A stretch of DNA of 60,477 bases from a candidate division WOR-3 bacterium (lineage in GTDB: Bacteria; Hydrothermota; Tepidihabitantia; Tepidihabitantales; DTDR01), in contig JBDRVE010000007.1 of assembly GCA_039801725.1 (NCBI GenBank), positions 1-60,477 on the forward strand, read 5' to 3'. Both the position numbers and the translations under genes were made by a program. Numbering within the stretch: the first letter of the stretch is position 1; each line of letters opens with the position of its first letter. The notes beneath the pieces are model-generated. The model saw only the letters and a program-made list of their open reading frames with translations. It ran no database searches and was not told the origin of the DNA. Positions 1-60,477 of this stretch are shown piece by piece.

Positions 1-2
1 GA

Positions 3-338
3 AGAGAGATAGATGTTGTTGAGCCTTATGACCCCTTTGATTATAAAGAACTTCACCATTTAGAAGGATTACTTTTATGTGATAGAGGAGAAGCACCACA
101 ATTATTAGTTGATGGAAAAACCCAAAGAGATGGTGAATTGCCGGTTTGTCCATCAGGTGGTTTATTAGGAGTTGGTAATCCAATTGCTGCTGCTGGTTTA
201 ATGAAAGTTATTGAAATCTTTTGGCAGTTAAGGGGTGAAGCAGGTAAAAGGCAGATTGCTAAGAAGGCAAAAAGAGGATTAGCCCAAGCATGGGGAGATT
301 TAATGCAAGTAGGAACTGTTGTTATTTTAGAAATTTAG
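3..338 (+). CDS. Thiolase-family protein, C-terminal part (5' end outside window)
   Basis: The reading frame is open from the window edge to a TAG stop, giving about 111 residues. The C-terminal thiolase signature is visible as a glycine-rich loop (PSGGLLGVGNPIAAAGL), where classical thiolases have GHPxGASG. Asn in place of the His is known in SCP-x-like/archaeal-type thiolases, so the reaction (acetyl-CoA condensation or thiolysis) is not certain. The tail, with QLRGEAGKRQ and a later AWGDLMQVGT, also fits that subfamily. Two Zn-ribbon/OB-fold genes follow 10 nt downstream, the usual partners of this thiolase type. The N-terminal half, with the nucleophilic Cys, lies outside the window. Confidence 0.8.
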   Translation, partial: REIDVVEPYDPFDYKELHHLEGLLLCDRGEAPQLLVDGKTQRDGELPVCPSGGLLGVGNPIAAAGLMKVIEIFWQLRGEAGKRQIAKKAKRGLAQAWGDLMQVGTVVILEI

Positions 339-347
339 GAGGTAAAA

Positions 348-842
348 ATGAAAAACTTTTTTGCTCAACCATTAAAAGATGAAGATTTTAAAAAGAGAAA
401 TTTTTGCTACGAAACATGGATTGGAAATTGCTTTTATGCTTGGGATTGTGGAAAGGCAATAGGTAGATATTTAGAAGGATTAAAAGAAGGAAAAATATTA
501 GGTGTGAAATGTTCCAAATGTGAAAGGATAATGGTTCCACCAAGGATTTTTTGTGAATGGTGCTTTGTTTTGGTAGAAGATTTTGTTGAACTGAAAGATA
601 CTGGAAGAATAAATACTTTTTCTATTTCTTACATTACTTGGGATATGAAAAGGTTAGAAAAACCTCAAATTCCCGCAGTAATTGAAATTGATGGTGCCTC
701 ACCGGGTTACGGAATTTTACATTTAGTATCCGAAGTAGACCCAAAAGAAGTAAAAGTAGGAATGAGAGTAAAAGCAGTTTGGAAAGATGAAAAAGAAAGA
801 GAGGGTAAAATTACTGATATTAAATATTTTAAACCTTATTAG
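348..842 (+). CDS. Zn-ribbon/OB-fold (DUF35) thiolase-partner protein, copy 1
   Basis: A 164-residue protein. Around residues 50-67 it has a rubredoxin-like zinc ribbon, CSKCERIMVPPRIFCEWC (two CxxC knuckles), followed by an OB-fold (strand-rich, about residues 75-160). This is the DUF35/ChsH2-like architecture. Family members act as scaffolds or acyl-CoA channels for thiolases, including the archaeal thiolase/HMG-CoA synthase complex and bacterial steroid-degradation complexes. A clear SD (GGAGG) precedes the ATG, and the gene lies 10 nt after the thiolase stop, so it is almost certainly cotranscribed. It likely binds the upstream thiolase; the acyl substrate cannot be read from sequence. 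Confidence 0.85.
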   Translation: MKNFFAQPLKDEDFKKRNFCYETWIGNCFYAWDCGKAIGRYLEGLKEGKILGVKCSKCERIMVPPRIFCEWCFVLVEDFVELKDTGRINTFSISYITWDMKRLEKPQIPAVIEIDGASPGYGILHLVSEVDPKEVKVGMRVKAVWKDEKEREGKITDIKYFKPY

Positions 843-851
843 GAGGAAAAA

Positions 852-1322
852 ATGATACCAAAAGAAAATAGAAAAAAAGAGATTGTCCACTTTTTTGGTC
901 AATTGCCAGTAGAAAGTTTATATACTGCTGGAATTGCTGGCGAAAGATTTCTTTTGGGTTTAAAAGAAGGAAGATTTTTAGCCAATTATTGTGAAGATTG
1001 CGATTTTGTCTTTTTGCCACCAAAACTTTATTGTGAATTTTGTTTTAGAGAACTAAAAGAAGAGGATTGGCAGGAAATAGAAAATAAAGGGATTTTACTT
1101 TCTTATACTTTTACCCATGTGGATACCAATGGTAACCGGTTGGAAAATCCAATAATTGTTGGCGTTATAAGAATGGATGGTAGTGATACTGGTTTTGTCC
1201 ACAAACTTTTGGATAAAGTAGAAGATATTGAAATTGGAATGGAAGTTGAGGCGGTTTTTGCTCCCAAAGAAAGAAGAAGGGGAAGTATTAATGACATCGT
1301 TGGGTTTAGGAGAATAAGATAA
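852..1322 (+). CDS. Zn-ribbon/OB-fold (DUF35) thiolase-partner protein, copy 2
   Basis: A 156-residue paralogue of the preceding gene. The zinc ribbon, CEDCDFVFLPPKLYCEFC, lies at about residues 48-65 and is followed by an OB-fold. An AGGAGG SD precedes the ATG. The tandem pair suggests a heteromeric partner complex, or two different acyl-CoA enzymes served by one operon. Both copies keep all four cysteines, so both probably bind Zn. The stop codon overlaps the start region of the HIT gene. Confidence 0.85.
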   Translation: MIPKENRKKEIVHFFGQLPVESLYTAGIAGERFLLGLKEGRFLANYCEDCDFVFLPPKLYCEFCFRELKEEDWQEIENKGILLSYTFTHVDTNGNRLENPIIVGVIRMDGSDTGFVHKLLDKVEDIEIGMEVEAVFAPKERRRGSINDIVGFRRIR

Positions 1323-1747
1323 TGGCTGAATGCCTTTTTTGTCGCATTGCGGAGAAAAAAGATAAGACATATATTGTTTACGAAGACGAAAAAAATATTG
1401 CTTTTTTAGATATCTATCCGGTAACAATTGGTCATACCTTAGTAATTCCTAAAAAACATATTATCTTCCATACTGATTTAGAACCAGAGGATGCTGGTCC
1501 TTTTTATCGGGCAGTTTATCTTGTTAGTAAAAAATTAATGAATGCTTTTAAACCCGAATACATATCTCTTCTTATTAGAGGCACAAGAATTCCCCATCTT
1601 CATTGCCATTTGATACCGAAGATAAAAGGTAAAGATAATATCTTTGATAAAATCTTAGATTTACACCATTTTTTACAAGTAAGAATAAAAACCGATTTAG
1701 AAGAAAAAGATTTTGAAGATATTGCCAAAAGGATAAGAGAAAGTTAA
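1322..1747 (+). CDS. HIT-family nucleotide hydrolase/transferase
   Basis: A 141-residue histidine-triad protein. CLFC at residues 4-7 is the usual N-terminal Zn half-site. The catalytic triad HLHCHL sits at residues 92-97 (H92, H94, H96). Family members hydrolyse nucleoside phosphoramidates, Ap4A-type dinucleotides or AMP-lysine adducts; which applies here cannot be told. It starts by overlapping the preceding gene (...AAGATAATGG) and ends directly against the gltX start, so it is inside the same transcription unit. Confidence 0.85.
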   Translation: MAECLFCRIAEKKDKTYIVYEDEKNIAFLDIYPVTIGHTLVIPKKHIIFHTDLEPEDAGPFYRAVYLVSKKLMNAFKPEYISLLIRGTRIPHLHCHLIPKIKGKDNIFDKILDLHHFLQVRIKTDLEEKDFEDIAKRIRES

Positions 1748-3178
1748 ATGGTAAGAGTTAGGATTGCTCCTTCACCAACCGGTGCTATTCATATTGGTTT
1801 AGCACGAAGTGCCTTATACAACTTTCTTTTTGCTCGCCAAAATAATGGAAAATTTATTTTGAGAATAGAAGATACTGATCCAACTCGTTCCACAAAGGAA
1901 TCAGTAGAAGCGATAATGGAAGGATTTAAATGGCTTTCTTTATATTGGGATGAAGGACCTTATTTTCAATCTCAAAGATTTCCTATCTATCAGGAATATG
2001 CTAAAAAATTATTGAAAGAGGGAAAAGCTTATTATTGTTATTGTAGCGAAGAAAGATTGCAAGCGGAAAGAGAAAGGGCATTACAAGAAAAGAGAAGCTG
2101 GCAATACGACCGGCATTGTTTATATCTTTCTAACGAAGAAAAGGAAAGATTAGAAAGAGAAGGAGTACCAAGAACAATTAGATTTCTTGTGCCACAGGAA
2201 AGAAATGTGGTTTTTGAAGATATTATTCACGGAAGAATTGAAAGAAGCGGGAGGGATATTGAAGATTTCATTATATTAAGGGCAGATGGAACACCTACCT
2301 ATAATTTTGCCTGTGTTGTTGATGATGCTTTGATGGAGATTACCCATGTAATAAGAGCGGTAGAACATATATCTAATACTTTCAAACAAATTCTTTTATA
2401 TGAGGCATTAAATTTCAAAATACCTTTCTTTGCCCATTTACCATTGATTTTAGGAAAGGATGGTAAGAAATTATCAAAAAGGCACGGTGCAGTATCAATA
2501 ATGGAATATAAGAAAATGGGAATTTTACCGGAAGCCTTAATAAATTACCTCGCATTATTGGGTTGGTCACCAGGTGGCGATTTAGAGATATTTAGTTTAG
2601 AAGAAGCAATAAGACTTTTCCGTTTAGAGAAAGTAAAAAAAGCAAATGCTATTTTTGACTTTCAAAAATTGGAATGGATGAATAGTGAATATATTAAAAG
2701 AAGCGATAATAAAAGATTATTAATAGGTGTAAAAGAATTTTTGGAAGATAAGAATATACCATACGAACAAGAGAAAGAAGAGAAACTTTTAGAAATTATC
2801 CAATTAAACAAAGATAGAAGTAGAAATCTTTGCGAACTTGCTTTAAATATGGCAATCTATCTTAAAGAAGAGATAGATTATGATAAAGAGGCAATTGAAA
2901 AATATCTTGACGAAAAAGGGAAAGAGAGTTTAAAGGAACTTTTGTCTGTTTATGAAGTACTTTCTCTTTTTAATAAAGAAACGGCTGAAAAGGCTTTAAG
3001 GGAATTAGCCAATAGTAAAAATAAAAAGCCAGCAGAATATATCCATCCATTAAGAGTAGCATTGACCGGTAAATTGGTTGGTCCACCAATTTTTGATGTT
3101 GCTAATATTATGGGAAAAGACTTAGTAATAAAAAGGATTAAAAAAGCATTAATGCTTGGCTTGGAGAAGAATTCCTAA
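1748..3178 (+). CDS. gltX: Glutamyl-tRNA synthetase
   Basis: A 476-residue class I aminoacyl-tRNA synthetase. The HIGH-type motif is in SPTGAIHIGLARSALYN (HIG at 15-17), and the KMSKS-type loop is KLSKR at 241-245. ELW-like helical anticodon-binding sequence fills the C-terminal third. The length is normal for bacterial GluRS. The start ATG directly follows the HIT stop codon (zero spacing), implying translational coupling. Whether it is discriminating or also charges tRNA-Gln cannot be judged without the GatCAB genes, which are not in the window. Its last 30 nt overlap the convergent EamA gene. Confidence 0.95.
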   Translation: MVRVRIAPSPTGAIHIGLARSALYNFLFARQNNGKFILRIEDTDPTRSTKESVEAIMEGFKWLSLYWDEGPYFQSQRFPIYQEYAKKLLKEGKAYYCYCSEERLQAERERALQEKRSWQYDRHCLYLSNEEKERLEREGVPRTIRFLVPQERNVVFEDIIHGRIERSGRDIEDFIILRADGTPTYNFACVVDDALMEITHVIRAVEHISNTFKQILLYEALNFKIPFFAHLPLILGKDGKKLSKRHGAVSIMEYKKMGILPEALINYLALLGWSPGGDLEIFSLEEAIRLFRLEKVKKANAIFDFQKLEWMNSEYIKRSDNKRLLIGVKEFLEDKNIPYEQEKEEKLLEIIQLNKDRSRNLCELALNMAIYLKEEIDYDKEAIEKYLDEKGKESLKELLSVYEVLSLFNKETAEKALRELANSKNKKPAEYIHPLRVALTGKLVGPPIFDVANIMGKDLVIKRIKKALMLGLEKNS

Positions 3179-4018
3179 AATAATTAGAAATAAACCGATA
3201 ATTGTGGTAAAATAAACTCTCTCTTTTAATACAAAATTAATAAAGATTAAAGATAGAAAAGGAGTAAGATAGATAAGGTTATTTATCTTTGCTTTATTTT
3301 CCGCCAATCTTAATGCTTTTAAAAAGAAGAAAAAAGTTATTCCCATTTCAAACACACCAACATAAATACCACCCAAAAGATAATTAAATTTTGGGAAAGA
3401 AAATTTATTTGTGATTAAAAGAAAAATTGTTGTAAATATAACTCCAAAGAAAAAATTGGCAAAAAGTTTTGCTTCCTCTTTCCTCTCATCCTTAAGATTT
3501 AATATCCAATATAATGCCCAGACAAAAGAAGAGGATAGAGCCAAAATTATTCCTAAAAGATTTACATTTTTTAAATCAAAAAATCTTCCATAGGAACTGA
3601 TAATTAAGACACCAAAAAAACTGAGAATTAAAGCAAGAAAATTTAATAATCTTACTTTTTCTTTTAAAAATATTATTGAAAAAAATGTTAAAACAATAGG
3701 CCAAGTGAAATTTAGTGGTTGGGCAATTTGGGCAGGTAAAAGGGAATAGGCTTTAAACAAGATTAAATAATATAAAAAGGGATTAAGAAAACCAAAAAGA
3801 AGGGAATTAAAAAAGCCTTGTTTGATTAGTTTAAGGTTTTTTTGAAATAATAATAAGAAAAACTGGACAATAAAAGCAGTTAAAGAAGAGATAAAAAGAA
3901 GTTGATAGTGATTTAAATATCTTAGAGAAATCTTAAAGGCAGTAGCAACTGTTGACCAGAAAAAAACTGATAAAATAGCAAAGAGATACCGTTTATATTT
4001 CATTATAGAAATCCCCAT
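3149..4018 (-). CDS. EamA/DMT-family permease
   Basis: A 289-residue, very hydrophobic protein with about ten predicted membrane segments in two repeated halves, the EamA (drug/metabolite transporter) layout. It has conserved features such as the QIAQPLNFTWPIVLTF segment in the first half and a second-half repeat ending in ILGILLQ. It probably exports or imports a small metabolite across the inner membrane, substrate unknown. It converges on gltX with a 30-nt overlap, so no dedicated terminator fits between them. Confidence 0.85.
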   Translation of the reverse strand: MGISIMKYKRYLFAILSVFFWSTVATAFKISLRYLNHYQLLFISSLTAFIVQFFLLLFQKNLKLIKQGFFNSLLFGFLNPFLYYLILFKAYSLLPAQIAQPLNFTWPIVLTFFSIIFLKEKVRLLNFLALILSFFGVLIISSYGRFFDLKNVNLLGIILALSSSFVWALYWILNLKDERKEEAKLFANFFFGVIFTTIFLLITNKFSFPKFNYLLGGIYVGVFEMGITFFFFLKALRLAENKAKINNLIYLTPFLSLIFINFVLKERVYFTTIIGLFLIILGILLQAKH

Positions 4019-4034
4019 TTCTGAATAAGAAAAC

Positions 4035-5342
4035 CTATTGGATAACTATCTTCAACATTTCTTTTTTATCTTTTCTTTCAATTTGAAGATAATAAACTCC
4101 CTTAGGAAGGACTTTCTCAAGATTTTTTTCTGAGCAACCAGTTTTTATTTTTCTGCCAGTTATTTCATATACAATAACTTCTTTATAATTAGAAATTTCG
4201 TTCATCTTTTTAATTTTCTCTCTTTCATCTTTTTTTTCAACGATTCCAACCTCATCTTTTATTACATACAAAGCCGAGTCTTTGAGATCGGTTATATAAA
4301 TTTGGCGAGTTTTTGGATTGACTTCTATATCAAATAGTTTTCTTCCTAAAGTTATTTTGCTAATTATTGAATCGGTAGAACAATCTAAAACACAAAGATA
4401 AAAGATTTGGTTAATATTTTCGGTAAAATAGATACGATTACTAAAAGGAAGAAATTCCCAAGCCCGCATATTCTGGACACTTTCCGGAATTACTTTTATT
4501 GCCGAATCAGTATAAGGGTTAACAACAATAATTCCTCCATTGCCATTGATCACCCAACCTACTAAGTATATTTTATCTTCTATGAAATTCCAAATAATTG
4601 GATTTCGGATTGTCATAGCATGAAATGGAAAATAAGGGACAATATTTGTGGTTTTAATCATACTATCATATTGAGTAGAGATAACAATTAAGGGTGGAAG
4701 ATTATTTAAATCAAACAAAATCGCACCAATATATGCTTTTCTTCTAAATTTATTTAAAACACCATAACTTGGGCAGGAAATACTGGTATGAATTTCTTTA
4801 ATAATAGAATCATTTTTACAATCTATCACATTCAGCAGATCAGAATAGCAAGCCCCGCAATAAACTTTATTACCAATTGAATCAAAAATAGGCAAACCAC
4901 AAAAATAATGTTGAGAATTAATAACTTTTATTATAGAGTCGGTAAAACAATCAATAACTCCAATATCTCTTCCATTTGGAGAATAAATCTTATCTTCCCA
5001 AGCATTGTAAACTAATGACTGAGCGTGCCAAGAAATCACTTTTGTATTAAAATTGCTGTCAATAATTATAATACTATCCGGTGAAGGGTTAAAACAAAAA
5101 TATACTTTATTTCTTTTCCAATTAAACACACCGTAAGCGCTTCCTTCGTAACCACAAATTCTTTGAATAATTCTTTTTATTTCATAAGTAGAACAATCAA
5201 GGACCATATGGTAATTATTTCTTCTAAAATTGATAAATAATTCATTTCTTTGAGGAATATACAATAGCTCGTTGGGTTCATCAGAAAAACGAATTATAGT
5301 ATCAACAATTTGTAAGAATAAAAAAAGAGTAAAGAAATTCAT
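4035..5342 (-). CDS. Secreted beta-propeller protein with C-terminal sorting segment
   Basis: A 435-residue protein. It has a short hydrophobic N-terminus (MNFFTLFLFLQIVDT, probable signal peptide) and six to seven repeats of a DCSTDSIIKVI-type motif with about 45-residue spacing, typical of YncE/YVTN-like propellers. The C-terminal ~75 residues (ITGRKIKTG..., then LPKGVYYLQIE...) match the shape of type IX secretion type A sorting domains. It is therefore probably exported across the outer membrane. The start ATG overlaps the stop of the upstream kelch gene by 4 nt (ATGA), so the two form an operon. Ligand and role unknown. Confidence 0.75.
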   Translation of the reverse strand: MNFFTLFLFLQIVDTIIRFSDEPNELLYIPQRNELFINFRRNNYHMVLDCSTYEIKRIIQRICGYEGSAYGVFNWKRNKVYFCFNPSPDSIIIIDSNFNTKVISWHAQSLVYNAWEDKIYSPNGRDIGVIDCFTDSIIKVINSQHYFCGLPIFDSIGNKVYCGACYSDLLNVIDCKNDSIIKEIHTSISCPSYGVLNKFRRKAYIGAILFDLNNLPPLIVISTQYDSMIKTTNIVPYFPFHAMTIRNPIIWNFIEDKIYLVGWVINGNGGIIVVNPYTDSAIKVIPESVQNMRAWEFLPFSNRIYFTENINQIFYLCVLDCSTDSIISKITLGRKLFDIEVNPKTRQIYITDLKDSALYVIKDEVGIVEKKDEREKIKKMNEISNYKEVIVYEITGRKIKTGCSEKNLEKVLPKGVYYLQIERKDKKEMLKIVIQ

Positions 5343-6771
5343 TTTATTATTATTCTTTTAAATATACCCTTTTCTGTTTTTACATAATAAACTCCTTTTA
5401 GAAGTTTATCTTTTCTTTTTATTAAAACTCCAGTAGAGGTATAAATTTTAGTTAAGAAATTTTGAAAATTAGAAAGAAATTTCTCATTTTTAAAAGAGTG
5501 GATTGCAAAATTATTATTCTTAAAAATTGGATTTTTACAAACATAAAAACTATCTCTTTCGCCACCTATTGTCAAATACAACCAAGAGCTTTCTGGATAA
5601 TAGGCAAGAGAAGCACCTTCTTTTAAAGTATCTGGTAACTCATAATAACCTTCCTCCCATCGGTGATAATCTAAATCATAGTAATAATAACGATCCGGAG
5701 GACCGCCACCAAAGACTGCCAAAAAGAATCTATTGTGAAAAATAGTATCTTTATAGGAAGAAGCGATTGAAGAACCTCTTCTTTGAGGAAGGAGAGTAGG
5801 TAGGTCAGGTAGCCATTTATGGCCATTGATTGAATAACAATAAAAATCGTGTCTTTCGTTTCCAACAAAGGCATAAATACTTTCCGCATTTTGATATTTA
5901 TGATAACATATTGCACCCCCATTATCAATCGGAATAGTAGGAAGATCTCTTAATCTTTCCCATCCGCTCCTTAGGATTTGGAAAGTATAAATTTTGCTCC
6001 AATTAGGATTACTTAAAGATTTTATGCGCCAATAATAAGTTCCGTTTTTTAATGGAAATGATAATTGATATTGATTTGTAGATATTTTTGCGGAAATTAT
6101 TATAGAGTCAAAGTTTTTATCATAAGCCAATTCAAATTGATAAGAATCTGATGCTGTTAAAGATTCCCATTTAAATAACGGAATTGTATCAGGTATTATT
6201 GAACTATCAGGTGGAGCAATGGAAAATTGTGCAGCCTGATATTCGTGAAAAAAATTATATCGGTAGAAAAGGTTAGTGTCGCCTCCTGGTATGAAATATA
6301 GTTGTCCAATAAGAAAATATGCTCTTATAGATGGGGGAACATATGCTACTGGGCGATAAGTAATGGAAGTCCCAGCTGAAGGTGAAATTCCAGAAGGCAA
6401 AGGAATCCGATAATTTACCCATTCTCCTTCGTAACCATTAGGATACCAAAAACAATATCTATATATTCCAAATTCATTTACATAAAGCAAGGCATCTCCC
6501 CAAAGACCCTTTGCAAAACAAAACGATCCATAAATTGTACGCCAAGGATACTCAATATCATCTAAACTAGTCCACATATCCTCCTTTGGTTCATACACAT
6601 AAAGTGAAGCTCCGTCTCCCTCTTCCCAAGGAACAAAGCGAAAATATATCCTCTCCCATAAGCGATACCGCTGCCAAGTCTCGCCTCTTCAGGCACAGGT
6701 TCACAAGGTTCCCATTGAGCAAATAAAAAATTAGATATTGAAAAGAATAAAATATCTCTTAATATTCTTAT
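5339..6771 (-). pseudogene. Kelch/propeller secreted protein disrupted by a frameshift and lacking a normal start codon
   Basis: The largest open frame (GTG at 6598 to 5339, 419 residues) encodes kelch-like repeats (for example YNFFHEYQ, GGAICYHKY, AVFGGG), a fibronectin-like middle and a C-terminal sorting segment (LLKGVYYVKTEKG). Upstream, another frame supplies the missing N-terminus: RILRDILFFSISNFLFAQ (signal peptide) and GSGIAYGRGYIFAL. It must join VPWEEGDGASLYVYEP in the main frame near 6634, so one base seems to be missing there. At the expected start, 6 nt after an AGGAGG SD, the codon is ATA (6771-6769) rather than ATG. Either the gene is decaying or the assembly has errors; the downstream coding part is otherwise intact. 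Confidence 0.6.
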
Positions 6772-6810
6772 TTTTTTCCTCCTTTGTTTTTTTATTTTTA
6801 CTTTTTATAA

Positions 6811-6838
6811 ATTATAAGGCATTTTTAAAAAAAGTCAA
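6811..6838 (-). promoter_or_regulatory. Sigma70-type promoter of the kelch/propeller operon
   Basis: On the minus strand, TTGACT (6838-6833) is followed by a 16-nt spacer and TATAAT (6816-6811), about 40 nt before the expected translation start at 6771. An AGGAGG SD lies in the leader. It is back to back with the plus-strand promoter of the 6901 gene. Confidence 0.65.
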
Positions 6839-6866
6839 TAAGAAATAAAAAGCAAGTTTTAAATTA

Positions 6867-6894
6867 TTGATTTGTATGAAAAATTGATTATCTT
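6867..6894 (+). promoter_or_regulatory. Promoter of the TPR/VCBS gene, leaderless geometry
   Basis: TTGATT (6867-6872), 16-nt spacer, TATCTT (6889-6894), then only 6 nt to the ATG at 6901. No SD is present. Transcription would start at or within a few nt of the start codon. Confidence 0.45.
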
Positions 6895-6900
6895 TTTTAA

Positions 6901-9471
6901 ATGAGACTGGTTAAAATTTTGCTTTTATTTTTTCCTCTAATTTCTTTTGGAAAGAATTATGAGAAAATTTTCTATTTTCTTAAAACCCATCAATTTGATT
7001 CCAGTATCTCCTATCTTAATGAGTATTTGTTTAAAAATCCCAAAGACTCTTTTGGCTATTTATATTTAGGAAAGAGTTATCTCTTAAAAAAAGATTACGA
7101 GAAAGCAAAAGAAATCTTCCAAGAAGCAAGAAATATCTTTTCTAATTTTGACAGCCTTATCTATTATTACTACTATTCGTCTTTCAAATTGGTAGAAAAG
7201 GATAGCGGAAAGTTAAATAATCTAAAAAATAAAATAAGAAATTATTTGGATACCCTTTTATTGAGCCCCACAGAAAAAAATCTTTCTTTTGCCTATCTTT
7301 TAAGTTCCTTTTCCGATACTAACTATTTCCAAAGAATAAGTAAAATAATTATAGAAAAATATCCAGAAGGTAAAACCGGCTACGAAATCATCGGTAATAT
7401 CTTTTATGATAGTTTATATCCTATTTGGTATAATGATACATTAAAAGTAGAATATCTTAAAAGATTCTTAGAAAAATTTAAGAAAAGTGAATGGCGTTTT
7501 AATGCTTATCAATTTTTATTATTTTCTTTATATAATTTAAAAGATTTTAATAACTTAATTTCTTATTGTGAAGAGATGGCAAAAGAGATGGCGAATGATG
7601 CGCGGGCATTAAATTTTGTTGCTTCCTTATATTTAAGATGTGAAACTTTATTTGATAAGGCGTTAAACTACTCTTTAAAATCATTAAAATTAATTAAAGA
7701 TTTCAAGAAACCAAAAAATTTACCTATTGAACAATGGGAACTTATCTATCCAAAACTTTATCCTGACGCCTGTTTTAATATTGCCCGCTCTTATTTCTAT
7801 TTAAAAGATTATAAAAAGGCAAATAATTATATTAAAAAGGCATTAAAGATAAAATTTGATTTGGATAATGATGCTACTGAAGCACCTTATTATTATTTTT
7901 CTGGATTAATAAAAGAGAAAAGAGGAAAAATAAAAGAGGCAATTATTGATTATGGTCAAGCTTTAATTTTAGGTGATGTGAATAATTTTTATTCCCAAAA
8001 GGCTGAGAGTTCTTTAAAAAGAATTCTTGGTGATACGATTAATTTAATCTCTTATTTAAGAAAGGTTTTTAAATATAAAGGTCCAATATTTACTGATATA
8101 ACAAAAGAGGTTGGCTTAGAAAACGAAAGGGCAGGAAGGGTTGCTTTTGGTGATTATAATAATGATGGTTATGAAGATTTATTATTAAATGGCAGTAAAT
8201 TATTTAAAAATGATAATGGCAAAAGATTTAGTGAAGTAACAAAGGAAGCAAAAATTTATGGTAATAATAACGGTGGTCTTTTTGCTGATTTAGATAATGA
8301 TGGTTATTTAGATATTGTCTGTATCTCTAATGAGAAAAAAGGTGAAAAGGTATTTAAAAATAATGGCGACGGAACTTTTACTGATGTGAGTGAATTAGCA
8401 AAGATTTATGATGATTATCCAAGCGAAGGATTAGGGATTGGTGATATTAATAATGACGGGTTTTTAGATATTTATATTGCCAATTATGAAATTTGGGAAG
8501 AGCATAGATATCTGCCGGACTTTTTATATAAAAATCTTGGTGATTTTAAATTTGAAGATATTTCCGAAAAAGCTGGGATAAGAAATGTAGAGAACAAAGC
8601 AGGAAGAGGAGTAAACATTGGTGATTATAATGATGATGGTTATTTAGATATTTATGTTTCCAATTATCGACTTTGTGAGAATTTTTTATGGCATAATAAC
8701 AAAGATTTGACCTTTGAAAATAAAGCACATTATTTAGGAGTTGCTGGTGAAGAGCGAGAAGGTTATTACGGACACACTATCGGTTCGGAATGGGCAGATT
8801 ATGATAATGACGGTGATTTAGATTTGATAACTTGTAATCTTGCTCATCCAAGATATATCCAATTTTCCAATCGGACAATGTTATATGAAAATAAAGGAAA
8901 TAGATTTGTTGATGTGAGAAAGAAAAAAGGAATAAAGTATGAGGAAACCCATTCAGACCCTGCTTTTGGTGATATTGATAATGATGGTGATTTAGATTTA
9001 TATATTACTTCGGTTTATGAAAATCGTCGCTCCTTTTTATATCTAAATGATAAAGGAAAATTTAAAGATATTACATATTTGAGCGGTGTGCGGGTATTTA
9101 ATGGTTGGGGCTGTGCGTTTTGTGATTATGATAATGATGGTGATTTAGATTTGGTTGTTGGTAGTGGTTCAGGAGTTAAATTTTTTAGGAACGATACGGA
9201 AAATGGTAATAATTATTTAAAAATAAAAATGATTGGAAAGAAATCTAATAAAGATGGAATTGGTGCTCGGGTAAAAATAAAGATGGATAAAAAAATTCTA
9301 TTAAGAGAAGTTAATTGTGGCAAAGGAATAACCTCCCAATCCTCAATGATTTTACATTTTGGTTTAGGAAAGAAAAACAAGATAAATTTAAATTATCGTT
9401 TTCTTGGCAGTAAAGAAAAAAGTTTCAAAAATATAAAGGCAAATCAATTTTTAATAATTGAAGAAGAATAA
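6901..9471 (+). CDS. Secreted TPR + FG-GAP/VCBS repeat + UnbV/ASPIC protein
   Basis: An 856-residue protein beginning with a signal peptide (MRLVKILLLFFPLISFG). Residues 20-370 are tetratricopeptide-like helical repeats. Residues 395-770 hold seven calcium-loop repeats of the DxDNDGxxD type (such as DYNNDGYEDLLL, DIDNDGDLDLYI, DYDNDGDLDLVV), predicting a seven-bladed, integrin-alpha-like propeller. The last ~85 residues resemble the UnbV/ASPIC domain. Extracellular Ca-dependent adhesion or carbohydrate binding is a reasonable inference. No sorting segment is visible at the C-terminus, unlike the two preceding proteins. Confidence 0.85.
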   Translation: MRLVKILLLFFPLISFGKNYEKIFYFLKTHQFDSSISYLNEYLFKNPKDSFGYLYLGKSYLLKKDYEKAKEIFQEARNIFSNFDSLIYYYYYSSFKLVEKDSGKLNNLKNKIRNYLDTLLLSPTEKNLSFAYLLSSFSDTNYFQRISKIIIEKYPEGKTGYEIIGNIFYDSLYPIWYNDTLKVEYLKRFLEKFKKSEWRFNAYQFLLFSLYNLKDFNNLISYCEEMAKEMANDARALNFVASLYLRCETLFDKALNYSLKSLKLIKDFKKPKNLPIEQWELIYPKLYPDACFNIARSYFYLKDYKKANNYIKKALKIKFDLDNDATEAPYYYFSGLIKEKRGKIKEAIIDYGQALILGDVNNFYSQKAESSLKRILGDTINLISYLRKVFKYKGPIFTDITKEVGLENERAGRVAFGDYNNDGYEDLLLNGSKLFKNDNGKRFSEVTKEAKIYGNNNGGLFADLDNDGYLDIVCISNEKKGEKVFKNNGDGTFTDVSELAKIYDDYPSEGLGIGDINNDGFLDIYIANYEIWEEHRYLPDFLYKNLGDFKFEDISEKAGIRNVENKAGRGVNIGDYNDDGYLDIYVSNYRLCENFLWHNNKDLTFENKAHYLGVAGEEREGYYGHTIGSEWADYDNDGDLDLITCNLAHPRYIQFSNRTMLYENKGNRFVDVRKKKGIKYEETHSDPAFGDIDNDGDLDLYITSVYENRRSFLYLNDKGKFKDITYLSGVRVFNGWGCAFCDYDNDGDLDLVVGSGSGVKFFRNDTENGNNYLKIKMIGKKSNKDGIGARVKIKMDKKILLREVNCGKGITSQSSMILHFGLGKKNKINLNYRFLGSKEKSFKNIKANQFLIIEEE

Positions 9472-9478
9472 TTAAATA

Positions 9479-9507
9479 TTGACTTTTCAAAAAATTTGAC
9501 TTAATAT
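9479..9507 (+). promoter_or_regulatory. Promoter of the YVTN lipoprotein gene
   Basis: TTGACT (9479-9484), 17-nt spacer, TAATAT (9502-9507). A GGGAGGG SD lies between the predicted start site and the ATG at 9533, so this one is a conventional leadered transcript. Confidence 0.6.
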
Positions 9508-9532
9508 CTTTTGAATTTAAAGGGAGGGTATT

Positions 9533-10516
9533 ATGAAAAGGATATTAGGTTTATTTGTGTTAATTATTTTATTATTCTTTATTAATTGTGGAAGAAGAAG
9601 TTTTTTTCCTAATCAGGTAATTGCGACAATTTCGGTAGGCCGAGGTCCTCAAGGAATTGGAGTTTTACCAAATGGACAATATTTATATGTAGCAAATTTC
9701 TATGAAAATACTGTTTCAGTAATTAGAGTTTGGGATAACCAAGTAATTACAACAATTCCTGTTGGTGATGGTCCGGATGGAATAGCAGTTTTACCTAACG
9801 GAGAGTATATGTATGTCACTAATCATCGTAGTGATGATGTGTATATCATCCGAACTTCTGATAATCAAGTTGTTGGTCGAATTGAAGTTGGTGATGGCCC
9901 AGAAGGGATAGTTATTTCGCCCGATGGTGAATATATTTATGTTACTAATCATCATAGCAACGATATTTCAGTGATTGAAGTGAGTTCTAATCAAGTGATA
10001 AATACAATTCCAGTAAGTAATGGTCAATTAGATTGGATAACAATTTCGCCAAACGGAAGATTTGCTTATGTTGCTGATTTTTTAAATGACTGTGTTTTTG
10101 TAGTCGATTTACAAAATAATCAGGTAACAACAACTATCCCTGTCGGTGATGGTCCACAAGGCATAACTATTTCTCCAAATGGTAATTATGTTTATGTATC
10201 TTGTGAATACGATAATAAAGTGGTGATTATTAGAACAAGTGATAATCAAGTAATTGGTAATATTCCTGTAGGAAGAGGTCCTTGCGATGCCCTTACCTTA
10301 TTACCTAATGGTAGATATCTTTATGTAGCAAATGGAAACGACAATAATGTATCAGTGATAAGAACAAGTGATAATAGTATTGTTTCTATAATTCCGGTTG
10401 GTGATCATCCCATCGGCGGAATTTGTGTTCATCCTTCCGGTGATTTTGTCTATGTTTCTAATTTATGGGATAATTCAGTTTCAGTTATTGGTCGTTCCTA
10501 TATTTATCCTTGGTAG
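9533..10516 (+). CDS. YVTN/YncE-type seven-repeat beta-propeller lipoprotein
   Basis: A 327-residue protein. The N-terminus, MKRILGLFVLIILLFFINC, ends in a lipobox-like ...FINC, so it is probably a lipoprotein anchored at the Cys near residue 19. It then has seven near-identical ~42-residue repeats of the form VIxTIPVGDGPxGIxxxPNG followed by xYVxNxxDNxVSVI, the YVTN propeller family. Such proteins are surface or periplasmic binding scaffolds; the ligand is unknown. A strong SD (GGGAGGG) sets the start. Its last 32 nt overlap the convergent glycosyltransferase gene. Confidence 0.9.
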   Translation: MKRILGLFVLIILLFFINCGRRSFFPNQVIATISVGRGPQGIGVLPNGQYLYVANFYENTVSVIRVWDNQVITTIPVGDGPDGIAVLPNGEYMYVTNHRSDDVYIIRTSDNQVVGRIEVGDGPEGIVISPDGEYIYVTNHHSNDISVIEVSSNQVINTIPVSNGQLDWITISPNGRFAYVADFLNDCVFVVDLQNNQVTTTIPVGDGPQGITISPNGNYVYVSCEYDNKVVIIRTSDNQVIGNIPVGRGPCDALTLLPNGRYLYVANGNDNNVSVIRTSDNSIVSIIPVGDHPIGGICVHPSGDFVYVSNLWDNSVSVIGRSYIYPW

Positions 10517-11627
10517 TTGATAGAAAAAAATAATATTCTAATTGTTTTTTGGATAAAATATCCCAGTTAAATTGTTTTGCCCATTCTTTTCCGTTTTCTC
10601 CTAAAAATTTTCTTAGATTTTTATCTTTAATTAATTTTAACATTGCCTCACTTAATTGATTTATATTATCTTTTTCAACCAAGATACCTGTTTTGTTATT
10701 AATCACTAAGGAATTTAGAGGCTCAATATTGGATACAATTATTGGTTTGCCACAAGCCTGGACTTCACAAGCAACCATACCAAAAGACTCAAAACGAGAA
10801 GGCATACAGATAAATAAAGAACTTTCAATAACTTCTTTCTTTTTTTCGCCATAAACTGCTGGTAATAATTTAACTTTATCTTCCAAATTTAAAGAAACAA
10901 TTAACTTTTCTATTCTTTTTTCATCCTTCCCTTTACCAACAATATATAAATCAGGTAAATCATTTTTTAATTCTAAAGTAAGGTTTTTATAAGCATAAAT
11001 AAGGGTATCAATCCCCTTTTGTTCAATATCATATCTACCAATAAAAAGAATATAATTTTCCTCTTTAGAAACAGAATCAAAAAGGATTTGTTCGACACCA
11101 TAAGGGATTAAAATAATATTTGCTTTTTTATTTATTTGATAGACTTCTTTTTTAATTACTTCTGAAACGGCAATAATATATTTAAAATTCTTAATTGCAA
11201 TATGTTCAAAAATATAAGAAAATAAACCTTGGATTTTTTTGAAAAATTTTCTATTTTTTATTTCATATTTAAAAAAGATATTTTGAAAAAGACCAATAAC
11301 CGGTCGCTTAGTGTATAAAAAAGCAAAAATTGGTGAATGACTAGAAAAATCTTCAATTAAGATATCATGAGGAATTTTTTTAATATAATAAGGAGCAAAA
11401 AGTGAATAAGTTAAGCGAGATAGAAAATAATTAAAGGGAAAACCGATTCTTATATATTTTATATTATCCTTTTTTTCTATTTTTTTACAATGAGGATAAG
11501 CACCAGTAATAATAGTAATAAAAATATTTTTGGGAAATCTACTATAAATTTCATAAGTTCTTATTGCCCCGCCACCACCACACCAAGGATTGCTTAAATC
11601 GTCATATATCAAATGTAAAATTTTCAT
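10485..11627 (-). CDS. GT4-family glycosyltransferase
   Basis: A 380-residue GT-B fold protein. The N-terminus has a glycine-rich nucleotide-region start (DDLSNPWCGGGGAIRTYEI). The C-terminal half carries the donor-binding features of GT4: FIGRYDIEQKGIDTLI, then the E-x7-E region around PSRFESFGMVACEVQACGKP. It probably transfers a sugar from a nucleotide-sugar donor onto a cell-surface glycan. It is not directly coupled to the second GT4 gene (286 bp gap), but both are on the same strand. Confidence 0.9.
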   Translation of the reverse strand: MKILHLIYDDLSNPWCGGGGAIRTYEIYSRFPKNIFITIITGAYPHCKKIEKKDNIKYIRIGFPFNYFLSRLTYSLFAPYYIKKIPHDILIEDFSSHSPIFAFLYTKRPVIGLFQNIFFKYEIKNRKFFKKIQGLFSYIFEHIAIKNFKYIIAVSEVIKKEVYQINKKANIILIPYGVEQILFDSVSKEENYILFIGRYDIEQKGIDTLIYAYKNLTLELKNDLPDLYIVGKGKDEKRIEKLIVSLNLEDKVKLLPAVYGEKKKEVIESSLFICMPSRFESFGMVACEVQACGKPIIVSNIEPLNSLVINNKTGILVEKDNINQLSEAMLKLIKDKNLRKFLGENGKEWAKQFNWDILSKKQLEYYFFLSTTKDKYRNDQ

Positions 11628-11913
11628 TCTCTATTTTATTAAAAACTAAGGATTTTGTCAATTTTAAAATTTCTGGTAACCAAAAGGGCATCTTTTTCGT
11701 TATATATATAGAGGAGAATTATAGTATTAAAGGAGACTTATTGTGATAAAAAGAGGGTTGTTAAATTAATATTTCTTAATTTAGAAGAGAAATTTAAAAG
11801 GAGGGTTTTAGGGTAGTTAATTAAACCATTAATTAATGTCTTTTATTACTGTTTCACAGAAGAGGAAGGTATTTCTTTAATTAAAATAGGGGACTGTATA
11901 GGAGATAGTATAG
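11628..11913. other. Intergenic region between two glycosyltransferase genes
   Basis: About 286 bp with no convincing coding frame. It contains two purine-rich SD-like tracts (AAAGGAGAC, AAAAGGAGGG) without a following ORF of useful length, an AT-rich palindromic patch (TTAATTAA repeated near 11818-11835), and at its right end the first copy of a 32-bp dispersed repeat. It may be the remnant of a small gene or an untranslated element. Confidence 0.4.
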
Positions 11914-11917
11914 TTAT
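11886..11917 (+). repeat. Dispersed 32-bp intergenic repeat, copy 1
   Basis: This segment starts ATAGGGGACTG, contains CTGTATAGGA and ends TATAGTTAT. It matches the segment at 48104-48137 on the opposite strand, with two mismatches and one single-base gap over 32 positions. It lies at the 3' end of the minus-strand glycosyltransferase gene and slightly overlaps its stop codon. Confidence 0.6.
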
Positions 11918-13110
11918 TTTTTTAAAGTTTCTTTGTAAAGGTCTTTCAAATCGTTAATAATCCTTTCCCAAGAGAAATTTTCTTTTACAAATCTATAACC
12001 ATTTTCTCCTAATTTTTGAGCTAATTCTTCGTTTCTTAGTATTTCTAATATCTTTTCTTTTAATATTTGAGGTTCTTTTTCAGGAACCAATATTCCATTT
12101 TCATAATCTTTTACAATATCTAAAATCCCGCCAACCGCCGAAGCAATAACTGGTTTTTTATAGACCATCGCTTCTAATAGTACAACACCAAGCCCTTCTG
12201 TATCGCCTCTTTCATCAATTATTGCCGGCAAAACAAATAAATCACAATTTTTATAATAATAAGCCAATTCTCTATCACTTACAAAGCCTTTAAATTCCAC
12301 ATAATTAGTGAGTTCTAATTCCTTTGTTAAGTTTTCTAAATTTCTTCTTTCGCTTCCATCACCAATAATAATAAGTTTTGCTTCTATTTCTTTTAATACT
12401 TCTTTTAATGCTAAAATTAAATAATTAACTCCTTTTCTTTTGACTAACCGACCAACAAATAAGATAGTTTTCTTATCAGATTTTTTCTCTTCTTTTTCTT
12501 CTGCTTTTTCTGCCAAAACTTTTACAGCAGCACCGAAAGGAATAATCTTAATTTCCCGAACATAGTATTTTTTTATTTCATTACTTGTATAGTTAGAAAT
12601 AGCCGTAATCTTATCACTTTTTTTGATAATAAATTTTATTAAACTTTTAATTAATGCTGATTTTAAAAATTTAAATTCCACGCCATAAAAACTACTTATC
12701 AATTTTGGTTTTTTGGAAGCAAAAAATTGGGAGATATAGGCAAAGAAAAAATGGGGAAGCGGCCAGTGGATATGAATGATATCGTATTTCTTTCTTCTCA
12801 ATAAAATTGCTAAATTTAAAATACCAAAAAAAAGATAAAAGATTAAAAGAAATTTATAAAAGAGCCCTTTTTTTAATCTATCCGGCACATTCTCTTCGTG
12901 AGTTAATCTTTCATGTTTTTTAAAAAAATATCGGAAGCGATAAACAGGGATATTAAAAATTTGGTGATTTTTTAGACCAAGATAACTGGAAGTAAAAACT
13001 TCACAATGAATATTTTCTTCGTTTAATCTTTTTAATGTTTCGGTAAGCCAAGGAGTAATAATATCTTTTTCGTTACGAGCAAAAGCAGTAGCAATGTGAA
13101 GAATTTTCAT
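11914..13110 (-). CDS. GT4-family glycosyltransferase
   Basis: A 398-residue GT-B glycosyltransferase. The N-terminal acceptor domain starts MKILHIATAFARNEKD and includes HIHWPLPHFFFAY. The C-terminal donor domain contains FVGRLVKRKGVNYLI, a GDGSERRNLE loop, and the E-x7-E-like stretch TEGLGVVLLEAMVYKKPVIA. An internal run of Lys/Glu (about residues 204-215) is a surface insertion. It lies 10 nt downstream of rpsT on the same strand and is probably read from the tRNA-Phe/rpsT promoter. Sugar specificity cannot be told. Confidence 0.9.
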   Translation of the reverse strand: MKILHIATAFARNEKDIITPWLTETLKRLNEENIHCEVFTSSYLGLKNHQIFNIPVYRFRYFFKKHERLTHEENVPDRLKKGLFYKFLLIFYLFFGILNLAILLRRKKYDIIHIHWPLPHFFFAYISQFFASKKPKLISSFYGVEFKFLKSALIKSLIKFIIKKSDKITAISNYTSNEIKKYYVREIKIIPFGAAVKVLAEKAEEKEEKKSDKKTILFVGRLVKRKGVNYLILALKEVLKEIEAKLIIIGDGSERRNLENLTKELELTNYVEFKGFVSDRELAYYYKNCDLFVLPAIIDERGDTEGLGVVLLEAMVYKKPVIASAVGGILDIVKDYENGILVPEKEPQILKEKILEILRNEELAQKLGENGYRFVKENFSWERIINDLKDLYKETLKK

Positions 13111-13119
13111 TAATAAAAT

Positions 13120-13380
13120 TTAAGAAAGGGAAGCAATATATTCGGCAAGTTTGCTTTTTATTCGAGCAGCCTTATTTTTATGGATAATACCTACTTTAAC
13201 TGCTTTATCAATAATTGATTGTACTTTAGGAAATAATTTTAATGCTTCTTCTTTATTGGTTATTTTTTTTAGCTCTTTAATAGCATTCTTTAATCTTTCT
13301 TTTCTTGCCTTATTTCTTAAATATCTTCTCCGATTCTGTCTTATCCTTTTTAATACCGAAAGACTTCTTTTCTTCGCCAT
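13120..13380 (-). CDS. rpsT: Ribosomal protein bS20
   Basis: An 86-residue, strongly basic helical protein, MAKKRSLSVLKRIRQNRRRY..., matching bS20 in length, in its basic N-terminus, and in the NKAARIKSKLAEYI C-terminal region. An upstream in-frame ATG at 13401 exists, but the ATG at 13380 has an SD (AGGAG) 5-6 nt upstream and gives the standard MAKK start, so it is preferred. The gene is 22 nt downstream of tRNA-Phe on the same strand and probably shares its promoter. Confidence 0.93.
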   Translation of the reverse strand: MAKKRSLSVLKRIRQNRRRYLRNKARKERLKNAIKELKKITNKEEALKLFPKVQSIIDKAVKVGIIHKNKAARIKSKLAEYIASLS

Positions 13381-13402
13381 TTTTACTCCTATTATTAACA
13401 TA

Positions 13403-13474
13403 TGCCAGGGCGCGGAATCGAACCGCGGACTCCCGGATTTTCAGTCCGGAGCTCTACCTCTGAGCTACCCTGGC
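13403..13474 (-). tRNA. tRNA-Phe (GAA)
   Basis: A full cloverleaf on the minus strand. The acceptor stem GCCAGGG pairs with CCCTGGC, the D-arm region is GCTCAGAGGTAGAGC, the anticodon stem CCGGA/TCCGG encloses loop CTGAAAA (anticodon GAA), and the T-arm is CGCGGTTCGATTCCGCG. The discriminator is A. CCA is not encoded. Confidence 0.95.
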
Positions 13475-13486
13475 ATATTTTTTATT

Positions 13487-13514
13487 ATTTTAAAAAAATT
13501 TTTCTTATTGTCAA
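13487..13514 (-). promoter_or_regulatory. Promoter of tRNA-Phe/rpsT, overlapping a divergent promoter
   Basis: Minus-strand TTGACA (13514-13509), 16-nt spacer, TAAAAT (13492-13487). Its -35 hexamer occupies the same bases as the -35 of the plus-strand UPF0158 promoter (TTGTCAA read on one strand is TTGACAA on the other). The predicted start is a few nt before the tRNA 5' end. Confidence 0.55.
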
Positions 13515-13536
13515 CAAGAAGATTATTGATTATAAT
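13508..13536 (+). promoter_or_regulatory. Promoter of the UPF0158 gene, leaderless geometry
   Basis: TTGTCA (13508-13513), 17-nt spacer, TATAAT (13531-13536), and 10 nt to the ATG at 13547. No SD. It shares its -35 bases with the opposite-strand tRNA-Phe/rpsT promoter. Confidence 0.55.
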
Positions 13537-13546
13537 TATAATTGAA

Positions 13547-13975
13547 ATGGAGAAAAAAGAAATCAGAATTAACAAACGTGATTTACTTTTTGTTTTACAG
13601 AAAAGATTACCGGAGATTGATTATTTTTTAGATTTGGAAAATGGCGAGATAATTCCTGTTTTTGAAATTACTAAAGAAGATTTTGAAAGATTACAAAAAA
13701 GTTTTCCTAATCGTTTTTATAAAATTAGTGCTTTTAGCGGAAAGGAGACTTTTTTTATTGTAAAAAACTTTGTTAATTTAATTAAAGATAAGAAAATAAG
13801 GGAAGAGATTATTAATAATCTTAAAGAAAAGGCAACCTATAAAAATTTTAAAGAGACGCTAAAAAAATATGATAAAGAGTGGCAGGAATGGCTATTATAC
13901 GAAAGAGAAGAACTTTTAAAATATTTTAAGAAGAAGATAGAAGAAAAATTTTCCTTAAATATTCATTTTGTTTAA
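13547..13975 (+). CDS. UPF0158-family protein
   Basis: A 142-residue protein starting MEKKEIRINKRDLLFVLQ. The pattern fits UPF0158: an early YFLDLENGEIIPV segment, a middle FIVKNFVNLIKDKKIREEI, then YKNFKETLKKYDKEWQEW and a C-terminal EELLKYFKKKIEE helix. No biochemical function is established for the family. The frame stays open upstream to 13151, but that part runs antisense through rpsT and tRNA-Phe. The ATG at 13547, just after a TATAAT box, is the sensible start. Confidence 0.8.
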   Translation: MEKKEIRINKRDLLFVLQKRLPEIDYFLDLENGEIIPVFEITKEDFERLQKSFPNRFYKISAFSGKETFFIVKNFVNLIKDKKIREEIINNLKEKATYKNFKETLKKYDKEWQEWLLYEREELLKYFKKKIEEKFSLNIHFV

Positions 13976-13985
13976 CCTCTGGTCA

Positions 13986-14000
13986 GTTAACACATTTACT
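13986..14000 (+). promoter_or_regulatory. Upstream box GTTAACACATTTACT
   Basis: This 15-bp sequence lies 8 nt upstream of the -35 hexamer of the 14045 gene. A 14/15 identical copy (one C/T difference) sits exactly 8 nt upstream of the -35 of the rplM promoter (35596-35610). Identical position relative to the promoter argues for an activator site or extended UP-like element. Confidence 0.5.
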
Positions 14001-14008
14001 TATCTTTC

Positions 14009-14036
14009 TTGACTTTTAAGAAATTTTTATTATAAT
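14009..14036 (+). promoter_or_regulatory. Promoter of the PKD/PQQ lipoprotein gene, leaderless geometry
   Basis: TTGACT (14009-14014), 16-nt spacer, TATAAT (14031-14036), and 8 nt to the ATG at 14045. No SD. Confidence 0.7.
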
Positions 14037-14044
14037 TCTAAACT

Positions 14045-15490
14045 ATGAAAAAATCGATAATGAGAGTTGTTCTGACGATAATTTTATTAATAGGTTTTTT
14101 CTGTAAAAAAAATCAGCCACCGGAATTAATAGAAGCAAATTTCCCATCAACTGGTAAAGTAAATGTGGTAGTTGATTTTAAACTAAAAGCCAAAGATCCG
14201 GAAGGAAAGGAAATAAGTTTTAAATTGGATTTTGGAGATAATAACCAATCAGGATGGTCTCCTTATATTCTTACTGAATCGGTGTATACGGATACTCATA
14301 CTTATCAAAATCCTGGTCAGTTTGACATTAATGTGAAGATAAAAGATATTGAAGGTAAAGAGACAGAATGGATAAAAATAGGTAAGATTGCTATTGCTCC
14401 TTTGGAAATAGGTGAAATTTTTTGGATTTTTACCTGTGAAAATAATGGAGAGACAGCGGCTTTTTATTCAACACCAATTATTGATGAGCAAGATAGTGTG
14501 ATTTATGTGGCGTGTGAATTTGGTCATTTACATGCAATTAAGTTTAATGGCATAGAAAAATGGCATTTTTCTCTTTTGGAAGAAGAAAGGGTAGTTTCTT
14601 CACCATTAATGGACGATTATAAATATATTTATTTTGTTACTGAAGAGGGTAAATTTCTTTCTTTAACCAAGGAAGGAAATCTTCGTTGGGAAAGAGATTT
14701 ATATAACAGTTTTTATGCATCGCCGGCTTTAGGAAAGTTTAATGAAATTTACTTGCAAAGTGAAGATAGTATTTTTGCTTTTAATAATACTGGTGAACTT
14801 CTTTGGACAAAAGGGGTTGCTGGTGGCAATAATTCACCAATTGTTGATGAAGAAGGTAATATCTATTTCGCAAGCGAAAAGGACAGTTCGATTTTTTCTT
14901 TTGATGCTAATGGTTGGTTAAGATTTGAATTTCGTTTTAATTCTCCAGTTGTTAATTCACCATTTTTTATTAATAGTAAAAAAATTCTTTTTGGTTTAGA
15001 AGATAATAGAATAATTTGCATTGATATTCTAGGAGAGACTTTGTGGTCAAGAAATTTAAATGAACCAATATTTTCTTCAGGTGTAGTATTAGATGATTCG
15101 GTTTTTTACTTAATTACCAAGTATGGAAGTATATTCCAAGGAGATGTTAATGGTAATTTTTTACCGATTATTTCAGTATCTTGTGATTTAACTTCTTCTT
15201 TAGTAATTTCCGAAAATAATTGTCTTTATTTTCGAGCGAGTTGGGAGGATGAAGAGTATGATACTTTATATGGCATTGACTTAAATGGTAATGTGATTTT
15301 TCGCACACCAATTCCTGGTGAAGACGAATCAGAAGATTGGGAGATTTTATCTTCACCAAAGGTTGGGCCAGATGGTACAATCTACATAAGCACAGCAAAA
15401 GGTTTATATGCAATCGTTGGCAAAGGAAAATCCAAAAATACTAGTTGGTATTCTTTTAGAAAAGATAATAGAAATACGGGAAGAAGATAA
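14045..15490 (+). CDS. PKD-domain and PQQ-like propeller lipoprotein
   Basis: A 481-residue protein. Its signal peptide, MKKSIMRVVLTIILLIGFFC, ends in a lipobox Cys at residue 20. Residues 25-115 form a PKD-like beta-sandwich (DFGDNNQSGW, then SVYTDTHTYQNPGQFDINVKI). Residues 125-470 are PQQ/BamB-like propeller repeats (such as AIKFNGIEKWHFSLL, LTKEGNLRWERDL, FNNTGELLWTKG). It is likely a periplasmic or surface lipoprotein. A BamB role is unlikely given the PKD domain. The stop overlaps the ileS start (TAATG). Confidence 0.85.
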   Translation: MKKSIMRVVLTIILLIGFFCKKNQPPELIEANFPSTGKVNVVVDFKLKAKDPEGKEISFKLDFGDNNQSGWSPYILTESVYTDTHTYQNPGQFDINVKIKDIEGKETEWIKIGKIAIAPLEIGEIFWIFTCENNGETAAFYSTPIIDEQDSVIYVACEFGHLHAIKFNGIEKWHFSLLEEERVVSSPLMDDYKYIYFVTEEGKFLSLTKEGNLRWERDLYNSFYASPALGKFNEIYLQSEDSIFAFNNTGELLWTKGVAGGNNSPIVDEEGNIYFASEKDSSIFSFDANGWLRFEFRFNSPVVNSPFFINSKKILFGLEDNRIICIDILGETLWSRNLNEPIFSSGVVLDDSVFYLITKYGSIFQGDVNGNFLPIISVSCDLTSSLVISENNCLYFRASWEDEEYDTLYGIDLNGNVIFRTPIPGEDESEDWEILSSPKVGPDGTIYISTAKGLYAIVGKGKSKNTSWYSFRKDNRNTGRR

Positions 15491-18447
15491 TGGAGGATAA
15501 AAAATTCTTATCAGTACCGCAAATCCCTGATTTTGTAAAAATTGAACATAAAATTTTAAAATTCTGGCAAGAAAATAATTTTCTTAAACAATTAATGGAG
15601 AAAAATAAAGGTAAAAAGAAGTTTTCTTTTCTTGATGGCCCAATTACCGCTAATAATCCAATGGGCGTCCATCATGCCTGGGGAAGAACTTATAAAGATG
15701 TTATTCAAAGATATAAAGCCCAAAAAGGTTTTGACCAAAGATTTCAAAATGGATTTGATTGCCAAGGACTCTGGGTTGAGGTAGAAGTAGAAAAAGAACT
15801 TGGTTTTAAGTCAAAGAAAGATATTGAAAAATTTGGTATTGATAAATTTGTTGAAAAGTGTAAAGAAAGAGTTTTGAAATATTCTCAAATTCAAACCCAA
15901 CAGTCCATTAGACTTGGTCAATGGATGGATTGGGAAAATTCCTATTATACTATGTCTGATGAAAATAATTATACTATTTGGTATTTCTTAAAAAAGTGCC
16001 ATGAGCAGGGTTGGATATATAAAGGTGAGGATGTTGTGCCTTGGTGTCCAAGATGTGGCACAGCAATTTCTCAACACGAAATTGTTACTGAAGGGTATAA
16101 AGAATTGGTACATCCTGGTGTTTATTTACAATTTCCTGTTAAAGGAAAGGAAAAACATTATCTTTTAGTCTGGACAACAACACCTTGGACATTAACTGCT
16201 AATGTTGCTTGTGCGGTTCATCCGGAACTTATATATGTTTTGATAAAACATAATAATAAATTTTATTATCTTTTAAAAGACCGGTTAAATGTAATTGAAG
16301 GCGAATACGAAATTATAAAAGAAATTTTTGGTAAGGAGATGTTAAATTGGGAATATGAAGGTCCATTAAGTTTCTTACCGGTTCAACAAGAAGTGAAACA
16401 TATTGTGATTCCTTGGGAAGGAGTGAGTGCAGAAGAGGGAACGGGAATTGTCCATATTGCTCCTGGTTGTGGTCATGAAGATTTTATTTTAGGAAAAGAA
16501 TTTTCTTTAAAGATTATTTGTCCGATAGATGAAGAAGGGGTTTTTTTAGACAATTATGATATTTTATCTAAGAAAAATATTAAAGAAAGTGAAGAGATTA
16601 TTTTTGAGTTGTTAAAAAAAGAAGATAAGTTATATAAAATTGAAAAATATACCCATCGGTATCCAGTTTGTTGGCGTTGTGGTGTAGAATTGGTTTTTCG
16701 TCTTGTTCCAGAATGGTATATCTCAATGAAGGAATTAAGATATAAAATAATGGAAGTGGCTAAACAAGTCCAATGGATACCTTCTTTTGGTTTAGATAGA
16801 GAATTAGATTGGTTAAGAAATATGGAAGATTGGCTGATTTCTAAAAAAAGATATTGGGGTTTGGCTTTACCTATCTATGAGTGCGAATGTGGTTATTTTG
16901 ATGTAATCGGTGGAAAAGAGGAACTTAAAGAAAGAGCAGTAGAAGGCTATGAAAAATTTGAAGGCCATTCTCCCCATCGTCCTTGGATTGATTATGTAAA
17001 AATTAAATGTGAAAAATGTGGAAACAAGGTCAGTCGTATTCCGGATGTCGGTAATCCTTGGTTAGATGCTGGAATAGTTCCTTTTTCTACTTTACATTAT
17101 TTAAAAGATAAGGAGTATTGGAAAGAGTGGTATCCTTTTGATTTTGCAGTTGAATGTTTTCCTGGTCAATTTCGCAATTGGTTTTATGCCATTTTAGCAA
17201 TGGCAACAGTTTTAGAAAATTCTCCTCCGGTAAAAACAATATTCGGTTATGCTTTGGTGAAAGATGAAAAAGGGGAAGATATGCACAAGAGCAAAGGAAA
17301 TGTTATTTGGTTTGATGAAGCGGCGGAAAAAATGGGAGCCGATATAATGCGTTGGATTTTTGTTTCCCATAATCCTTTTGAAAATTTACTTTTCGGATAT
17401 AAATTGGGTGACGAAACAAAAAGAAAATTGTTGACTCTTTGGAATTGTTATTCCTTTTTTGTTACCTACGCCCGAATAGATAATTTTGATCCTAAGAAAA
17501 AAGAATGTCAGATCAATCTAATAGATATCAAAAATCTTTTAGATAGATGGTTGCTTTCTATTACTAATAATCTTATTAGGAATGTTGATGCTGCATATAA
17601 TAACTATGAGTTTAATAAAGTTCCTAAATTGATTGAAAAATATATCGATGATCTTTCTAATTGGTACATTCGCCGTTCTCGAAGAAGGTTTTGGAAATCC
17701 CAATTGGATTATGATAAATGGTCGGCTTATAATACTTTGTATTATGCTCTAGGAGTGTTAATTAAATTAATTGCACCAATAATGCCATTTTTGAGTGAGG
17801 AGATTTATCAGAATTTAGTTGTAAATGTTGATGAACGGGCTCCTAAAAGTATTCATCTTAATGACTTTCCTGAAGTTATAGAAGATTTGATTGATAAAGA
17901 GTTAGAGGAAAAGATGGATCTTTGTCGAAAATTAGTTTTTTTAGGGAGAGCTGCTCGCGAAAAAGCAAAAATAAAAATTCGCCAACCTTTAAAAAAGATA
18001 GTATTTTTGAAAGTTCCTGATAAAGAAAAATTAAATGATTTAGTTTCTTTGATAATTGACGAGTTGAATGTCAAAGAAATAATTTTTGATGAAGAAAAAT
18101 ATGAAGAAGAGAATTTCGTAAAAGTTGAAGAAGATAATCTGGTAGCTTTTTTAGATATTAGTTTAGATGAAGAACTTTTAGAGGAAGGATTTTTAAGGGA
18201 ATTTATTCATCGTATTCAAATTTTAAGAAAAGAAGCTGGTTTCGATATTACTGATAGAGTTATTTTGGGGTACCAAACAGATGAAAAAATCGATAAAGTT
18301 ATTAAGAAAAATGAAGAACATATTAAAAATGAAATTTTAGCAGAAGAGATTAAAAACAGTGTTTTAGCGGCGAAAGATATTGAAAAGAAAATAAAAGTCA
18401 ATAATTACGAAATTTTGGTGAGTTTAAAAAGGAAAATCTATGGATAG
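15490..18447 (+). CDS. ileS: Isoleucyl-tRNA synthetase
   Basis: A 985-residue class I synthetase. The HIGH-type motif is PMGVHHAWG (H61, H62) and the KMSKS-type motif is MHKSKGN at 598-604, a variant known in some bacterial IleS. CPRC and CWRC cysteine pairs (about residues 187 and 397) and KCEKCGN (near 515) provide putative Zn knuckles. The editing-domain stretch VWTTTPWTLTAN is present. WYIRRSRRRFW lies in the anticodon-binding region. Its ATG overlaps the preceding stop by 1 nt. Confidence 0.93.
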   Translation: MEDKKFLSVPQIPDFVKIEHKILKFWQENNFLKQLMEKNKGKKKFSFLDGPITANNPMGVHHAWGRTYKDVIQRYKAQKGFDQRFQNGFDCQGLWVEVEVEKELGFKSKKDIEKFGIDKFVEKCKERVLKYSQIQTQQSIRLGQWMDWENSYYTMSDENNYTIWYFLKKCHEQGWIYKGEDVVPWCPRCGTAISQHEIVTEGYKELVHPGVYLQFPVKGKEKHYLLVWTTTPWTLTANVACAVHPELIYVLIKHNNKFYYLLKDRLNVIEGEYEIIKEIFGKEMLNWEYEGPLSFLPVQQEVKHIVIPWEGVSAEEGTGIVHIAPGCGHEDFILGKEFSLKIICPIDEEGVFLDNYDILSKKNIKESEEIIFELLKKEDKLYKIEKYTHRYPVCWRCGVELVFRLVPEWYISMKELRYKIMEVAKQVQWIPSFGLDRELDWLRNMEDWLISKKRYWGLALPIYECECGYFDVIGGKEELKERAVEGYEKFEGHSPHRPWIDYVKIKCEKCGNKVSRIPDVGNPWLDAGIVPFSTLHYLKDKEYWKEWYPFDFAVECFPGQFRNWFYAILAMATVLENSPPVKTIFGYALVKDEKGEDMHKSKGNVIWFDEAAEKMGADIMRWIFVSHNPFENLLFGYKLGDETKRKLLTLWNCYSFFVTYARIDNFDPKKKECQINLIDIKNLLDRWLLSITNNLIRNVDAAYNNYEFNKVPKLIEKYIDDLSNWYIRRSRRRFWKSQLDYDKWSAYNTLYYALGVLIKLIAPIMPFLSEEIYQNLVVNVDERAPKSIHLNDFPEVIEDLIDKELEEKMDLCRKLVFLGRAAREKAKIKIRQPLKKIVFLKVPDKEKLNDLVSLIIDELNVKEIIFDEEKYEEENFVKVEEDNLVAFLDISLDEELLEEGFLREFIHRIQILRKEAGFDITDRVILGYQTDEKIDKVIKKNEEHIKNEILAEEIKNSVLAAKDIEKKIKVNNYEILVSLKRKIYG

Positions 18448-18817
18448 GAAAAAAATAAAAAAACTTCAGGAATTATTAATAAAAGAAAAAGAAAAATTGC
18501 TAAGAGGAAAAACTCACATTGAAGAGATTCTTAAAAAGAGTCCCAAAGAAGCGACGGGTGAGCTTTCTACTTATCGTACCCATATTGCTGACTTAGGAAG
18601 TGATACTTATCAAAAAGAAATTGCTGCCTATTTGACAACCCAAGAAACGCAGATATTGATGAAAATTGATAAAGCTTTAAGAAAAATAGAGGAAGGAATT
18701 TATGGTAAATGTGAAAAATGCAATAAAGAAATTGATGAAGGAAGACTGGAGGCAATACCTTACGCAGAACTTTGTATTGATTGTCAACGAGAATTAGAAA
18801 AACGTCAAAAAAAATAA
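18440..18817 (+). CDS. DksA/TraR-family zinc-finger protein
   Basis: A 125-residue protein with an N-terminal coiled-coil hairpin (residues 1-80) and a C-terminal C4 zinc finger: CEKCNKEI at about 90-97 and CIDCQREL near 112-119. This is the TraR/DksA layout. Members bind the RNA polymerase secondary channel and modulate initiation. The tip has HIADLGSD, resembling the acidic tip of this family, but it is not proof of DksA function. It overlaps ileS by 8 nt. Confidence 0.85.
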   Translation: MDRKKIKKLQELLIKEKEKLLRGKTHIEEILKKSPKEATGELSTYRTHIADLGSDTYQKEIAAYLTTQETQILMKIDKALRKIEEGIYGKCEKCNKEIDEGRLEAIPYAELCIDCQRELEKRQKK

Positions 18818-18823
18818 TTCTTA

Positions 18824-19573
18824 ATGAAAAATTTTTTATTAACTATTGAATTCGACGGTCACGATTTTTTTGGATGGCAGGAACAGAAAAACAAAAGAAC
18901 AGTAGCGGGAGAGATTAAAAAAGTCCTAAAAGAAATTTTGAGAAAAGAGATTAAATTATCCGGTATGGGAAGAACTGATCGGGGAGTTTCAGCCTTGAAA
19001 TATTTTTGTAATTTTAGAGTTTCGAGTGACTCCGAGATAAATTTGGAAAATTTGAGAAAAAGAATAAATTTTTTATTGCCTTCTGAAATTTATGTAAAAG
19101 AAATAAAAGAAGTTCCTTTGGATTTTAATGCTCGTTACGCAGTTAAAAGAAAGATCTACTGTTATTTTGTTACGACAGAGATTTCACCAGTGAAGAGATA
19201 TTATTTTTGGGAAGTTCCCAAAGAGATAGATTTAAAAAAGATGGAGGAAGCTAGTAAACTTTTTATTGGGGAAAAAGATTTTAGTAAATTTTGTTATTAT
19301 TCTGGAAAAGGAATTTGTCGAATTGAAGAAATTAAAATAATAAAGAAAAACAAAGAAATAATTTTTAAAATTATTGGTAATCGTTTTTTATATAAAATGG
19401 TAAGAAGAATAGTGGGTGCTTTGATAGATGTGGGTATTAATAAAAGAAGGATAGAAGATGTTGAAAATGCTCTTTTGGGGAAAAAACATTTACCTCTTGC
19501 TACTGCTCCGGCTAAAGGATTAATTCTATGGGATTGTGAAATTGATCCAAAAGAAACAGAAAAAAATTTTTGA
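18824..19573 (+). CDS. truA: tRNA pseudouridine(38-40) synthase TruA
   Basis: A 249-residue protein. The catalytic motif GMGRTDRGVSAL contains the active-site Asp (about residue 52). FDGHDFFGWQEQ near the N-terminus and NRFLYKMVRRIVGALIDVG in the C-terminal half are typical TruA signatures. The length is normal. It is separated by 6 nt from the DksA-like gene, so likely cotranscribed with ileS. The next promoter (for the tRNA cluster) starts within its last codons. Confidence 0.93.
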   Translation: MKNFLLTIEFDGHDFFGWQEQKNKRTVAGEIKKVLKEILRKEIKLSGMGRTDRGVSALKYFCNFRVSSDSEINLENLRKRINFLLPSEIYVKEIKEVPLDFNARYAVKRKIYCYFVTTEISPVKRYYFWEVPKEIDLKKMEEASKLFIGEKDFSKFCYYSGKGICRIEEIKIIKKNKEIIFKIIGNRFLYKMVRRIVGALIDVGINKRRIEDVENALLGKKHLPLATAPAKGLILWDCEIDPKETEKNF

Positions 19574-19598
19574 CAATTGAAAAAAATTTTGTTATATT
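19570..19598 (+). promoter_or_regulatory. Promoter of the tRNA-Thr/Tyr/Gly cluster
   Basis: TTGACA (19570-19575) overlaps the truA stop. A 17-nt spacer leads to TATATT (19593-19598), and a second possible -10, TATAAT, is at 19602-19607. The tRNA cluster starts at 19617. Confidence 0.65.
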
Positions 19599-19616
19599 AT
19601 ATATAATATAACAAAA

Positions 19617-19688
19617 GCCGGCATAGCTCAGTGGTAGAGCAGGGGTTTTGTAAACCTCAGGTCGGGGGTTCGAATCCCTCTGTCGGCT
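19617..19688 (+). tRNA. tRNA-Thr (TGT)
   Basis: Acceptor GCCGGCA/TGTCGGC, D-arm GCTCAGTGGTAGAGC, anticodon loop TTTGTAA (anticodon TGT), T-arm GGGGGTTCGAATCCCTC. CCA is not encoded. Confidence 0.93.
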
Positions 19689-19693
19689 TAGAA

Positions 19694-19781
19694 GTGGGCA
19701 GGTACCCAAGTGGCCAAAGGGGGCAGACTGTAAATCTGCTGGCGTGATGCCTTCGGAGGTTCGAATCCTTCCCTGCCCACA
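19694..19781 (+). tRNA. tRNA-Tyr (GTA)
   Basis: A type II tRNA of 88 nt with a long variable arm. Acceptor GTGGGCA/TGCCCAC, anticodon stem GCAGA/TCTGC with loop CTGTAAA (GTA), T-loop GGTTCGAATCC, discriminator A. Confidence 0.93.
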
Positions 19782-19783
19782 TT

Positions 19784-19855
19784 GCGGGTGTAGCGCAACG
19801 GTAGCGCAACGGCCTTCCAAGCCGTTGGTTGCGGGTTCGAATCCCGTCACCCGCT
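19784..19855 (+). tRNA. tRNA-Gly (TCC)
   Basis: Acceptor GCGGGTG/CACCCGC, anticodon stem CGGC/GCCG with loop CTTCCAA (TCC), T-arm GCGGGTTCGAATCCCGT, discriminator T as usual for bacterial tRNA-Gly. Confidence 0.93.
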
Positions 19856-19871
19856 TGGATAATTAAATATA

Positions 19872-19899
19872 TTGACTTTTGAAAAAAATAATATATAAT
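19872..19899 (+). promoter_or_regulatory. Promoter of tRNA-Thr(GGT), probably also serving tuf
   Basis: TTGACT (19872-19877), 16-nt spacer, TATAAT (19894-19899), and 12 nt to the tRNA 5' end. No separate strong promoter is visible between this tRNA and tuf (58 nt), so read-through into tuf is likely. Confidence 0.65.
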
Positions 19900-19911
19900 T
19901 TATTTTCTTTT

Positions 19912-19984
19912 GCCCATGTAGCTCAGGCGGAAGAGCACACCCTTGGTAAGGGTGTGGTCGCCGGTTCGAGTCCGGCCATGGGCT
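19912..19984 (+). tRNA. tRNA-Thr (GGT)
   Basis: Acceptor GCCCATG/CATGGGC, D-arm GCTCAGGCGGAAGAGC, anticodon stem CACCC/GGGTG with loop TTGGTAA (GGT), T-arm GCCGGTTCGAGTCCGGC. This is the second Thr isoacceptor in the cluster, directly before tuf. Confidence 0.93.
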
Positions 19985-20042
19985 TGAAAAATTTAAAAAT
20001 TTAATTAAAATTAATTAATAATAATAAAGTGGAGGAAAGAAT

Positions 20043-21242
20043 ATGGCAAAACAGAAATTTGAGAGGAAAAAACCGCATGTAAATATTGGTACAATTGGTC
20101 ATGTAGATCATGGAAAGACCACATTAACTTCAGCAATAACTTTAGTTTTAGAAAAAAAGGGATTAGCAAAATATACTCCTTATGATCAAATTGATAAAGC
20201 TCCTGAAGAAAAGGCTAGAGGATTAACAATTCAATTGGCTCATATTGAATACGAAAGTGAAAAGAGACACTACGCGCATATTGATTGTCCAGGTCATGCT
20301 GATTATATTAAAAATATGATTACCGGCGCAGCCCAAATGGATGGAGCTATATTAGTTGTCTCTGCTCCGGATGGACCCCAACCACAAACACGAGAACATG
20401 TTTTATTAGCTCGTCAAGTAAACGTGCCGGCTATGGTGGTATTTTTAAATAAAATTGATATGATGAGTGATCCAGAACTGATTGAACTTGTTGAGTTAGA
20501 AGTTAGAGAAATTCTTTCTAAATATGAGTATCCAGGAGATAAAATACCTTTTGTAAAAGGAAGTGCTCTAAAGATTTTGGAATGTGGCTGTGGAAAAGAA
20601 GATTGTCAATGGTGTGGAGCAATATGGCAATTAATTAAAGCTGTTGATGATTATATTCCTGAACCGGTAAGAGAACTGGATAAGCCCTTTTTAATGCCGG
20701 TAGAAGATGTATTTTCAATTACTGGCCGGGGTACAGTGGTCACAGGAAAAGTAGAAAGAGGAAAAATAAAACCTGGTGATGAAGTTGAACTTATTGGTTT
20801 TGGTACTCATATTAAAACAGTAGCGGTGAGTATTGAAATGTTTAGAAAAGTATTAGATGAAGGTGTAGCGGGAGATAATATTGGGATTCTTTTAAGAGGA
20901 GTGGAAAAAGATCAAGCGATGCGAGGAATGGTGGTAGCGGCTCCAGGTTCTATTAAACCTCATAAAAAATTTCAAGCACAGGTATATGTATTAAAGAAGG
21001 AAGAGGGAGGAAGACATACACCATTTTTTAGTGGCTACCGACCTCAATTTTATATCCGAACGACCGATGTGACTGGAACGGTAAAATTGCCTGAAGGTGT
21101 AGAAATGGTGATGCCTGGCGATAATGTGAATTTGGAAGTAGAATTAATTAGTGAGGTAGCTTTGGAAGAAGGCTCTCGTTTCGCAATTCGGGAGGGTGGT
21201 AAGACCGTAGGCGCAGGTGTGGTAACAAAAATTTTAGAATAA
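20043..21242 (+). CDS. tuf: Elongation factor Tu
   Basis: A 399-residue translational GTPase. The P-loop is HVDHGKTT (about 19-26), DCPGH is G3, and NKID is G4. Domains II and III ([13 protein letters not shown]; the C-terminal [15 protein letters not shown]) are complete. The switch I region reads KARGLTIQ where most EF-Tu have ERGITIN. At the end of domain I there is a four-cysteine insert, C181, C183, C188, C191 ([11 protein letters not shown]), a possible Zn site. GGAGG SD upstream. It delivers aminoacyl-tRNA to the ribosome. It heads the rpmG/secE/nusG block rather than following fusA. Confidence 0.96.
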
Positions 21243-21243
21243 A

Positions 21244-21390
21244 ATGCGAATTTTTGTTCATTTAGCTTGTAGTGAATGTAAAAGAAAAAATTATCATACA
21301 ACTAAGAATAAGAATAAACAAGAAAAATTGGAATTAAGAAAATATTGTAAATTTTGTAAGAAACATACGATACATAAAGAAACTAAATAG
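21244..21390 (+). CDS. rpmG: Ribosomal protein bL33
   Basis: A 48-residue protein: [20 protein letters not shown], then a lysine-rich stretch, then [20 protein letters not shown] and CKFC form the C+ type Zn-binding pair of bL33. It starts 1 nt after the tuf stop. Its TAG stop overlaps the first two bases of tRNA-Trp. The order tuf-rpmG-trnW-secE-nusG is conserved in many bacteria. Confidence 0.93.
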
Positions 21391-21461
21391 GCCAGTAGCT
21401 CGAACGGTAGAGCACCGGACTCCAAATCCGGGGGATGGGGGTTCAAATCCCTCCTGGCCTG
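21389..21461 (+). tRNA. tRNA-Trp (CCA)
   Basis: Acceptor AGGCCAG/CTGGCCT, anticodon stem CCGGA/TCCGG with loop CTCCAAA (CCA), T-arm GGGGGTTCAAATCCCTC, discriminator G as expected for tRNA-Trp. The 5' end overlaps the rpmG stop codon by 2 nt. Confidence 0.93.
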
Positions 21462-21475
21462 CTATTGTCTTTTAA

Positions 21476-21670
21476 ATGAAAAAGTTGATTTTAAAAGTAA
21501 AAAATTTTATAATGGATGTAAAAAATGAATTAAAAAAAGTTTCCTGGTCTTCTCGTCGGGAACTTTTTCAAACTACTTTGTTGGTGATTGTGCTTTCTTT
21601 TCTTTTATCTTTATTTATCGGTTTTTGGGATTTTGTATTTTCACGGGTTTTACGATTGATTATAAAATAA
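21476..21670 (+). CDS. secE: Preprotein translocase subunit SecE
   Basis: A 64-residue protein with a short amphipathic N-terminus, the conserved DVKNELKKVSWSSRRELFQTT and one C-terminal membrane helix (VIVLSFLLSLFIGFWDFVF). This is the minimal bacterial SecE, part of SecYEG. It is flanked by tRNA-Trp and nusG as usual. Confidence 0.93.
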   Translation: MKKLILKVKNFIMDVKNELKKVSWSSRRELFQTTLLVIVLSFLLSLFIGFWDFVFSRVLRLIIK

Positions 21671-21682
21671 CGATAGATAATT

Positions 21683-22246
21683 ATGAAAAAGTTTTATATT
21701 GTTCGCACTTATACTGGCAGAGAGAAAAAGGCAAAAGAATTGTTAGAAAAATTGATTGTTGAAGAAAATAAACAAGATTTATTCGGAAGAATTATTGTGC
21801 CGATGAAAAAAACCGCCCGATGGTATAAGAAAAAAACTAAGAAAGCAGGCAAAGAGGAAAATGAATATCAAATGATTGAAGAAGAAAGAAAGCTTTATCC
21901 GGGATATATTGTAGTCGAAATGGAAGAAGATAATGAAGAAGCTATTAAATTGGTAACTTCAGTGCCAGGTGTTGCTCATTTTTTGGGAACAAAAAACAAA
22001 CCTACTCCTCTTTCGGAAGAAGAGGTTAAAATGATTGAAGAAATTGAGAAAGAAAAAGATGCTGCTGTTCCTGAGATTCCCTTTTCTCCAGGAGATCATG
22101 TGCGAGTAGTTAAGGGCCCTTTTGCAGGTTTTAGCGGCACAGTAGAAGAGGTATATCCGGATCGAAGAAGGGTTAGAATGACTGTCACAATTTTTGGTCG
22201 AATGACTCCTATTGAAATTGATTTTTTTGAAGTTGAGAAAATTTGA
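21683..22246 (+). CDS. nusG: Transcription termination/antitermination factor NusG
   Basis: A 187-residue protein. The NGN domain (FYIVRTYTGREKKAKE; LYPGYIVVEMEEDNEEA; SVPGVAHFLG) is followed by a KOW domain (PGDHVRVVKGPFAGFSGTVE). The segment at about residues 45-70 (KKTARWYKKKTKKAGKEEN) is a slightly enlarged basic loop. NusG binds RNA polymerase and couples it to the ribosome. Confidence 0.95.
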   Translation: MKKFYIVRTYTGREKKAKELLEKLIVEENKQDLFGRIIVPMKKTARWYKKKTKKAGKEENEYQMIEEERKLYPGYIVVEMEEDNEEAIKLVTSVPGVAHFLGTKNKPTPLSEEEVKMIEEIEKEKDAAVPEIPFSPGDHVRVVKGPFAGFSGTVEEVYPDRRRVRMTVTIFGRMTPIEIDFFEVEKI

Positions 22247-22267
22247 ATATAAATAAGGAGGTAAATA

Positions 22268-22699
22268 ATGGCAAAGAAAGAAATTGCTAAAGTAAAATTA
22301 CAGATTCCTGCAGGTCAAGCTACTCCTGCACCGCCAGTGGGTCCGGCGTTGGGACAGCATGGTGTAAACATTATGGAATTTTGTAAACAATTTAATGCTC
22401 GGACTAAGAATGAACCGCCCGGAATAATTATTCCGGTAGTAGTTACGATTTATTCTGATAGAAGTTTTACTTTTATCACTAAAAGTCCGCCGGCTTCTGT
22501 TCTTTTGAAACAAGCAGCAGGATTAGCAAAAGGGTCAAGTGCTCCTAATCAGATAAAAGTGGGGAAGATTACTAAAAAACAATTACGAGAAATTGCTGAG
22601 AAAAAATTAAAAGATCTAAATACTAATGATATTGAGGCAGCTATGCGGATTATTGAGGGCACTGCAAGACAGATGGGCATTACCATTGTGGAGGAGTAA
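22268..22699 (+). CDS. rplK: Ribosomal protein uL11
   Basis: A 143-residue protein with the classic N-terminus, [29 protein letters not shown], and C-terminal rRNA-binding domain ([17 protein letters not shown]). A strong AAGGAGG SD is upstream. It binds the GTPase-associated centre of 23S rRNA. Confidence 0.96.
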
Positions 22700-22702
22700 A
22701 AG

Positions 22703-23413
22703 ATGAAAAGGAGTAAAAGATATCAATTAATAAGTTTAAAAGTAAATAAAGCTAAAACTTATTCTTTAGATGAAGCAATAGATTTGCTAAAAGAAACCTC
22801 TAATGCGAAATTTGTTGAGGCAGTAGATATTGCTGTAAAATTAGGTATCGATCCCAAGAGAACGGATCAGATGGTCAAGGGAAGTGTAAATCTTCCTTAT
22901 GGTACCGGCAAAGAAATTAAAGTATTAGTATTAACTAGAGGTGAAAAAGAAAAGGAAGCAAAGGAAGCCCAAGCAGATTATGTTGGATTAGAAGAATATG
23001 TAGAAAAAATAAAACAAGGTTGGACAGATTTTGATGCTGTTGTAGCTACTCCTGATGTGATGCCAGAGGTAGGAAAGTTAGGGAAAATTTTGGGACCAAA
23101 AGGGTTAATGCCCTCTCCTAAAACTGGGACAGTTACTTTTGACGTGGCAACTGCTGTTAAAAGTTTAAAAGCTGGGAAAATTCAGTATAAGACTGATAAA
23201 ACAGGAAATATTCATGCTCGAATTGGAAGAGTGGATTTTGAAAAAGAAAAATTGAAAAAAAACATTATTGCTTTTATAAGTGAACTATTGAAAGAAAAAC
23301 CGGCTGGAGTAAAAGGACAGTATTTAAAATCGGTTACCATTTCTTCCACAATGGGACCAGGTATAAAATTAGATGTTAAAGAACTACAAGAATTGGCTAG
23401 AAAGGAACTATAA
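22703..23413 (+). CDS. rplA: Ribosomal protein uL1
   Basis: A 236-residue protein with typical uL1 segments: [20 protein letters not shown], the [20 protein letters not shown] signature and the C-terminal [15 protein letters not shown]. It is 3 nt after rplK. L1 forms the mobile stalk near the E site and often autoregulates this operon; no clear L1-site mimic was identified in the leader. Confidence 0.96.
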
Positions 23414-23415
23414 TT

Positions 23416-23925
23416 ATGGTGGTAAAAGAAGAAAAAATAAATAAAGTAAAAAATTTAAAAGAAATTTTAAAAAATGCTAAAGGAGTATATTTTGTTGATT
23501 TTACAAATATCCCTGCTAACGAACTTGCTAAAATTAGAATGCGCTTTCGGGAAGAAAAAATTAAAATGATGGTGGTTAAAAATAACTTATGCGAAATTGC
23601 TCTAAGAGAATTGAATTTTCCTAAAGAAACCGAGAATTTTCTTGTGGGTCCTACTGCTTTAGTGATTTCTGACGAGGACCCCACTAAACCTGCCAGATTG
23701 ATTAAAGAATTGAAATTTCTGAAATTTAAAGGTTGCTTTGTGGAAGAGAAGATTTTTTATGATAAAGATTTTGGATTCTTGGCAAACATTCCGAATAAAG
23801 AAGAACTCCGTTCACAAATCGTGAGTTATATTTTATCACCAATTTTTGAATTTGTTTTTGTCTTAGAAAGTAAATTAAGAGAATTAATAATTATTTTAGA
23901 AAATTTAAAAAATAAACAAACTTAA
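23416..23925 (+). CDS. rplJ: Ribosomal protein uL10
   Basis: A 169-residue protein. The N-terminal rRNA-binding domain ([34 protein letters not shown]) and the C-terminal helix for L7/L12 dimers are both recognisable. It begins 2 nt after rplA. It is the base of the L7/L12 stalk. Confidence 0.94.
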
Positions 23926-23935
23926 GGAGGTTAAT

Positions 23936-24319
23936 ATGGCATCAAAAATTGACGAATTAATTAATGCCATTGAAAGTTTAACAGTAATGGAATTAGCGGA
24001 GTTAGTTCAAAAATTAAAAGATAAATTTGGAATTACTCAGACTGCTTTCGTAGGACCAGTAACCGGAACAGCTCCCTCTGCTACCCCAACAGAAACCAAG
24101 GAAGAAAAAACTGAATTTACAGTGACTTTAGTTTCGGTAGGTGATAAAAAAATTCAGGTTCTTAAAGAGTTGCGTGCTTTAACTAATTTAGGACTTAAAG
24201 AGGCAAAGGACTTAATTGATAATGTACCTAGTGTAATAAAAGAAAAGGTTTCGAAAGAAGAAGCTGAAAAAATTAAAGCTAAATTAGAAGAAGTAGGAGC
24301 TAAAGTGGAAATAAAATGA
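23936..24319 (+). CDS. rplL: Ribosomal protein bL12 (L7/L12)
   Basis: A 127-residue protein with an N-terminal dimerisation helix ([21 protein letters not shown]), an Ala/Thr/Pro hinge, and the C-terminal factor-binding domain ([24 protein letters not shown]). It overlaps rpoB by 4 nt (ATGA). AAGGAGG SD upstream. Confidence 0.96.
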
Positions 24320-27300
24320 ATAAAAAAAATTTTACCAAATTTAATCATTCGTTAGAAATTCCTCCTCTTCTTTCTATTCAGTTAGAGTCTTATCGTCAAT
24401 TTTTTCAATTTGATAAATTGCCGGAAAAAAGGGAGGATATTGGTTTACAAAAAGTCTTCAAAGAACTTTTTCCCATTGTTGATACTCATCATAAACGTTT
24501 TATATTAGATTTTGTAAAATATGAAATAAAAGAGCCAAGATATTCGCCAGAAGAAGCTCTCCAAAAAGGATTGAGCTACGATGCTCCTTTTTATGTAACT
24601 TTTCGTTTTGTTAGGGGTGAATCTGTTAAAGGAAAAGAGGAATTTAAAATCAAAGATGTTATTGAACAAGATATATACTTATTTAATTTACCTTTAATGA
24701 CAAACGAAGGTACTTTTATTGTAAACGGTAACGAACGAGTAGTTGTAAATCAATTACATCGGGCACCTGGAGTTTATTTAATTAGAGAAAAAGGAGAACA
24801 TTCCTTGTTATTGGTGCCTCTCAGAGGCGCTTGGTTTGAGATGATAATTTCTCGGGATAATGATTTTTCAGTGTTACTAGATCGAAAAAAAAGACTCCCT
24901 CTGTTTCTTTTTCTTCAAGCATTAGGATATTCTCCCGAAGAGGTTTTAGAGAGGATTTATCCTGATAGGATAATGGAAAAAGAAATTGAGATTGGTGATA
25001 TGATTGCTGAAAAAACTGAGTTTGAAGCAGTTCCATTGGGAGAAATTGTGACCGAAGGTATTTTAGAATTTCTTCAAAAACAAGGGAAAACAAGATTAAA
25101 ATGTGTAAAAAGAGGTGCTCCTGGAATAAAAATAATTCATAATATTTTAAAAGCTCACTCTTTTGTCGACGAAAAAGAAGCCCTCGAAAAAATTTTTAGA
25201 AAACTGCGAGGAACAGAACCTCAACAAATTCAGGTGGCAAAAAGTCTTATCGAAGGTAGTCTATTTGATGTTGCTCGATTTGATTTAGGAAAATGTGGTC
25301 GTTTCCGTTTAAATCAGACTTTCAATGAAAACATTCCCTTGGAAAAAACCAATTTTGAAAAAGAGGAGCTTTTTAAATTAATTCGGCGTCTTTTAGAATT
25401 TTATGAACGCGAAATTCCTCCTGATGACATTGATCATTTAGCAGCACGAAGAGTTCGGTCGGTAGGAGAACTTATTGAACCGTATTTTCGTAATGCTCTT
25501 TTTAATCTTGCCAGTCAAGTAAAAGAAAAAATTTTACAAATAGGAGTTAACAAAATAAATTCTTTACGAGAAATAATTCAGGGAAAGCCTGTTGAAGGTC
25601 AAATACTAAAATTTTTTACTCAACATCCTTTATGTCAATATATGGAACAAGTGAATCCGTTGTCTTCTTTAATTCATAAAAGGCGTGTGTCTGCTTTGGG
25701 ACCGGGTGGTTTAACTAAGGAAACAGCCGGTTTTGAAGTTCGTGATGTACATTATTCTCATTATGGAAGAATTTGTCCTATAGAAACTCCCGAAGGTGCT
25801 AACATTGGTTTAATCAATACAATTGCAACTTATACAAAAATTAATGAATTCGGTTTTCTTACTACTCCCTATTGGCGGGTTAAAAATGGAATAGTCACAA
25901 AAGAGATTGTTTATTTAGCACCTTATGAAGAAGAAAATTATAAAATTGCTCAATTTACTACTCCTTTAAATGAGGAAAGGCAAATTATAAATAAAGAAGT
26001 AGTAGTAAGATACCGGGGAGATATAATTACTGTGCCTCGTGAAGAAGTTGATTTTATGGACGTCTCACCTAAACAGCTTTTTTCTCCTTCTACTGTAATG
26101 ATTCCTTTTTTAGAACATAACGATGCTGATCGGGCTTTAATGGGTGCTAATATGCAACGTCAAGCAGTTCCTCTATTAAAGCCTGAAAAACCTTTGGTAG
26201 CTACTGGCGTAGAGGAGCAGTGGGCAAGAGAATCGGGAGCGGTGATAATTGCTGAGGAAGATGGAGAGGTTATAAAGGTGGATTCTGAAAGAATATTAAT
26301 AAAAACAGCAAAAGGTCTTAAAGAATATCGATTAAAAAAATTCAAAAAGACAAATCAATATACTTGTTATAATCAAATTCCCAAAGTAAAAAAAGGTATG
26401 AAAGTAAAGAAGGGCGATTTGTTAGCTGATGGCCCTTGCACTGATGAAGGTCAATTAGCGCTGGGGAAAAATATTCTAGTGGCATTTTTGCCTTGGCGAG
26501 GATACAACTACGAAGATGCGATTGTTATTTCGGAAAATCTTTTGAAAGAAGATACTTTTACTTCGATTCAAATTTTGGAATTTGATATTCAAGCAAGAGA
26601 AACAAAATTGGGACCAGAAGAAATTACCAGAGATATTCCTGGTGCTACCGAAGAAGATTTGGCTCATTTAGATAAGTTTGGAATAGTAAGAATAGGTACG
26701 GAAGTTGCTCCGGGAGATATTTTGGTGGGGAGAATTACTCCGCGGGGAGAAACAGAATTTATGCCTGAAGAAAAATTGCTCAGAGCAATTTTTGGAGAAA
26801 AAGCAGCAAACGTCCGTGATACCTCTTTGCGAGTAGAACCAGGAGTTTATGGAACTGTTATCGATGTCCAAATTTTTACTCGAAGAACAGATGATCCCTT
26901 GGCCAAAGAAGTATTTAAAAGAAGAGAAGAGGAGTTAGAAAAAAGGTTTAACGAGAAGAGAGAATTTATTGTTCAAGAAAGAAATGAAAAATTGAAGAGT
27001 ATTCTTCTAAATGTTGTTGTTACTAAAAATATTAAAGATAAAAAAAGTAAAAAAATAATTTTAAAAGAAGGCGAAAAAATAACCGAGGAATTTTTTATTT
27101 CCAATAAAATTGATAAAATCCGATTAGAAGATTTAATTGATGTGGTAAAAAGTGAAGAAAAGCGAGAAGAGATAAAAAAAATTTTTGAAGAATTTGAAAA
27201 AGCGATCGAGGTAATCGAGGATGAAAAAGAAAAAGAGTATAATAAATTAAAAGTAGGTGACGAACTCCCTAGCGGTGTTTTAAAATGGATAAGGGTTTAT

Positions 27301-28023
27301 ATTGCTCAAAAGCGAAAAATTAGTGTTGGAGATAAATTGGCAGGAAGACATGGAAATAAAGGAGTGATCGCAAAAATTTTGCCGGTAGAAGATATGCCTT
27401 ATTTACCTGATGGTACACCAGTAGATATGGTTTTAAATCCCTTGGGTGTTCCTTCTCGAATGAACATTGGTCAAATTTTAGAAACAGCTCTAGGTTGGGC
27501 GATGAAAGCGTCAGGTTGTCAAGCAATTACTCCGATTTTTGAGGGAGCTACAATCAAAGAAATTAAAGAAGAATTAAAAAAAGCCGGTTTACCAGAGGAT
27601 GGAAAGATTACTCTTTATGATGGAAGGACGGGATTGCCTTTCAAGGAAAAAGCAGTAGTGGGTTATATCTACATGATGAAATTAATCCACATGGTAGATG
27701 ATAAAATTCATGCTCGTTCTGTTGGCCGATATTCTTTAATTACTCAGCAGCCTTTGGGAGGAAAAGCTCAATTTGGTGGCCAAAGATTTGGAGAAATGGA
27801 GGTTTGGGCTTTAGAAGCATATGGAGCGGCTTATACTCTTCAAGAAATGCTCACCATTAAGTCGGATGACGTGGAGGGTAGAATAGAACTTTTTGAGTCT
27901 TTAATTAAAGGAACGAATCCTCCTACACCTAAAATTCCAGCTTCTTTTTCTGTTTTGGTAAAAGAATTAAGAGGTCTATGTTTAGATTTAGTACCAATAA
28001 ATTTTGAAAAGGAGAAAAGATGA
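24316..28023 (+). CDS. rpoB: RNA polymerase beta subunit
   Basis: A 1235-residue beta subunit. Recognisable elements include [19 protein letters not shown] (fork region), the rifampicin cluster with [58 protein letters not shown], and the C-terminal [20 protein letters not shown] clamp part. The length is near the compact end for bacteria, with only small lineage insertions. It overlaps rplL and rpoC by 4 nt each. Confidence 0.97.
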
Positions 28024-31000
28024 GTGAAGAATTTATTTTAGCAGATTTTGAAGGATTAAAAATTACTTTGGCTTCACCCGAAACTATTAGGAGTTGGTCT
28101 TACGGAGAAGTAACAAAACCAGAGACAATTAATTATCGAACTCAAAAACCGGAAAGAGACGGTTTGTTTTGCGAAAGAATTTTTGGACCGGTAAGAGATT
28201 ATGAATGTAACTGTGGAAAATATAAAAAAATAAGATTTAAAGGTACAATTTGCGACAGATGTGGTGTAGAGGTTACAACCTCTTTAGTTAGGAGAGAAAG
28301 AATGGGACATATTGAATTAGCGACTCCAGTGGCTCATTTTCTCTTCTATCAAGTACCTCCTTCGAAAATGGGCTTGCTATTGGATTATACAATTAATGAG
28401 ATTCAGAGTATCTTAAATTATGAAGTGTATGTAGTCATTGAGCCAGGCGATTCTCCTTATCAAATGAGAGATTTAATTGAAGAAAAAGAATATTTAGAAA
28501 GTAAGAAAAAGTACGATGGACTGGTGGCGGCAACTGGCGCGGAGGCACTAGAGGAACTACTTAAAAGAATTGATTTAGATAGATTAGCTGCTGAATTAAA
28601 AGCAAGAATTCCTCATGAACAAACAAGACGTTTTCAACTTTTAAGAAGATTGCAAATAGTGGAAGCATTTAAAAATTCGGGGATAAGACCAGAATGGATG
28701 ATTCTTCATGTAATACCTGTTATTCCTCCTGATTTGCGTCCCTTAGTGACCTTGGAAGGCGGAAGATTCGCTAGCGCTGACTTAAATGATTTATATAAAA
28801 GAGTAATTATCCGAAATAATCGATTAAAACTTCTTTTAAGTACTAAAACACCTGATGTTATTTTAAAATATGAAAAAAGATTGCTGCAGGAGGCAGTAAA
28901 TGCTTTATTTAGTAATGAGAGTATATCTAGGCCAATAATGGGAAAACAAAATCGTCCATTGAAATCTCTTTGCGAATCTCTTCGTGGAAAACAAGGAAGA
29001 TTCCGAAGAAATCTTTTGGGAAAAAGAGTGGATTATTCTGGTCGTTCAGTTATTGTTGTAGATCCTACTTTAAAGCTTCATCAATGTGCTTTGCCAAAAG
29101 AAATGGCTTACGAATTGTTTAAACCAATGGTAATGAGAAAATTAGAGGAAATGAAAGTGGCCGATAGTCAAAAAAGTGCTAAAGCATTGTACAAAAGGGC
29201 TTCGCCAGAGGTTTGGGAAGCATTAGTGGAAGTAACAAAAAACCATCCGGTGCTCTTGAACCGTGCTCCTACCCTTCATCGAGTTTCTATTCAAGCCTTC
29301 TATCCTGTTTTGGTTGAACATCGGGCTATTGGAATTCATCCGTTGGTCTGTCCGCCTTTTAATGCTGATTTTGATGGCGATACTATGTCATGTCACGTAC
29401 CGTTGACACCCGAGGCTATTTTGGAAGCGGCAACTCTTTTGCTTTCCTGTAATAATATTCTTTCGCCTGCTCATGGAAAACCTTTAATGACCCCTACCCA
29501 AGATATCGTCGCTGGAATTTATTTTATTACTAAAGAACATCCTAAAGCACCAAAAATTGAACGGGTCTATGATGATTTTGCTGAAATTATAAGCGGTTAT
29601 GAATTGGGAGAATTTACTGTTCATACCAAAATAAAATTCCGGTATAATGGAATTACCTATAATACTACTGTTGGTCGGGTGATATTAAACGAAATATTGC
29701 CTGAAGAACTTCGTTTTGTAAATGAAGTATTAAATAAAGACAAATTAAATGAATTGGTTGATAAATGTTATCGCAAATTAGGAAGTAAAAGAACAGCCCA
29801 ACTTCTTGATGATTTAAAAGATTTAGGATTTGAAATGGCTACCCGGGCAGGAATTTCTTTGGGTATTGACGATATTATTGTGCCTAAAGAGAAAGAAAGG
29901 ATTATTAAAGAAGCAGAAGCAGAAGTTAAAGAAGTGTTAGAAAGACACCGAAGGGGTTATATTTCCGATTCAGAACGATACAACATGGTAGTAACAATTT
30001 GGAATAATGCTACTCAAGAAATTGAAAATAAATTAATGGAAGAATTAGAAAAATCTCAAGATGGATTTAATCCGCTTTTTTTACTTATTGATTCCGGTGC
30101 CCGAGGTTCTAAAGCCCAAGCTGTTCAAATAGGCGGGATGAGAGGTTTAATGGCGAAACCACAAAGAGGTGGAGAGGGCGAAGAGGTAATCGAGACTCCT
30201 ATAAAAAGTTCTTTCCAAGAAGGTTTATCTGTTTGGGAGTATTTTATTTCTACCCGTGGAGGTCGTAAAGGTTTAACAGATACTGCTTTAAAAACTGCTG
30301 AAGCTGGGTATCTTACTCGAAGATTGGTTGATGTAGCCCAAGAGGTAGTAATCACAATGGAGGATTGTGGAACAATTTTAAAACAAGAAGTTACTGCCTT
30401 AAAAGAAGGGGGAGATGTTATTGAACCTTTATCTGAAAGGATTATTGGAAGGATCGCAGCAGAAGATATTATAAATCCAATCACCAAAGAGATAATTGTA
30501 AAAGAAGGTGAAGAAATAGACGAAGAAAAAGCCAAAGAGATTGAGGATAGTGGGATTGAAAAAGTTGCTGTCCGTTCGGTTTTGACTTGCCAAGCTCCTA
30601 ATGGTTTATGTGCGAAATGTTATGGAAGAAATTTAGCAACAGGGAAATTGGTTGATGTGGGTGAAGCAGTTGGGATAATCGCTGCGCAATCTATTGGCGA
30701 ACCAGGAACTCAATTGACATTAAGGACCTTCCATGTTGGTGGTATGGCTACTCATATGGTGGAACAGAATAAAGCAACTGCCCGATTTGCTGGAAAAATA
30801 ATTTATCAAGACTTAAAGACTTCTATCAGAAGCGATGGACAAAGGGTAGCTTTAAGTCCTGGAAAGATTGAACTTTCGGAAAATGGTAGAAAAATTACCT
30901 ACGATGTACCAAAAGGTGCGGTTATTAAAGTAGCCGATAAAGATTTAGTAAAAGAAGGTCAAGAATTGTTTGAATGGGAGCCTTACTCTATTTTAATCAT

Positions 31001-32024
31001 TGCTGAATATGAGGGAGAAGTAAGATACAAAGATATTGAATTAGGAAGAACATTGCAAGAAGACATTGATGAGCGTGTTGGAAGAAAAGAAAAGAGGATA
31101 ACCGAAGATCGGGAAAAGGAATTGCATCCTCGTTTAGAAATTGTCGCCAATAATGAAGTAGTGAAAGTGTACGAATTACCTAATGACGCTTATTTAGTAG
31201 TTGAAGATAAACAGAAAGTTAAACCTGGAGATATTCTAGCCCGGTTAGTGAGGGAGGTAATAAGGGCGAAAGATATCACTGGTGGATTACCTAAGGTTGC
31301 TGAATTATTTGAAGCAAAAAGAGTTAAAGATCCGGCGATAATAAGTGAAATTGATGGACGAGTGGAGGTATATCCACCTCAGATGGGAATGAGGATCGTA
31401 AAAGTGATAAGTGAAGACGGTAAAACAGAAAGAAGTTATAAAATTCCTTATGGTAAATATCTTTTGGTTAAAACCGGAGACGTGGTAAAAGCTGGAGATA
31501 AATTATGTGAAGGTGAAGTGGATCCACACGATGTATTAAAAGTAAAGGGTTGGATGGCAGTACAAGAGTTTTTAACCAATCGTATTCAAGAGGTTTATCG
31601 ATTACAAAATGTTAAAATTAATGATAAACATATTTCGATAATTGTGCGTCAAATGTTAAAGAAGGTAAAAATTGAAGATGCTGGAGATAGTAGTTTTATG
31701 GAAGGACAAATTGTAGATGCTCAAAAAGTAGATATGGAGAATCAACGATTGGTTGGTGAGCATAAGAGGCCTGCTAAGTATACTAGAATTATTTTGGGGA
31801 TTACTCGAGCCGCTTTATTAACCGATAGTTGGCTTTCGGCTGCTTCTTTTCAGGAAACTACTCGAGTAATTTCTGAAGCAGCAATTGAAGGAAGGGTTGA
31901 TTATCTGCGGGGATTAAAAGAGAACGTAATTGTGGGTAGGTTAATTCCAGCGGGCACAGGATTTCGAGAATTTAAAAAAATTAAAGCAATTACCAAAATT
32001 GAAGAAATTAAGGAGGTGGGGTAA
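28020..32024 (+). CDS. rpoC: RNA polymerase beta' subunit
   Basis: A 1334-residue beta' subunit. The N-terminal Zn ribbon is CNCGKYKKIRF...CDRCGVEV. The catalytic loop is NADFDGD at 448-454, with all three Asp present. The usual next residues QMAVH are here TMSCH (455-459), which is unusual for bacteria. The second Zn site is at LTCQAPNGLCAKCYG, and the trigger-loop neighbourhood is IIAAQSIGEPGTQLTLRTFHVGG. It overlaps rpoB by 4 nt, and its stop directly abuts the rpsL ATG. Confidence 0.97.
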   Translation: MSEEFILADFEGLKITLASPETIRSWSYGEVTKPETINYRTQKPERDGLFCERIFGPVRDYECNCGKYKKIRFKGTICDRCGVEVTTSLVRRERMGHIELATPVAHFLFYQVPPSKMGLLLDYTINEIQSILNYEVYVVIEPGDSPYQMRDLIEEKEYLESKKKYDGLVAATGAEALEELLKRIDLDRLAAELKARIPHEQTRRFQLLRRLQIVEAFKNSGIRPEWMILHVIPVIPPDLRPLVTLEGGRFASADLNDLYKRVIIRNNRLKLLLSTKTPDVILKYEKRLLQEAVNALFSNESISRPIMGKQNRPLKSLCESLRGKQGRFRRNLLGKRVDYSGRSVIVVDPTLKLHQCALPKEMAYELFKPMVMRKLEEMKVADSQKSAKALYKRASPEVWEALVEVTKNHPVLLNRAPTLHRVSIQAFYPVLVEHRAIGIHPLVCPPFNADFDGDTMSCHVPLTPEAILEAATLLLSCNNILSPAHGKPLMTPTQDIVAGIYFITKEHPKAPKIERVYDDFAEIISGYELGEFTVHTKIKFRYNGITYNTTVGRVILNEILPEELRFVNEVLNKDKLNELVDKCYRKLGSKRTAQLLDDLKDLGFEMATRAGISLGIDDIIVPKEKERIIKEAEAEVKEVLERHRRGYISDSERYNMVVTIWNNATQEIENKLMEELEKSQDGFNPLFLLIDSGARGSKAQAVQIGGMRGLMAKPQRGGEGEEVIETPIKSSFQEGLSVWEYFISTRGGRKGLTDTALKTAEAGYLTRRLVDVAQEVVITMEDCGTILKQEVTALKEGGDVIEPLSERIIGRIAAEDIINPITKEIIVKEGEEIDEEKAKEIEDSGIEKVAVRSVLTCQAPNGLCAKCYGRNLATGKLVDVGEAVGIIAAQSIGEPGTQLTLRTFHVGGMATHMVEQNKATARFAGKIIYQDLKTSIRSDGQRVALSPGKIELSENGRKITYDVPKGAVIKVADKDLVKEGQELFEWEPYSILIIAEYEGEVRYKDIELGRTLQEDIDERVGRKEKRITEDREKELHPRLEIVANNEVVKVYELPNDAYLVVEDKQKVKPGDILARLVREVIRAKDITGGLPKVAELFEAKRVKDPAIISEIDGRVEVYPPQMGMRIVKVISEDGKTERSYKIPYGKYLLVKTGDVVKAGDKLCEGEVDPHDVLKVKGWMAVQEFLTNRIQEVYRLQNVKINDKHISIIVRQMLKKVKIEDAGDSSFMEGQIVDAQKVDMENQRLVGEHKRPAKYTRIILGITRAALLTDSWLSAASFQETTRVISEAAIEGRVDYLRGLKENVIVGRLIPAGTGFREFKKIKAITKIEEIKEVG

Positions 32025-32408
32025 ATGCCAACAATTAATCAATTAGTTAGAAAAGGGAGAAAAAAGGTAAAGAAGAAAAGTAAATCCCCGGCTTTGATGG
32101 GTTGTCCGCAAAAGAGAGGAGTTTGTATCAGGGTTTATACTACTACTCCTAAGAAGCCTAATTCGGCATTAAGAAAAGTTTGTAAAGTTCGATTGAGTAA
32201 TGGTCATGAGGTAATTGCTTATATTCCCGGCGAGGGTCATAATTTACAAGAACATTCCATAGTGTTAATTCGTGGTGGAAGAGTGAAAGATCTGCCGGGA
32301 GTGAAATATCACGTAATAAGAGGAGTTTATGACTGCGCGGGAGTGGAGGGACGACGGCAAAGTCGTTCTCTCTATGGTGTTAAAAAACCAAAAGAAAGCA
32401 AAAAGTGA
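32025..32408 (+). CDS. rpsL: Ribosomal protein uS12
   Basis: A 127-residue protein with a [11 protein letters not shown]-terminus, the streptomycin-region motif [20 protein letters not shown] and the [14 protein letters not shown]-terminal motif. Start adjacent to the rpoC stop. It monitors decoding at the A site. Confidence 0.96.
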
Positions 32409-32416
32409 GGTGAAAA

Positions 32417-32887
32417 ATGGCGCGAAGAAAAAGAGCAGAAGTGAGAGAAATTCCTCCCGATCCAGTATATAATTCGGTTCTTGTCCAGAAGTTTATCAAT
32501 AATTTAATGTGGGACGGTAAAAAAACGATTGCTCAGAAAATTTTTTACGGTGCATTAGATCTTATCAGGAAAAAAACCGGAGAAGATGGTTACACTGTTT
32601 TCTTAAAAGCAATTAATAATGTCAAACCCGTCTTGGAAGTGAGACCGAGAAGAGTAGGAGGTGCTACTTATCAAATTCCAGTAGAAGTTTCGCCACGAAG
32701 AAGAGAATCCTTAGCAATTAAGTGGATTATTCGTGCTGCTCGGGAAAGAAGTGAATATCGAATGGTCGAAAGATTGGCAAACGAGTTAATCGATGCTTCT
32801 AAAGGTACCGGTCAAGCAATTAAGACCAAAGAAACGACACACAAAATGGCTGAAGCTAACCGAGCTTTTGCTCATTTTCGCTGGTAA
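32417..32887 (+). CDS. rpsG: Ribosomal protein uS7
   Basis: A 156-residue protein with the [21 protein letters not shown]-terminus, [18 protein letters not shown] and the C-terminal [11 protein letters not shown]. It is the last gene of the rif-str-like block. The usual fusA and tuf do not follow; an amidotransferase gene overlaps the end instead. Confidence 0.96.
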
Positions 32888-33477
32888 TTATTGCTAAAAC
32901 CTTACTCTTAAACTTTTATCTCGACCATCAAAAAGAGAAGATAATCCCTTATATTGATTTAATAAAAGATTTTAGCGACTACCAAGTTCTTGGTGAGAAA
33001 GAGTTAAGTTTAAAGAATATAAAAAATTTTGATGCTATTATTCTTTCTGGTTCTCCTAAAATGATTTCGCAAAATGAGTTTAATCAAAGCATTTTAGAAA
33101 TATTGAGAGAAATAGAAATTCCTATTTTGGGAATTTGTTACGGTCATCAACTTTTGGCAAAAGCCTTTGGTGGCGAAATTGGAAAATATTTAGAATTCAT
33201 TGAAAGAAATGAAGAAATATTTCTTTTGAATAAAGAGGATATATTTTATAATTTGGAAGATAAAATTGTTGCTAAAAAGTCGCATCAAGAGTATGTAATA
33301 AAATCTTCTTTAACAAAAACAGAATTAGAAATCACCGCTTTTTCTAAGAACTGTGAAGTTGAAGCAATAAGACACAGAAAAAGAAAAATCTTCGGGGTCC
33401 AATTTCATATTGAACGTTCAGGAGAAGTGGGCTATAGAATAATCAAAAATTTCTATGAAAAGATAGTTAAATATTGA
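32881..33477 (+). CDS. Class I glutamine amidotransferase-like protein, non-canonical start
   Basis: The frame encodes about 198 residues with a full GATase1 core: [12 protein letters not shown] (oxyanion region), nucleophile elbow LGICYGHQL (Cys near residue 86), and [12 protein letters not shown] carrying the His-x-Glu of the triad. It resembles the amidotransferase half of GMP synthase. It could be a stand-alone glutaminase or a peptidase-like member. No ATG, GTG or TTG exists in frame before 33061, which would remove the N-terminal strand and oxyanion loop. CTG 32881 or ATT 32887/32890 are the only plausible starts, overlapping or abutting the rpsG stop. Start position is uncertain. Confidence 0.7.
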
Positions 33478-33502
33478 CAATTTATAAAAATTTTGTTATA
33501 AT
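33474..33502 (+). promoter_or_regulatory. Consensus promoter of the 33508 gene, leaderless geometry
   Basis: TTGACA (33474-33479), 17-nt spacer, TATAAT (33497-33502): a perfect sigma70 consensus. It is only 5 nt from the ATG at 33508. The -35 hexamer contains the amidotransferase stop codon. Confidence 0.8.
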
Positions 33503-33507
33503 TTATT

Positions 33508-34443
33508 ATGAAAAGAATAATTTTAACTCTAATTTGTTTTTTTGTTATTAGTTGTTTACTATTTAATTTCCAAAATTATCAAAAATTAAATTTTTATAAT
33601 AAAAAATTTTTAGAGGATAATAGCAATTTCAATAAAGAAATTTTTTTATTGAAGGAAATTGCTATTAATTTAGAAAAATTTCGCCTTTTTTTTGAACCAA
33701 TTTATTTGGAAGAAATAAAAAGATTAGTAAAGGAAAGTGAAATTCTAAAAAAGGATAACAGTATAATTGACTCATTTATTAATCACTTAGCCTATTTAAC
33801 TACTTCCTCCAGAAAAAATGATCTTACCGTATTTACTAATTTTCGACAATGGTTAAAAGAGAAAGAAAAAATCTTGAAAGAGGAACTAACCAGGTTGATA
33901 ATCCAGTTTCAAAATTTTCAAAATAAAAAAATTAGGGAAAGTTATTTTGTTAATATAATAACAATTATCGGATTGGGTTTGTTAGTAGTTTTGGCAAATT
34001 TCTTTTTGCCTTCGAAAAGGAAAAATGTCGTTTCTAACAATTATCTTTCGCTACTGGAGATTTTAAAACTCGTTAAAGAAAAAACTGATCAATATTTAGA
34101 AAAAATAAATAATTGGGAAAATCGAATAAAAGAATTTCAAAAACCTTTAATCGATACAAAAAATAATGAAGAGGCTTTATCTAATTATAAAAAAATTTTT
34201 ACTTATTATCTCCTCAATCTTCAATTAGGATTGTTAAGTAACGATCCTTTTTTAGTAAACAAATATTTCACCAATTTTAAAGAAACCGGTGAAAAAATTG
34301 CTCAACTGCTTTCACCAAATGATAGAGAAAAATTAATTAATTTTCTGAAAGCAAGCGAAGAGGAATTTAGTCTTTTTAGAGAAGAATTGCTCAATTTAAA
34401 AAAAATAATCGGTGAAATTAAAAATTACGAAATAAAAAAATAA
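33508..34443 (+). CDS. Two-span membrane protein with coiled-coil cytoplasmic part; partner of a CheW-like protein
   Basis: A 311-residue protein, not assigned to a family. A hydrophobic segment at about residues 4-20 and another at about 148-167 frame a ~125-residue helical, presumably periplasmic domain, similar in layout to four-helix-bundle sensor proteins. The cytoplasmic ~145 residues are helical and Lys/Glu-rich, with coiled-coil tendency. The layout recalls a methyl-accepting chemotaxis protein, but the conserved MCP hairpin tip is not visible. Its stop overlaps the CheW-like ATG by 1 nt, suggesting the pair works together. Confidence 0.6.
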   Translation: MKRIILTLICFFVISCLLFNFQNYQKLNFYNKKFLEDNSNFNKEIFLLKEIAINLEKFRLFFEPIYLEEIKRLVKESEILKKDNSIIDSFINHLAYLTTSSRKNDLTVFTNFRQWLKEKEKILKEELTRLIIQFQNFQNKKIRESYFVNIITIIGLGLLVVLANFFLPSKRKNVVSNNYLSLLEILKLVKEKTDQYLEKINNWENRIKEFQKPLIDTKNNEEALSNYKKIFTYYLLNLQLGLLSNDPFLVNKYFTNFKETGEKIAQLLSPNDREKLINFLKASEEEFSLFREELLNLKKIIGEIKNYEIKK

Positions 34444-34895
34444 TGATTGGAAAGAGTGCTTATTTAATTTGTGAACTGGGAAAAGAAAAAATTGCTTTAC
34501 CAATTTGGGGTATAAAAGAAATATTATGGGATATAAAGGTTTATCCTTTGCCGGAAGTTTCCGCGTATATCGTTGGTATTCTTGCTGAAGAAAAAAAATT
34601 AGCGGTAGTAATAGATTTAGCGAAATTCTTTAATATTAAAGAAGAAAATAGAGGTGTTTTTTTAAAATTTAAAATGGACGATAAGTTGGTGTTTATTGCC
34701 GTTAAGGATGTTGAAGAAATTTTAGAGGTAAAAGAAGAGGAAATTTATCCTTGTCCTCCTTTGTTTTCTTCAACTGTTCCTAATTATTATATTACTGGTT
34801 TAATAAAAAAAGAAGAAATTTTTATCCCCATTATTGAATTGACAAAAATTTTTGAACATCAGGAAATAAAACCCTTTATTTCTATTGGTAAGTAA
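34443..34895 (+). CDS. CheW-like adaptor protein
   Basis: A 150-residue single CheW domain: YLICELGKEKIALPIWGIKEIL, VYPLPEVSAYIVGILAEEKKLAVVIDLAKFF, DVEEILEV, and IKKEEIFIPIIELTKIF at the expected spacing. CheW domains link receptors to the CheA kinase. No CheA, CheY or flagellar gene is in the window, so the partner is either the upstream membrane protein alone or a kinase encoded elsewhere. Confidence 0.8.
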   Translation: MIGKSAYLICELGKEKIALPIWGIKEILWDIKVYPLPEVSAYIVGILAEEKKLAVVIDLAKFFNIKEENRGVFLKFKMDDKLVFIAVKDVEEILEVKEEEIYPCPPLFSSTVPNYYITGLIKKEEIFIPIIELTKIFEHQEIKPFISIGK

Positions 34896-35202
34896 TGTAA
34901 TTAAGCAGAACTACTTCTAGTAAAAATTCAACAATCTGTTAGTTTATAAATAATTTTAGAAAATTAATCACTTTATTATTCTCTTAAAGATAAAATATTT
35001 CTTTTAGGACTCTATGAGTGGTTTATTGAAAATGTGTAAAAAATAGTTAATTAAAATTAAACAATTTGTTGAAAGGGTATCAATTTTGTTCCTTTACTTT
35101 TGAATTAATTTAGCCTATAACTATTAATGATTTTAAAAATATAATATAATAACGATAAAAAATACCTTCCATTTTTTAATTAAATGCCAATAAATTAATT
35201 TA

Positions 35203-35340
35203 AGCACCGAAGCAGAAAAAACAGGGTAGGAGAATGCTATAGGGTAGGCTTCCAAAAGTTAGAAGCAACGATGTCAAAAGGACTGAAAAAAACAAACCTT
35301 TAAAGGAGACAAAAGGTTAATTCTGCAAAGAAGGCGATTA
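35203..35340. ncRNA. Candidate structured RNA island
   Basis: A GC-richer patch within otherwise AT-rich intergenic DNA. GCAGAA (35212-35217) can pair with TTCTGC (35321-35326). Inside it, GCTTC/GAAGC (35248-35252 with 35262-35266) and AACCTT/AAGGTT (35295-35300 with 35313-35318) form hairpins. AGGGTAGG occurs twice (35223 and 35241). No known riboswitch class was recognised. A few words resemble 23S rRNA domain II, but not in a consistent single alignment. Orientation is unknown. Confidence 0.3.
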
Positions 35341-35595
35341 ATAACTTTGAAAAAATTTTTATTAATAAGTTTTTAACGAAAAGCACAAACAATTTCTTTG
35401 CTGTTAGGTAGTTTTTTGGAAGAGTATGAATAAATAAAAAGACTTTCAAAATTAAATCTTAGGATATTTTTTTCATTTTAGATTTTTTTAATTGTTTTTT
35501 CTGGACTGGTTAAAAAATTTTTGATAATTTTTATTTTCTACTTCCATCATTTTTAATTCTTTTTATTAGTCTCCTTATTATATTGGTAACCAGAT

Positions 35596-35610
35596 GTTAA
35601 TACATTTACT
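35596..35610 (+). promoter_or_regulatory. Upstream box GTTAATACATTTACT of the rplM promoter
   Basis: A 14/15 copy of the box at 13986-14000. It lies 8 nt upstream of the -35 hexamer, exactly as in the other copy, and the two promoters then share TTGACTTTTAA, a 16-nt spacer and TATAAT. Confidence 0.5.
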
Positions 35611-35618
35611 CTATTCGC

Positions 35619-35646
35619 TTGACTTTTAAAAAGATTTTATTATAAT
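35619..35646 (+). promoter_or_regulatory. rplM promoter, near-leaderless geometry
   Basis: TTGACT (35619-35624), 16-nt spacer, TATAAT (35641-35646), and 10 nt to the ATG at 35657. No SD. Confidence 0.7.
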
Positions 35647-35656
35647 TTATAAAATT

Positions 35657-36094
35657 ATGAAAACAACAATTATTACTGATAAGGAAAAAGTAGAAAGGAA
35701 ATGGTGGTTAGTAGATGCTAAAGGAAAGATTTTAGGCAGACTAGCATCAAAAATTGCTTTTCTTTTGATGGGAAAACATAAACCTTATTATACTCCCCAT
35801 ATTGATTGTGGCGATTTTGTAATTGTAATTAATGCCTCTCAAATTAAAGTTACTGGCAAAAAAGAAAAGAAAAAGGTATATTATTGGCATACCGGTTATC
35901 CCGGAGGTTTAAAATCAATGACTTTTGAAGAGATGATGAAAAAAAATCCTAAGAAGGTGATAGAATTAGCAGTAAAAAGAATGTTGCCTAAGAATCGTCT
36001 AAGAAAATATCGTTTAAAAAGGTTAAAGATTTATTTAGATGATAAGCATCTTCACCAAGCACAGAAGAATTTAATAGTGGAGGCAAAAATATGA
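35657..36094 (+). CDS. rplM: Ribosomal protein uL13
   Basis: A 145-residue protein: [21 protein letters not shown], then [38 protein letters not shown] and [11 protein letters not shown], all uL13 signatures. It overlaps rpsI by 4 nt (ATGA). It heads a long translation/envelope operon extending to cdsA. Confidence 0.96.
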
Positions 36095-36492
36095 ACGAAT
36101 TTTATTTCGCTTGTGGAAGTAGAAAAGAGGGTGTTGCAAAAGTTTGGCTTTATCCAAAAGCAAATAATGAAAACTGGAAATTCGTTGTGAATAATCAACC
36201 GGCGGAGAAATATTTTGGTCGTTTTGATTTGGTACTTTTGGCTCAACAACCGTTAAAAGTTACGAATCTTTTGGGACAATTCGATGTGAAGTGTGAAGTG
36301 AAAGGAGGAGGTAAATCCGCTCAAGCAGGTGCTATTTCCTTAGGGATTGCTCGTGCTTTAGTAAACTATCAACCCGAATTAAGAAAATTACTTTCTGACG
36401 CAGGATTGCTAAAAAGAGACCCCCGAGAAAAAGAGAGATGTAAGTATGGATTAGCTAAAAGGAGAAAAAGTTTCCAATGGACCAAACGTTAA
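36091..36492 (+). CDS. rpsI: Ribosomal protein uS9
   Basis: A 133-residue protein. [14 protein letters not shown], the [20 protein letters not shown] motif and the basic C-terminus [13 protein letters not shown] (the tail that contacts P-site tRNA) are typical. It overlaps rplM by 4 nt and rpsB by 16 nt. Confidence 0.95.
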
Positions 36493-37190
36493 CTGTTAAA
36501 GACTTATTAGAAGCAGGAATCCATTTTGGTCATTTGTCTAAGAGATGGAATCCAAAAATGGCTCCTTTTATCTACGGAAAGAAAAATGGAGTTTATATTA
36601 TCGATGTTGAGAAGACTTTAGAACGATTGAAAATTGCTTACGAGGCGGTACGTCGGACTGCAGAAAAAGGAGACGATGTATTATTTGTTGGTCGAAAACA
36701 ACAAGCAAAGCCAATTATTGAAGAAGAAGCTAATCGCTGTAAGGCCCTTTATGTAACAGAAAGATGGGTTGGTGGTCTTTTGACCAATTTTTCGGTTGTG
36801 AGTTCGCGAATTGCACGATATTTGGAATTAGAAAGGAAGTTTCAAGAAAAAGATTTTAAAAATTTAGGAAACAAAGAAATAAGAAAATTAGAAAGAGAGT
36901 TTGTTAAATTAGAAAAAATCTATAAAGGATTGAGAGAAATGGAAAGATTGCCAGGAATTATTTATGTGGTAGATGTGAGAATGGAAAAGACGCCGATTTT
37001 AGAAGCAAAAAGAGTAGGAATTCCAGTTGTTGCTTTGGTGGATACTGATGGAGATCCAACTTTGGTAGATTATCCAATACCCGGAAATGATGATGCGATG
37101 CGTTCTATAAAATTGATTACTTCTAAAATTGCTGATGCCGTAATTGAGGGAAGAAAAATTTTTGAACAAGATTTAAAGGAGGAGATATGA
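36477..37190 (+). CDS. rpsB: Ribosomal protein uS2
   Basis: A 237-residue protein: [19 protein letters not shown], then [30 protein letters not shown] and [25 protein letters not shown], the uS2 signatures. The start lies inside the rpsI 3' end, so translation is probably coupled. It overlaps tsf by 4 nt. Confidence 0.96.
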
Positions 37191-37783
37191 AAGATATCCC
37201 GATTGAAAAAATTAAAGAGTTACGACAAAGGACAGGTTCTGGAATTTTAGATTGTAAACAGGCTTTAATTGAAGCAGAAGGTGATATTGAAAAGGCGATC
37301 GAAATTTTAAGAAAAAAAGGAATTGCCAAAGCAGAAAAAAAGATGGAAAGACCTACTGCCGAAGGGGTTGTGGAGGCTTATATTCATCCTGGCGAAAGAT
37401 TGGGAGTGTTGGTAGAAGTAAATTGTGAAACCGATTTCGTTGCTCGTAATCCGGAGTTCCGGAGATTTGTAAGAGATATTGCTATGCAGATCGCTGCTAC
37501 TGACCCTTTAGCGATAAGTCCGGAGGATTTGCCGCCCCAGATTGTCGAACGCGAGAGAAAAATTTATGAAGAACAATTAAAAGATAGTGGCAAACCCAAG
37601 GAGGTAATTGAAAAAATAATTCAAGGAAAATTACAAAAATTTTATGAAGAAGTTTGTCTTTTAAATCAATCTTTTATAAAAAATCCAGAAAAGACCGTTG
37701 AAGTGTATTTAAAAGAACAAATTGCTAAATTTGGTGAAAATATAAAAATAAGAAGGTTTGCCCGATTTAAAATTGGTGAGTAA
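37187..37783 (+). CDS. tsf: Elongation factor Ts
   Basis: A 198-residue protein, a short EF-Ts like that of Thermus. The N-terminal UBA-like domain ([25 protein letters not shown]) is followed by a core with the exchange signature [15 protein letters not shown]. It has a single core half rather than the duplicated E. coli form. GGAGG SD upstream. It recycles EF-Tu GDP. Confidence 0.95.
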
Positions 37784-38465
37784 ATCCTCTCCCTATAAGC
37801 GTGTACTTCTTAAATTAACTGGTGAAATTTGGGAGAACGAACAGATTTTAAAGGCTATAAGTGAAGAAATTATTGAAGTAGTTGAAAAATTGTTAATAAA
37901 TATAGCGATTGTAACCGGCGGCGGAAATTTTGTGCGGGGAGCGATAAATGATATGGGAAATCGACTATTAGCCGATCGAATAGGGATGTTAGGAACAATA
38001 ATCAATGCTTTAATAATTGAAAACTATTTAAAAGAAAAATGGCCTTGCGTTATTTTTTCTTCTTTTCCTTGTATGCCGATTGTTGACTATTATAGTGTAG
38101 AAAAAGCCAACGAAGCAATGGAGAAAGGCAGAATTGTGATTTTAGCCGGTGGCACTGGGAATCCTTATTTTTCTACTGATACCGCTTGTGTTTTACGAGG
38201 ACGAGAGTTAAAAGTAGATGTGATTTTGAAAGGAACAAAAGTTGAAGGCGTCTATTCCGAGGATCCTTTAAAAAATAAAAATGCTAAGTTTTATAAAAAA
38301 CTTACTTATGAAGAAGCAATCAAAAAAGAGTTAAAAATAATGGACAAAACGGCTTTTTTTCTTCTTAGAGAAGCAAAAATTCCTTTAGTCGTTTACAATG
38401 GAATGAAAAAAGGTAACTTAAAAAAAATTTTATTAGGAGAAAAAATTGGGAGCGTAATATGTTAG
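37776..38465 (+). CDS. pyrH: Uridylate kinase
   Basis: A 229-residue amino-acid-kinase-fold protein: YKRVLLKLTGEIW, then TGGGNFVRGAINDMGN, VIFSSFPCMPIVDYYSVEKA, RIVILAGGTGNPYFSTDTACVLR and KGTKVEGVYSEDP are classical PyrH motifs. It makes UDP from UMP. GTG at 37776 gives a standard N-terminus and an 8-nt overlap with tsf. TTG codons at 37758 and 37773 are alternatives, so the start is uncertain by a few residues. It overlaps frr by 7 nt. Confidence 0.94.
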   Translation: MSKSSPYKRVLLKLTGEIWENEQILKAISEEIIEVVEKLLINIAIVTGGGNFVRGAINDMGNRLLADRIGMLGTIINALIIENYLKEKWPCVIFSSFPCMPIVDYYSVEKANEAMEKGRIVILAGGTGNPYFSTDTACVLRGRELKVDVILKGTKVEGVYSEDPLKNKNAKFYKKLTYEEAIKKELKIMDKTAFFLLREAKIPLVVYNGMKKGNLKKILLGEKIGSVIC

Positions 38466-39016
38466 AGGAAATATACAAAACAACTAAAAACAAAATGCAA
38501 AAAACCTATGAATTATTGGGACAAGAACTAGCCCGAATCAGAACCGGACGGGCCAATCCAGCAATTTTGGATGGAATTAAAGTTGAATATTATGGAAATC
38601 CAACCCCTTTAAAACAATTAGCAAATATTTATGCTCCTGAACCAAGAATGTTAGTTATTCAAGTATGGGATAAAAATGTCGTCAATGAGGTAGAAAAAGC
38701 AATCTATAAGGCAGAGTTAGGATTGACCCCAAAGATTGAAGGTTCTTTAATAAAAATTCCTATTCCTCCCTTAACAGAAGAAAGAAGAAAAGAACTAATT
38801 AAATTATGTGCTAAGTTAACCGAAGATGCCAAGGTGGCAATCAGAAATATTAGAAGAGATGCTAACGATGAGATAAAAAAATTAGAAAAAGAGAAAAAAA
38901 TTTCCGAAGACGATAGTAAAATAGGAATAAAGAAAATTCAAGAAATTACCGACGAGTTTACCGAAAAAATAGAAGAACTTTTTAAGAAAAAAGAAAAGGA
39001 AATCTTAGAAGAATAA
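38459..39016 (+). CDS. frr: Ribosome recycling factor
   Basis: A 185-residue protein: ELARIRTGRANPAILDGIKVEYYG, then IPIPPLTEERRKELIKL and NIRRDANDEIKKLEK match RRF along its whole length (normal ~185). With EF-G it splits the post-termination ribosome. It abuts uppS with no gap. Confidence 0.96.
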   Translation: MLEEIYKTTKNKMQKTYELLGQELARIRTGRANPAILDGIKVEYYGNPTPLKQLANIYAPEPRMLVIQVWDKNVVNEVEKAIYKAELGLTPKIEGSLIKIPIPPLTEERRKELIKLCAKLTEDAKVAIRNIRRDANDEIKKLEKEKKISEDDSKIGIKKIQEITDEFTEKIEELFKKKEKEILEE

Positions 39017-39721
39017 GTGTCCGAAAATATTCCCCAGCACATTGCAATTATTATGGATGGCAACGGTCGTTGGGCAAAGGAACGTAATTTGCCCCGTTAT
39101 TTTGGCCATCGTGCTGGAGTAGAATCAGTAAGGGAGATTGTTCGAAGTTGCGCTAAATTAGGAATTAAATATTTAACTCTCTATGTTTTTTCCACGGAAA
39201 ATTGGGAAAGGCCGGAAAAAGAGGTCAACGCTTTGATGAATTTGTTAAAAAAATTATTAAAAAGTGAAGCCAAAGAATTAAATAAAAATAATGTTCGTGT
39301 AAAAGCTATTGGCCAGATAGAAAGATTACCAAAAGAAGTAAGAAAAAATTTAGACGAGTTAATTGCCTTGACAAAAAATAATACTGGTTTAACGTTGGTA
39401 CTTTCGTTAAGTTATGGTGGTCGTCAAGAAATTATAGAAGCGGTGAAAAAAATTTTAACAAAGAAAGTTGAGCCTGAAAGTTTAGACGAAAAAAAATTTA
39501 GAGAATTTCTTTATGATCCAGAAATTCCTGATCCCGATTTACTTATCCGAACCGGTGGAGAATACCGGATATCAAATTTTTTACTTTTTCAATCAGCTTA
39601 TACCGAATTTTATTTTACCAAAACTCTTTGGCCCGATTTTCGAGAAAAGGATTTGTTATTGGCAATTGAAGATTATAAAAAAAGAAAAAGGAAATTCGGT
39701 CGAGTTTTAGAATTTGAGTGA
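39017..39721 (+). CDS. uppS: Undecaprenyl diphosphate synthase
   Basis: A 234-residue cis-prenyltransferase: HIAIIMDGNGRWAKERN (catalytic Asp in IMDGNG), then LTLYVFSTENWERP, LSYGGRQEII and PDLLIRTGGEYRISNFLLFQ. It makes the C55 lipid carrier for peptidoglycan and glycans. It starts with GTG directly after the frr stop. It overlaps cdsA by 8 nt. Confidence 0.95.
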   Translation: MSENIPQHIAIIMDGNGRWAKERNLPRYFGHRAGVESVREIVRSCAKLGIKYLTLYVFSTENWERPEKEVNALMNLLKKLLKSEAKELNKNNVRVKAIGQIERLPKEVRKNLDELIALTKNNTGLTLVLSLSYGGRQEIIEAVKKILTKKVEPESLDEKKFREFLYDPEIPDPDLLIRTGGEYRISNFLLFQSAYTEFYFTKTLWPDFREKDLLLAIEDYKKRKRKFGRVLEFE

Positions 39722-40502
39722 ACTATTAAAAAGAATAACTATTGCTTTAATTTTTGGTGGTTCTTTAATTTTTTGTTCTTTTAATAATTTCTTACTTTTT
39801 CTTTATTTACAATTTTTTCTATTCATTGCCGGTTTAGAACTTATTAGAATATACCGATTACGACTTTTTAATTTTAGTTGGATTTATTATCTTTACCCTT
39901 TTTTAAATATTTTGTTATTAACATTTTTTTATTTTTCTCAAAAACTTGATTTATTATTATTCCTTTTTCTAATTATTCTTACCATTATTACTTTGTTAAG
40001 AAGACCACTCACAATAGATAATCTCGTTTTTGGTATTTTTTATTTTGTATATTTAGGCATTTTGCCATCCCACCTATTTTTGTTAAAACGTTTGGTCAGC
40101 CAAAAACAGTTTTCTCATTGGATTTTTTTATTTCCTTTATTTTTTACCTGGTTTAATGATACGGTTGCTTACTTTTCAGGTAGTATATTAGGAAGGCATA
40201 AAATTGCCAAAGATATAAGTCCTAACAAGAGTGTAGAAGGGCTAATTTTTAGTATAATCTTTTCTTTACCCTTTACTCTTATATATTTGAAAAAATTGGC
40301 TAGTCCATTAAACTTAATTATTTTAAGTGTTTCGTTAAGTTTTTTAGCTTTTTTGGGTGATCTTTTAGAATCCTTAATGAAAAGAGAAGTAAAAATTAAA
40401 GATAGTTCGAATCTATTACTAGCCCATGGCGGTTTTTTGGATAGAATTGATAGTTTACTTTTTACTATTCCCGGATTTTATTATTTTTTAATTAACCAAT
40501 GA
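39714..40502 (+). CDS. cdsA: Phosphatidate cytidylyltransferase
   Basis: A 262-residue, highly hydrophobic multi-span protein. The conserved C-terminal CdsA signature is visible as SLSFLAFLGDLLESLMKR, then KDSSNLLLAHGGFLDRIDSL. WFNDTVAYFSGSILGRHKIA is the second typical motif. It makes CDP-diacylglycerol at the inner membrane. Starts GTG, 8 nt inside uppS. Confidence 0.93.
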   Translation: MSELLKRITIALIFGGSLIFCSFNNFLLFLYLQFFLFIAGLELIRIYRLRLFNFSWIYYLYPFLNILLLTFFYFSQKLDLLLFLFLIILTIITLLRRPLTIDNLVFGIFYFVYLGILPSHLFLLKRLVSQKQFSHWIFLFPLFFTWFNDTVAYFSGSILGRHKIAKDISPNKSVEGLIFSIIFSLPFTLIYLKKLASPLNLIILSVSLSFLAFLGDLLESLMKREVKIKDSSNLLLAHGGFLDRIDSLLFTIPGFYYFLINQ

Positions 40503-40503
40503 G

Positions 40504-40680
40504 ATGAAAAAGAAGATTGGTTTTCGGGTTTCGAGACATCAAATAGTAAAATCCTTGTCGCGACAAAGAAAAATTATTAAACCTACTAAAATTTTTGAAA
40601 GTAAAAAGTTATATAAAAGAAACAAACAAAAAGAAGAATTGAAAAAGATGATAAAAGAAGAAAATATTGAAGATAATTAA
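40504..40680 (+). CDS. Small basic protein of unknown function
   Basis: A 58-residue frame, MKKKIGFRVSRHQIVKSL... ending KEENIEDN, starts 1 nt after the cdsA stop. Its charge is strongly positive in the first 45 residues with an acidic end. The middle, KPTKIFESKKLYKRNKQKEE, faintly resembles the C-terminal part of bS21, but the typical bS21 N-terminus is absent, so I do not assign it. Position in the operon and clean reading frame support a real gene; the absence of an SD weakens this. Confidence 0.45.
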   Translation: MKKKIGFRVSRHQIVKSLSRQRKIIKPTKIFESKKLYKRNKQKEELKKMIKEENIEDN

Positions 40681-40703
40681 TAATTTTAGTAAAATAACAG
40701 AAT

Positions 40704-41252
40704 ATGACAAGAGGAGAAGCCTTAAAATTAGTAGATAATTTTATTAAAAATGAAAATCTAAAAAAACATTTGTTAGCAGTGGAAGCCTGTATGCGGAAAT
40801 TGGCTAAATATTTTAACGAAGACGAAGAAAAATGGGGTCTATGCGGTTTATTACATGATTTGGATTATGAAGAGACTAACAAAACCCCCGAAACTCACGG
40901 TAGTCGGACAGTTGAAATTTTAAAAGAAAGAAATTTTTACGATAAAGAAATTTTCAATGGAATTCTTGCTCATTGTGAAAAAAAAGTTCCGGAAAATAAA
41001 TTAGAAAAAACAATATATGCAGTTGATCCTTTAACGGGTTTAATAGTAGCAGCTTGTTTGATGCATCCGACAAAAAAATTAAAAAATGTAGATGTGAATT
41101 TTGTCTTACGTCGTTTTAAAGAAAAAAAATTTGCGGCAGGCGCAAATCGGGAACAGATAAAAAAATGTGAAGAAATCGGATTGGATTTAGAAAAATTTAT
41201 TGAAATTTGCCTATCGGCGATGCAAGAGATATCTGAAGCACTTGGCTTATGA
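40704..41252 (+). CDS. HD-domain metal-dependent phosphohydrolase
   Basis: A 182-residue protein. His in [17 protein letters not shown] (about H21), HD in [12 protein letters not shown] (about 50-51), His near 64 and Asp in [11 protein letters not shown] (about 108) fit the HD superfamily, HDIG-like branch. Substrates of this branch are nucleotides; none can be named here. It overlaps glyQ by 4 nt, so it is cotranscribed with it. Confidence 0.8.
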
Positions 41253-42103
41253 AGAAAAAGAAATTTCAAGATATTGTACTAACTTTAAAAAATTTTTGGA
41301 AAAAAGAAGGTTGTTTAATTTATTCTCCCTATAATTCCGAAGTTGGGGCAGGTACTTTTAATCCGGCAACTTTTTTCCGTGTGCTGGATGACAAACCTTG
41401 GAGGGTGTGTTATATTGAACCTTCTAAAAGACCGCGTGATGGAAGATACGGTAAAAATCCTTTAAGAGTCCAACAATATTGGCAATTACAAGTCATTTTA
41501 AAACCTTTCCCTAAAAATATTCAAGAGATTTATTTAAAAAGTTTAGAAGCGATTGGTATTGATTTAAAAAATAATGATATTAAATTTATTGAAGATGATT
41601 GGGAATCACCTACTTTGGGCGCTTGGGGTATTGGATGGCAAGTTGAACTCAATGGAATTGAAATAACCCAATTTACCTATTTTCAACAGATGGGCGGATT
41701 GGATTTAAAGATAATCCCAGTAGAAATCACCTATGGTTTAGAAAGAATTGCAATGTTTTTACAAAAGGTTTTTTCTATTTTCCAAATTGAATGGAATGAA
41801 AACCATACTTGGGGAGATATCTACCTTCAAAATGAAAAGGAGTTTTCTTTTTTTAATTTTGAAGAGGTTATTCCTCAAGAATACTTAAAATTGTTTAATT
41901 TTTACGAAAAAGAAGCAAAAAGATTATTGGAAAAAGGCTTAGTTTATCCTGGATATGATTACGTAATTAAATGTTCTCATATCTTTAATCTTTTAGAGGC
42001 TCGAGGGGCAATTAGTGTTTCCGAAAGAATAACCTATATTAAACGGATAAGAGATTTAGCCCGACTGGCAGCAACAAAATACTTACAAAAGATTACCCCC
42101 TAA
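41249..42103 (+). CDS. glyQ: Glycyl-tRNA synthetase alpha subunit
   Basis: A 284-residue protein with class II features of the alpha2beta2 Gly[24 protein letters not shown], then [17 protein letters not shown] (motif 2 region) and GVQ-like [21 protein letters not shown]. Length normal (about 285-300). The beta subunit gene glyS, normally directly downstream or fused, is not here. It must be elsewhere for a functional enzyme. Confidence 0.94.
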
Positions 42104-42168
42104 TATCTTCTAATCCTATTCTTTAAGTAAGTTTTTAAATATCAAAAAGTTAGCTTCTCTTTTAATTA

Positions 42169-42196
42169 TTGACATAATTTAAATTAAAAATAAAAT
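42169..42196 (+). promoter_or_regulatory. Promoter of the exopolysaccharide-like operon
   Basis: TTGACA (42169-42174), 16-nt spacer, TAAAAT (42191-42196). A GAGGA SD lies in the ~25-nt leader before the ATG at 42228. This is the only clear promoter before the five-gene overlapping operon. Confidence 0.55.
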
Positions 42197-42227
42197 AATA
42201 TATTCAATAATTTTTGAGGACTGGGCT

Positions 42228-43250
42228 ATGGAAATAGATTTAATAAAAACTGGTATTGAGGAAATTGATAATCTTTGGGGTGGATTTCAACCAGGTTACG
42301 GATATTTTTTAATTAGTGAGAAAGAAGAGATCAATAATGAAATTCTTTTAAAATATGTGAATAAAGTTTTAATCTCTCAGGAACAAGTATTATATTTTAC
42401 TTCCTTAAACTTAGAAGATTTTTTAAGACAGGCAAAAAAGATTATGCCTGATGTGGATGAGTGGGTGAGAAAAAGTTTACTTTTTATTCATTTTGTTAAT
42501 CCTGATTTTTTAAAAATTAAAGAGGATAAAAAAACGATTTTTGCCTTAACTTCTTTGAAAAAGATTTTGATTAAAGAAAAAGCACGGCAAATTGTTATAA
42601 GTAATTTTGGTTATTTTCTTAATTTTGAAAATTTAGAAAAATTTTATAAAGAAATTTTTGAATTCTTTATGTTGTTAAGAGAATACTGTTGTGTTGGTTT
42701 TTTTTCTTTAACGAAAGAATTTGTTGAAGAAAATAAAGAAATTTTTTGTTTTTTAAGAGAAATTGCCGCCGGAATAATTTTTTATGAGGAAGAGAAATAT
42801 AATTTATTTTCCCGTTTCTCCCATCAAATAAAAATTTCGAAAAAAGAAGATTTTTTTATTCCCGAATATCCGCAAGAATCATCTGAACAGGATAGTTATA
42901 CGGGACTATATAATTATCAAGGATTTAAAAAAATTTTGGTTAAACTAATTGAAAAAAATTTTTTCTTTTCACTTTTTGGTTATCGAATTTTGACAGATTT
43001 AGATGATCACTTAAAGAGGATTTTTCTTTATCGGCTAACGAAGATTTTGAAAGAAAAAGGAATTAGGGTTCCGGCAATGCGTTACCAAGATAAGGTTTAT
43101 TTGCTATTTTTGAATAATAAAAAAGAATTAGAGGAGTGTAAAAAAATTATCAACGAAGAAGAGGCGACCGGAGGGATAAAGATTGCTAATTTTATTTATC
43201 ATTATCCAGAAGATTTTCAAAATATTGAAGAATTGAATAAAATCTTATGA
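42228..43250 (+). CDS. Degenerate KaiC-like ATPase fused to a degenerate GGDEF-like domain
   Basis: A 340-residue protein. Residues 1-205 follow the KaiC/RecA pattern (KTGIEEIDNLWGGFQPGYGYFLI), but where the Walker A GxxGxGKT should be it reads SEKEEINNE, and the Walker B strand (IVISNFGYF) lacks the Asp. From D222, DSYTGLYNYQGFKKIL matches the start of GGDEF domains. The signature position reads RYQDKVYLLF (285-294) where active enzymes have RYGGDEFxLL, followed by a TGGIKIANFIYHYPED strand like the usual SIGIA segment. Both active sites therefore look dead, suggesting a sensor or scaffold role. It overlaps the next gene by 4 nt. Confidence 0.6.
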   Translation: MEIDLIKTGIEEIDNLWGGFQPGYGYFLISEKEEINNEILLKYVNKVLISQEQVLYFTSLNLEDFLRQAKKIMPDVDEWVRKSLLFIHFVNPDFLKIKEDKKTIFALTSLKKILIKEKARQIVISNFGYFLNFENLEKFYKEIFEFFMLLREYCCVGFFSLTKEFVEENKEIFCFLREIAAGIIFYEEEKYNLFSRFSHQIKISKKEDFFIPEYPQESSEQDSYTGLYNYQGFKKILVKLIEKNFFFSLFGYRILTDLDDHLKRIFLYRLTKILKEKGIRVPAMRYQDKVYLLFLNNKKELEECKKIINEEEATGGIKIANFIYHYPEDFQNIEELNKIL

Positions 43251-44809
43251 AGATTCTTTTAATTGTTTCAATTCTTTTTTCCCACTGGGAATTAGAAAAG
43301 GCAAAAGAGTTGTATGAAAAGGGAATATATTTAGAAGCAGTTTATTATTTGAATAAGTATTTAGAAAAAAAACCTAAAGACAAAAAAGCAAGAGAGTTAA
43401 AAAGAAAAATTCTCTTCGAATTAAATTTGTCTGATTCAACGGAAAGGATTAAGGGTCTTTATAATTTTTCTAAAACACAAAAATCACAAAAAGAGATTAA
43501 AAAAGGGGAAATCCAATATTCCGAAATATTACAAAAAGCCCGAAGTGCAAAGGAAAGGGGAGATTATTTTAAAAGTTTGGCTTTTTACGAAGATTTTCTA
43601 AAAAAAGATACAAGTGATAAAAGAATTTTTTATGAAATTGCTCAGGTGAGTAGTTGGTTAGGATTTTTTAACAAAGCAATTTTTTATTACGAAAGATATT
43701 TAAATTATTTTCCTAAGGATAAAAGAGCTCGTTATGAATTAGCCTTAGTGCACAGTTGGAATGGTAATTATGAAAAAGCATTAGAGATTTTAAAAAATTT
43801 AGAAAAAGAAACAACCGATATCAAAATAGATTTGGCTAAAGCAAGAATTTATAAATGGCAAAACGATTATTCGAATTCTTATCGGATTTATCAGCAATTA
43901 AAAAATTTGTATCCGGAAAATGAAGATATTTTAAAAGAGTATGAAGAAGTAAAAAGCAAAATGGAAGAAAAGGAAAAAAGGGAAGAAAAATCTGAAATTT
44001 TATATTCCTTTTTACCAATCTTTTCTTATCAACAAACAACGGAAGAATGGCAGAGGATTTTATTGGGCTCATATTTTCAATTTAATTGGAATAAATTATC
44101 CTCTACTATTCTTTATGAATGGCAACAATGTCAAGAAGACGATAGTTTGCGAATAATAAATAAAATTGGTTTAAAAAACAAAATCAATTTTTTAGAAAAT
44201 CTCTATCTTAATTTTAATGTTTATTATTTAGCAATAAAAAGAAGTGAAGATTTAATTCTTTATGGTATTGGGGTCAATTATCAAAATCCGAAGTTGCTAT
44301 TAAATTTAGAATATAATAAAAAACCGGTTTGGGAAGAAGTTTATAAAATAAATACTTGTTATCGTTTATTAACAGCCGATGCTCTTTGGGGAGGGATATA
44401 TTATCAGCCTTTCAAATTTTTGGGCTTTGAAGGAAATTATCAGTATGGTCTTTATAGTGATAAAAATGAATTGAATAATTTAAATCTTAAACTAATTTTT
44501 TTACCTTTTAATAATTTAAAATTTGGTTATCACTATTATTTTTTAAGTTATCTTATAGAAAAAGAGGAATATTGGTCACCAAGATTTTACGAAGTTCATT
44601 CAGCGTTTTTAAATATTTGGGTAGAAAATTTTGAAATATTTTTTAAATTGGGGAAACCGATTGATTTTTCCTTCTTAGAGAAAGATTTCTCAATCGCTTT
44701 TAGAATAAAATTAGTTAAAAATTTCTTTTTATTACTGAATGGCAAATACGGCGAAACTTACTATTACAAAATTGGTGAAGGAACTATTGGTTTTGAATAT
44801 TTATGGTAA
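43247..44809 (+). CDS. TPR + outer-membrane beta-barrel export protein (PgaA/YaiO-like)
   Basis: A 520-residue protein. A short signal peptide (MKILLIVSILFSHW) is followed by TPR repeats over about residues 15-235, such as AKELYEKGIYLEAVYYLNKYL, then an acidic linker. Residues 248-520 show alternating aromatic/hydrophobic strands (LLGSYFQFNWNKLSSTILYEW; LYLNFNVYYLAIKR) and end in FEYLW with a terminal aromatic, as in outer-membrane barrels. The TPR-then-barrel order matches PgaA-type exopolysaccharide porins, though much shorter than E. coli PgaA. YaiO is the other close architecture. Confidence 0.7.
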   Translation: MKILLIVSILFSHWELEKAKELYEKGIYLEAVYYLNKYLEKKPKDKKARELKRKILFELNLSDSTERIKGLYNFSKTQKSQKEIKKGEIQYSEILQKARSAKERGDYFKSLAFYEDFLKKDTSDKRIFYEIAQVSSWLGFFNKAIFYYERYLNYFPKDKRARYELALVHSWNGNYEKALEILKNLEKETTDIKIDLAKARIYKWQNDYSNSYRIYQQLKNLYPENEDILKEYEEVKSKMEEKEKREEKSEILYSFLPIFSYQQTTEEWQRILLGSYFQFNWNKLSSTILYEWQQCQEDDSLRIINKIGLKNKINFLENLYLNFNVYYLAIKRSEDLILYGIGVNYQNPKLLLNLEYNKKPVWEEVYKINTCYRLLTADALWGGIYYQPFKFLGFEGNYQYGLYSDKNELNNLNLKLIFLPFNNLKFGYHYYFLSYLIEKEEYWSPRFYEVHSAFLNIWVENFEIFFKLGKPIDFSFLEKDFSIAFRIKLVKNFFLLLNGKYGETYYYKIGEGTIGFEYLW

Positions 44810-44810
44810 A

Positions 44811-46193
44811 ATGAGAGAGAAAAAGTTTTTTATTACTTTAATTTTACTGATAGTTATCACAATTGGTTGTATTTATCTTTTATCCTTTATTAAAGAAAAA
44901 ATTAATTTAAGTTATGCCCATATTTTTATGCTTAGTCTAACAGTGCTTTTGCTTTCCTTTTTTATCTTATTACTTTTCCGTTATTTAATAATCCTTATTC
45001 TCTCTCTTCTTGCCCATTTTCGCTATAAAAATGAATTACTTAAAGAAGAAGACTTAAAAACAGTCTCTATTATTATGCCTGTTTATAATGAAGAAAAGAT
45101 CTTGGCAACGGTAATTAATTCTTTATTAAATTTAAATTATCCTAAAGAGAAGTACGAAGTGATTATTGTTGATGATGGTTCAAAAGATAATTCTTATTCA
45201 ATCGCTTATCAATTTTTAAAAAATGAGAAAGGGATAAAACTAAAATTGTTAAGGCAGGAAAATCAAGGAAAGGCTAAGGCATTGAATCGGGGTATTTGGG
45301 AAAGTAATGGTGAGATTATCGTTTGTATTGATTCCGATTGTGTGATAACTAAGAATTCTTTGATTTACGGAGTAAGACATTTCCAAGATGAAAAGGTGGG
45401 AGCGGTTGCCGGTAATGTGAAAATTTGGAATCAGGATAAATTATTTGTAAAATTACAGGCATTAGAATATATGGAAGGTTTAAATTTCACTCGGCAGGCA
45501 TTAGGTTTTTTGAACAAAGTTAATATTGTGCCCGGGGCAATTGGTTTTTTCCGTAGAGAAGTTTTAGAGAAAGTTGGTTTATACAATGGGAATATTTATG
45601 CTGAAGATTGTGATTTAACTTTGAGAATATTAAAAGCCGGTTATAAAGTTGTTTATGAACCAAAAGCAGTTGTTTACACCGAGGCTCCGGAAAGTATTAA
45701 CTGTCTCTTTAAACAGAGATATCGTTGGACAAGAGGTATTTTACAAGCAGTAAGAAAAAATAATCATCTTCTTTATCATTCTAAGGCTTCTTTTTCATTA
45801 ATTTTAAGTTATTTATTATTGATTTACGAAGCCTTTTTCTGGCCAGCAATGAATCTAATTGCTCATCTATTTTTCGCCCTTTTAGCACTTCTTTATGGAT
45901 TTATTCCTTTTCTTTTTATCTGGTGGTTTTCCTTAACCCTTCTTGATTTTAGTTCCGCTTGTTATGCTTATGTTAGTGATAAGAAAAGCGAAAATAATGC
46001 TTACAATAACAAAAAGATTATCTTTTCCCATTTACCTTTTTTGGTTTTAATCTATCGTCTTTTTTATCTTTTATTGATTGATACTATTAAGGTTTTTGCT
46101 TTTTTAGAAGAGGTTTTAAACTTAGAAATGGGCTGGCAAAGAATAAAAATTACTGGTAAACTTAATGGATATATAGTAAGAGAAAAGGTATGA
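44811..46193 (+). CDS. GT2 processive glycosyltransferase (PgaC/IcaA-like polysaccharide synthase)
   Basis: A 460-residue membrane protein with two N-terminal membrane spans and a GT2 catalytic domain: SIIMPVYNEEKILATVI, VDDGSKDNS, CIDSDCVI (DxD), AEDCDLTLRI and QRYRWTRG (the QxxRW motif of processive synthases). C-terminal spans follow. It probably polymerises an aminosugar or glucan and moves it across the inner membrane. ATG 44811 is preferred: an upstream in-frame ATG at 44739 would run 72 nt into the barrel gene and prepend a hydrophilic stretch. Confidence 0.85.
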   Translation: MREKKFFITLILLIVITIGCIYLLSFIKEKINLSYAHIFMLSLTVLLLSFFILLLFRYLIILILSLLAHFRYKNELLKEEDLKTVSIIMPVYNEEKILATVINSLLNLNYPKEKYEVIIVDDGSKDNSYSIAYQFLKNEKGIKLKLLRQENQGKAKALNRGIWESNGEIIVCIDSDCVITKNSLIYGVRHFQDEKVGAVAGNVKIWNQDKLFVKLQALEYMEGLNFTRQALGFLNKVNIVPGAIGFFRREVLEKVGLYNGNIYAEDCDLTLRILKAGYKVVYEPKAVVYTEAPESINCLFKQRYRWTRGILQAVRKNNHLLYHSKASFSLILSYLLLIYEAFFWPAMNLIAHLFFALLALLYGFIPFLFIWWFSLTLLDFSSACYAYVSDKKSENNAYNNKKIIFSHLPFLVLIYRLFYLLLIDTIKVFAFLEEVLNLEMGWQRIKITGKLNGYIVREKV

Positions 46194-46393
46194 GAGAAGT
46201 AATTACTGTTCTTTCAGCAATTGTTTTGGGAATTACTCTCATTACTCTGATTTTTTCATTAGTGATTTATGTTTTATTTCGTTTAAAGATAAATAGAAAA
46301 GAGAATTTAAATAACCAAAGAGTAAAACAAGAAAAAGAAATAGAGGAAGAAATATTCATCCGTTATCAGCCGAAAGAGGATGAAAAAAATTAA
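46190..46393 (+). CDS. Small single-span membrane protein in the polysaccharide operon
   Basis: A 67-residue protein with one membrane helix (about residues 7-30, VLSAIVLGITLITLIFSLVI) and a charged cytoplasmic tail rich in Lys/Glu. It overlaps the synthase by 4 nt (ATGA) and the deacetylase by 14 nt. In pga/hms operons a small membrane protein (PgaD/HmsS) sits beside the synthase and assists it. Position and size suggest an analogous role, but the sequence is too short to prove homology. Confidence 0.55.
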   Translation: MREVITVLSAIVLGITLITLIFSLVIYVLFRLKINRKENLNNQRVKQEKEIEEEIFIRYQPKEDEKN

Positions 46394-48068
46394 TCTCTGG
46401 TTTCTTATTTTAATCTTTTTTATTTTTCTCTTATTTTTAATTACCGCCCTTGGGCTTACCCAATTAGTAATAAAAAAACCAGAGTTTTATCCAATAGTTA
46501 AAGAAGAAAAAGATACTTTATTAACTTATGATACTTTAAAATTATCTTTCTTTAAAGAAGAATATCTGCCTTTAAAAGGTTATGTGCTTATTAATAAAAA
46601 TTTTATTTTTGATAATGAGATAAAGGTTTTAGAAGAGATATTAAAAGATTTTTCGGAATTTGATTATCAAATAATTGATGAAAAGATTTTTGAGAGATTG
46701 CCAGAAGAAAAAGGGGTTATTATTTTATTAGAAAAAACTAAATATGATCCAAAGATAAGTGAGAAAATTAAAGAAAAAGTTTATTCCGGTTGGGGAATTT
46801 TAATAATAAAAAATCCGCAGACGAAAGAAAATGTTTCTTTATTAAGTCATATTAGTGGTGTTATCCCGATAGAAAATAACAAAATAGAATACCAAGAAAT
46901 ACTTCTCAAAGGAGAAACACCATTAACCTTTAATATGAAGGTTGGAGATTTTTTAGGGATTGTTGGCGAAAAAAGTTATTATTTAAAGCCAGTGGAAAAG
47001 AGGGTAAATGTTTGTGGTTATTATAAATTTGGTAAAGAGGCAATTGTTTATGGTTTTTATAATAAGGGAAGATATGTTGCTTTAGGCTTTTCTTTAAATA
47101 GTTTAACAGGTGATTCTTTTACCCAAAAGAATATTAAAATTTTATTTAGAAATATAATAAATTGGTTAACCAAAAGACCGATAGTCCAAATTGGCTATTG
47201 GCCTGATAATAAAGAATATGCTTTTATTTTTACGTGCGATGTAGAACATCAAGGTGAAAATTGGCATAAGATTAAAGAAATAGTAAATGAGGGTACTTTC
47301 TTTTTTTTATCATCAGAGTTTAAAAGTTTTGATAAGAAAGATATAGAAAATATTGAAGTTGCTCTTCACGGACAAGAACACGAACCACTAAAAGGTAAAG
47401 ATTATAAAAAGCAAGAAAGAATTATTTTGGAAGGGAAAAATTACTTAGAAAAGAAATTGAAAGAAAAGATTTTTGGTTTCCATCCACCCCTTTTGATGTA
47501 TGATAGTTTAACTTTGGAGATTCTCAAAAAATCTGGTTTTCTCTATTTTCTTACTGAATACCAATTGGGAGTTCCTTTCCTTCCCTATTTATCTTCATTA
47601 ATTTCCATTCCCCAGACAATTCCTGATGATTATGATTTGATGATAAGAAACGGGATAAAAAATCCTGATACATTACTTAATTACTTCCTAAAATATATTG
47701 AAGAACTAAAAAGAATAAATGGGTTAATTGTTTTTAGTATCCATACCCATTTATTGGGCAATAGCGATTATCAGCCAGTAATAAAACAAATTATTGACTT
47801 GATAGAAAATGATAAAAATTGTTATTTTACCAAGGCAAAAGATATTGCCCAATGGTGGCAAAAAAGGTCAAAGATAGAAATGGATTTTAAAGAGAATAAA
47901 ATAGATGAGATAATTATAGCAAACTTTACTCCAGAAGATATTGAAGGGATTGTTATAAAGTATTATCCTTCAACTAATGAAATATCAGAGAGAGAGATTA
48001 CAATTGATATTAAAAAATTGGCTAAAAGAGAAAAAAGAAAAATATATATTATTTACCAAGATCATTAA
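46380..48068 (+). CDS. Membrane-anchored polysaccharide deacetylase (NodB/CE4-like) with N-terminal GATase-like domain
   Basis: A 562-residue protein. One N-terminal membrane anchor (about residues 4-27) is followed by a ~220-residue alpha/beta domain ending in GRYVALGFSLNSL...LFRNIINWL, similar to amidotransferase-fold domains of membrane glycan proteins. From residue 280 it is a CE4-type barrel: CDVEHQ (D287, E289, H290), LHGQEH (H330, H334, metal site), FHPP at 367-370 where CE4 enzymes usually have FRPP, and SIHTH (H455, H457). Predicted to deacetylate a periplasmic glycan, the role PgaB plays for PNAG. The Arg-to-His change may alter activity. Confidence 0.7.
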   Translation: MKKINLWFLILIFFIFLLFLITALGLTQLVIKKPEFYPIVKEEKDTLLTYDTLKLSFFKEEYLPLKGYVLINKNFIFDNEIKVLEEILKDFSEFDYQIIDEKIFERLPEEKGVIILLEKTKYDPKISEKIKEKVYSGWGILIIKNPQTKENVSLLSHISGVIPIENNKIEYQEILLKGETPLTFNMKVGDFLGIVGEKSYYLKPVEKRVNVCGYYKFGKEAIVYGFYNKGRYVALGFSLNSLTGDSFTQKNIKILFRNIINWLTKRPIVQIGYWPDNKEYAFIFTCDVEHQGENWHKIKEIVNEGTFFFLSSEFKSFDKKDIENIEVALHGQEHEPLKGKDYKKQERIILEGKNYLEKKLKEKIFGFHPPLLMYDSLTLEILKKSGFLYFLTEYQLGVPFLPYLSSLISIPQTIPDDYDLMIRNGIKNPDTLLNYFLKYIEELKRINGLIVFSIHTHLLGNSDYQPVIKQIIDLIENDKNCYFTKAKDIAQWWQKRSKIEMDFKENKIDEIIIANFTPEDIEGIVIKYYPSTNEISEREITIDIKKLAKREKRKIYIIYQDH

Positions 48069-48082
48069 TAAAAAGATTTAAA

Positions 48083-48141
48083 ATTTAGATAGGAAATTGA
48101 ATAGATAACTATAATATATCCTATACAGCCCCTATCTAAAT
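48083..48141. repeat. 11-bp inverted repeat around a 37-nt loop
   Basis: ATTTAGATAGG (48083-48093) is the perfect reverse complement of CCTATCTAAAT (48131-48141). It lies between the convergent deacetylase and RNase HIII genes. The loop contains most of the second copy of the dispersed 32-bp repeat. It could be a bidirectional terminator-like structure or a small mobile remnant; the loop is long for a classical terminator. Confidence 0.6.
48104..48137 (-). repeat. Dispersed 32-bp intergenic repeat, copy 2
   Basis: Read on the minus strand it gives ATAGGGGCTG, CTGTATAGGA and TATAGTTAT in the same order and spacing as the copy at 11886-11917. Two substitutions and one missing A separate the two. 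It sits in the convergent intergenic gap, inside an 11-bp inverted repeat. Confidence 0.6.
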
Positions 48142-48210
48142 GAGTATAAAATATTAATTATAATATCTAATAATAAAAAATCAATATTTAAAACTTCTTT
48201 TAAATTTTTA

Positions 48211-49173
48211 TTAGTCGGGCGATATTTTTTTGACTTTTTCTTTGATGCCCAAAATTTTTTGGATAGGAAGATAAGATTTTCTTACAAACCAAGGGAATTC
48301 TTTATGTTTTTCGTACCATTTTTTTAACCATTCTCTTGTTTCGCTGTCGCCCAAATTTCCGCTGCCGATTGTTAAGTTCTCAATTTGGTATTCCGGATTA
48401 CTTTTAAGTTGAAAAAGGAATTTCTCTTTAAAGAATTTGGCAATAAGAGAGGCGGTTTTCACTTCTAAATATTTTTCATCAGCATTTTTCTTAATTATCA
48501 CTTGTGTTCCTTTTTTGGCTAAATCAGTTAAAAAATTCTTTAAATTTTTACCTACTCCGTAGTCGTCAATTGTAATCCTTAAATTCTTTAAATCTTTCTC
48601 TTTAATTAATTTCTTTAATATCGTTAAATAACCGAGATCCATTAGATAATTGATTTTATATTTATCAATCAATTGGGGAGAGATTTTTTTACCAACGAAG
48701 GTTAAGCCAGCCTCTTTATAAAATAAAATCTTTTTATAAATTTCTTGCCAATACGAAAAAGGATGCTCTTTTTTGGTATCAACAGTTGAAATAATTTCTT
48801 CTAAAAAGGGAAAAAGATTTTTGGGAATAAAGACACTAATAAGAATTAAAGGTCCAAATATTTCTCCCTTGTTTGTTTCATCCAAACCAATGGCAAAATC
48901 TTTGTTTAAGGGAACAAAGAGAGAGCCAGCAATTTTATTTATCTCCTCCCAAGCATTAATAACTTCTGGCGATTCAACCTTTGTTGGTGTTGAGTATAAA
49001 GTTTTTGTGGAATAATAAGTAAAAACTGCATCTTCTAATCTTATCCGCCAAATTTCATAAGGACTATTTACTTTTTCCTGTTTTCCGCCTTTCTCTAATA
49101 AAAGGGATTTTATTTTTTCTGCCTTATTTTTATTAACCCTCCATTTTCTACCGGTTAAAATCTCTTTCGCCAT
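48211..49173 (-). CDS. rnhC: Ribonuclease HIII
   Basis: A 320-residue protein. The N-terminal ~90 residues fit the TBP-like substrate-binding domain of RNase HIII. The catalytic domain has IGLDETNKGEIFGPLILI (canonical DEtGKGd/yFGP; here Asn replaces Gly, but the Asp-Glu pair is intact), TIDDYGVG and ADEKYLEVKTASLIAK. It cleaves RNA in RNA/DNA hybrids. The start overlaps the upstream DUF438 gene stop by one base, making an operon with it and arsC. Confidence 0.9.
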   Translation of the reverse strand: MAKEILTGRKWRVNKNKAEKIKSLLLEKGGKQEKVNSPYEIWRIRLEDAVFTYYSTKTLYSTPTKVESPEVINAWEEINKIAGSLFVPLNKDFAIGLDETNKGEIFGPLILISVFIPKNLFPFLEEIISTVDTKKEHPFSYWQEIYKKILFYKEAGLTFVGKKISPQLIDKYKINYLMDLGYLTILKKLIKEKDLKNLRITIDDYGVGKNLKNFLTDLAKKGTQVIIKKNADEKYLEVKTASLIAKFFKEKFLFQLKSNPEYQIENLTIGSGNLGDSETREWLKKWYEKHKEFPWFVRKSYLPIQKILGIKEKVKKISPD

Positions 49174-50342
49174 TAATAATCATAAATTCTCTTTTCGCCT
49201 TCAATTTTTTTAATTTCGGTAATATCCTGCGTAACTTCAATACATCCTAAATAATCACCTTCTTTATTACGGACAGCAAAATAACGAATATGAACTAATC
49301 TTCCTTTATGGGAAATCCAAAATTCAGCAACATCTCTTTTCTTATTTTTAAAATCGCTTAAAATTCTTTCAACAATATGGATACTTTTTTGGGGATGGCA
49401 TTGTTGAACTTTTCTACCCAAAACTGCTTTGGTACGTAAAAATATTCTTTCTTTTGACTGGTTGAAGTATCTAACAATATCGTTTTTATCAACAAAAGTA
49501 ATATCAAAAGGCAGAGTGTTTAAAAGATTTTCTAATTCTTCCAAAGAAAAGGCACCAGTTTCAAAATTGATTGGTAAGGTTTCTGAAATTTTTTTAGTTG
49601 TCTCTTTTATTTCTTCTCTTTTGGTGCTCTCGTCGGGTGTAAAACAGCAATAACCGATTTCATTAAATTCTTTCTTTATCTCCTGCCATTCTTCTTGGGT
49701 TATTACATTTAAAGAGGTAGGGAAAAGGATTTTATTTTCCTTATAAAAATGGGAATTTAACATTTCAAAAAGTTCTTGTGCCTTTTCTTTTAAAAGATTT
49801 AAATTTTCTTTCTTTTCCCATAATTGATAAATCTCTTTTTTTATGCTGCGGATTTTATCATGTTCCATCCACATTATTGCTGGTGGCTGGGTAATTCCGT
49901 GTTTCTCTAAATAAGGAAAAAGGACATTCTCTTCTCTTAAATAATGGGATTCGGAGTCTTTAAAATGATGAATAATATGTTCTAATTTTTCATCTAATTT
50001 ATTTTCTAAAAGAATTTGATAAAACTCTCGACTATTCTCTAAAAGAATTTTATGCTCAGTCATTAAAATATAAATCGGGTGTCCGGGTTCAGTTAAAATC
50101 TCTTCTTTTGCTAACTCCTCTTCCATAAGTGCCAAATGAAGAGAACAAAATTTCTGGATTTCTTCTTTACTCATTCCTTCCCTAATCAATTCCTCTTCAA
50201 TTTCCGCAACTATCTTCGGTGTTAAACCTTTTAAAGAATCTTTAAATTCCTCTTTCAATTTTTTAACATCTTCACCTTGATGGATTCTTTTTATTATTTC
50301 CTTTATTATTTCTTTTTTATTTTTGCCAAAAAGTTCACTCAC
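49173..50342 (-). CDS. DUF438 + hemerythrin-like + PAS protein
   Basis: A 389-residue protein. Residues 1-75 are a DUF438-type helical domain (KNKKEIIKEIIKRIHQGEDV). Residues 85-235 are a hemerythrin-like four-helix bundle with His/Glu iron ligands (MTEHKIL; HHFKDSESHYLREENVLFPYLEKHG; MEHDKIR; HFYKENKILFP). Residues 265-380 are a PAS domain (LNTLPFDITFVDKNDIVRYFNQS; GRKVQQCHP). Proteins of this layout are thought to sense O2, NO or redox state. It overlaps arsC by 4 nt. Confidence 0.88.
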   Translation of the reverse strand: MSELFGKNKKEIIKEIIKRIHQGEDVKKLKEEFKDSLKGLTPKIVAEIEEELIREGMSKEEIQKFCSLHLALMEEELAKEEILTEPGHPIYILMTEHKILLENSREFYQILLENKLDEKLEHIIHHFKDSESHYLREENVLFPYLEKHGITQPPAIMWMEHDKIRSIKKEIYQLWEKKENLNLLKEKAQELFEMLNSHFYKENKILFPTSLNVITQEEWQEIKKEFNEIGYCCFTPDESTKREEIKETTKKISETLPINFETGAFSLEELENLLNTLPFDITFVDKNDIVRYFNQSKERIFLRTKAVLGRKVQQCHPQKSIHIVERILSDFKNKKRDVAEFWISHKGRLVHIRYFAVRNKEGDYLGCIEVTQDITEIKKIEGEKRIYDY

Positions 50343-50779
50343 TTTTCCTCCCTTTTGTTCAATTCTTTACATAATTTATCAATTTTACTTTTTAATAAAT
50401 CTCTTATTTTACGATAAAAATTTAAAACTTCTTCTTCACTACCCTTTGCTAATTTAGGATTAGGAATTGGCCAAGATAATCTTTCTTTTACTTTTCCGAT
50501 AAAATAGGGACAACTTTCTTTGGCATCTTCACCGCAAAGGGTGATTACATAATCAAATTCTTTGTTGAAAAACTGATTTACCAATTTACTTTTTTGTTGA
50601 GAGATATCAATATTAATCTCTTTCATTATCAAAATTGCCTTTGGATCAATTTCGGTTAATCTGCTACCAGCACTTTTTGCTTCGCAACAATAGGAATAAA
50701 AATTATTAACAATCGCTTCTGCCATTTGGCTACGGCAGGAGTTTTCTTCGCAAAGAAAAAGAATTTTAATTTTTTCCAT
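50339..50779 (-). CDS. arsC: Arsenate reductase (thioredoxin-coupled, low-Mr phosphatase fold)
   Basis: A 146-residue protein. The P-loop is CEENSCRS (CX5R, about residues 10-17), followed by QMAEAIVNNF. The second and third redox cysteines appear in ITLCGEDAKESCPYF at the spacing of thioredoxin-type ArsC. It reduces arsenate to arsenite. No arsB/acr3 or arsR is adjacent, so it may instead act as a general phosphatase-like reductase within the redox-sensing pair with the DUF438 protein. Confidence 0.85.
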   Translation of the reverse strand: MEKIKILFLCEENSCRSQMAEAIVNNFYSYCCEAKSAGSRLTEIDPKAILIMKEINIDISQQKSKLVNQFFNKEFDYVITLCGEDAKESCPYFIGKVKERLSWPIPNPKLAKGSEEEVLNFYRKIRDLLKSKIDKLCKELNKREEK

Positions 50780-50786
50780 TTCAATA

Positions 50787-50815
50787 ATTTTATTTGATTT
50801 TTATAAAAATGTCAA
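50787..50815 (-). promoter_or_regulatory. arsC promoter, leaderless, overlapping the cmk promoter
   Basis: Minus-strand TTGACA (50815-50810), 17-nt spacer, TAAAAT (50792-50787), and 7 nt to the arsC ATG at 50779. The -10 and -35 boxes lie on the opposite strand within and beside the cmk promoter elements. Confidence 0.7.
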
Positions 50816-50822
50816 TTATAAT
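50794..50822 (+). promoter_or_regulatory. cmk promoter, leaderless, overlapping the arsC promoter
   Basis: TTGATT (50794-50799), 17-nt spacer, TATAAT (50817-50822), and 8 nt to the cmk ATG at 50831. No SD. The two polymerases could not bind at the same time. Confidence 0.7.
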
Positions 50823-50830
50823 TTAAACCT

Positions 50831-51511
50831 ATGAAAAAAAATTTCATTGTCGCCATTGATGGTTATGCCGGTTCAGGAAAAAGTACGATTGCCAAAGAGG
50901 TTGCCAAAAGATTAAATTTTTTTTATTTAGATACGGGCGCAATGTATCGGGCAATAACTTATAAAATTATCAAAGAAAAGATTGATTATAAAAACGAACA
51001 GAAGTTAGCAAAGGTGCTAAAAAATATAAAAATTGATTTCAGAAATGAGAATAATAAAATAAAAATTTATCTAAATAATGAAGATGTAACGGATAAGATA
51101 AGAGAGCCAAAAGTAGAAAGATTAGTTTCGCCGGTCTCAGCAATCAAAATTGTTCGAGAAAAAATGGTAAAATTACAAAGAAAAATAGCCCATCAGAAAA
51201 ATATAATTGCTGAAGGTCGGGATATTACTTCCGTAGTTTTTCCTAAAGCCAATTTAAAAATCTTTGTTGATTGTGAACTAAAAGAACGAGCAAAGAGGAG
51301 ATTTAAGGAAGCAAAAGAAAAGGGTTACAAGATAAAATTTTCTGAAGTATTAAAAAATCTTATTATTCGTGATAAAATTGACCAAGAAAGAAAGTATAGC
51401 CCTTTAAGAAAAACTTCTGATAGTATTTATTTAAATACAACTAATTTGACAATTGAAGAAGAGATTGATTTAGTAAAATCTTTAATTGAATATTTACTAA
51501 AAAAAAGATGA
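50831..51511 (+). CDS. cmk: Cytidylate kinase
   Basis: A 226-residue NMP kinase. P-loop IDGYAGSGKSTIAKEVAKRL (about 8-27), then YLDTGAMYRAITY, IIAEGRDITSVVFP and a C-terminal RDKIDQERKYSPLRKTSDS with the lid arginines. It makes CDP and dCDP. It heads the cmk-plsC-ispH-rpsA operon, a known bacterial arrangement, and overlaps plsC by 4 nt. Confidence 0.95.
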   Translation: MKKNFIVAIDGYAGSGKSTIAKEVAKRLNFFYLDTGAMYRAITYKIIKEKIDYKNEQKLAKVLKNIKIDFRNENNKIKIYLNNEDVTDKIREPKVERLVSPVSAIKIVREKMVKLQRKIAHQKNIIAEGRDITSVVFPKANLKIFVDCELKERAKRRFKEAKEKGYKIKFSEVLKNLIIRDKIDQERKYSPLRKTSDSIYLNTTNLTIEEEIDLVKSLIEYLLKKR

Positions 51512-52140
51512 AGTGGTATTGGCGATTAGGTTTTATTTTAACTTTGCCGCTATCTTTTCTCTTCTTAAAAGTAAAAAATAGATATTATTTACCGAAGGGA
51601 AAAGCAATTATTGTTTGTAATCATACCTCTAATTTTGATCCAATTTTAGTAAGTTTAGCCAGTTTACAAGAGTTATATTTTCTTGCTAAAAAAGAATTGT
51701 TTCAGGTAAGTCGCTTTTTTACTTGGTTAATAAAGACTTTTAATGCTATTTCTTTAGATCGAACAGGAATTGACCTTACTGCCTTAAAAAAAGTGGAAGA
51801 AGTTTTTAAAAAGAATAAAAAAATTGTTCTTTTTCCGGAAGGGACCCGTTCAAGAAATGGAAAATTAGGGAGTTTTAAAGATGGCGCCAGTTTTTTAGCC
51901 TTAAAGTTTAATGTACCAATTGTTCCTTGTTATATTAAAGGAGTAAGGGAATCTTTTATTCCTTTGCTTGTGGATCAGGATTTAAAAAAATTGGGTAGTG
52001 GTAAGAAAAAATTTAGAAAAATTGAAGTAACCTTCCTAAGACCAATAAGGATTCTCTTCTCTGAAAGAAATAATTGGGATAAAGATTTAATAAAATATTT
52101 AACTAAAACAATTGAAGAGCGGTTTAAAAATTATGGCTAA
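51508..52140 (+). CDS. plsC: 1-acyl-sn-glycerol-3-phosphate acyltransferase
   Basis: A 210-residue protein with an N-terminal membrane-associated stretch, catalytic HX4D in VCNHTSNFDPILV, and the acceptor motif FPEGTRSRNGKLGSFKDGA. It adds the second acyl chain to make phosphatidic acid. It overlaps cmk by 4 nt and ispH by 8 nt. Confidence 0.92.
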   Translation: MKWYWRLGFILTLPLSFLFLKVKNRYYLPKGKAIIVCNHTSNFDPILVSLASLQELYFLAKKELFQVSRFFTWLIKTFNAISLDRTGIDLTALKKVEEVFKKNKKIVLFPEGTRSRNGKLGSFKDGASFLALKFNVPIVPCYIKGVRESFIPLLVDQDLKKLGSGKKKFRKIEVTFLRPIRILFSERNNWDKDLIKYLTKTIEERFKNYG

Positions 52141-53011
52141 AATATATTTAGTAAAACCTTATGGTTTTTGTAGTGGATTAAAAAGGGCGTTTACTTTAAT
52201 TAAAGATTGTGAAAAGAAATATTCTCAAATTTATCTGCTCGGCGAATTGCTCCACAATCCGATTGTGATAAAAGAATTAAAAAATAAAGGTGTCAAAATT
52301 ATTGGAGAAAGAAGGATTTCTCTTTTAGATAATCTTCCAGAAAAAGAGAAAGTTGTTTTGATAATTCGGACTCACGGAATACCCAAGGAAATATTGAAAA
52401 AAATAGAAAGTTTTGGTATAAATATAATTAATACAACATGCAATTATATAAAAAAGATTTGTACAATCGTAGAAAATTTAAAAAAGGAGGATTATTGGGT
52501 TGTGATAATTGGCGATAGTGGGCATCCGGAAGTTAAGACAATTAAAAGTTTTGCTGAAGGAAAAAGTTTAATTTATAAGGAAAATTTAAAATTATCCAAA
52601 CACGTAAGAATTGGTGTTGTAAGTCAAACAACATTAGACGAAACAACTTATTATCAAGCGTTAAACAATATTATTACTAATTTCCAATTTAATGAATTAA
52701 GAATTTTTAATACTCTTTGTCCCGAAGTTATTACCCGTCAAAAGGAAGTAAGAAAAATTGCGAAGAAGGTTGATTTAATGATAATTATTGGTGGTAAAAA
52801 TAGTGCCAATACTAAAAGATTAAAAGAGATTGCTGAAAGAGAAGAATGCGAGACTTTTTGGATTTCTGATTGGAAAGAAATGGAGGATTTAAAAACTTTC
52901 GCTAAGAAATTTGATAAGATTGGTATTGCTTCCGGAACTTCTACACCGGAAGAGTTTGTTGATTTAGTAATAAAAAATCTAAAAAAGGAGGTAACCGAAG
53001 ATGAAATTTGA
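52133..53011 (+). CDS. ispH: 4-hydroxy-3-methylbut-2-enyl diphosphate reductase
   Basis: A 292-residue LytB/IspH protein. Three iron-sulfur cysteines are at YGFCSGLKRA, NTTCNYIKKI and NTLCPEVITRQ. Substrate-site motifs IRTHGIPKE and GDSGHPEVK follow the family. It catalyses the last MEP-pathway step, giving IPP and DMAPP. ATG 52133 (MAKIYLVKPYGFC) is preferred over an upstream TTG at 52112. It overlaps rpsA by 11 nt. Confidence 0.94.
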   Translation: MAKIYLVKPYGFCSGLKRAFTLIKDCEKKYSQIYLLGELLHNPIVIKELKNKGVKIIGERRISLLDNLPEKEKVVLIIRTHGIPKEILKKIESFGINIINTTCNYIKKICTIVENLKKEDYWVVIIGDSGHPEVKTIKSFAEGKSLIYKENLKLSKHVRIGVVSQTTLDETTYYQALNNIITNFQFNELRIFNTLCPEVITRQKEVRKIAKKVDLMIIIGGKNSANTKRLKEIAEREECETFWISDWKEMEDLKTFAKKFDKIGIASGTSTPEEFVDLVIKNLKKEVTEDEI

Positions 53012-54677
53012 TGATTTATTATCTCAATATACTGTCCCTTTGAAAGAGAAAGAAATTGTTAAGGGAAGGATTGTGAAAATTTTAAAAAGCACTGTTTTAG
53101 TAGATTTAGGTCTAAAATCCGAAGGCGAATTAAGTATTGATGAGTTTTCCGACCCCGATGAATTAAAAGAAGGGAACGAAGTATATGTGTATTTAGAAAA
53201 ATTAGAAGACAAGGAAGGTAAGCCGGTGATTTCTAAAAAGCAGGCTGATTTTCTTCTTCGTTGGGATAAGATAAAAGAGAAATACGAAAAAGGTGAACCG
53301 GTGGATATCAAAGTAAAAAAGAAAGTGAAAGGTGGCTTAATGGTGGAAGTTTTTGGTTTACCTGCTTTTCTTCCAGGTTCTCAAGTGGATATTAAACCGG
53401 TACTCAATCAGGATGCTCTTATTGGTCAAACTTTAAAAGCCAAAATTATTCAGGTAAATTATCCCAAACAAAACATTGTTGTTTCTCGGAGGGAACTTTT
53501 AGAAGAGGAGATTCAAAAAAAACGGGAGGCTTTATTAAAGAAAATAAAAGTTGGCGACGTGGTAACCGCGCGAGTAAAATCCCTTGCTGATTTTGGTGCC
53601 TTTGTGGAAATTGATGGTGTTGATGCTCTTTTGCATGTTTCTGATATTTCTTGGAACAAGGTTGTACATCCTAGCGAAGTTTTATCTATTGACCAAGAAA
53701 TAAAAGTGAAAATTTTAGCGATTGATGAAAAATCTTTTCGAATAACAGTAGGGATGAAGCAACTTCAACCCCATCCTTGGGATGTGATCGAAGAGAAATA
53801 TCCGGTGGGTTCTCGCGTGAAAGGAAGGGTTACCTCTTTAGCAGAATACGGAGCTTTTGTCGAATTAGAAAAGGGGATAGAAGGTTTGATTCATGTTTCG
53901 GAGATGTCTTGGACAAGAACGATTCACCATCCTTCACAAATTCTAAAAGTAGGTCAAGAAGTGGAAGCGGTTGTGTTACATGTGGATAAAGAGAATCGGC
54001 GGATTTCCTTGGGATTGAAGCAAACAATGCCTGACCCTTGGTCAATGGTGGATGAGAAATTTAAGATTGGTGAAAAGGTGATAGGGAAAATTAGATCTTA
54101 TAAAGAGTTTGGTGCTTTTGTGGAGTTGGATGAAGGTATTGAAGGGTTAATACCTACTACGGAAATTTCTTGGACAAAGAGGATAAAACATCCCAAAGAG
54201 GTCTTTAAAAAAGGTCAAAAGGTAGAAGCAGTTATTACCGAAATCGATAAAATTAATCGGCGGATCACATTAAGTGTGAAAAGATTAAAAGAGGATCCCT
54301 TAGAAATGTTTATCAAAGAATATAAAGTGGGCGATACTTTAAAAGTAAGAATTATTGATACTCCCAAGGCAGGCCTGGTGGTTGGTTTGCCCTATGGATT
54401 AGAAGGTTTTATTCCTAATAGTCTGATTGCTCGCGATGAAAATCGAAAAAGAATAGAGCATAAGATTGGTGAAGAGATTGAAGTAAAAATTAGTGAAATT
54501 GACAAAGAAAAAAGAAGGATTGTTTTGAACGAAAGGGCGGTAAAAGAAGAATTGGTCAAGGCAGAAACTAAAGAAGAAATTGAACCTATTGCCACCGCTG
54601 GTCCCAAGAGTAAAGAGAAAAAGAGGAAATACACAATTGGGGAAAAGATTAAAAAACAAAAAAAGGGAAGTGAATAG
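53001..54677 (+). CDS. rpsA: Ribosomal protein bS1
   Basis: A 558-residue protein with six S1/OB repeats, starting near residues 18, 103, 186, 271, 358 and 443 (for example GDVVTARVKSLADFGAFVEIDGVDAL split over repeat 3, and GSRVKGRVTSLAEYGAFVELE in repeat 4), followed by a basic tail. This is the full six-domain form. AAAGGAGG SD precedes the ATG. S1 recruits structured or SD-poor mRNAs, which may matter given the many leaderless transcripts predicted here. Confidence 0.95.
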   Translation: MKFDDLLSQYTVPLKEKEIVKGRIVKILKSTVLVDLGLKSEGELSIDEFSDPDELKEGNEVYVYLEKLEDKEGKPVISKKQADFLLRWDKIKEKYEKGEPVDIKVKKKVKGGLMVEVFGLPAFLPGSQVDIKPVLNQDALIGQTLKAKIIQVNYPKQNIVVSRRELLEEEIQKKREALLKKIKVGDVVTARVKSLADFGAFVEIDGVDALLHVSDISWNKVVHPSEVLSIDQEIKVKILAIDEKSFRITVGMKQLQPHPWDVIEEKYPVGSRVKGRVTSLAEYGAFVELEKGIEGLIHVSEMSWTRTIHHPSQILKVGQEVEAVVLHVDKENRRISLGLKQTMPDPWSMVDEKFKIGEKVIGKIRSYKEFGAFVELDEGIEGLIPTTEISWTKRIKHPKEVFKKGQKVEAVITEIDKINRRITLSVKRLKEDPLEMFIKEYKVGDTLKVRIIDTPKAGLVVGLPYGLEGFIPNSLIARDENRKRIEHKIGEEIEVKISEIDKEKRRIVLNERAVKEELVKAETKEEIEPIATAGPKSKEKKRKYTIGEKIKKQKKGSE

Positions 54678-55884
54678 ACTCTATATTAAAACCTTAGGCT
54701 GTAAAGTTAACTATGCGGAAAGCGATGCTCTGGCGAATTATTTTAAAAATCGCGGATACGAAATTGTAAAGGAAGAAAACCAAGCCGATATCATTTTACT
54801 TAATACCTGTGCGGTTACCCAAGAGGCGGAGAAGAATTCCTATAAATGGTTTAATCGCTACCGAAAAAAGAATTACCAAATTATTCTCACCGGTTGTCTT
54901 ATTCCTCTTTTAAAAAAAGCCTCCTTTTCTTTAAATGGTCAAGTAAAAATTCTTTCCCTGGAAGATAAGCAAAGGATTGTGGAAAGAGAGAATCTTCTAC
55001 CTTCCCGTCGGCGGGCTTTCTTAAAAATTGTTGATGGCTGTGAGAATTTCTGTCATTATTGTCTGGTAGGAAGGATTCGAGGAAAATTGAAAAGTGTGTG
55101 TGAAGAGTGGATAATTAAAGAATGTGAAAGATTAAAGAATTTAGGAATCAGGGAGATTGTTCTTTGTGGAATAAATTTGGGATTATATGGTAAGGATATT
55201 GGTACTTCTTTATTCACTTTACTTTCCCATTTGGCAAAAAAAATTAAAGGAATAAGTTTTCGGCTTTCTTCTTTAGAAGTGGATACGTTCTCTGATGAAC
55301 TATTATCATTAATTATTCAATTGGTAAAAGATGGGTTTTTATGCCCCCATTTTCATTTACCCCTTCAATCGGCATCGGACAAAATTTTGGAAAAGATGGG
55401 CAGGAAATACCGGCTTAAAGATTACGAAAGGGTGCTTACCAAAATTGTCGAAAACCTTCCAGACGCAAATATTGGTTGCGATGTAATAGTAGGATATTTA
55501 GGAGAGGAAGAGAAAGATTTTTTATTTACTTATCAATTTTTAGCGAAGATGCCCTTTGGCTATTTTCATGTTTTTCCTTTTTCTCCGAGACCTTTTACAC
55601 CGGTTTATCACGAAAAGGAAACTGTTTCGGAAAAGGAGAAAAAGGAAAGGTTAAAGGTTCTTATTGGTTTAAGAGAGAAGAAAATATTAGAATACTGTCA
55701 GAAATTTTTCAATCAAGTGCGGAGAGGAATTTTAATTGAAGAAGACATTTATTTAACTGATAATTATTTAAAGGTAAAAATTTTTGAACCTTCCGAGGAA
55801 GTGGCTTATTTAAAAATTAAAGATTTTTATCTAAAAGATAAGAATTTCCCTATTTTGTTAGGTGAAGAGTTTAAAGGAGGATAA
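54670..55884 (+). CDS. mtaB: tRNA t6A37 methylthiotransferase (MtaB-like radical SAM)
   Basis: A 404-residue protein. The N-terminal UPF0004 domain cysteines are at TLGCKVNYAESDA, LLNTCAVTQEAEKNS and LTGCLIP; the radical SAM cluster is GCENFCHYCLVGRIRG. A C-terminal TRAM-like tail is present. The KVNYAES form is typical of MtaB rather than MiaB. The frame is open upstream to 54580 inside rpsA, but GTG 54670 gives the standard NRLYIKTLGC start with an 8-nt overlap. Confidence 0.88.
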   Translation: MNRLYIKTLGCKVNYAESDALANYFKNRGYEIVKEENQADIILLNTCAVTQEAEKNSYKWFNRYRKKNYQIILTGCLIPLLKKASFSLNGQVKILSLEDKQRIVERENLLPSRRRAFLKIVDGCENFCHYCLVGRIRGKLKSVCEEWIIKECERLKNLGIREIVLCGINLGLYGKDIGTSLFTLLSHLAKKIKGISFRLSSLEVDTFSDELLSLIIQLVKDGFLCPHFHLPLQSASDKILEKMGRKYRLKDYERVLTKIVENLPDANIGCDVIVGYLGEEEKDFLFTYQFLAKMPFGYFHVFPFSPRPFTPVYHEKETVSEKEKKERLKVLIGLREKKILEYCQKFFNQVRRGILIEEDIYLTDNYLKVKIFEPSEEVAYLKIKDFYLKDKNFPILLGEEFKGG

Positions 55885-55885
55885 A

Positions 55886-56818
55886 ATGGTTTATCTTTTA
55901 ATGCTGTTAAATTTTCTCTTTTTCAAAGAGATTAAAATTGCTTATGTAGATATGGATAAAATTTTGAAGGAATACCAAGAAGCCCGAGAGGTTTTGAGCC
56001 AACTTGAGAAGGATATTGACCAATGGAAAAAGGAGGCGGATTCATTAAAAAATCTTCTTGACAAACTGAAAGAGGAATTGGAGATAAAAAAATTGATGCT
56101 TACCGAAGAAGGTTTTAAAATTGAAATGGAAAAAATAAATAATATTAGTGAGAGGTATAATAATTTTCTTTATGAAATATGGGGAAGAGGAGGTCGATTA
56201 GAGAGACGACAGGATGAGTTGCTCACACCAGTGGTAAAGAAGATTAGCGAAGTAATCCAAAAAATTGCTGAAAACGAAGGTTTGACAATTGTTTTTGATG
56301 CTAGTGCGACAAAAGTATTATATGCCGAACCAGGTTTAGATATCACCGATTTAGTATTAAGTGAATTAAATAAAGAATATACTAAGAAAGAAGGAAAGAT
56401 AACAAAAGAAGTTTTAGTAGGGGTTCTCTCAATTTACGAAAGTGAGGCACGGGCTAAAGAAGAAAAGTTAGGAGATTATTTTTACAACAGATTAATCGTT
56501 TTTTTAAAAAGAAATCCTAATATCAAATTAGTTGAAACAGAAGATATAGAAAATGCTTTGATGCGACATAATCTCAAAAAAAATGATAAAATTGAAAGGA
56601 ATATGGCTTTTCTTATTGGTCAAGAACTTTCTTTGGATTACATTGTTTATGGTAATGTTAGTCAAACCGGTAAAAAAATTATTTGTGAGACAAAAATTAT
56701 TGATATAAAAAATAATACTGATATTTCTGTTGGCAAGGCGGAAGGAGGCAATAAAGAAGAAACGGCGGCAAAATTAAATGATTTTATCGGTCGGGCATTT
56801 TATCGATTGATAAAATAA
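55886..56818 (+). CDS. Skp/OmpH-like chaperone fused to a CsgG/TolB-N-like domain
   Basis: A 310-residue protein. A short hydrophobic N-terminus is followed by IAYVDMDKILKEYQEAREVLSQL and a long coiled-coil hairpin ending in LTIVFDASATKVLYAEPGLDITDLVLSEL, the OmpH/Skp signature (about residues 10-170). The remaining ~135 residues (VLVGVLSIYESEARAKEEKLGDYFYNRL, LVETEDIENAL, DYIVYGNV) resemble the CsgG/TolB N-terminal fold. Its place before lpxD/lpxC/fabZ/lpxA matches skp. AAAGGAGG SD sets ATG 55886; an in-frame GTG at 55862 is less likely. Confidence 0.75.
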   Translation: MVYLLMLLNFLFFKEIKIAYVDMDKILKEYQEAREVLSQLEKDIDQWKKEADSLKNLLDKLKEELEIKKLMLTEEGFKIEMEKINNISERYNNFLYEIWGRGGRLERRQDELLTPVVKKISEVIQKIAENEGLTIVFDASATKVLYAEPGLDITDLVLSELNKEYTKKEGKITKEVLVGVLSIYESEARAKEEKLGDYFYNRLIVFLKRNPNIKLVETEDIENALMRHNLKKNDKIERNMAFLIGQELSLDYIVYGNVSQTGKKIICETKIIDIKNNTDISVGKAEGGNKEETAAKLNDFIGRAFYRLIK

Positions 56819-57448
56819 ATGTCAAATTTTTTTATTTCGAATAAAGCGAAGATTGCCGATAGTGTTTTGATTTATCCTTTTACTTATATTGGCGAAAATG
56901 TTTTTATTGATGAAAATACAATAATCTATCCCTTTGTTTGTATTTTAAGGAATACCAAAATTGGCAAGAACTGTCGGATTTTTCCTGGTGCCTTAATTGG
57001 TTTTGATGGTTTTGGCTATGAAAAGAAAGGAGGAGAGTATTTTTTTATTCCCCATAACGGCTGGGTAATTATTGAGGATAATGTAGATATTGGTCCGAAT
57101 GTGACAATTGCTTTAGCTAAGGAAGGAGAGACAAGAATTGGGAAAGGAACAAAGATTGATGCCTTGGTTCATATTGGTCATAATGTAAAAATTGGTAAGA
57201 ATTGTATTATTATTGCTCAGGTGGGGATTGGTGGTAGTGCCAAAATTGGTGATAATTGTATTTTAGCAGGTCAGGTGGGAATAAGGGACCATTGTGAGAT
57301 TGGTGATAACTCAATTATCTATGCGAAATCAGCAGTTTTTAAATCGGTTCCGAAGAATAGTAAATATTCAGGTATTCCTGCTCGTCCTCATTTTTTAAAT
57401 TTAAAATATTGGGCAAAACTTTTAAGAGATGTTCCAAAGAACGATTAA
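56819..57448 (+). CDS. lpxD: LpxD-like N-acyltransferase lacking the N-terminal domain
   Basis: A 209-residue left-handed beta-helix acyltransferase. IGFDGFGYEKKGGEYFFIPHNGWVIIEDNVDIG and HIGHNVKIGKNCIIIAQVGIGGSAKIGDN match LpxD, including the catalytic His in the GHNV position. Usual LpxD (about 340 residues) has a ~100-residue N-terminal uridine-binding domain and a C-terminal helix bundle; both are absent or reduced. It probably N-acylates UDP-GlcN-type lipid A precursors. It overlaps lpxC by 20 nt. Confidence 0.8.
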   Translation: MSNFFISNKAKIADSVLIYPFTYIGENVFIDENTIIYPFVCILRNTKIGKNCRIFPGALIGFDGFGYEKKGGEYFFIPHNGWVIIEDNVDIGPNVTIALAKEGETRIGKGTKIDALVHIGHNVKIGKNCIIIAQVGIGGSAKIGDNCILAGQVGIRDHCEIGDNSIIYAKSAVFKSVPKNSKYSGIPARPHFLNLKYWAKLLRDVPKND

Positions 57449-58205
57449 AAGGGAGATAACTTTTCAAAGTTATGGTGTGTATTCTCAAAAAGAAGTTTTT
57501 ATAAGATGTTATCCAGCAGAAGCAAATACCGGAATAATAATTAATAACCAAAAACTATCAATTGATAAAATAACCTGTGAAAATCACACAACCGTTTTTA
57601 ATAATAATGGTAATAAAATTTTTCTTATTGAACATTTTTTCGCAGTTCTTTTCTTATTAGGGATAGATAATTTAATAATTGAAATTTCTGGTAACGAATT
57701 TCCCTTTTTTGATGGTAGTGGAAAAGAGTATTATTTAAAACTAAAAGATTTAGTAGTTGATTTTGTTTCTTATAAGAAAGAGATAATAGAAATCAAAAGA
57801 AACTTAATTATCTTTGATGATAATAATTTTATTTTACTCTTGCCAAATAAGAAATTTTCTTGTTTAGTAATTACCAATTTTCCTGATTATTTCTCTTGGC
57901 AGAGTTGTAAATTAGATAACAATTTTTTGGATATTATTTTCTCCCAAACACCAATTCCTAAAAAAATCTTAAAAGAAGAAGATATTAGATTTTTTAAAAA
58001 TTTAGGTTATTTCTCTAATCAAAATTGGCTTTTGGGCAAAGGCAAATTTGTCTATCATAAAATGCTTGATTTATTGGGAAATTTAAAGATTTTGAATAAG
58101 GAGATAAAGGCTAAAATTATTGCCTTTCGACCATCTCATAAATTAAATTTGCAATTAGTTAAGAAATTAGAAGAGTTATCTAAAGGAGGAAAAAATGGAT
58201 ATTGA
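57429..58205 (+). CDS. lpxC: UDP-3-O-acyl-N-acetylglucosamine deacetylase
   Basis: A 258-residue, short and diverged LpxC (usual about 300). QRTIKREITFQSYGVYSQKEV, PAEANTGIII, the Zn/catalytic stretch LIEHFFAVLFLLGIDNLIIEISGNEFPFFDGSG (Glu-His pair), FVYHKMLDLLGN (second Zn His and Asp) and SHKLN (C-terminal His) are all in the expected order. The commitment step of lipid A synthesis. The metal ligands are kept, so it should be active despite the reduced size. Confidence 0.85.
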   Translation: MFQRTIKREITFQSYGVYSQKEVFIRCYPAEANTGIIINNQKLSIDKITCENHTTVFNNNGNKIFLIEHFFAVLFLLGIDNLIIEISGNEFPFFDGSGKEYYLKLKDLVVDFVSYKKEIIEIKRNLIIFDDNNFILLLPNKKFSCLVITNFPDYFSWQSCKLDNNFLDIIFSQTPIPKKILKEEDIRFFKNLGYFSNQNWLLGKGKFVYHKMLDLLGNLKILNKEIKAKIIAFRPSHKLNLQLVKKLEELSKGGKNGY

Positions 58206-58635
58206 AAAGATTAAAGAAATCTTACCCCATCGTTATCCCTTTTTATTTCTTGATAAGATATTAAATTTAGAAGAAAATAAAATAGTTGCCTTAAAACAGG
58301 TTACTTATAATGAATGGTTTTTTATCGGTCATTTTCCTGATTTTCCGATAATGCCTGGTGTTTTAATGGTGGAAGCAATGGCTCAAGCAAGCGGCGTTTT
58401 AATATGTAAGAATTTAAGAATGGAAGAAAAAGATTTTGTCCCTTTATTTTTAGGTATTGAAAAGGCAAGATTTCGTAAAGTGGTGAAACCAGGTGATACC
58501 TTAATAATTGAAGCAGAATTAAAAAATAAAATGGGAAATATTTTTAAAATCACTGGTAAAATTAAAGTTAATGAACAAATCGTTTGTGAAGGAGAACTGA
58601 TTTTAGGATTCGAAAAGAAAGAGAAGATATTATAA
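58195..58635 (+). CDS. fabZ: 3-hydroxyacyl-ACP dehydratase FabZ
   Basis: A 146-residue hot-dog fold protein. ILPHRYPFLFLDKIL carries the catalytic His, and GHFPDFPIMPGVLMVEAMAQ the catalytic acid region (Glu). An AAAGGAGG SD and an 11-nt overlap with lpxC. It removes water from 3-hydroxyacyl-ACP and competes with LpxA/LpxD for the same substrate pool, explaining its place between lpxC and lpxA. Confidence 0.95.
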   Translation: MDIEKIKEILPHRYPFLFLDKILNLEENKIVALKQVTYNEWFFIGHFPDFPIMPGVLMVEAMAQASGVLICKNLRMEEKDFVPLFLGIEKARFRKVVKPGDTLIIEAELKNKMGNIFKITGKIKVNEQIVCEGELILGFEKKEKIL

Positions 58636-58637
58636 AA

Positions 58638-59420
58638 TTGGCAAAAATCTCTTCTTGGGCAAAGGTTTCAAAAAAGGCAATAATTGAAGAAGAAGTAATT
58701 ATTCACCCTTTTGCAGTTATTGAAGATAATGTAAAAATTGGTAAAGGAACGGAAATTTTTTCTCATGTAATAATTTTAAAAGGGACAGAAATTGGTGAAA
58801 ATAATAAAATTTATCCTGGTTGTGTTTTAGGAGTTTTGCCTTTTGATTTGAAATATCAAGGAGAAGAGTCTTATTTAAAGATTGGTAATAATAACATTAT
58901 CCATGAAGGAACAACGATATCTAAGGCAACGGGTAAAGGAGAAGCAACAATTATAGGTAATAACAATTTTATAATGGCATATATCCATATTGCCCATAAT
59001 TGTAGGATTGGTAACAATAATATTATTACCAATCATACCCAAATAGGTGGTCATTGTGAGATTTTTGATTATGTAAATATTGGTGGTAATTGTGGAATTC
59101 ATCAATATGTAAGAATTGGTAGTTATAGTTTTGTTGGTGCCTTTTCTTATTTAAAAAAGGACTTATTACCTTTTATGATTGGTGAAGGGAATCCCTTTAA
59201 GGTTTATGGAATAAATACCGTTGGACTTTTAAGGGCAAATTTTGATAAAGAGAAAATAGCAATTTTAAAAAAATTATATCGGATTATCTACCATTCTAAA
59301 CTTAATTTATCGCAAGCAATTAATTATATAAGAAATAATTTACCAAAAATTCCTGAGATAGAATTAATTATTGATTTTATTAAAAAGACAAAAAGGGGAA
59401 TCTCTTTAAAAACCTATTAA
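58638..59420 (+). CDS. lpxA: UDP-N-acetylglucosamine O-acyltransferase
   Basis: A 260-residue left-handed beta-helix protein with hexapeptide repeats. VLGVLPFDLKYQGEESYLKIG and NIIHEGTTISKAT (canonical PQDLKY.GE and IRE..T), and the catalytic His in YIHIAHNCRIGNN identify LpxA. The C-terminal helical domain (NTVGLLRANFDKEKIAILKK) is complete. It starts with TTG 2 nt after fabZ. First step of lipid A synthesis. Confidence 0.92.
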   Translation: MAKISSWAKVSKKAIIEEEVIIHPFAVIEDNVKIGKGTEIFSHVIILKGTEIGENNKIYPGCVLGVLPFDLKYQGEESYLKIGNNNIIHEGTTISKATGKGEATIIGNNNFIMAYIHIAHNCRIGNNNIITNHTQIGGHCEIFDYVNIGGNCGIHQYVRIGSYSFVGAFSYLKKDLLPFMIGEGNPFKVYGINTVGLLRANFDKEKIAILKKLYRIIYHSKLNLSQAINYIRNNLPKIPEIELIIDFIKKTKRGISLKTY

Positions 59421-59423
59421 TTA

Positions 59424-59452
59424 TTGACTTTTTAAAAATTTCAATTTATAAT
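59424..59452 (+). promoter_or_regulatory. Promoter of the C25 protease gene
   Basis: TTGACT (59424-59429), 17-nt spacer, TATAAT (59447-59452), then a ~37-nt leader with an AAGGAGG SD before the ATG at 59497. Confidence 0.7.
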
Positions 59453-59496
59453 ATTCTAACTAATCTTATGAATTTCAAAATTGAAGGAGGTTAAGA

Positions 59497-60477
59497 ATGC
59501 GAGTAAAAAATATTTTTGTGATATTGTTTTTTATTAGTTTTATTTTTGCTGGCAATATTATTAAAGAATTTTCCTTCGGCAGAATCGATTCTAAAAAGAT
59601 TGATAATTATGATTTGATTAATTTAGAAGGATGTAATGCCCGATTAGAAGAAGTTGGTAAGCCAATTATCCCTTTTAAAGATATTAGTATCTTAATTCCG
59701 CCAAGTGCCGAAATAAGTTCGATTGAAATCTTGGAATTAGAAAGAAAGGAAATTCCTGGTAATTACTATCTTTATCCTGCCCAAATGCCCAGACCAATTG
59801 GTGTGGATTATGACAAAGAATATCCCTTTATAATTGACCAAGAGTTTTATGAGACCGAAGAAGAGTATCCAAAGGAACTATATAGAATTATACCAAGCGG
59901 TTGCAAATCAGGATTTCGGATCGGCGGGATTTTTCTTTTTCCATTACATTATATACCAAAAGAAAGAAAATTAATCCTTTATTCTAAAATAAAGATAAAA
60001 ATCAATTATGAAGAAGGAAAATACGATATTATCAGGCTAACAAAAAGTCAAAGGGATTTATTCTCCAAAGATTTGAAATATTTAGTAATTAATCCGGAAG
60101 ATATAAATAAATTTTCGCCACCATTAAGAGCAAGTGATAATCCGGATATTGATTATGTTATTTTAACCGATACCAATTTAGTTTCTTCTTTTGTTCCATT
60201 AAGAGATTGGTTAAGAAAGACAGGTTTATGGACGGAGATAAGAACAACTCAATGGGTTGATAATAATTATTCAGGAAGAGATTTACCTGAAAAAATTAGA
60301 AACTTTATTAAAAATTATTTCCAGACACAAGGTTTAAAATATGTTTTATTAGGTGGCGACGGAGATTATAATAATCCAGTTGTGCCCACAAGGCAGGCAG
60401 GTCCTTTAACAGTAGGTGGAGAGACAAGGTTTATTGCTTGTGATTTATATTATGCTGATTTAGATTGGTCCTGGAAT
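59497..60477 (+). CDS. Gingipain-like C25 cysteine protease, N-terminal part (3' end outside window)
   Basis: 327 residues are visible, running off the window. The signal peptide is MRVKNIFVILFFISFIFAGN. Residues 20-210 match the propeptide of C25 peptidases (strand-rich, with RLTKSQRDLFSKDLKYLVINPED at its end). Then YVILTDTNLVSSFVPLRDWLRKTG and LKYVLLGGDGDYNNPVVPTR are the first strands of the caspase-like catalytic domain. The catalytic His/Cys would lie beyond the edge. Such proteins in diderms are commonly type IX secretion substrates or maturation proteases. Confidence 0.85.
   Translation, partial: MRVKNIFVILFFISFIFAGNIIKEFSFGRIDSKKIDNYDLINLEGCNARLEEVGKPIIPFKDISILIPPSAEISSIEILELERKEIPGNYYLYPAQMPRPIGVDYDKEYPFIIDQEFYETEEEYPKELYRIIPSGCKSGFRIGGIFLFPLHYIPKERKLILYSKIKIKINYEEGKYDIIRLTKSQRDLFSKDLKYLVINPEDINKFSPPLRASDNPDIDYVILTDTNLVSSFVPLRDWLRKTGLWTEIRTTQWVDNNYSGRDLPEKIRNFIKNYFQTQGLKYVLLGGDGDYNNPVVPTRQAGPLTVGGETRFIACDLYYADLDWSWN

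Follow-up and report, generated by a model that had tools for sequence, protein, structure and literature searches.

A candidate BcsE-like adaptor with degenerate KaiC and GGDEF domains at the head of a putative polysaccharide secretion cluster in a WOR-3 bacterium

Background

GGDEF-type protein parts normally serve c-di-GMP signalling. The window analysed here, a stretch of 60,477 nucleotides from a candidate division WOR-3 bacterium (contig JBDRVE010000007.1), carries a polysaccharide gene set whose first gene, the head gene, encodes a KaiC-like domain fused to a GGDEF-derived domain, both without their active sites. The initial annotation read the set as a pga/hms-type operon, linked it to c-di-GMP control and knew of no described system with such a head gene. 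What, then, may a protein of this kind do in front of a polysaccharide synthase? The answer we favour, with modest confidence, takes the locus for a cluster of synthase-dependent polysaccharide secretion, headed by a non-enzymatic, BcsE-like adaptor.

Gene content of the cluster

An ORF check of the window returned five adjacent ORFs at 42228-48068, with the coordinates and the gene set of the initial annotation. They are given below with the evidence used for each, preceded by a promoter-like site.

42169..42196, + strand: promoter-like site TTGACA-16-TAAAAT (11/12 consensus matches, top match in the region)
42228..43250, + strand: head gene, KaiC-like and GGDEF-derived protein, 340 aa (Pfam, profile, fold, dN/dS)
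43247..44809, + strand: TPR protein with probable C-terminal barrel, exporter candidate, 520 aa (TPR matches; PgaA 34 bits; barrel predicted)
44811..46193, + strand: GT2 processive synthase candidate, 460 aa (Pfam GT2 E=1.4e-36; PgaC_IcaA 208 bits, under cut-off; ortholog start)
46190..46393, + strand: single-span membrane protein of 67 residues, BcsF-like (ortholog alignment; tails)
46380..48068, + strand: CE4-type deacetylase, membrane-anchored, with an extra N-terminal domain, 562 aa (weak DUF2334 and Polysacc_deac_1 matches; alignment)

The five genes had been described as overlapping under one visible promoter. Overlaps of 4, 4 and 14 nucleotides are present at three of the four junctions; the TPR/GT2 junction has none. 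The GT2 ORF opens at 44739, upstream of the preferred start at 44811, which is the most likely one because the orthologs share the same N terminus, M(R/K)E(K/R)KFF, and which lies one base past the TPR stop. A strong promoter-like site does precede the head gene, but such matches as a class are barely enriched in the region (44 observed against 33.8 expected, sd 5.7), and on its own the site at 42169-42196 is no evidence of function. Terminator-like sites in the region are no commoner than in shuffles. Downstream of the cluster, on the opposite strand, lies an RNase H-like gene.

Domain ancestry of the head protein

Four features within the head gene are used in what follows.

42228..42845, + strand: KaiC-like domain, residues 1-206 (Pfam 23.7 bits; profile E=1.5e-26; Foldseek KaiC)
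42315..42338, + strand: degenerate Walker A position SEKEEINN, residues 30-37 (aligned with GPVDSGKT of G003)
42867..43247, + strand: GGDEF-derived domain, residues 214-340 (profile-profile 97%, E=1.9e-11)
43080..43094, + strand: degenerate signature RYQDK, residues 285-289 (replaces RYGGDEF, by alignment)

As a single sequence the head protein has KaiC (PF06745) as its sole Pfam match, just under the cut-off (E=3.7e-5, 23.7 bits against 26.6). Membership of the KaiC family was established through its orthologs: a profile of five orthologs from the window's order matches KaiC structures at E=1.5e-26. The head orthologs of genomes G003 and G013 reach 74 and 99 bits for PF06745, respectively, and a Foldseek search with the KaiC portion of the AF2 model gave KaiC structures as best matches. 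Walker A and the KaiC catalytic glutamates are absent from the window head in the alignment, which bears out the annotated loss of Walker A. The motif is kept in the heads of G003 (GPVDSGKT), G013 (GPQGSGKT), L048 (GERKTGKT) and L049 (GGPGSGKT); it is lost in the L054 head (GVPGSGRS) and in the window genus. On the simplest reading of these motifs, the ATP site would have been lost late, on the window's branch.

No match to Pfam GGDEF (PF00990) was obtained for the single window protein, and homology to this domain was established by profile comparisons. Against 11 true GGDEF domains of the same class, the C-terminal half scores 97% (E=1.9e-11) in profile-profile comparison, with unrelated controls below 1%, and the five-ortholog profile matches the GGDEF-family structure PDB 6khu at E=1.7e-5. 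A structural match of residues 215-340 had been proposed as a check on the GGDEF assignment. The profiles supply such a match; the AF2 model, whose alignment left out close orthologs, is mostly below pLDDT 50 in this half and too poor for judgement. The sequence DSYTGLYN starts at residue 222 as annotated, and the degenerate signature is found at 285. By alignment, the window head lacks the GG(D/E)EF signature, the metal- and substrate-binding residues (DxD, N/D) and, at the I-site position, the canonical I-site RxxD. RYQD has the look of RxxD and was rejected as an I-site, since the alignment places it on the signature. Neither Pfam nor the alignment gave a REC domain in the window head. The annotated KaiC-GGDEF fusion with both active sites lost is thereby upheld, its ancestry by profiles and the loss by alignment.

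Selection and distribution

The head gene is under purifying selection. Between three species of the window genus, dN/dS is 0.12-0.20 for the head, 0.14-0.29 for its KaiC half and about 0.09-0.10 for its GGDEF-derived half (two species pairs, dS being saturated in the third); with dS this high, all ratios are rough. Within the head, conservation is strongest in the GGDEF-derived half. Neutral decay is incompatible with these ratios, and the pseudogene reading was rejected on the value of 0.12-0.20 for the whole head. The loss of both active sites might point to a decaying leftover without function, but against the selection, the intact frames in three species and the conserved translational coupling to the next gene this is barely credible.

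The full cluster, in identical gene order, occurs in the window genus (three species) and in two further families of the order, with one genome apiece. A gene-neighbourhood search, proposed earlier as a check, finds the set in relatives across three families of the order. A CE4-alignment search across the phylum (147 genomes) returned those five cluster genomes and one weak domain match.

Relatives of the GT2 protein with 47-55% identity were found in an Ignavibacterium MAG, in Gemmatimonadota MAGs and in two Campylobacterales MAGs. Most of these loci, which belong to three other phyla, also carry a small membrane protein, a CE4 gene and a head-like gene. The latter lies before the TPR gene, or directly before the GT2 gene in Ignavibacterium, or between the TPR and GT2 genes in Campylobacterales.

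Polysaccharide machinery

The processive-synthase motifs DDG, DSD, EDCD and QRYRW are kept in the GT2 protein. A C-terminal barrel in the TPR protein is suggested by its signal-like N terminus, strand-rich C-terminal half and aromatic C terminus. The last gene product gave CE4-type Pfam matches only, with no PgaB-type glycoside hydrolase domain detected, and its ortholog in G003 matches Polysacc_deac_1 at E=3.7e-20. Glycoside hydrolase genes lie nearby in two of the groups: GH8 after the CE4 gene in both Campylobacterales loci, and a GH9 fragment ahead of the Ignavibacterium head. These neighbours hint at a beta-1,4-linked polymer as the possible product.

The best curated models are PgaC for the GT2 protein and PgaA for the TPR protein. 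Together with the CE4 gene they speak for an ordinary PNAG (pga) operon, in which the 67-residue protein would be PgaD and control would be by c-di-GMP. The scores are, however, only half and a tenth of the curated cut-offs: the GT2 protein reaches 208.3 of the 422.3 bits required by the PgaC equivalog TIGR03937, and the TPR protein 34.1 of the 366.65 bits required by the PgaA equivalog TIGR03939. E. coli PgaC sits among other synthases in the GT2 tree (100/100), away from the cluster GT2s, which the tree does not resolve as one clade. The missing PgaB-type domain, the single span of the small protein and the lack of c-di-GMP enzymes (GGDEF, EAL) in searches of the order also count against this reading. 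An ordinary pga operon is hence distinctly improbable, and the annotated pga identity was given up. Membership of pga was rejected on the curated cut-offs.

The initial annotation had placed the 67-residue protein in the role of PgaD. With one span and a basic-aromatic tail, it is closer in appearance to BcsF, which also crosses the membrane once and whose tail, on the cytosolic side, contributes a strand to the sheet of the BcsE NTPase* domain (PMC11470070).

46352..46375, + strand: tail motif IFIRYQPK, residues 55-62 of the 67-residue protein (ortholog alignment, tail comparison)

All ten tails tested (10/10) have a basic residue followed by Y or F, often then by proline; examples are FIRYQP in the window and ARYFVLHKPP and PRYFEVHTPP in Gemmatimonadota. 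The E. coli BcsF sequence is KPRYVKPAG. The motif was obtained in 3/5000 shuffles, a figure that overstates the evidence because the motif was chosen after viewing the sequences and the rows are related. The protein appears to resemble BcsF in its single span and tail, and is too short for a homology test with power.

c-di-GMP in the order of the window

GGDEF was found in 0/28 genomes of the window's order, against 37/37 in the remaining searched families of the class. EAL was likewise found in 0/28 genomes of the order, and PilZ in 0/15 searched. The genomes are assemblies of at least 82% completeness, and the absence of GGDEF is uniform in 28/28. In other phyla, GGDEF enzymes are present in 7/7 genomes with related loci or GT2 relatives. 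With no GGDEF, EAL or PilZ found in the searches of the order, a role as c-di-GMP sensor in the window's organism is very unlikely, barring an external source of the signal. Control of the window operon by c-di-GMP, part of the original reading, was rejected on the same absences and on the loss of the I-site.

The head might still sense a ligand through a non-canonical site, with RYxDK or the KaiC-like cleft holding c-di-GMP taken up from outside or some other nucleotide. RYxDK is retained in the window genus and in G003, conservation within the head peaks in the GGDEF-derived half, and G003 and G013 retain Walker A. We consider such sensing unlikely: RYQD falls on the signature and not on the I-site, G013 has IYENS instead of the motif, and none of GGDEF, EAL and PilZ was found in the genomes of the order that were searched.

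Comparison of the heads with BcsE

BcsE leads the bcsEFG operon (PMC7439463). A KaiC/RecA-like domain, its Walker A severely diverged, comes first, and a tandem of degenerate REC and GGDEF domains follows (PMC7439463; PMC11470070). As to how BcsE arose, one proposal is that smaller subunits were fused (PMC7439463). A protein of comparable architecture has thus been described (PMC7439463, PMC11470070), contrary to the statement that no known system has this kind of head gene. In a literature search with little reach into subscription papers and preprints, no description of BcsE relatives outside cellulose systems was found.

The BcsE set comprised 8 sequences from E. coli and plasmid records together with 1 unannotated Photobacterium frame. 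The alignment of Gemmatimonadota heads matches the BcsE alignment over its full length (94.8%, E=5.6e-8, 420 collinear columns), with 0.2% for reversed BcsE and at most 0.5% for 20 column shuffles as controls. In Pfam these heads give KaiC plus a receiver (Response_reg), the receiver being under the cut-off, and they fit the tripartite order NTPase* - REC* - GGDEF*, which the window head does not. The BcsE REC site R306ATD aligns with RASD/RAGD in the Gemmatimonadota heads. Campylobacterales heads have RxxD counterparts at both sites, RKTD/RQSD and RKED/REGD, the second by alignment inspection.

The AF2 model of a Gemmatimonadota head, L049, has a mean pLDDT of 57, with about 80 for the C-terminal two domains. 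Among its PDB matches BcsE (6ybb) ranks first and the BcsE2F2 complex (9fo7) fourth, with PleD in between. PleD, a REC-GGDEF protein, scores nearly as high as BcsE, and because it ranks between the BcsE entries the fold match alone indicates the REC-GGDEF architecture and not BcsE specifically; the low TM-scores to BcsE follow from the uncertain domain arrangement. Taken together, the Gemmatimonadota heads are likely homologous to BcsE.

The window head stands further off. The BcsE family PF10995 (cut-off 25 bits) gave no match for the window protein and none in 15 genomes of its order, and 11 bits for the L048 head. In profile comparison the window-genus heads alone show no detectable similarity to BcsE (0.3-0.7%), on which ground direct BcsE membership of the window protein is not claimed.

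Convergence is the explanation to be weighed here: the KaiC-like and GGDEF fusion may have arisen independently of BcsE, so that only position and a general scaffold role are alike. It is favoured by the C-terminal domain of the window head, which is much closer to true GGDEF (97%) than to BcsE's (about 1%) and has no profile-profile match to that of the Gemmatimonadota heads, and by the lack of REC and of a BcsE match in the window genus. The KaiC-domain tree points the same way in not uniting the two head types: one group (93/95) holds the heads of Ignavibacterium, G003, G013 and the window genus, and those of Gemmatimonadota fall outside it at a position that the tree does not resolve, nor does it resolve all heads as one clade. 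On the other side, the pooled KaiC parts of all heads are collinear with the BcsE N-terminal domain (43%, E=2.5e-4), all heads pooled reach 76% against BcsE, and both head types are accompanied by the same synthase, tail-motif protein and CE4 gene. We rate convergence as possible though rather doubtful.

Window-type and Gemmatimonadota heads match each other in the KaiC domain only (98%, with 5 or 6 sequences pooled), a match that many KaiC proteins might give likewise. Homology of the window-branch head to BcsE, linked through the operon neighbours, is only plausible, and its functional likeness would rest on architecture and neighbours.

Proposed role

With both sites lost, the head under selection and the gene set conserved, a non-catalytic role tied to the polysaccharide synthase, as first annotated, is the likeliest reading, and the window head is most likely a nucleotide-independent scaffold. 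The KaiC-like domain would dock on the basic-aromatic tail of the 67-residue protein, as the BcsE NTPase* does on BcsF, and the GGDEF-derived domain would contact the synthase or another partner. The head may in this way help to assemble or hold the synthase complex at the membrane. Neither ATP nor c-di-GMP would any longer play a part in its action in the window genus; where relatives have kept Walker A intact, the head may still be gated by a bound nucleotide.

BcsE has so far been described within E. coli-like cellulose secretion. We tentatively suggest, as something possible but short of probable, that BcsE/BcsF-type modules are old and general, serve deacetylase-type synthases of polysaccharides other than cellulose across several phyla, in some cases with the ATP site intact, and in the window's order outlived c-di-GMP as a nucleotide-independent scaffold. 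Relatives with intact Walker A, REC and I-sites outside cellulose operons are material for the question of BcsE origin. The window's order is a natural test of what a regulator does without its second messenger, as GGDEF enzymes are found in 0/28 genomes and a GGDEF-derived domain is under selection. This supports assembly and scaffolding as a core role of such proteins, beyond signal sensing alone.

Comparison with known systems

The head protein shares its N-terminal domain with the KaiC family ATPases, by profile and fold, and differs from them in having a single such domain, without Walker A and catalytic glutamates and with a GGDEF remnant fused to it.

The clustering of a GT2 synthase, TPR exporter, CE4 deacetylase and small membrane protein is shared with the Pga/Hms (PNAG) systems. 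The window cluster differs in its scores below the curated values, in its single-span small protein and in its deacetylase, which has another N-terminal domain and no detected hydrolase domain; pga, in turn, is without such a head gene.

PelD of the Pel system is similar in being a degenerate GGDEF domain that acts on a polysaccharide synthase complex. PelD further contains a GAF domain along with four transmembrane helices, and its RxxD binds c-di-GMP (PMC8461298); the window head contains a KaiC-like domain and lacks an I-site.

Compared with BcsE, the window head is without REC, without both RxxD I-sites and not directly detectable as BcsE, and, unlike in E. coli BcsE, Walker A is intact in several of its relatives. 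The setting differs as well: the window cluster is without BcsA with PilZ, BcsR or BcsQ, a deacetylase takes the place of BcsG, and the order is without detected GGDEF or EAL enzymes. The likeness to BcsE-BcsF lies in an operon leader that joins a KaiC/RecA-like domain whose Walker A does not work to a degenerate GGDEF domain lacking its catalytic residues. It extends to a putative partner of about 65 residues with one span and a basic-aromatic tail in the cytosol, and to the linkage with a GT2 synthase and a polymer-modifying enzyme. In the Gemmatimonadota relatives it includes the REC domain too, with an alignment from end to end.

c-di-GMP enzymes

No GGDEF domain and no EAL domain was found in any of the 28 whole genomes of the order to which the window belongs (G000-G027), whereas GGDEF was found in all 37 other genomes searched from the same class outside this order. 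On these counts, c-di-GMP metabolism appears to be absent order-wide.

Related and neighbouring genes

The CE4 protein of the operon has two more relatives in genome G013, and a GT2 similar to the operon synthase occurs on contig L055.

G013:C44:13199-14554, CE4 relative in genome G013, from another family of the order
G013:C61:1-348, CE4 relative in G013, interrupted by the contig end
L055:9707-11203, GT2 with 40% identity to the operon synthase

The interrupted relative is found shortly downstream of the operon in G013, which suggests a duplication. The L055 contig is assigned to a Lokiarchaeia MAG (assignment as given; contamination is possible), and no other operon genes were found on it.

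Glycoside hydrolase genes were found beside related clusters.

L052:6973-8169, GH8 gene, Campylobacterales
L053:9489-10805, GH8 gene, Campylobacterales
L048:1-909, GH9 gene fragment, Ignavibacterium MAG

In both Campylobacterales loci the CE4 gene is directly followed by the GH8 gene; GH8 contains BcsZ and some chitosanases. The GH9 fragment, from a cellulase family, precedes the head gene.

Downstream of the window operon, a sensor-like gene keeps the same place across the genus.

49173-50342, minus strand, 389-residue protein reading like a hemerythrin-type and PAS-type sensor

Campylobacterales head-position proteins

L052:2315-3592, head-position protein
L053:4822-6138, head-position protein

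Neither protein has a match in Pfam. Both carry a stretch resembling the REC* domain of BcsE, the E. coli cellulose-secretion scaffold, and RxxD motifs occupy both BcsE I-site positions. They are candidate BcsE relatives that may bind c-di-GMP.
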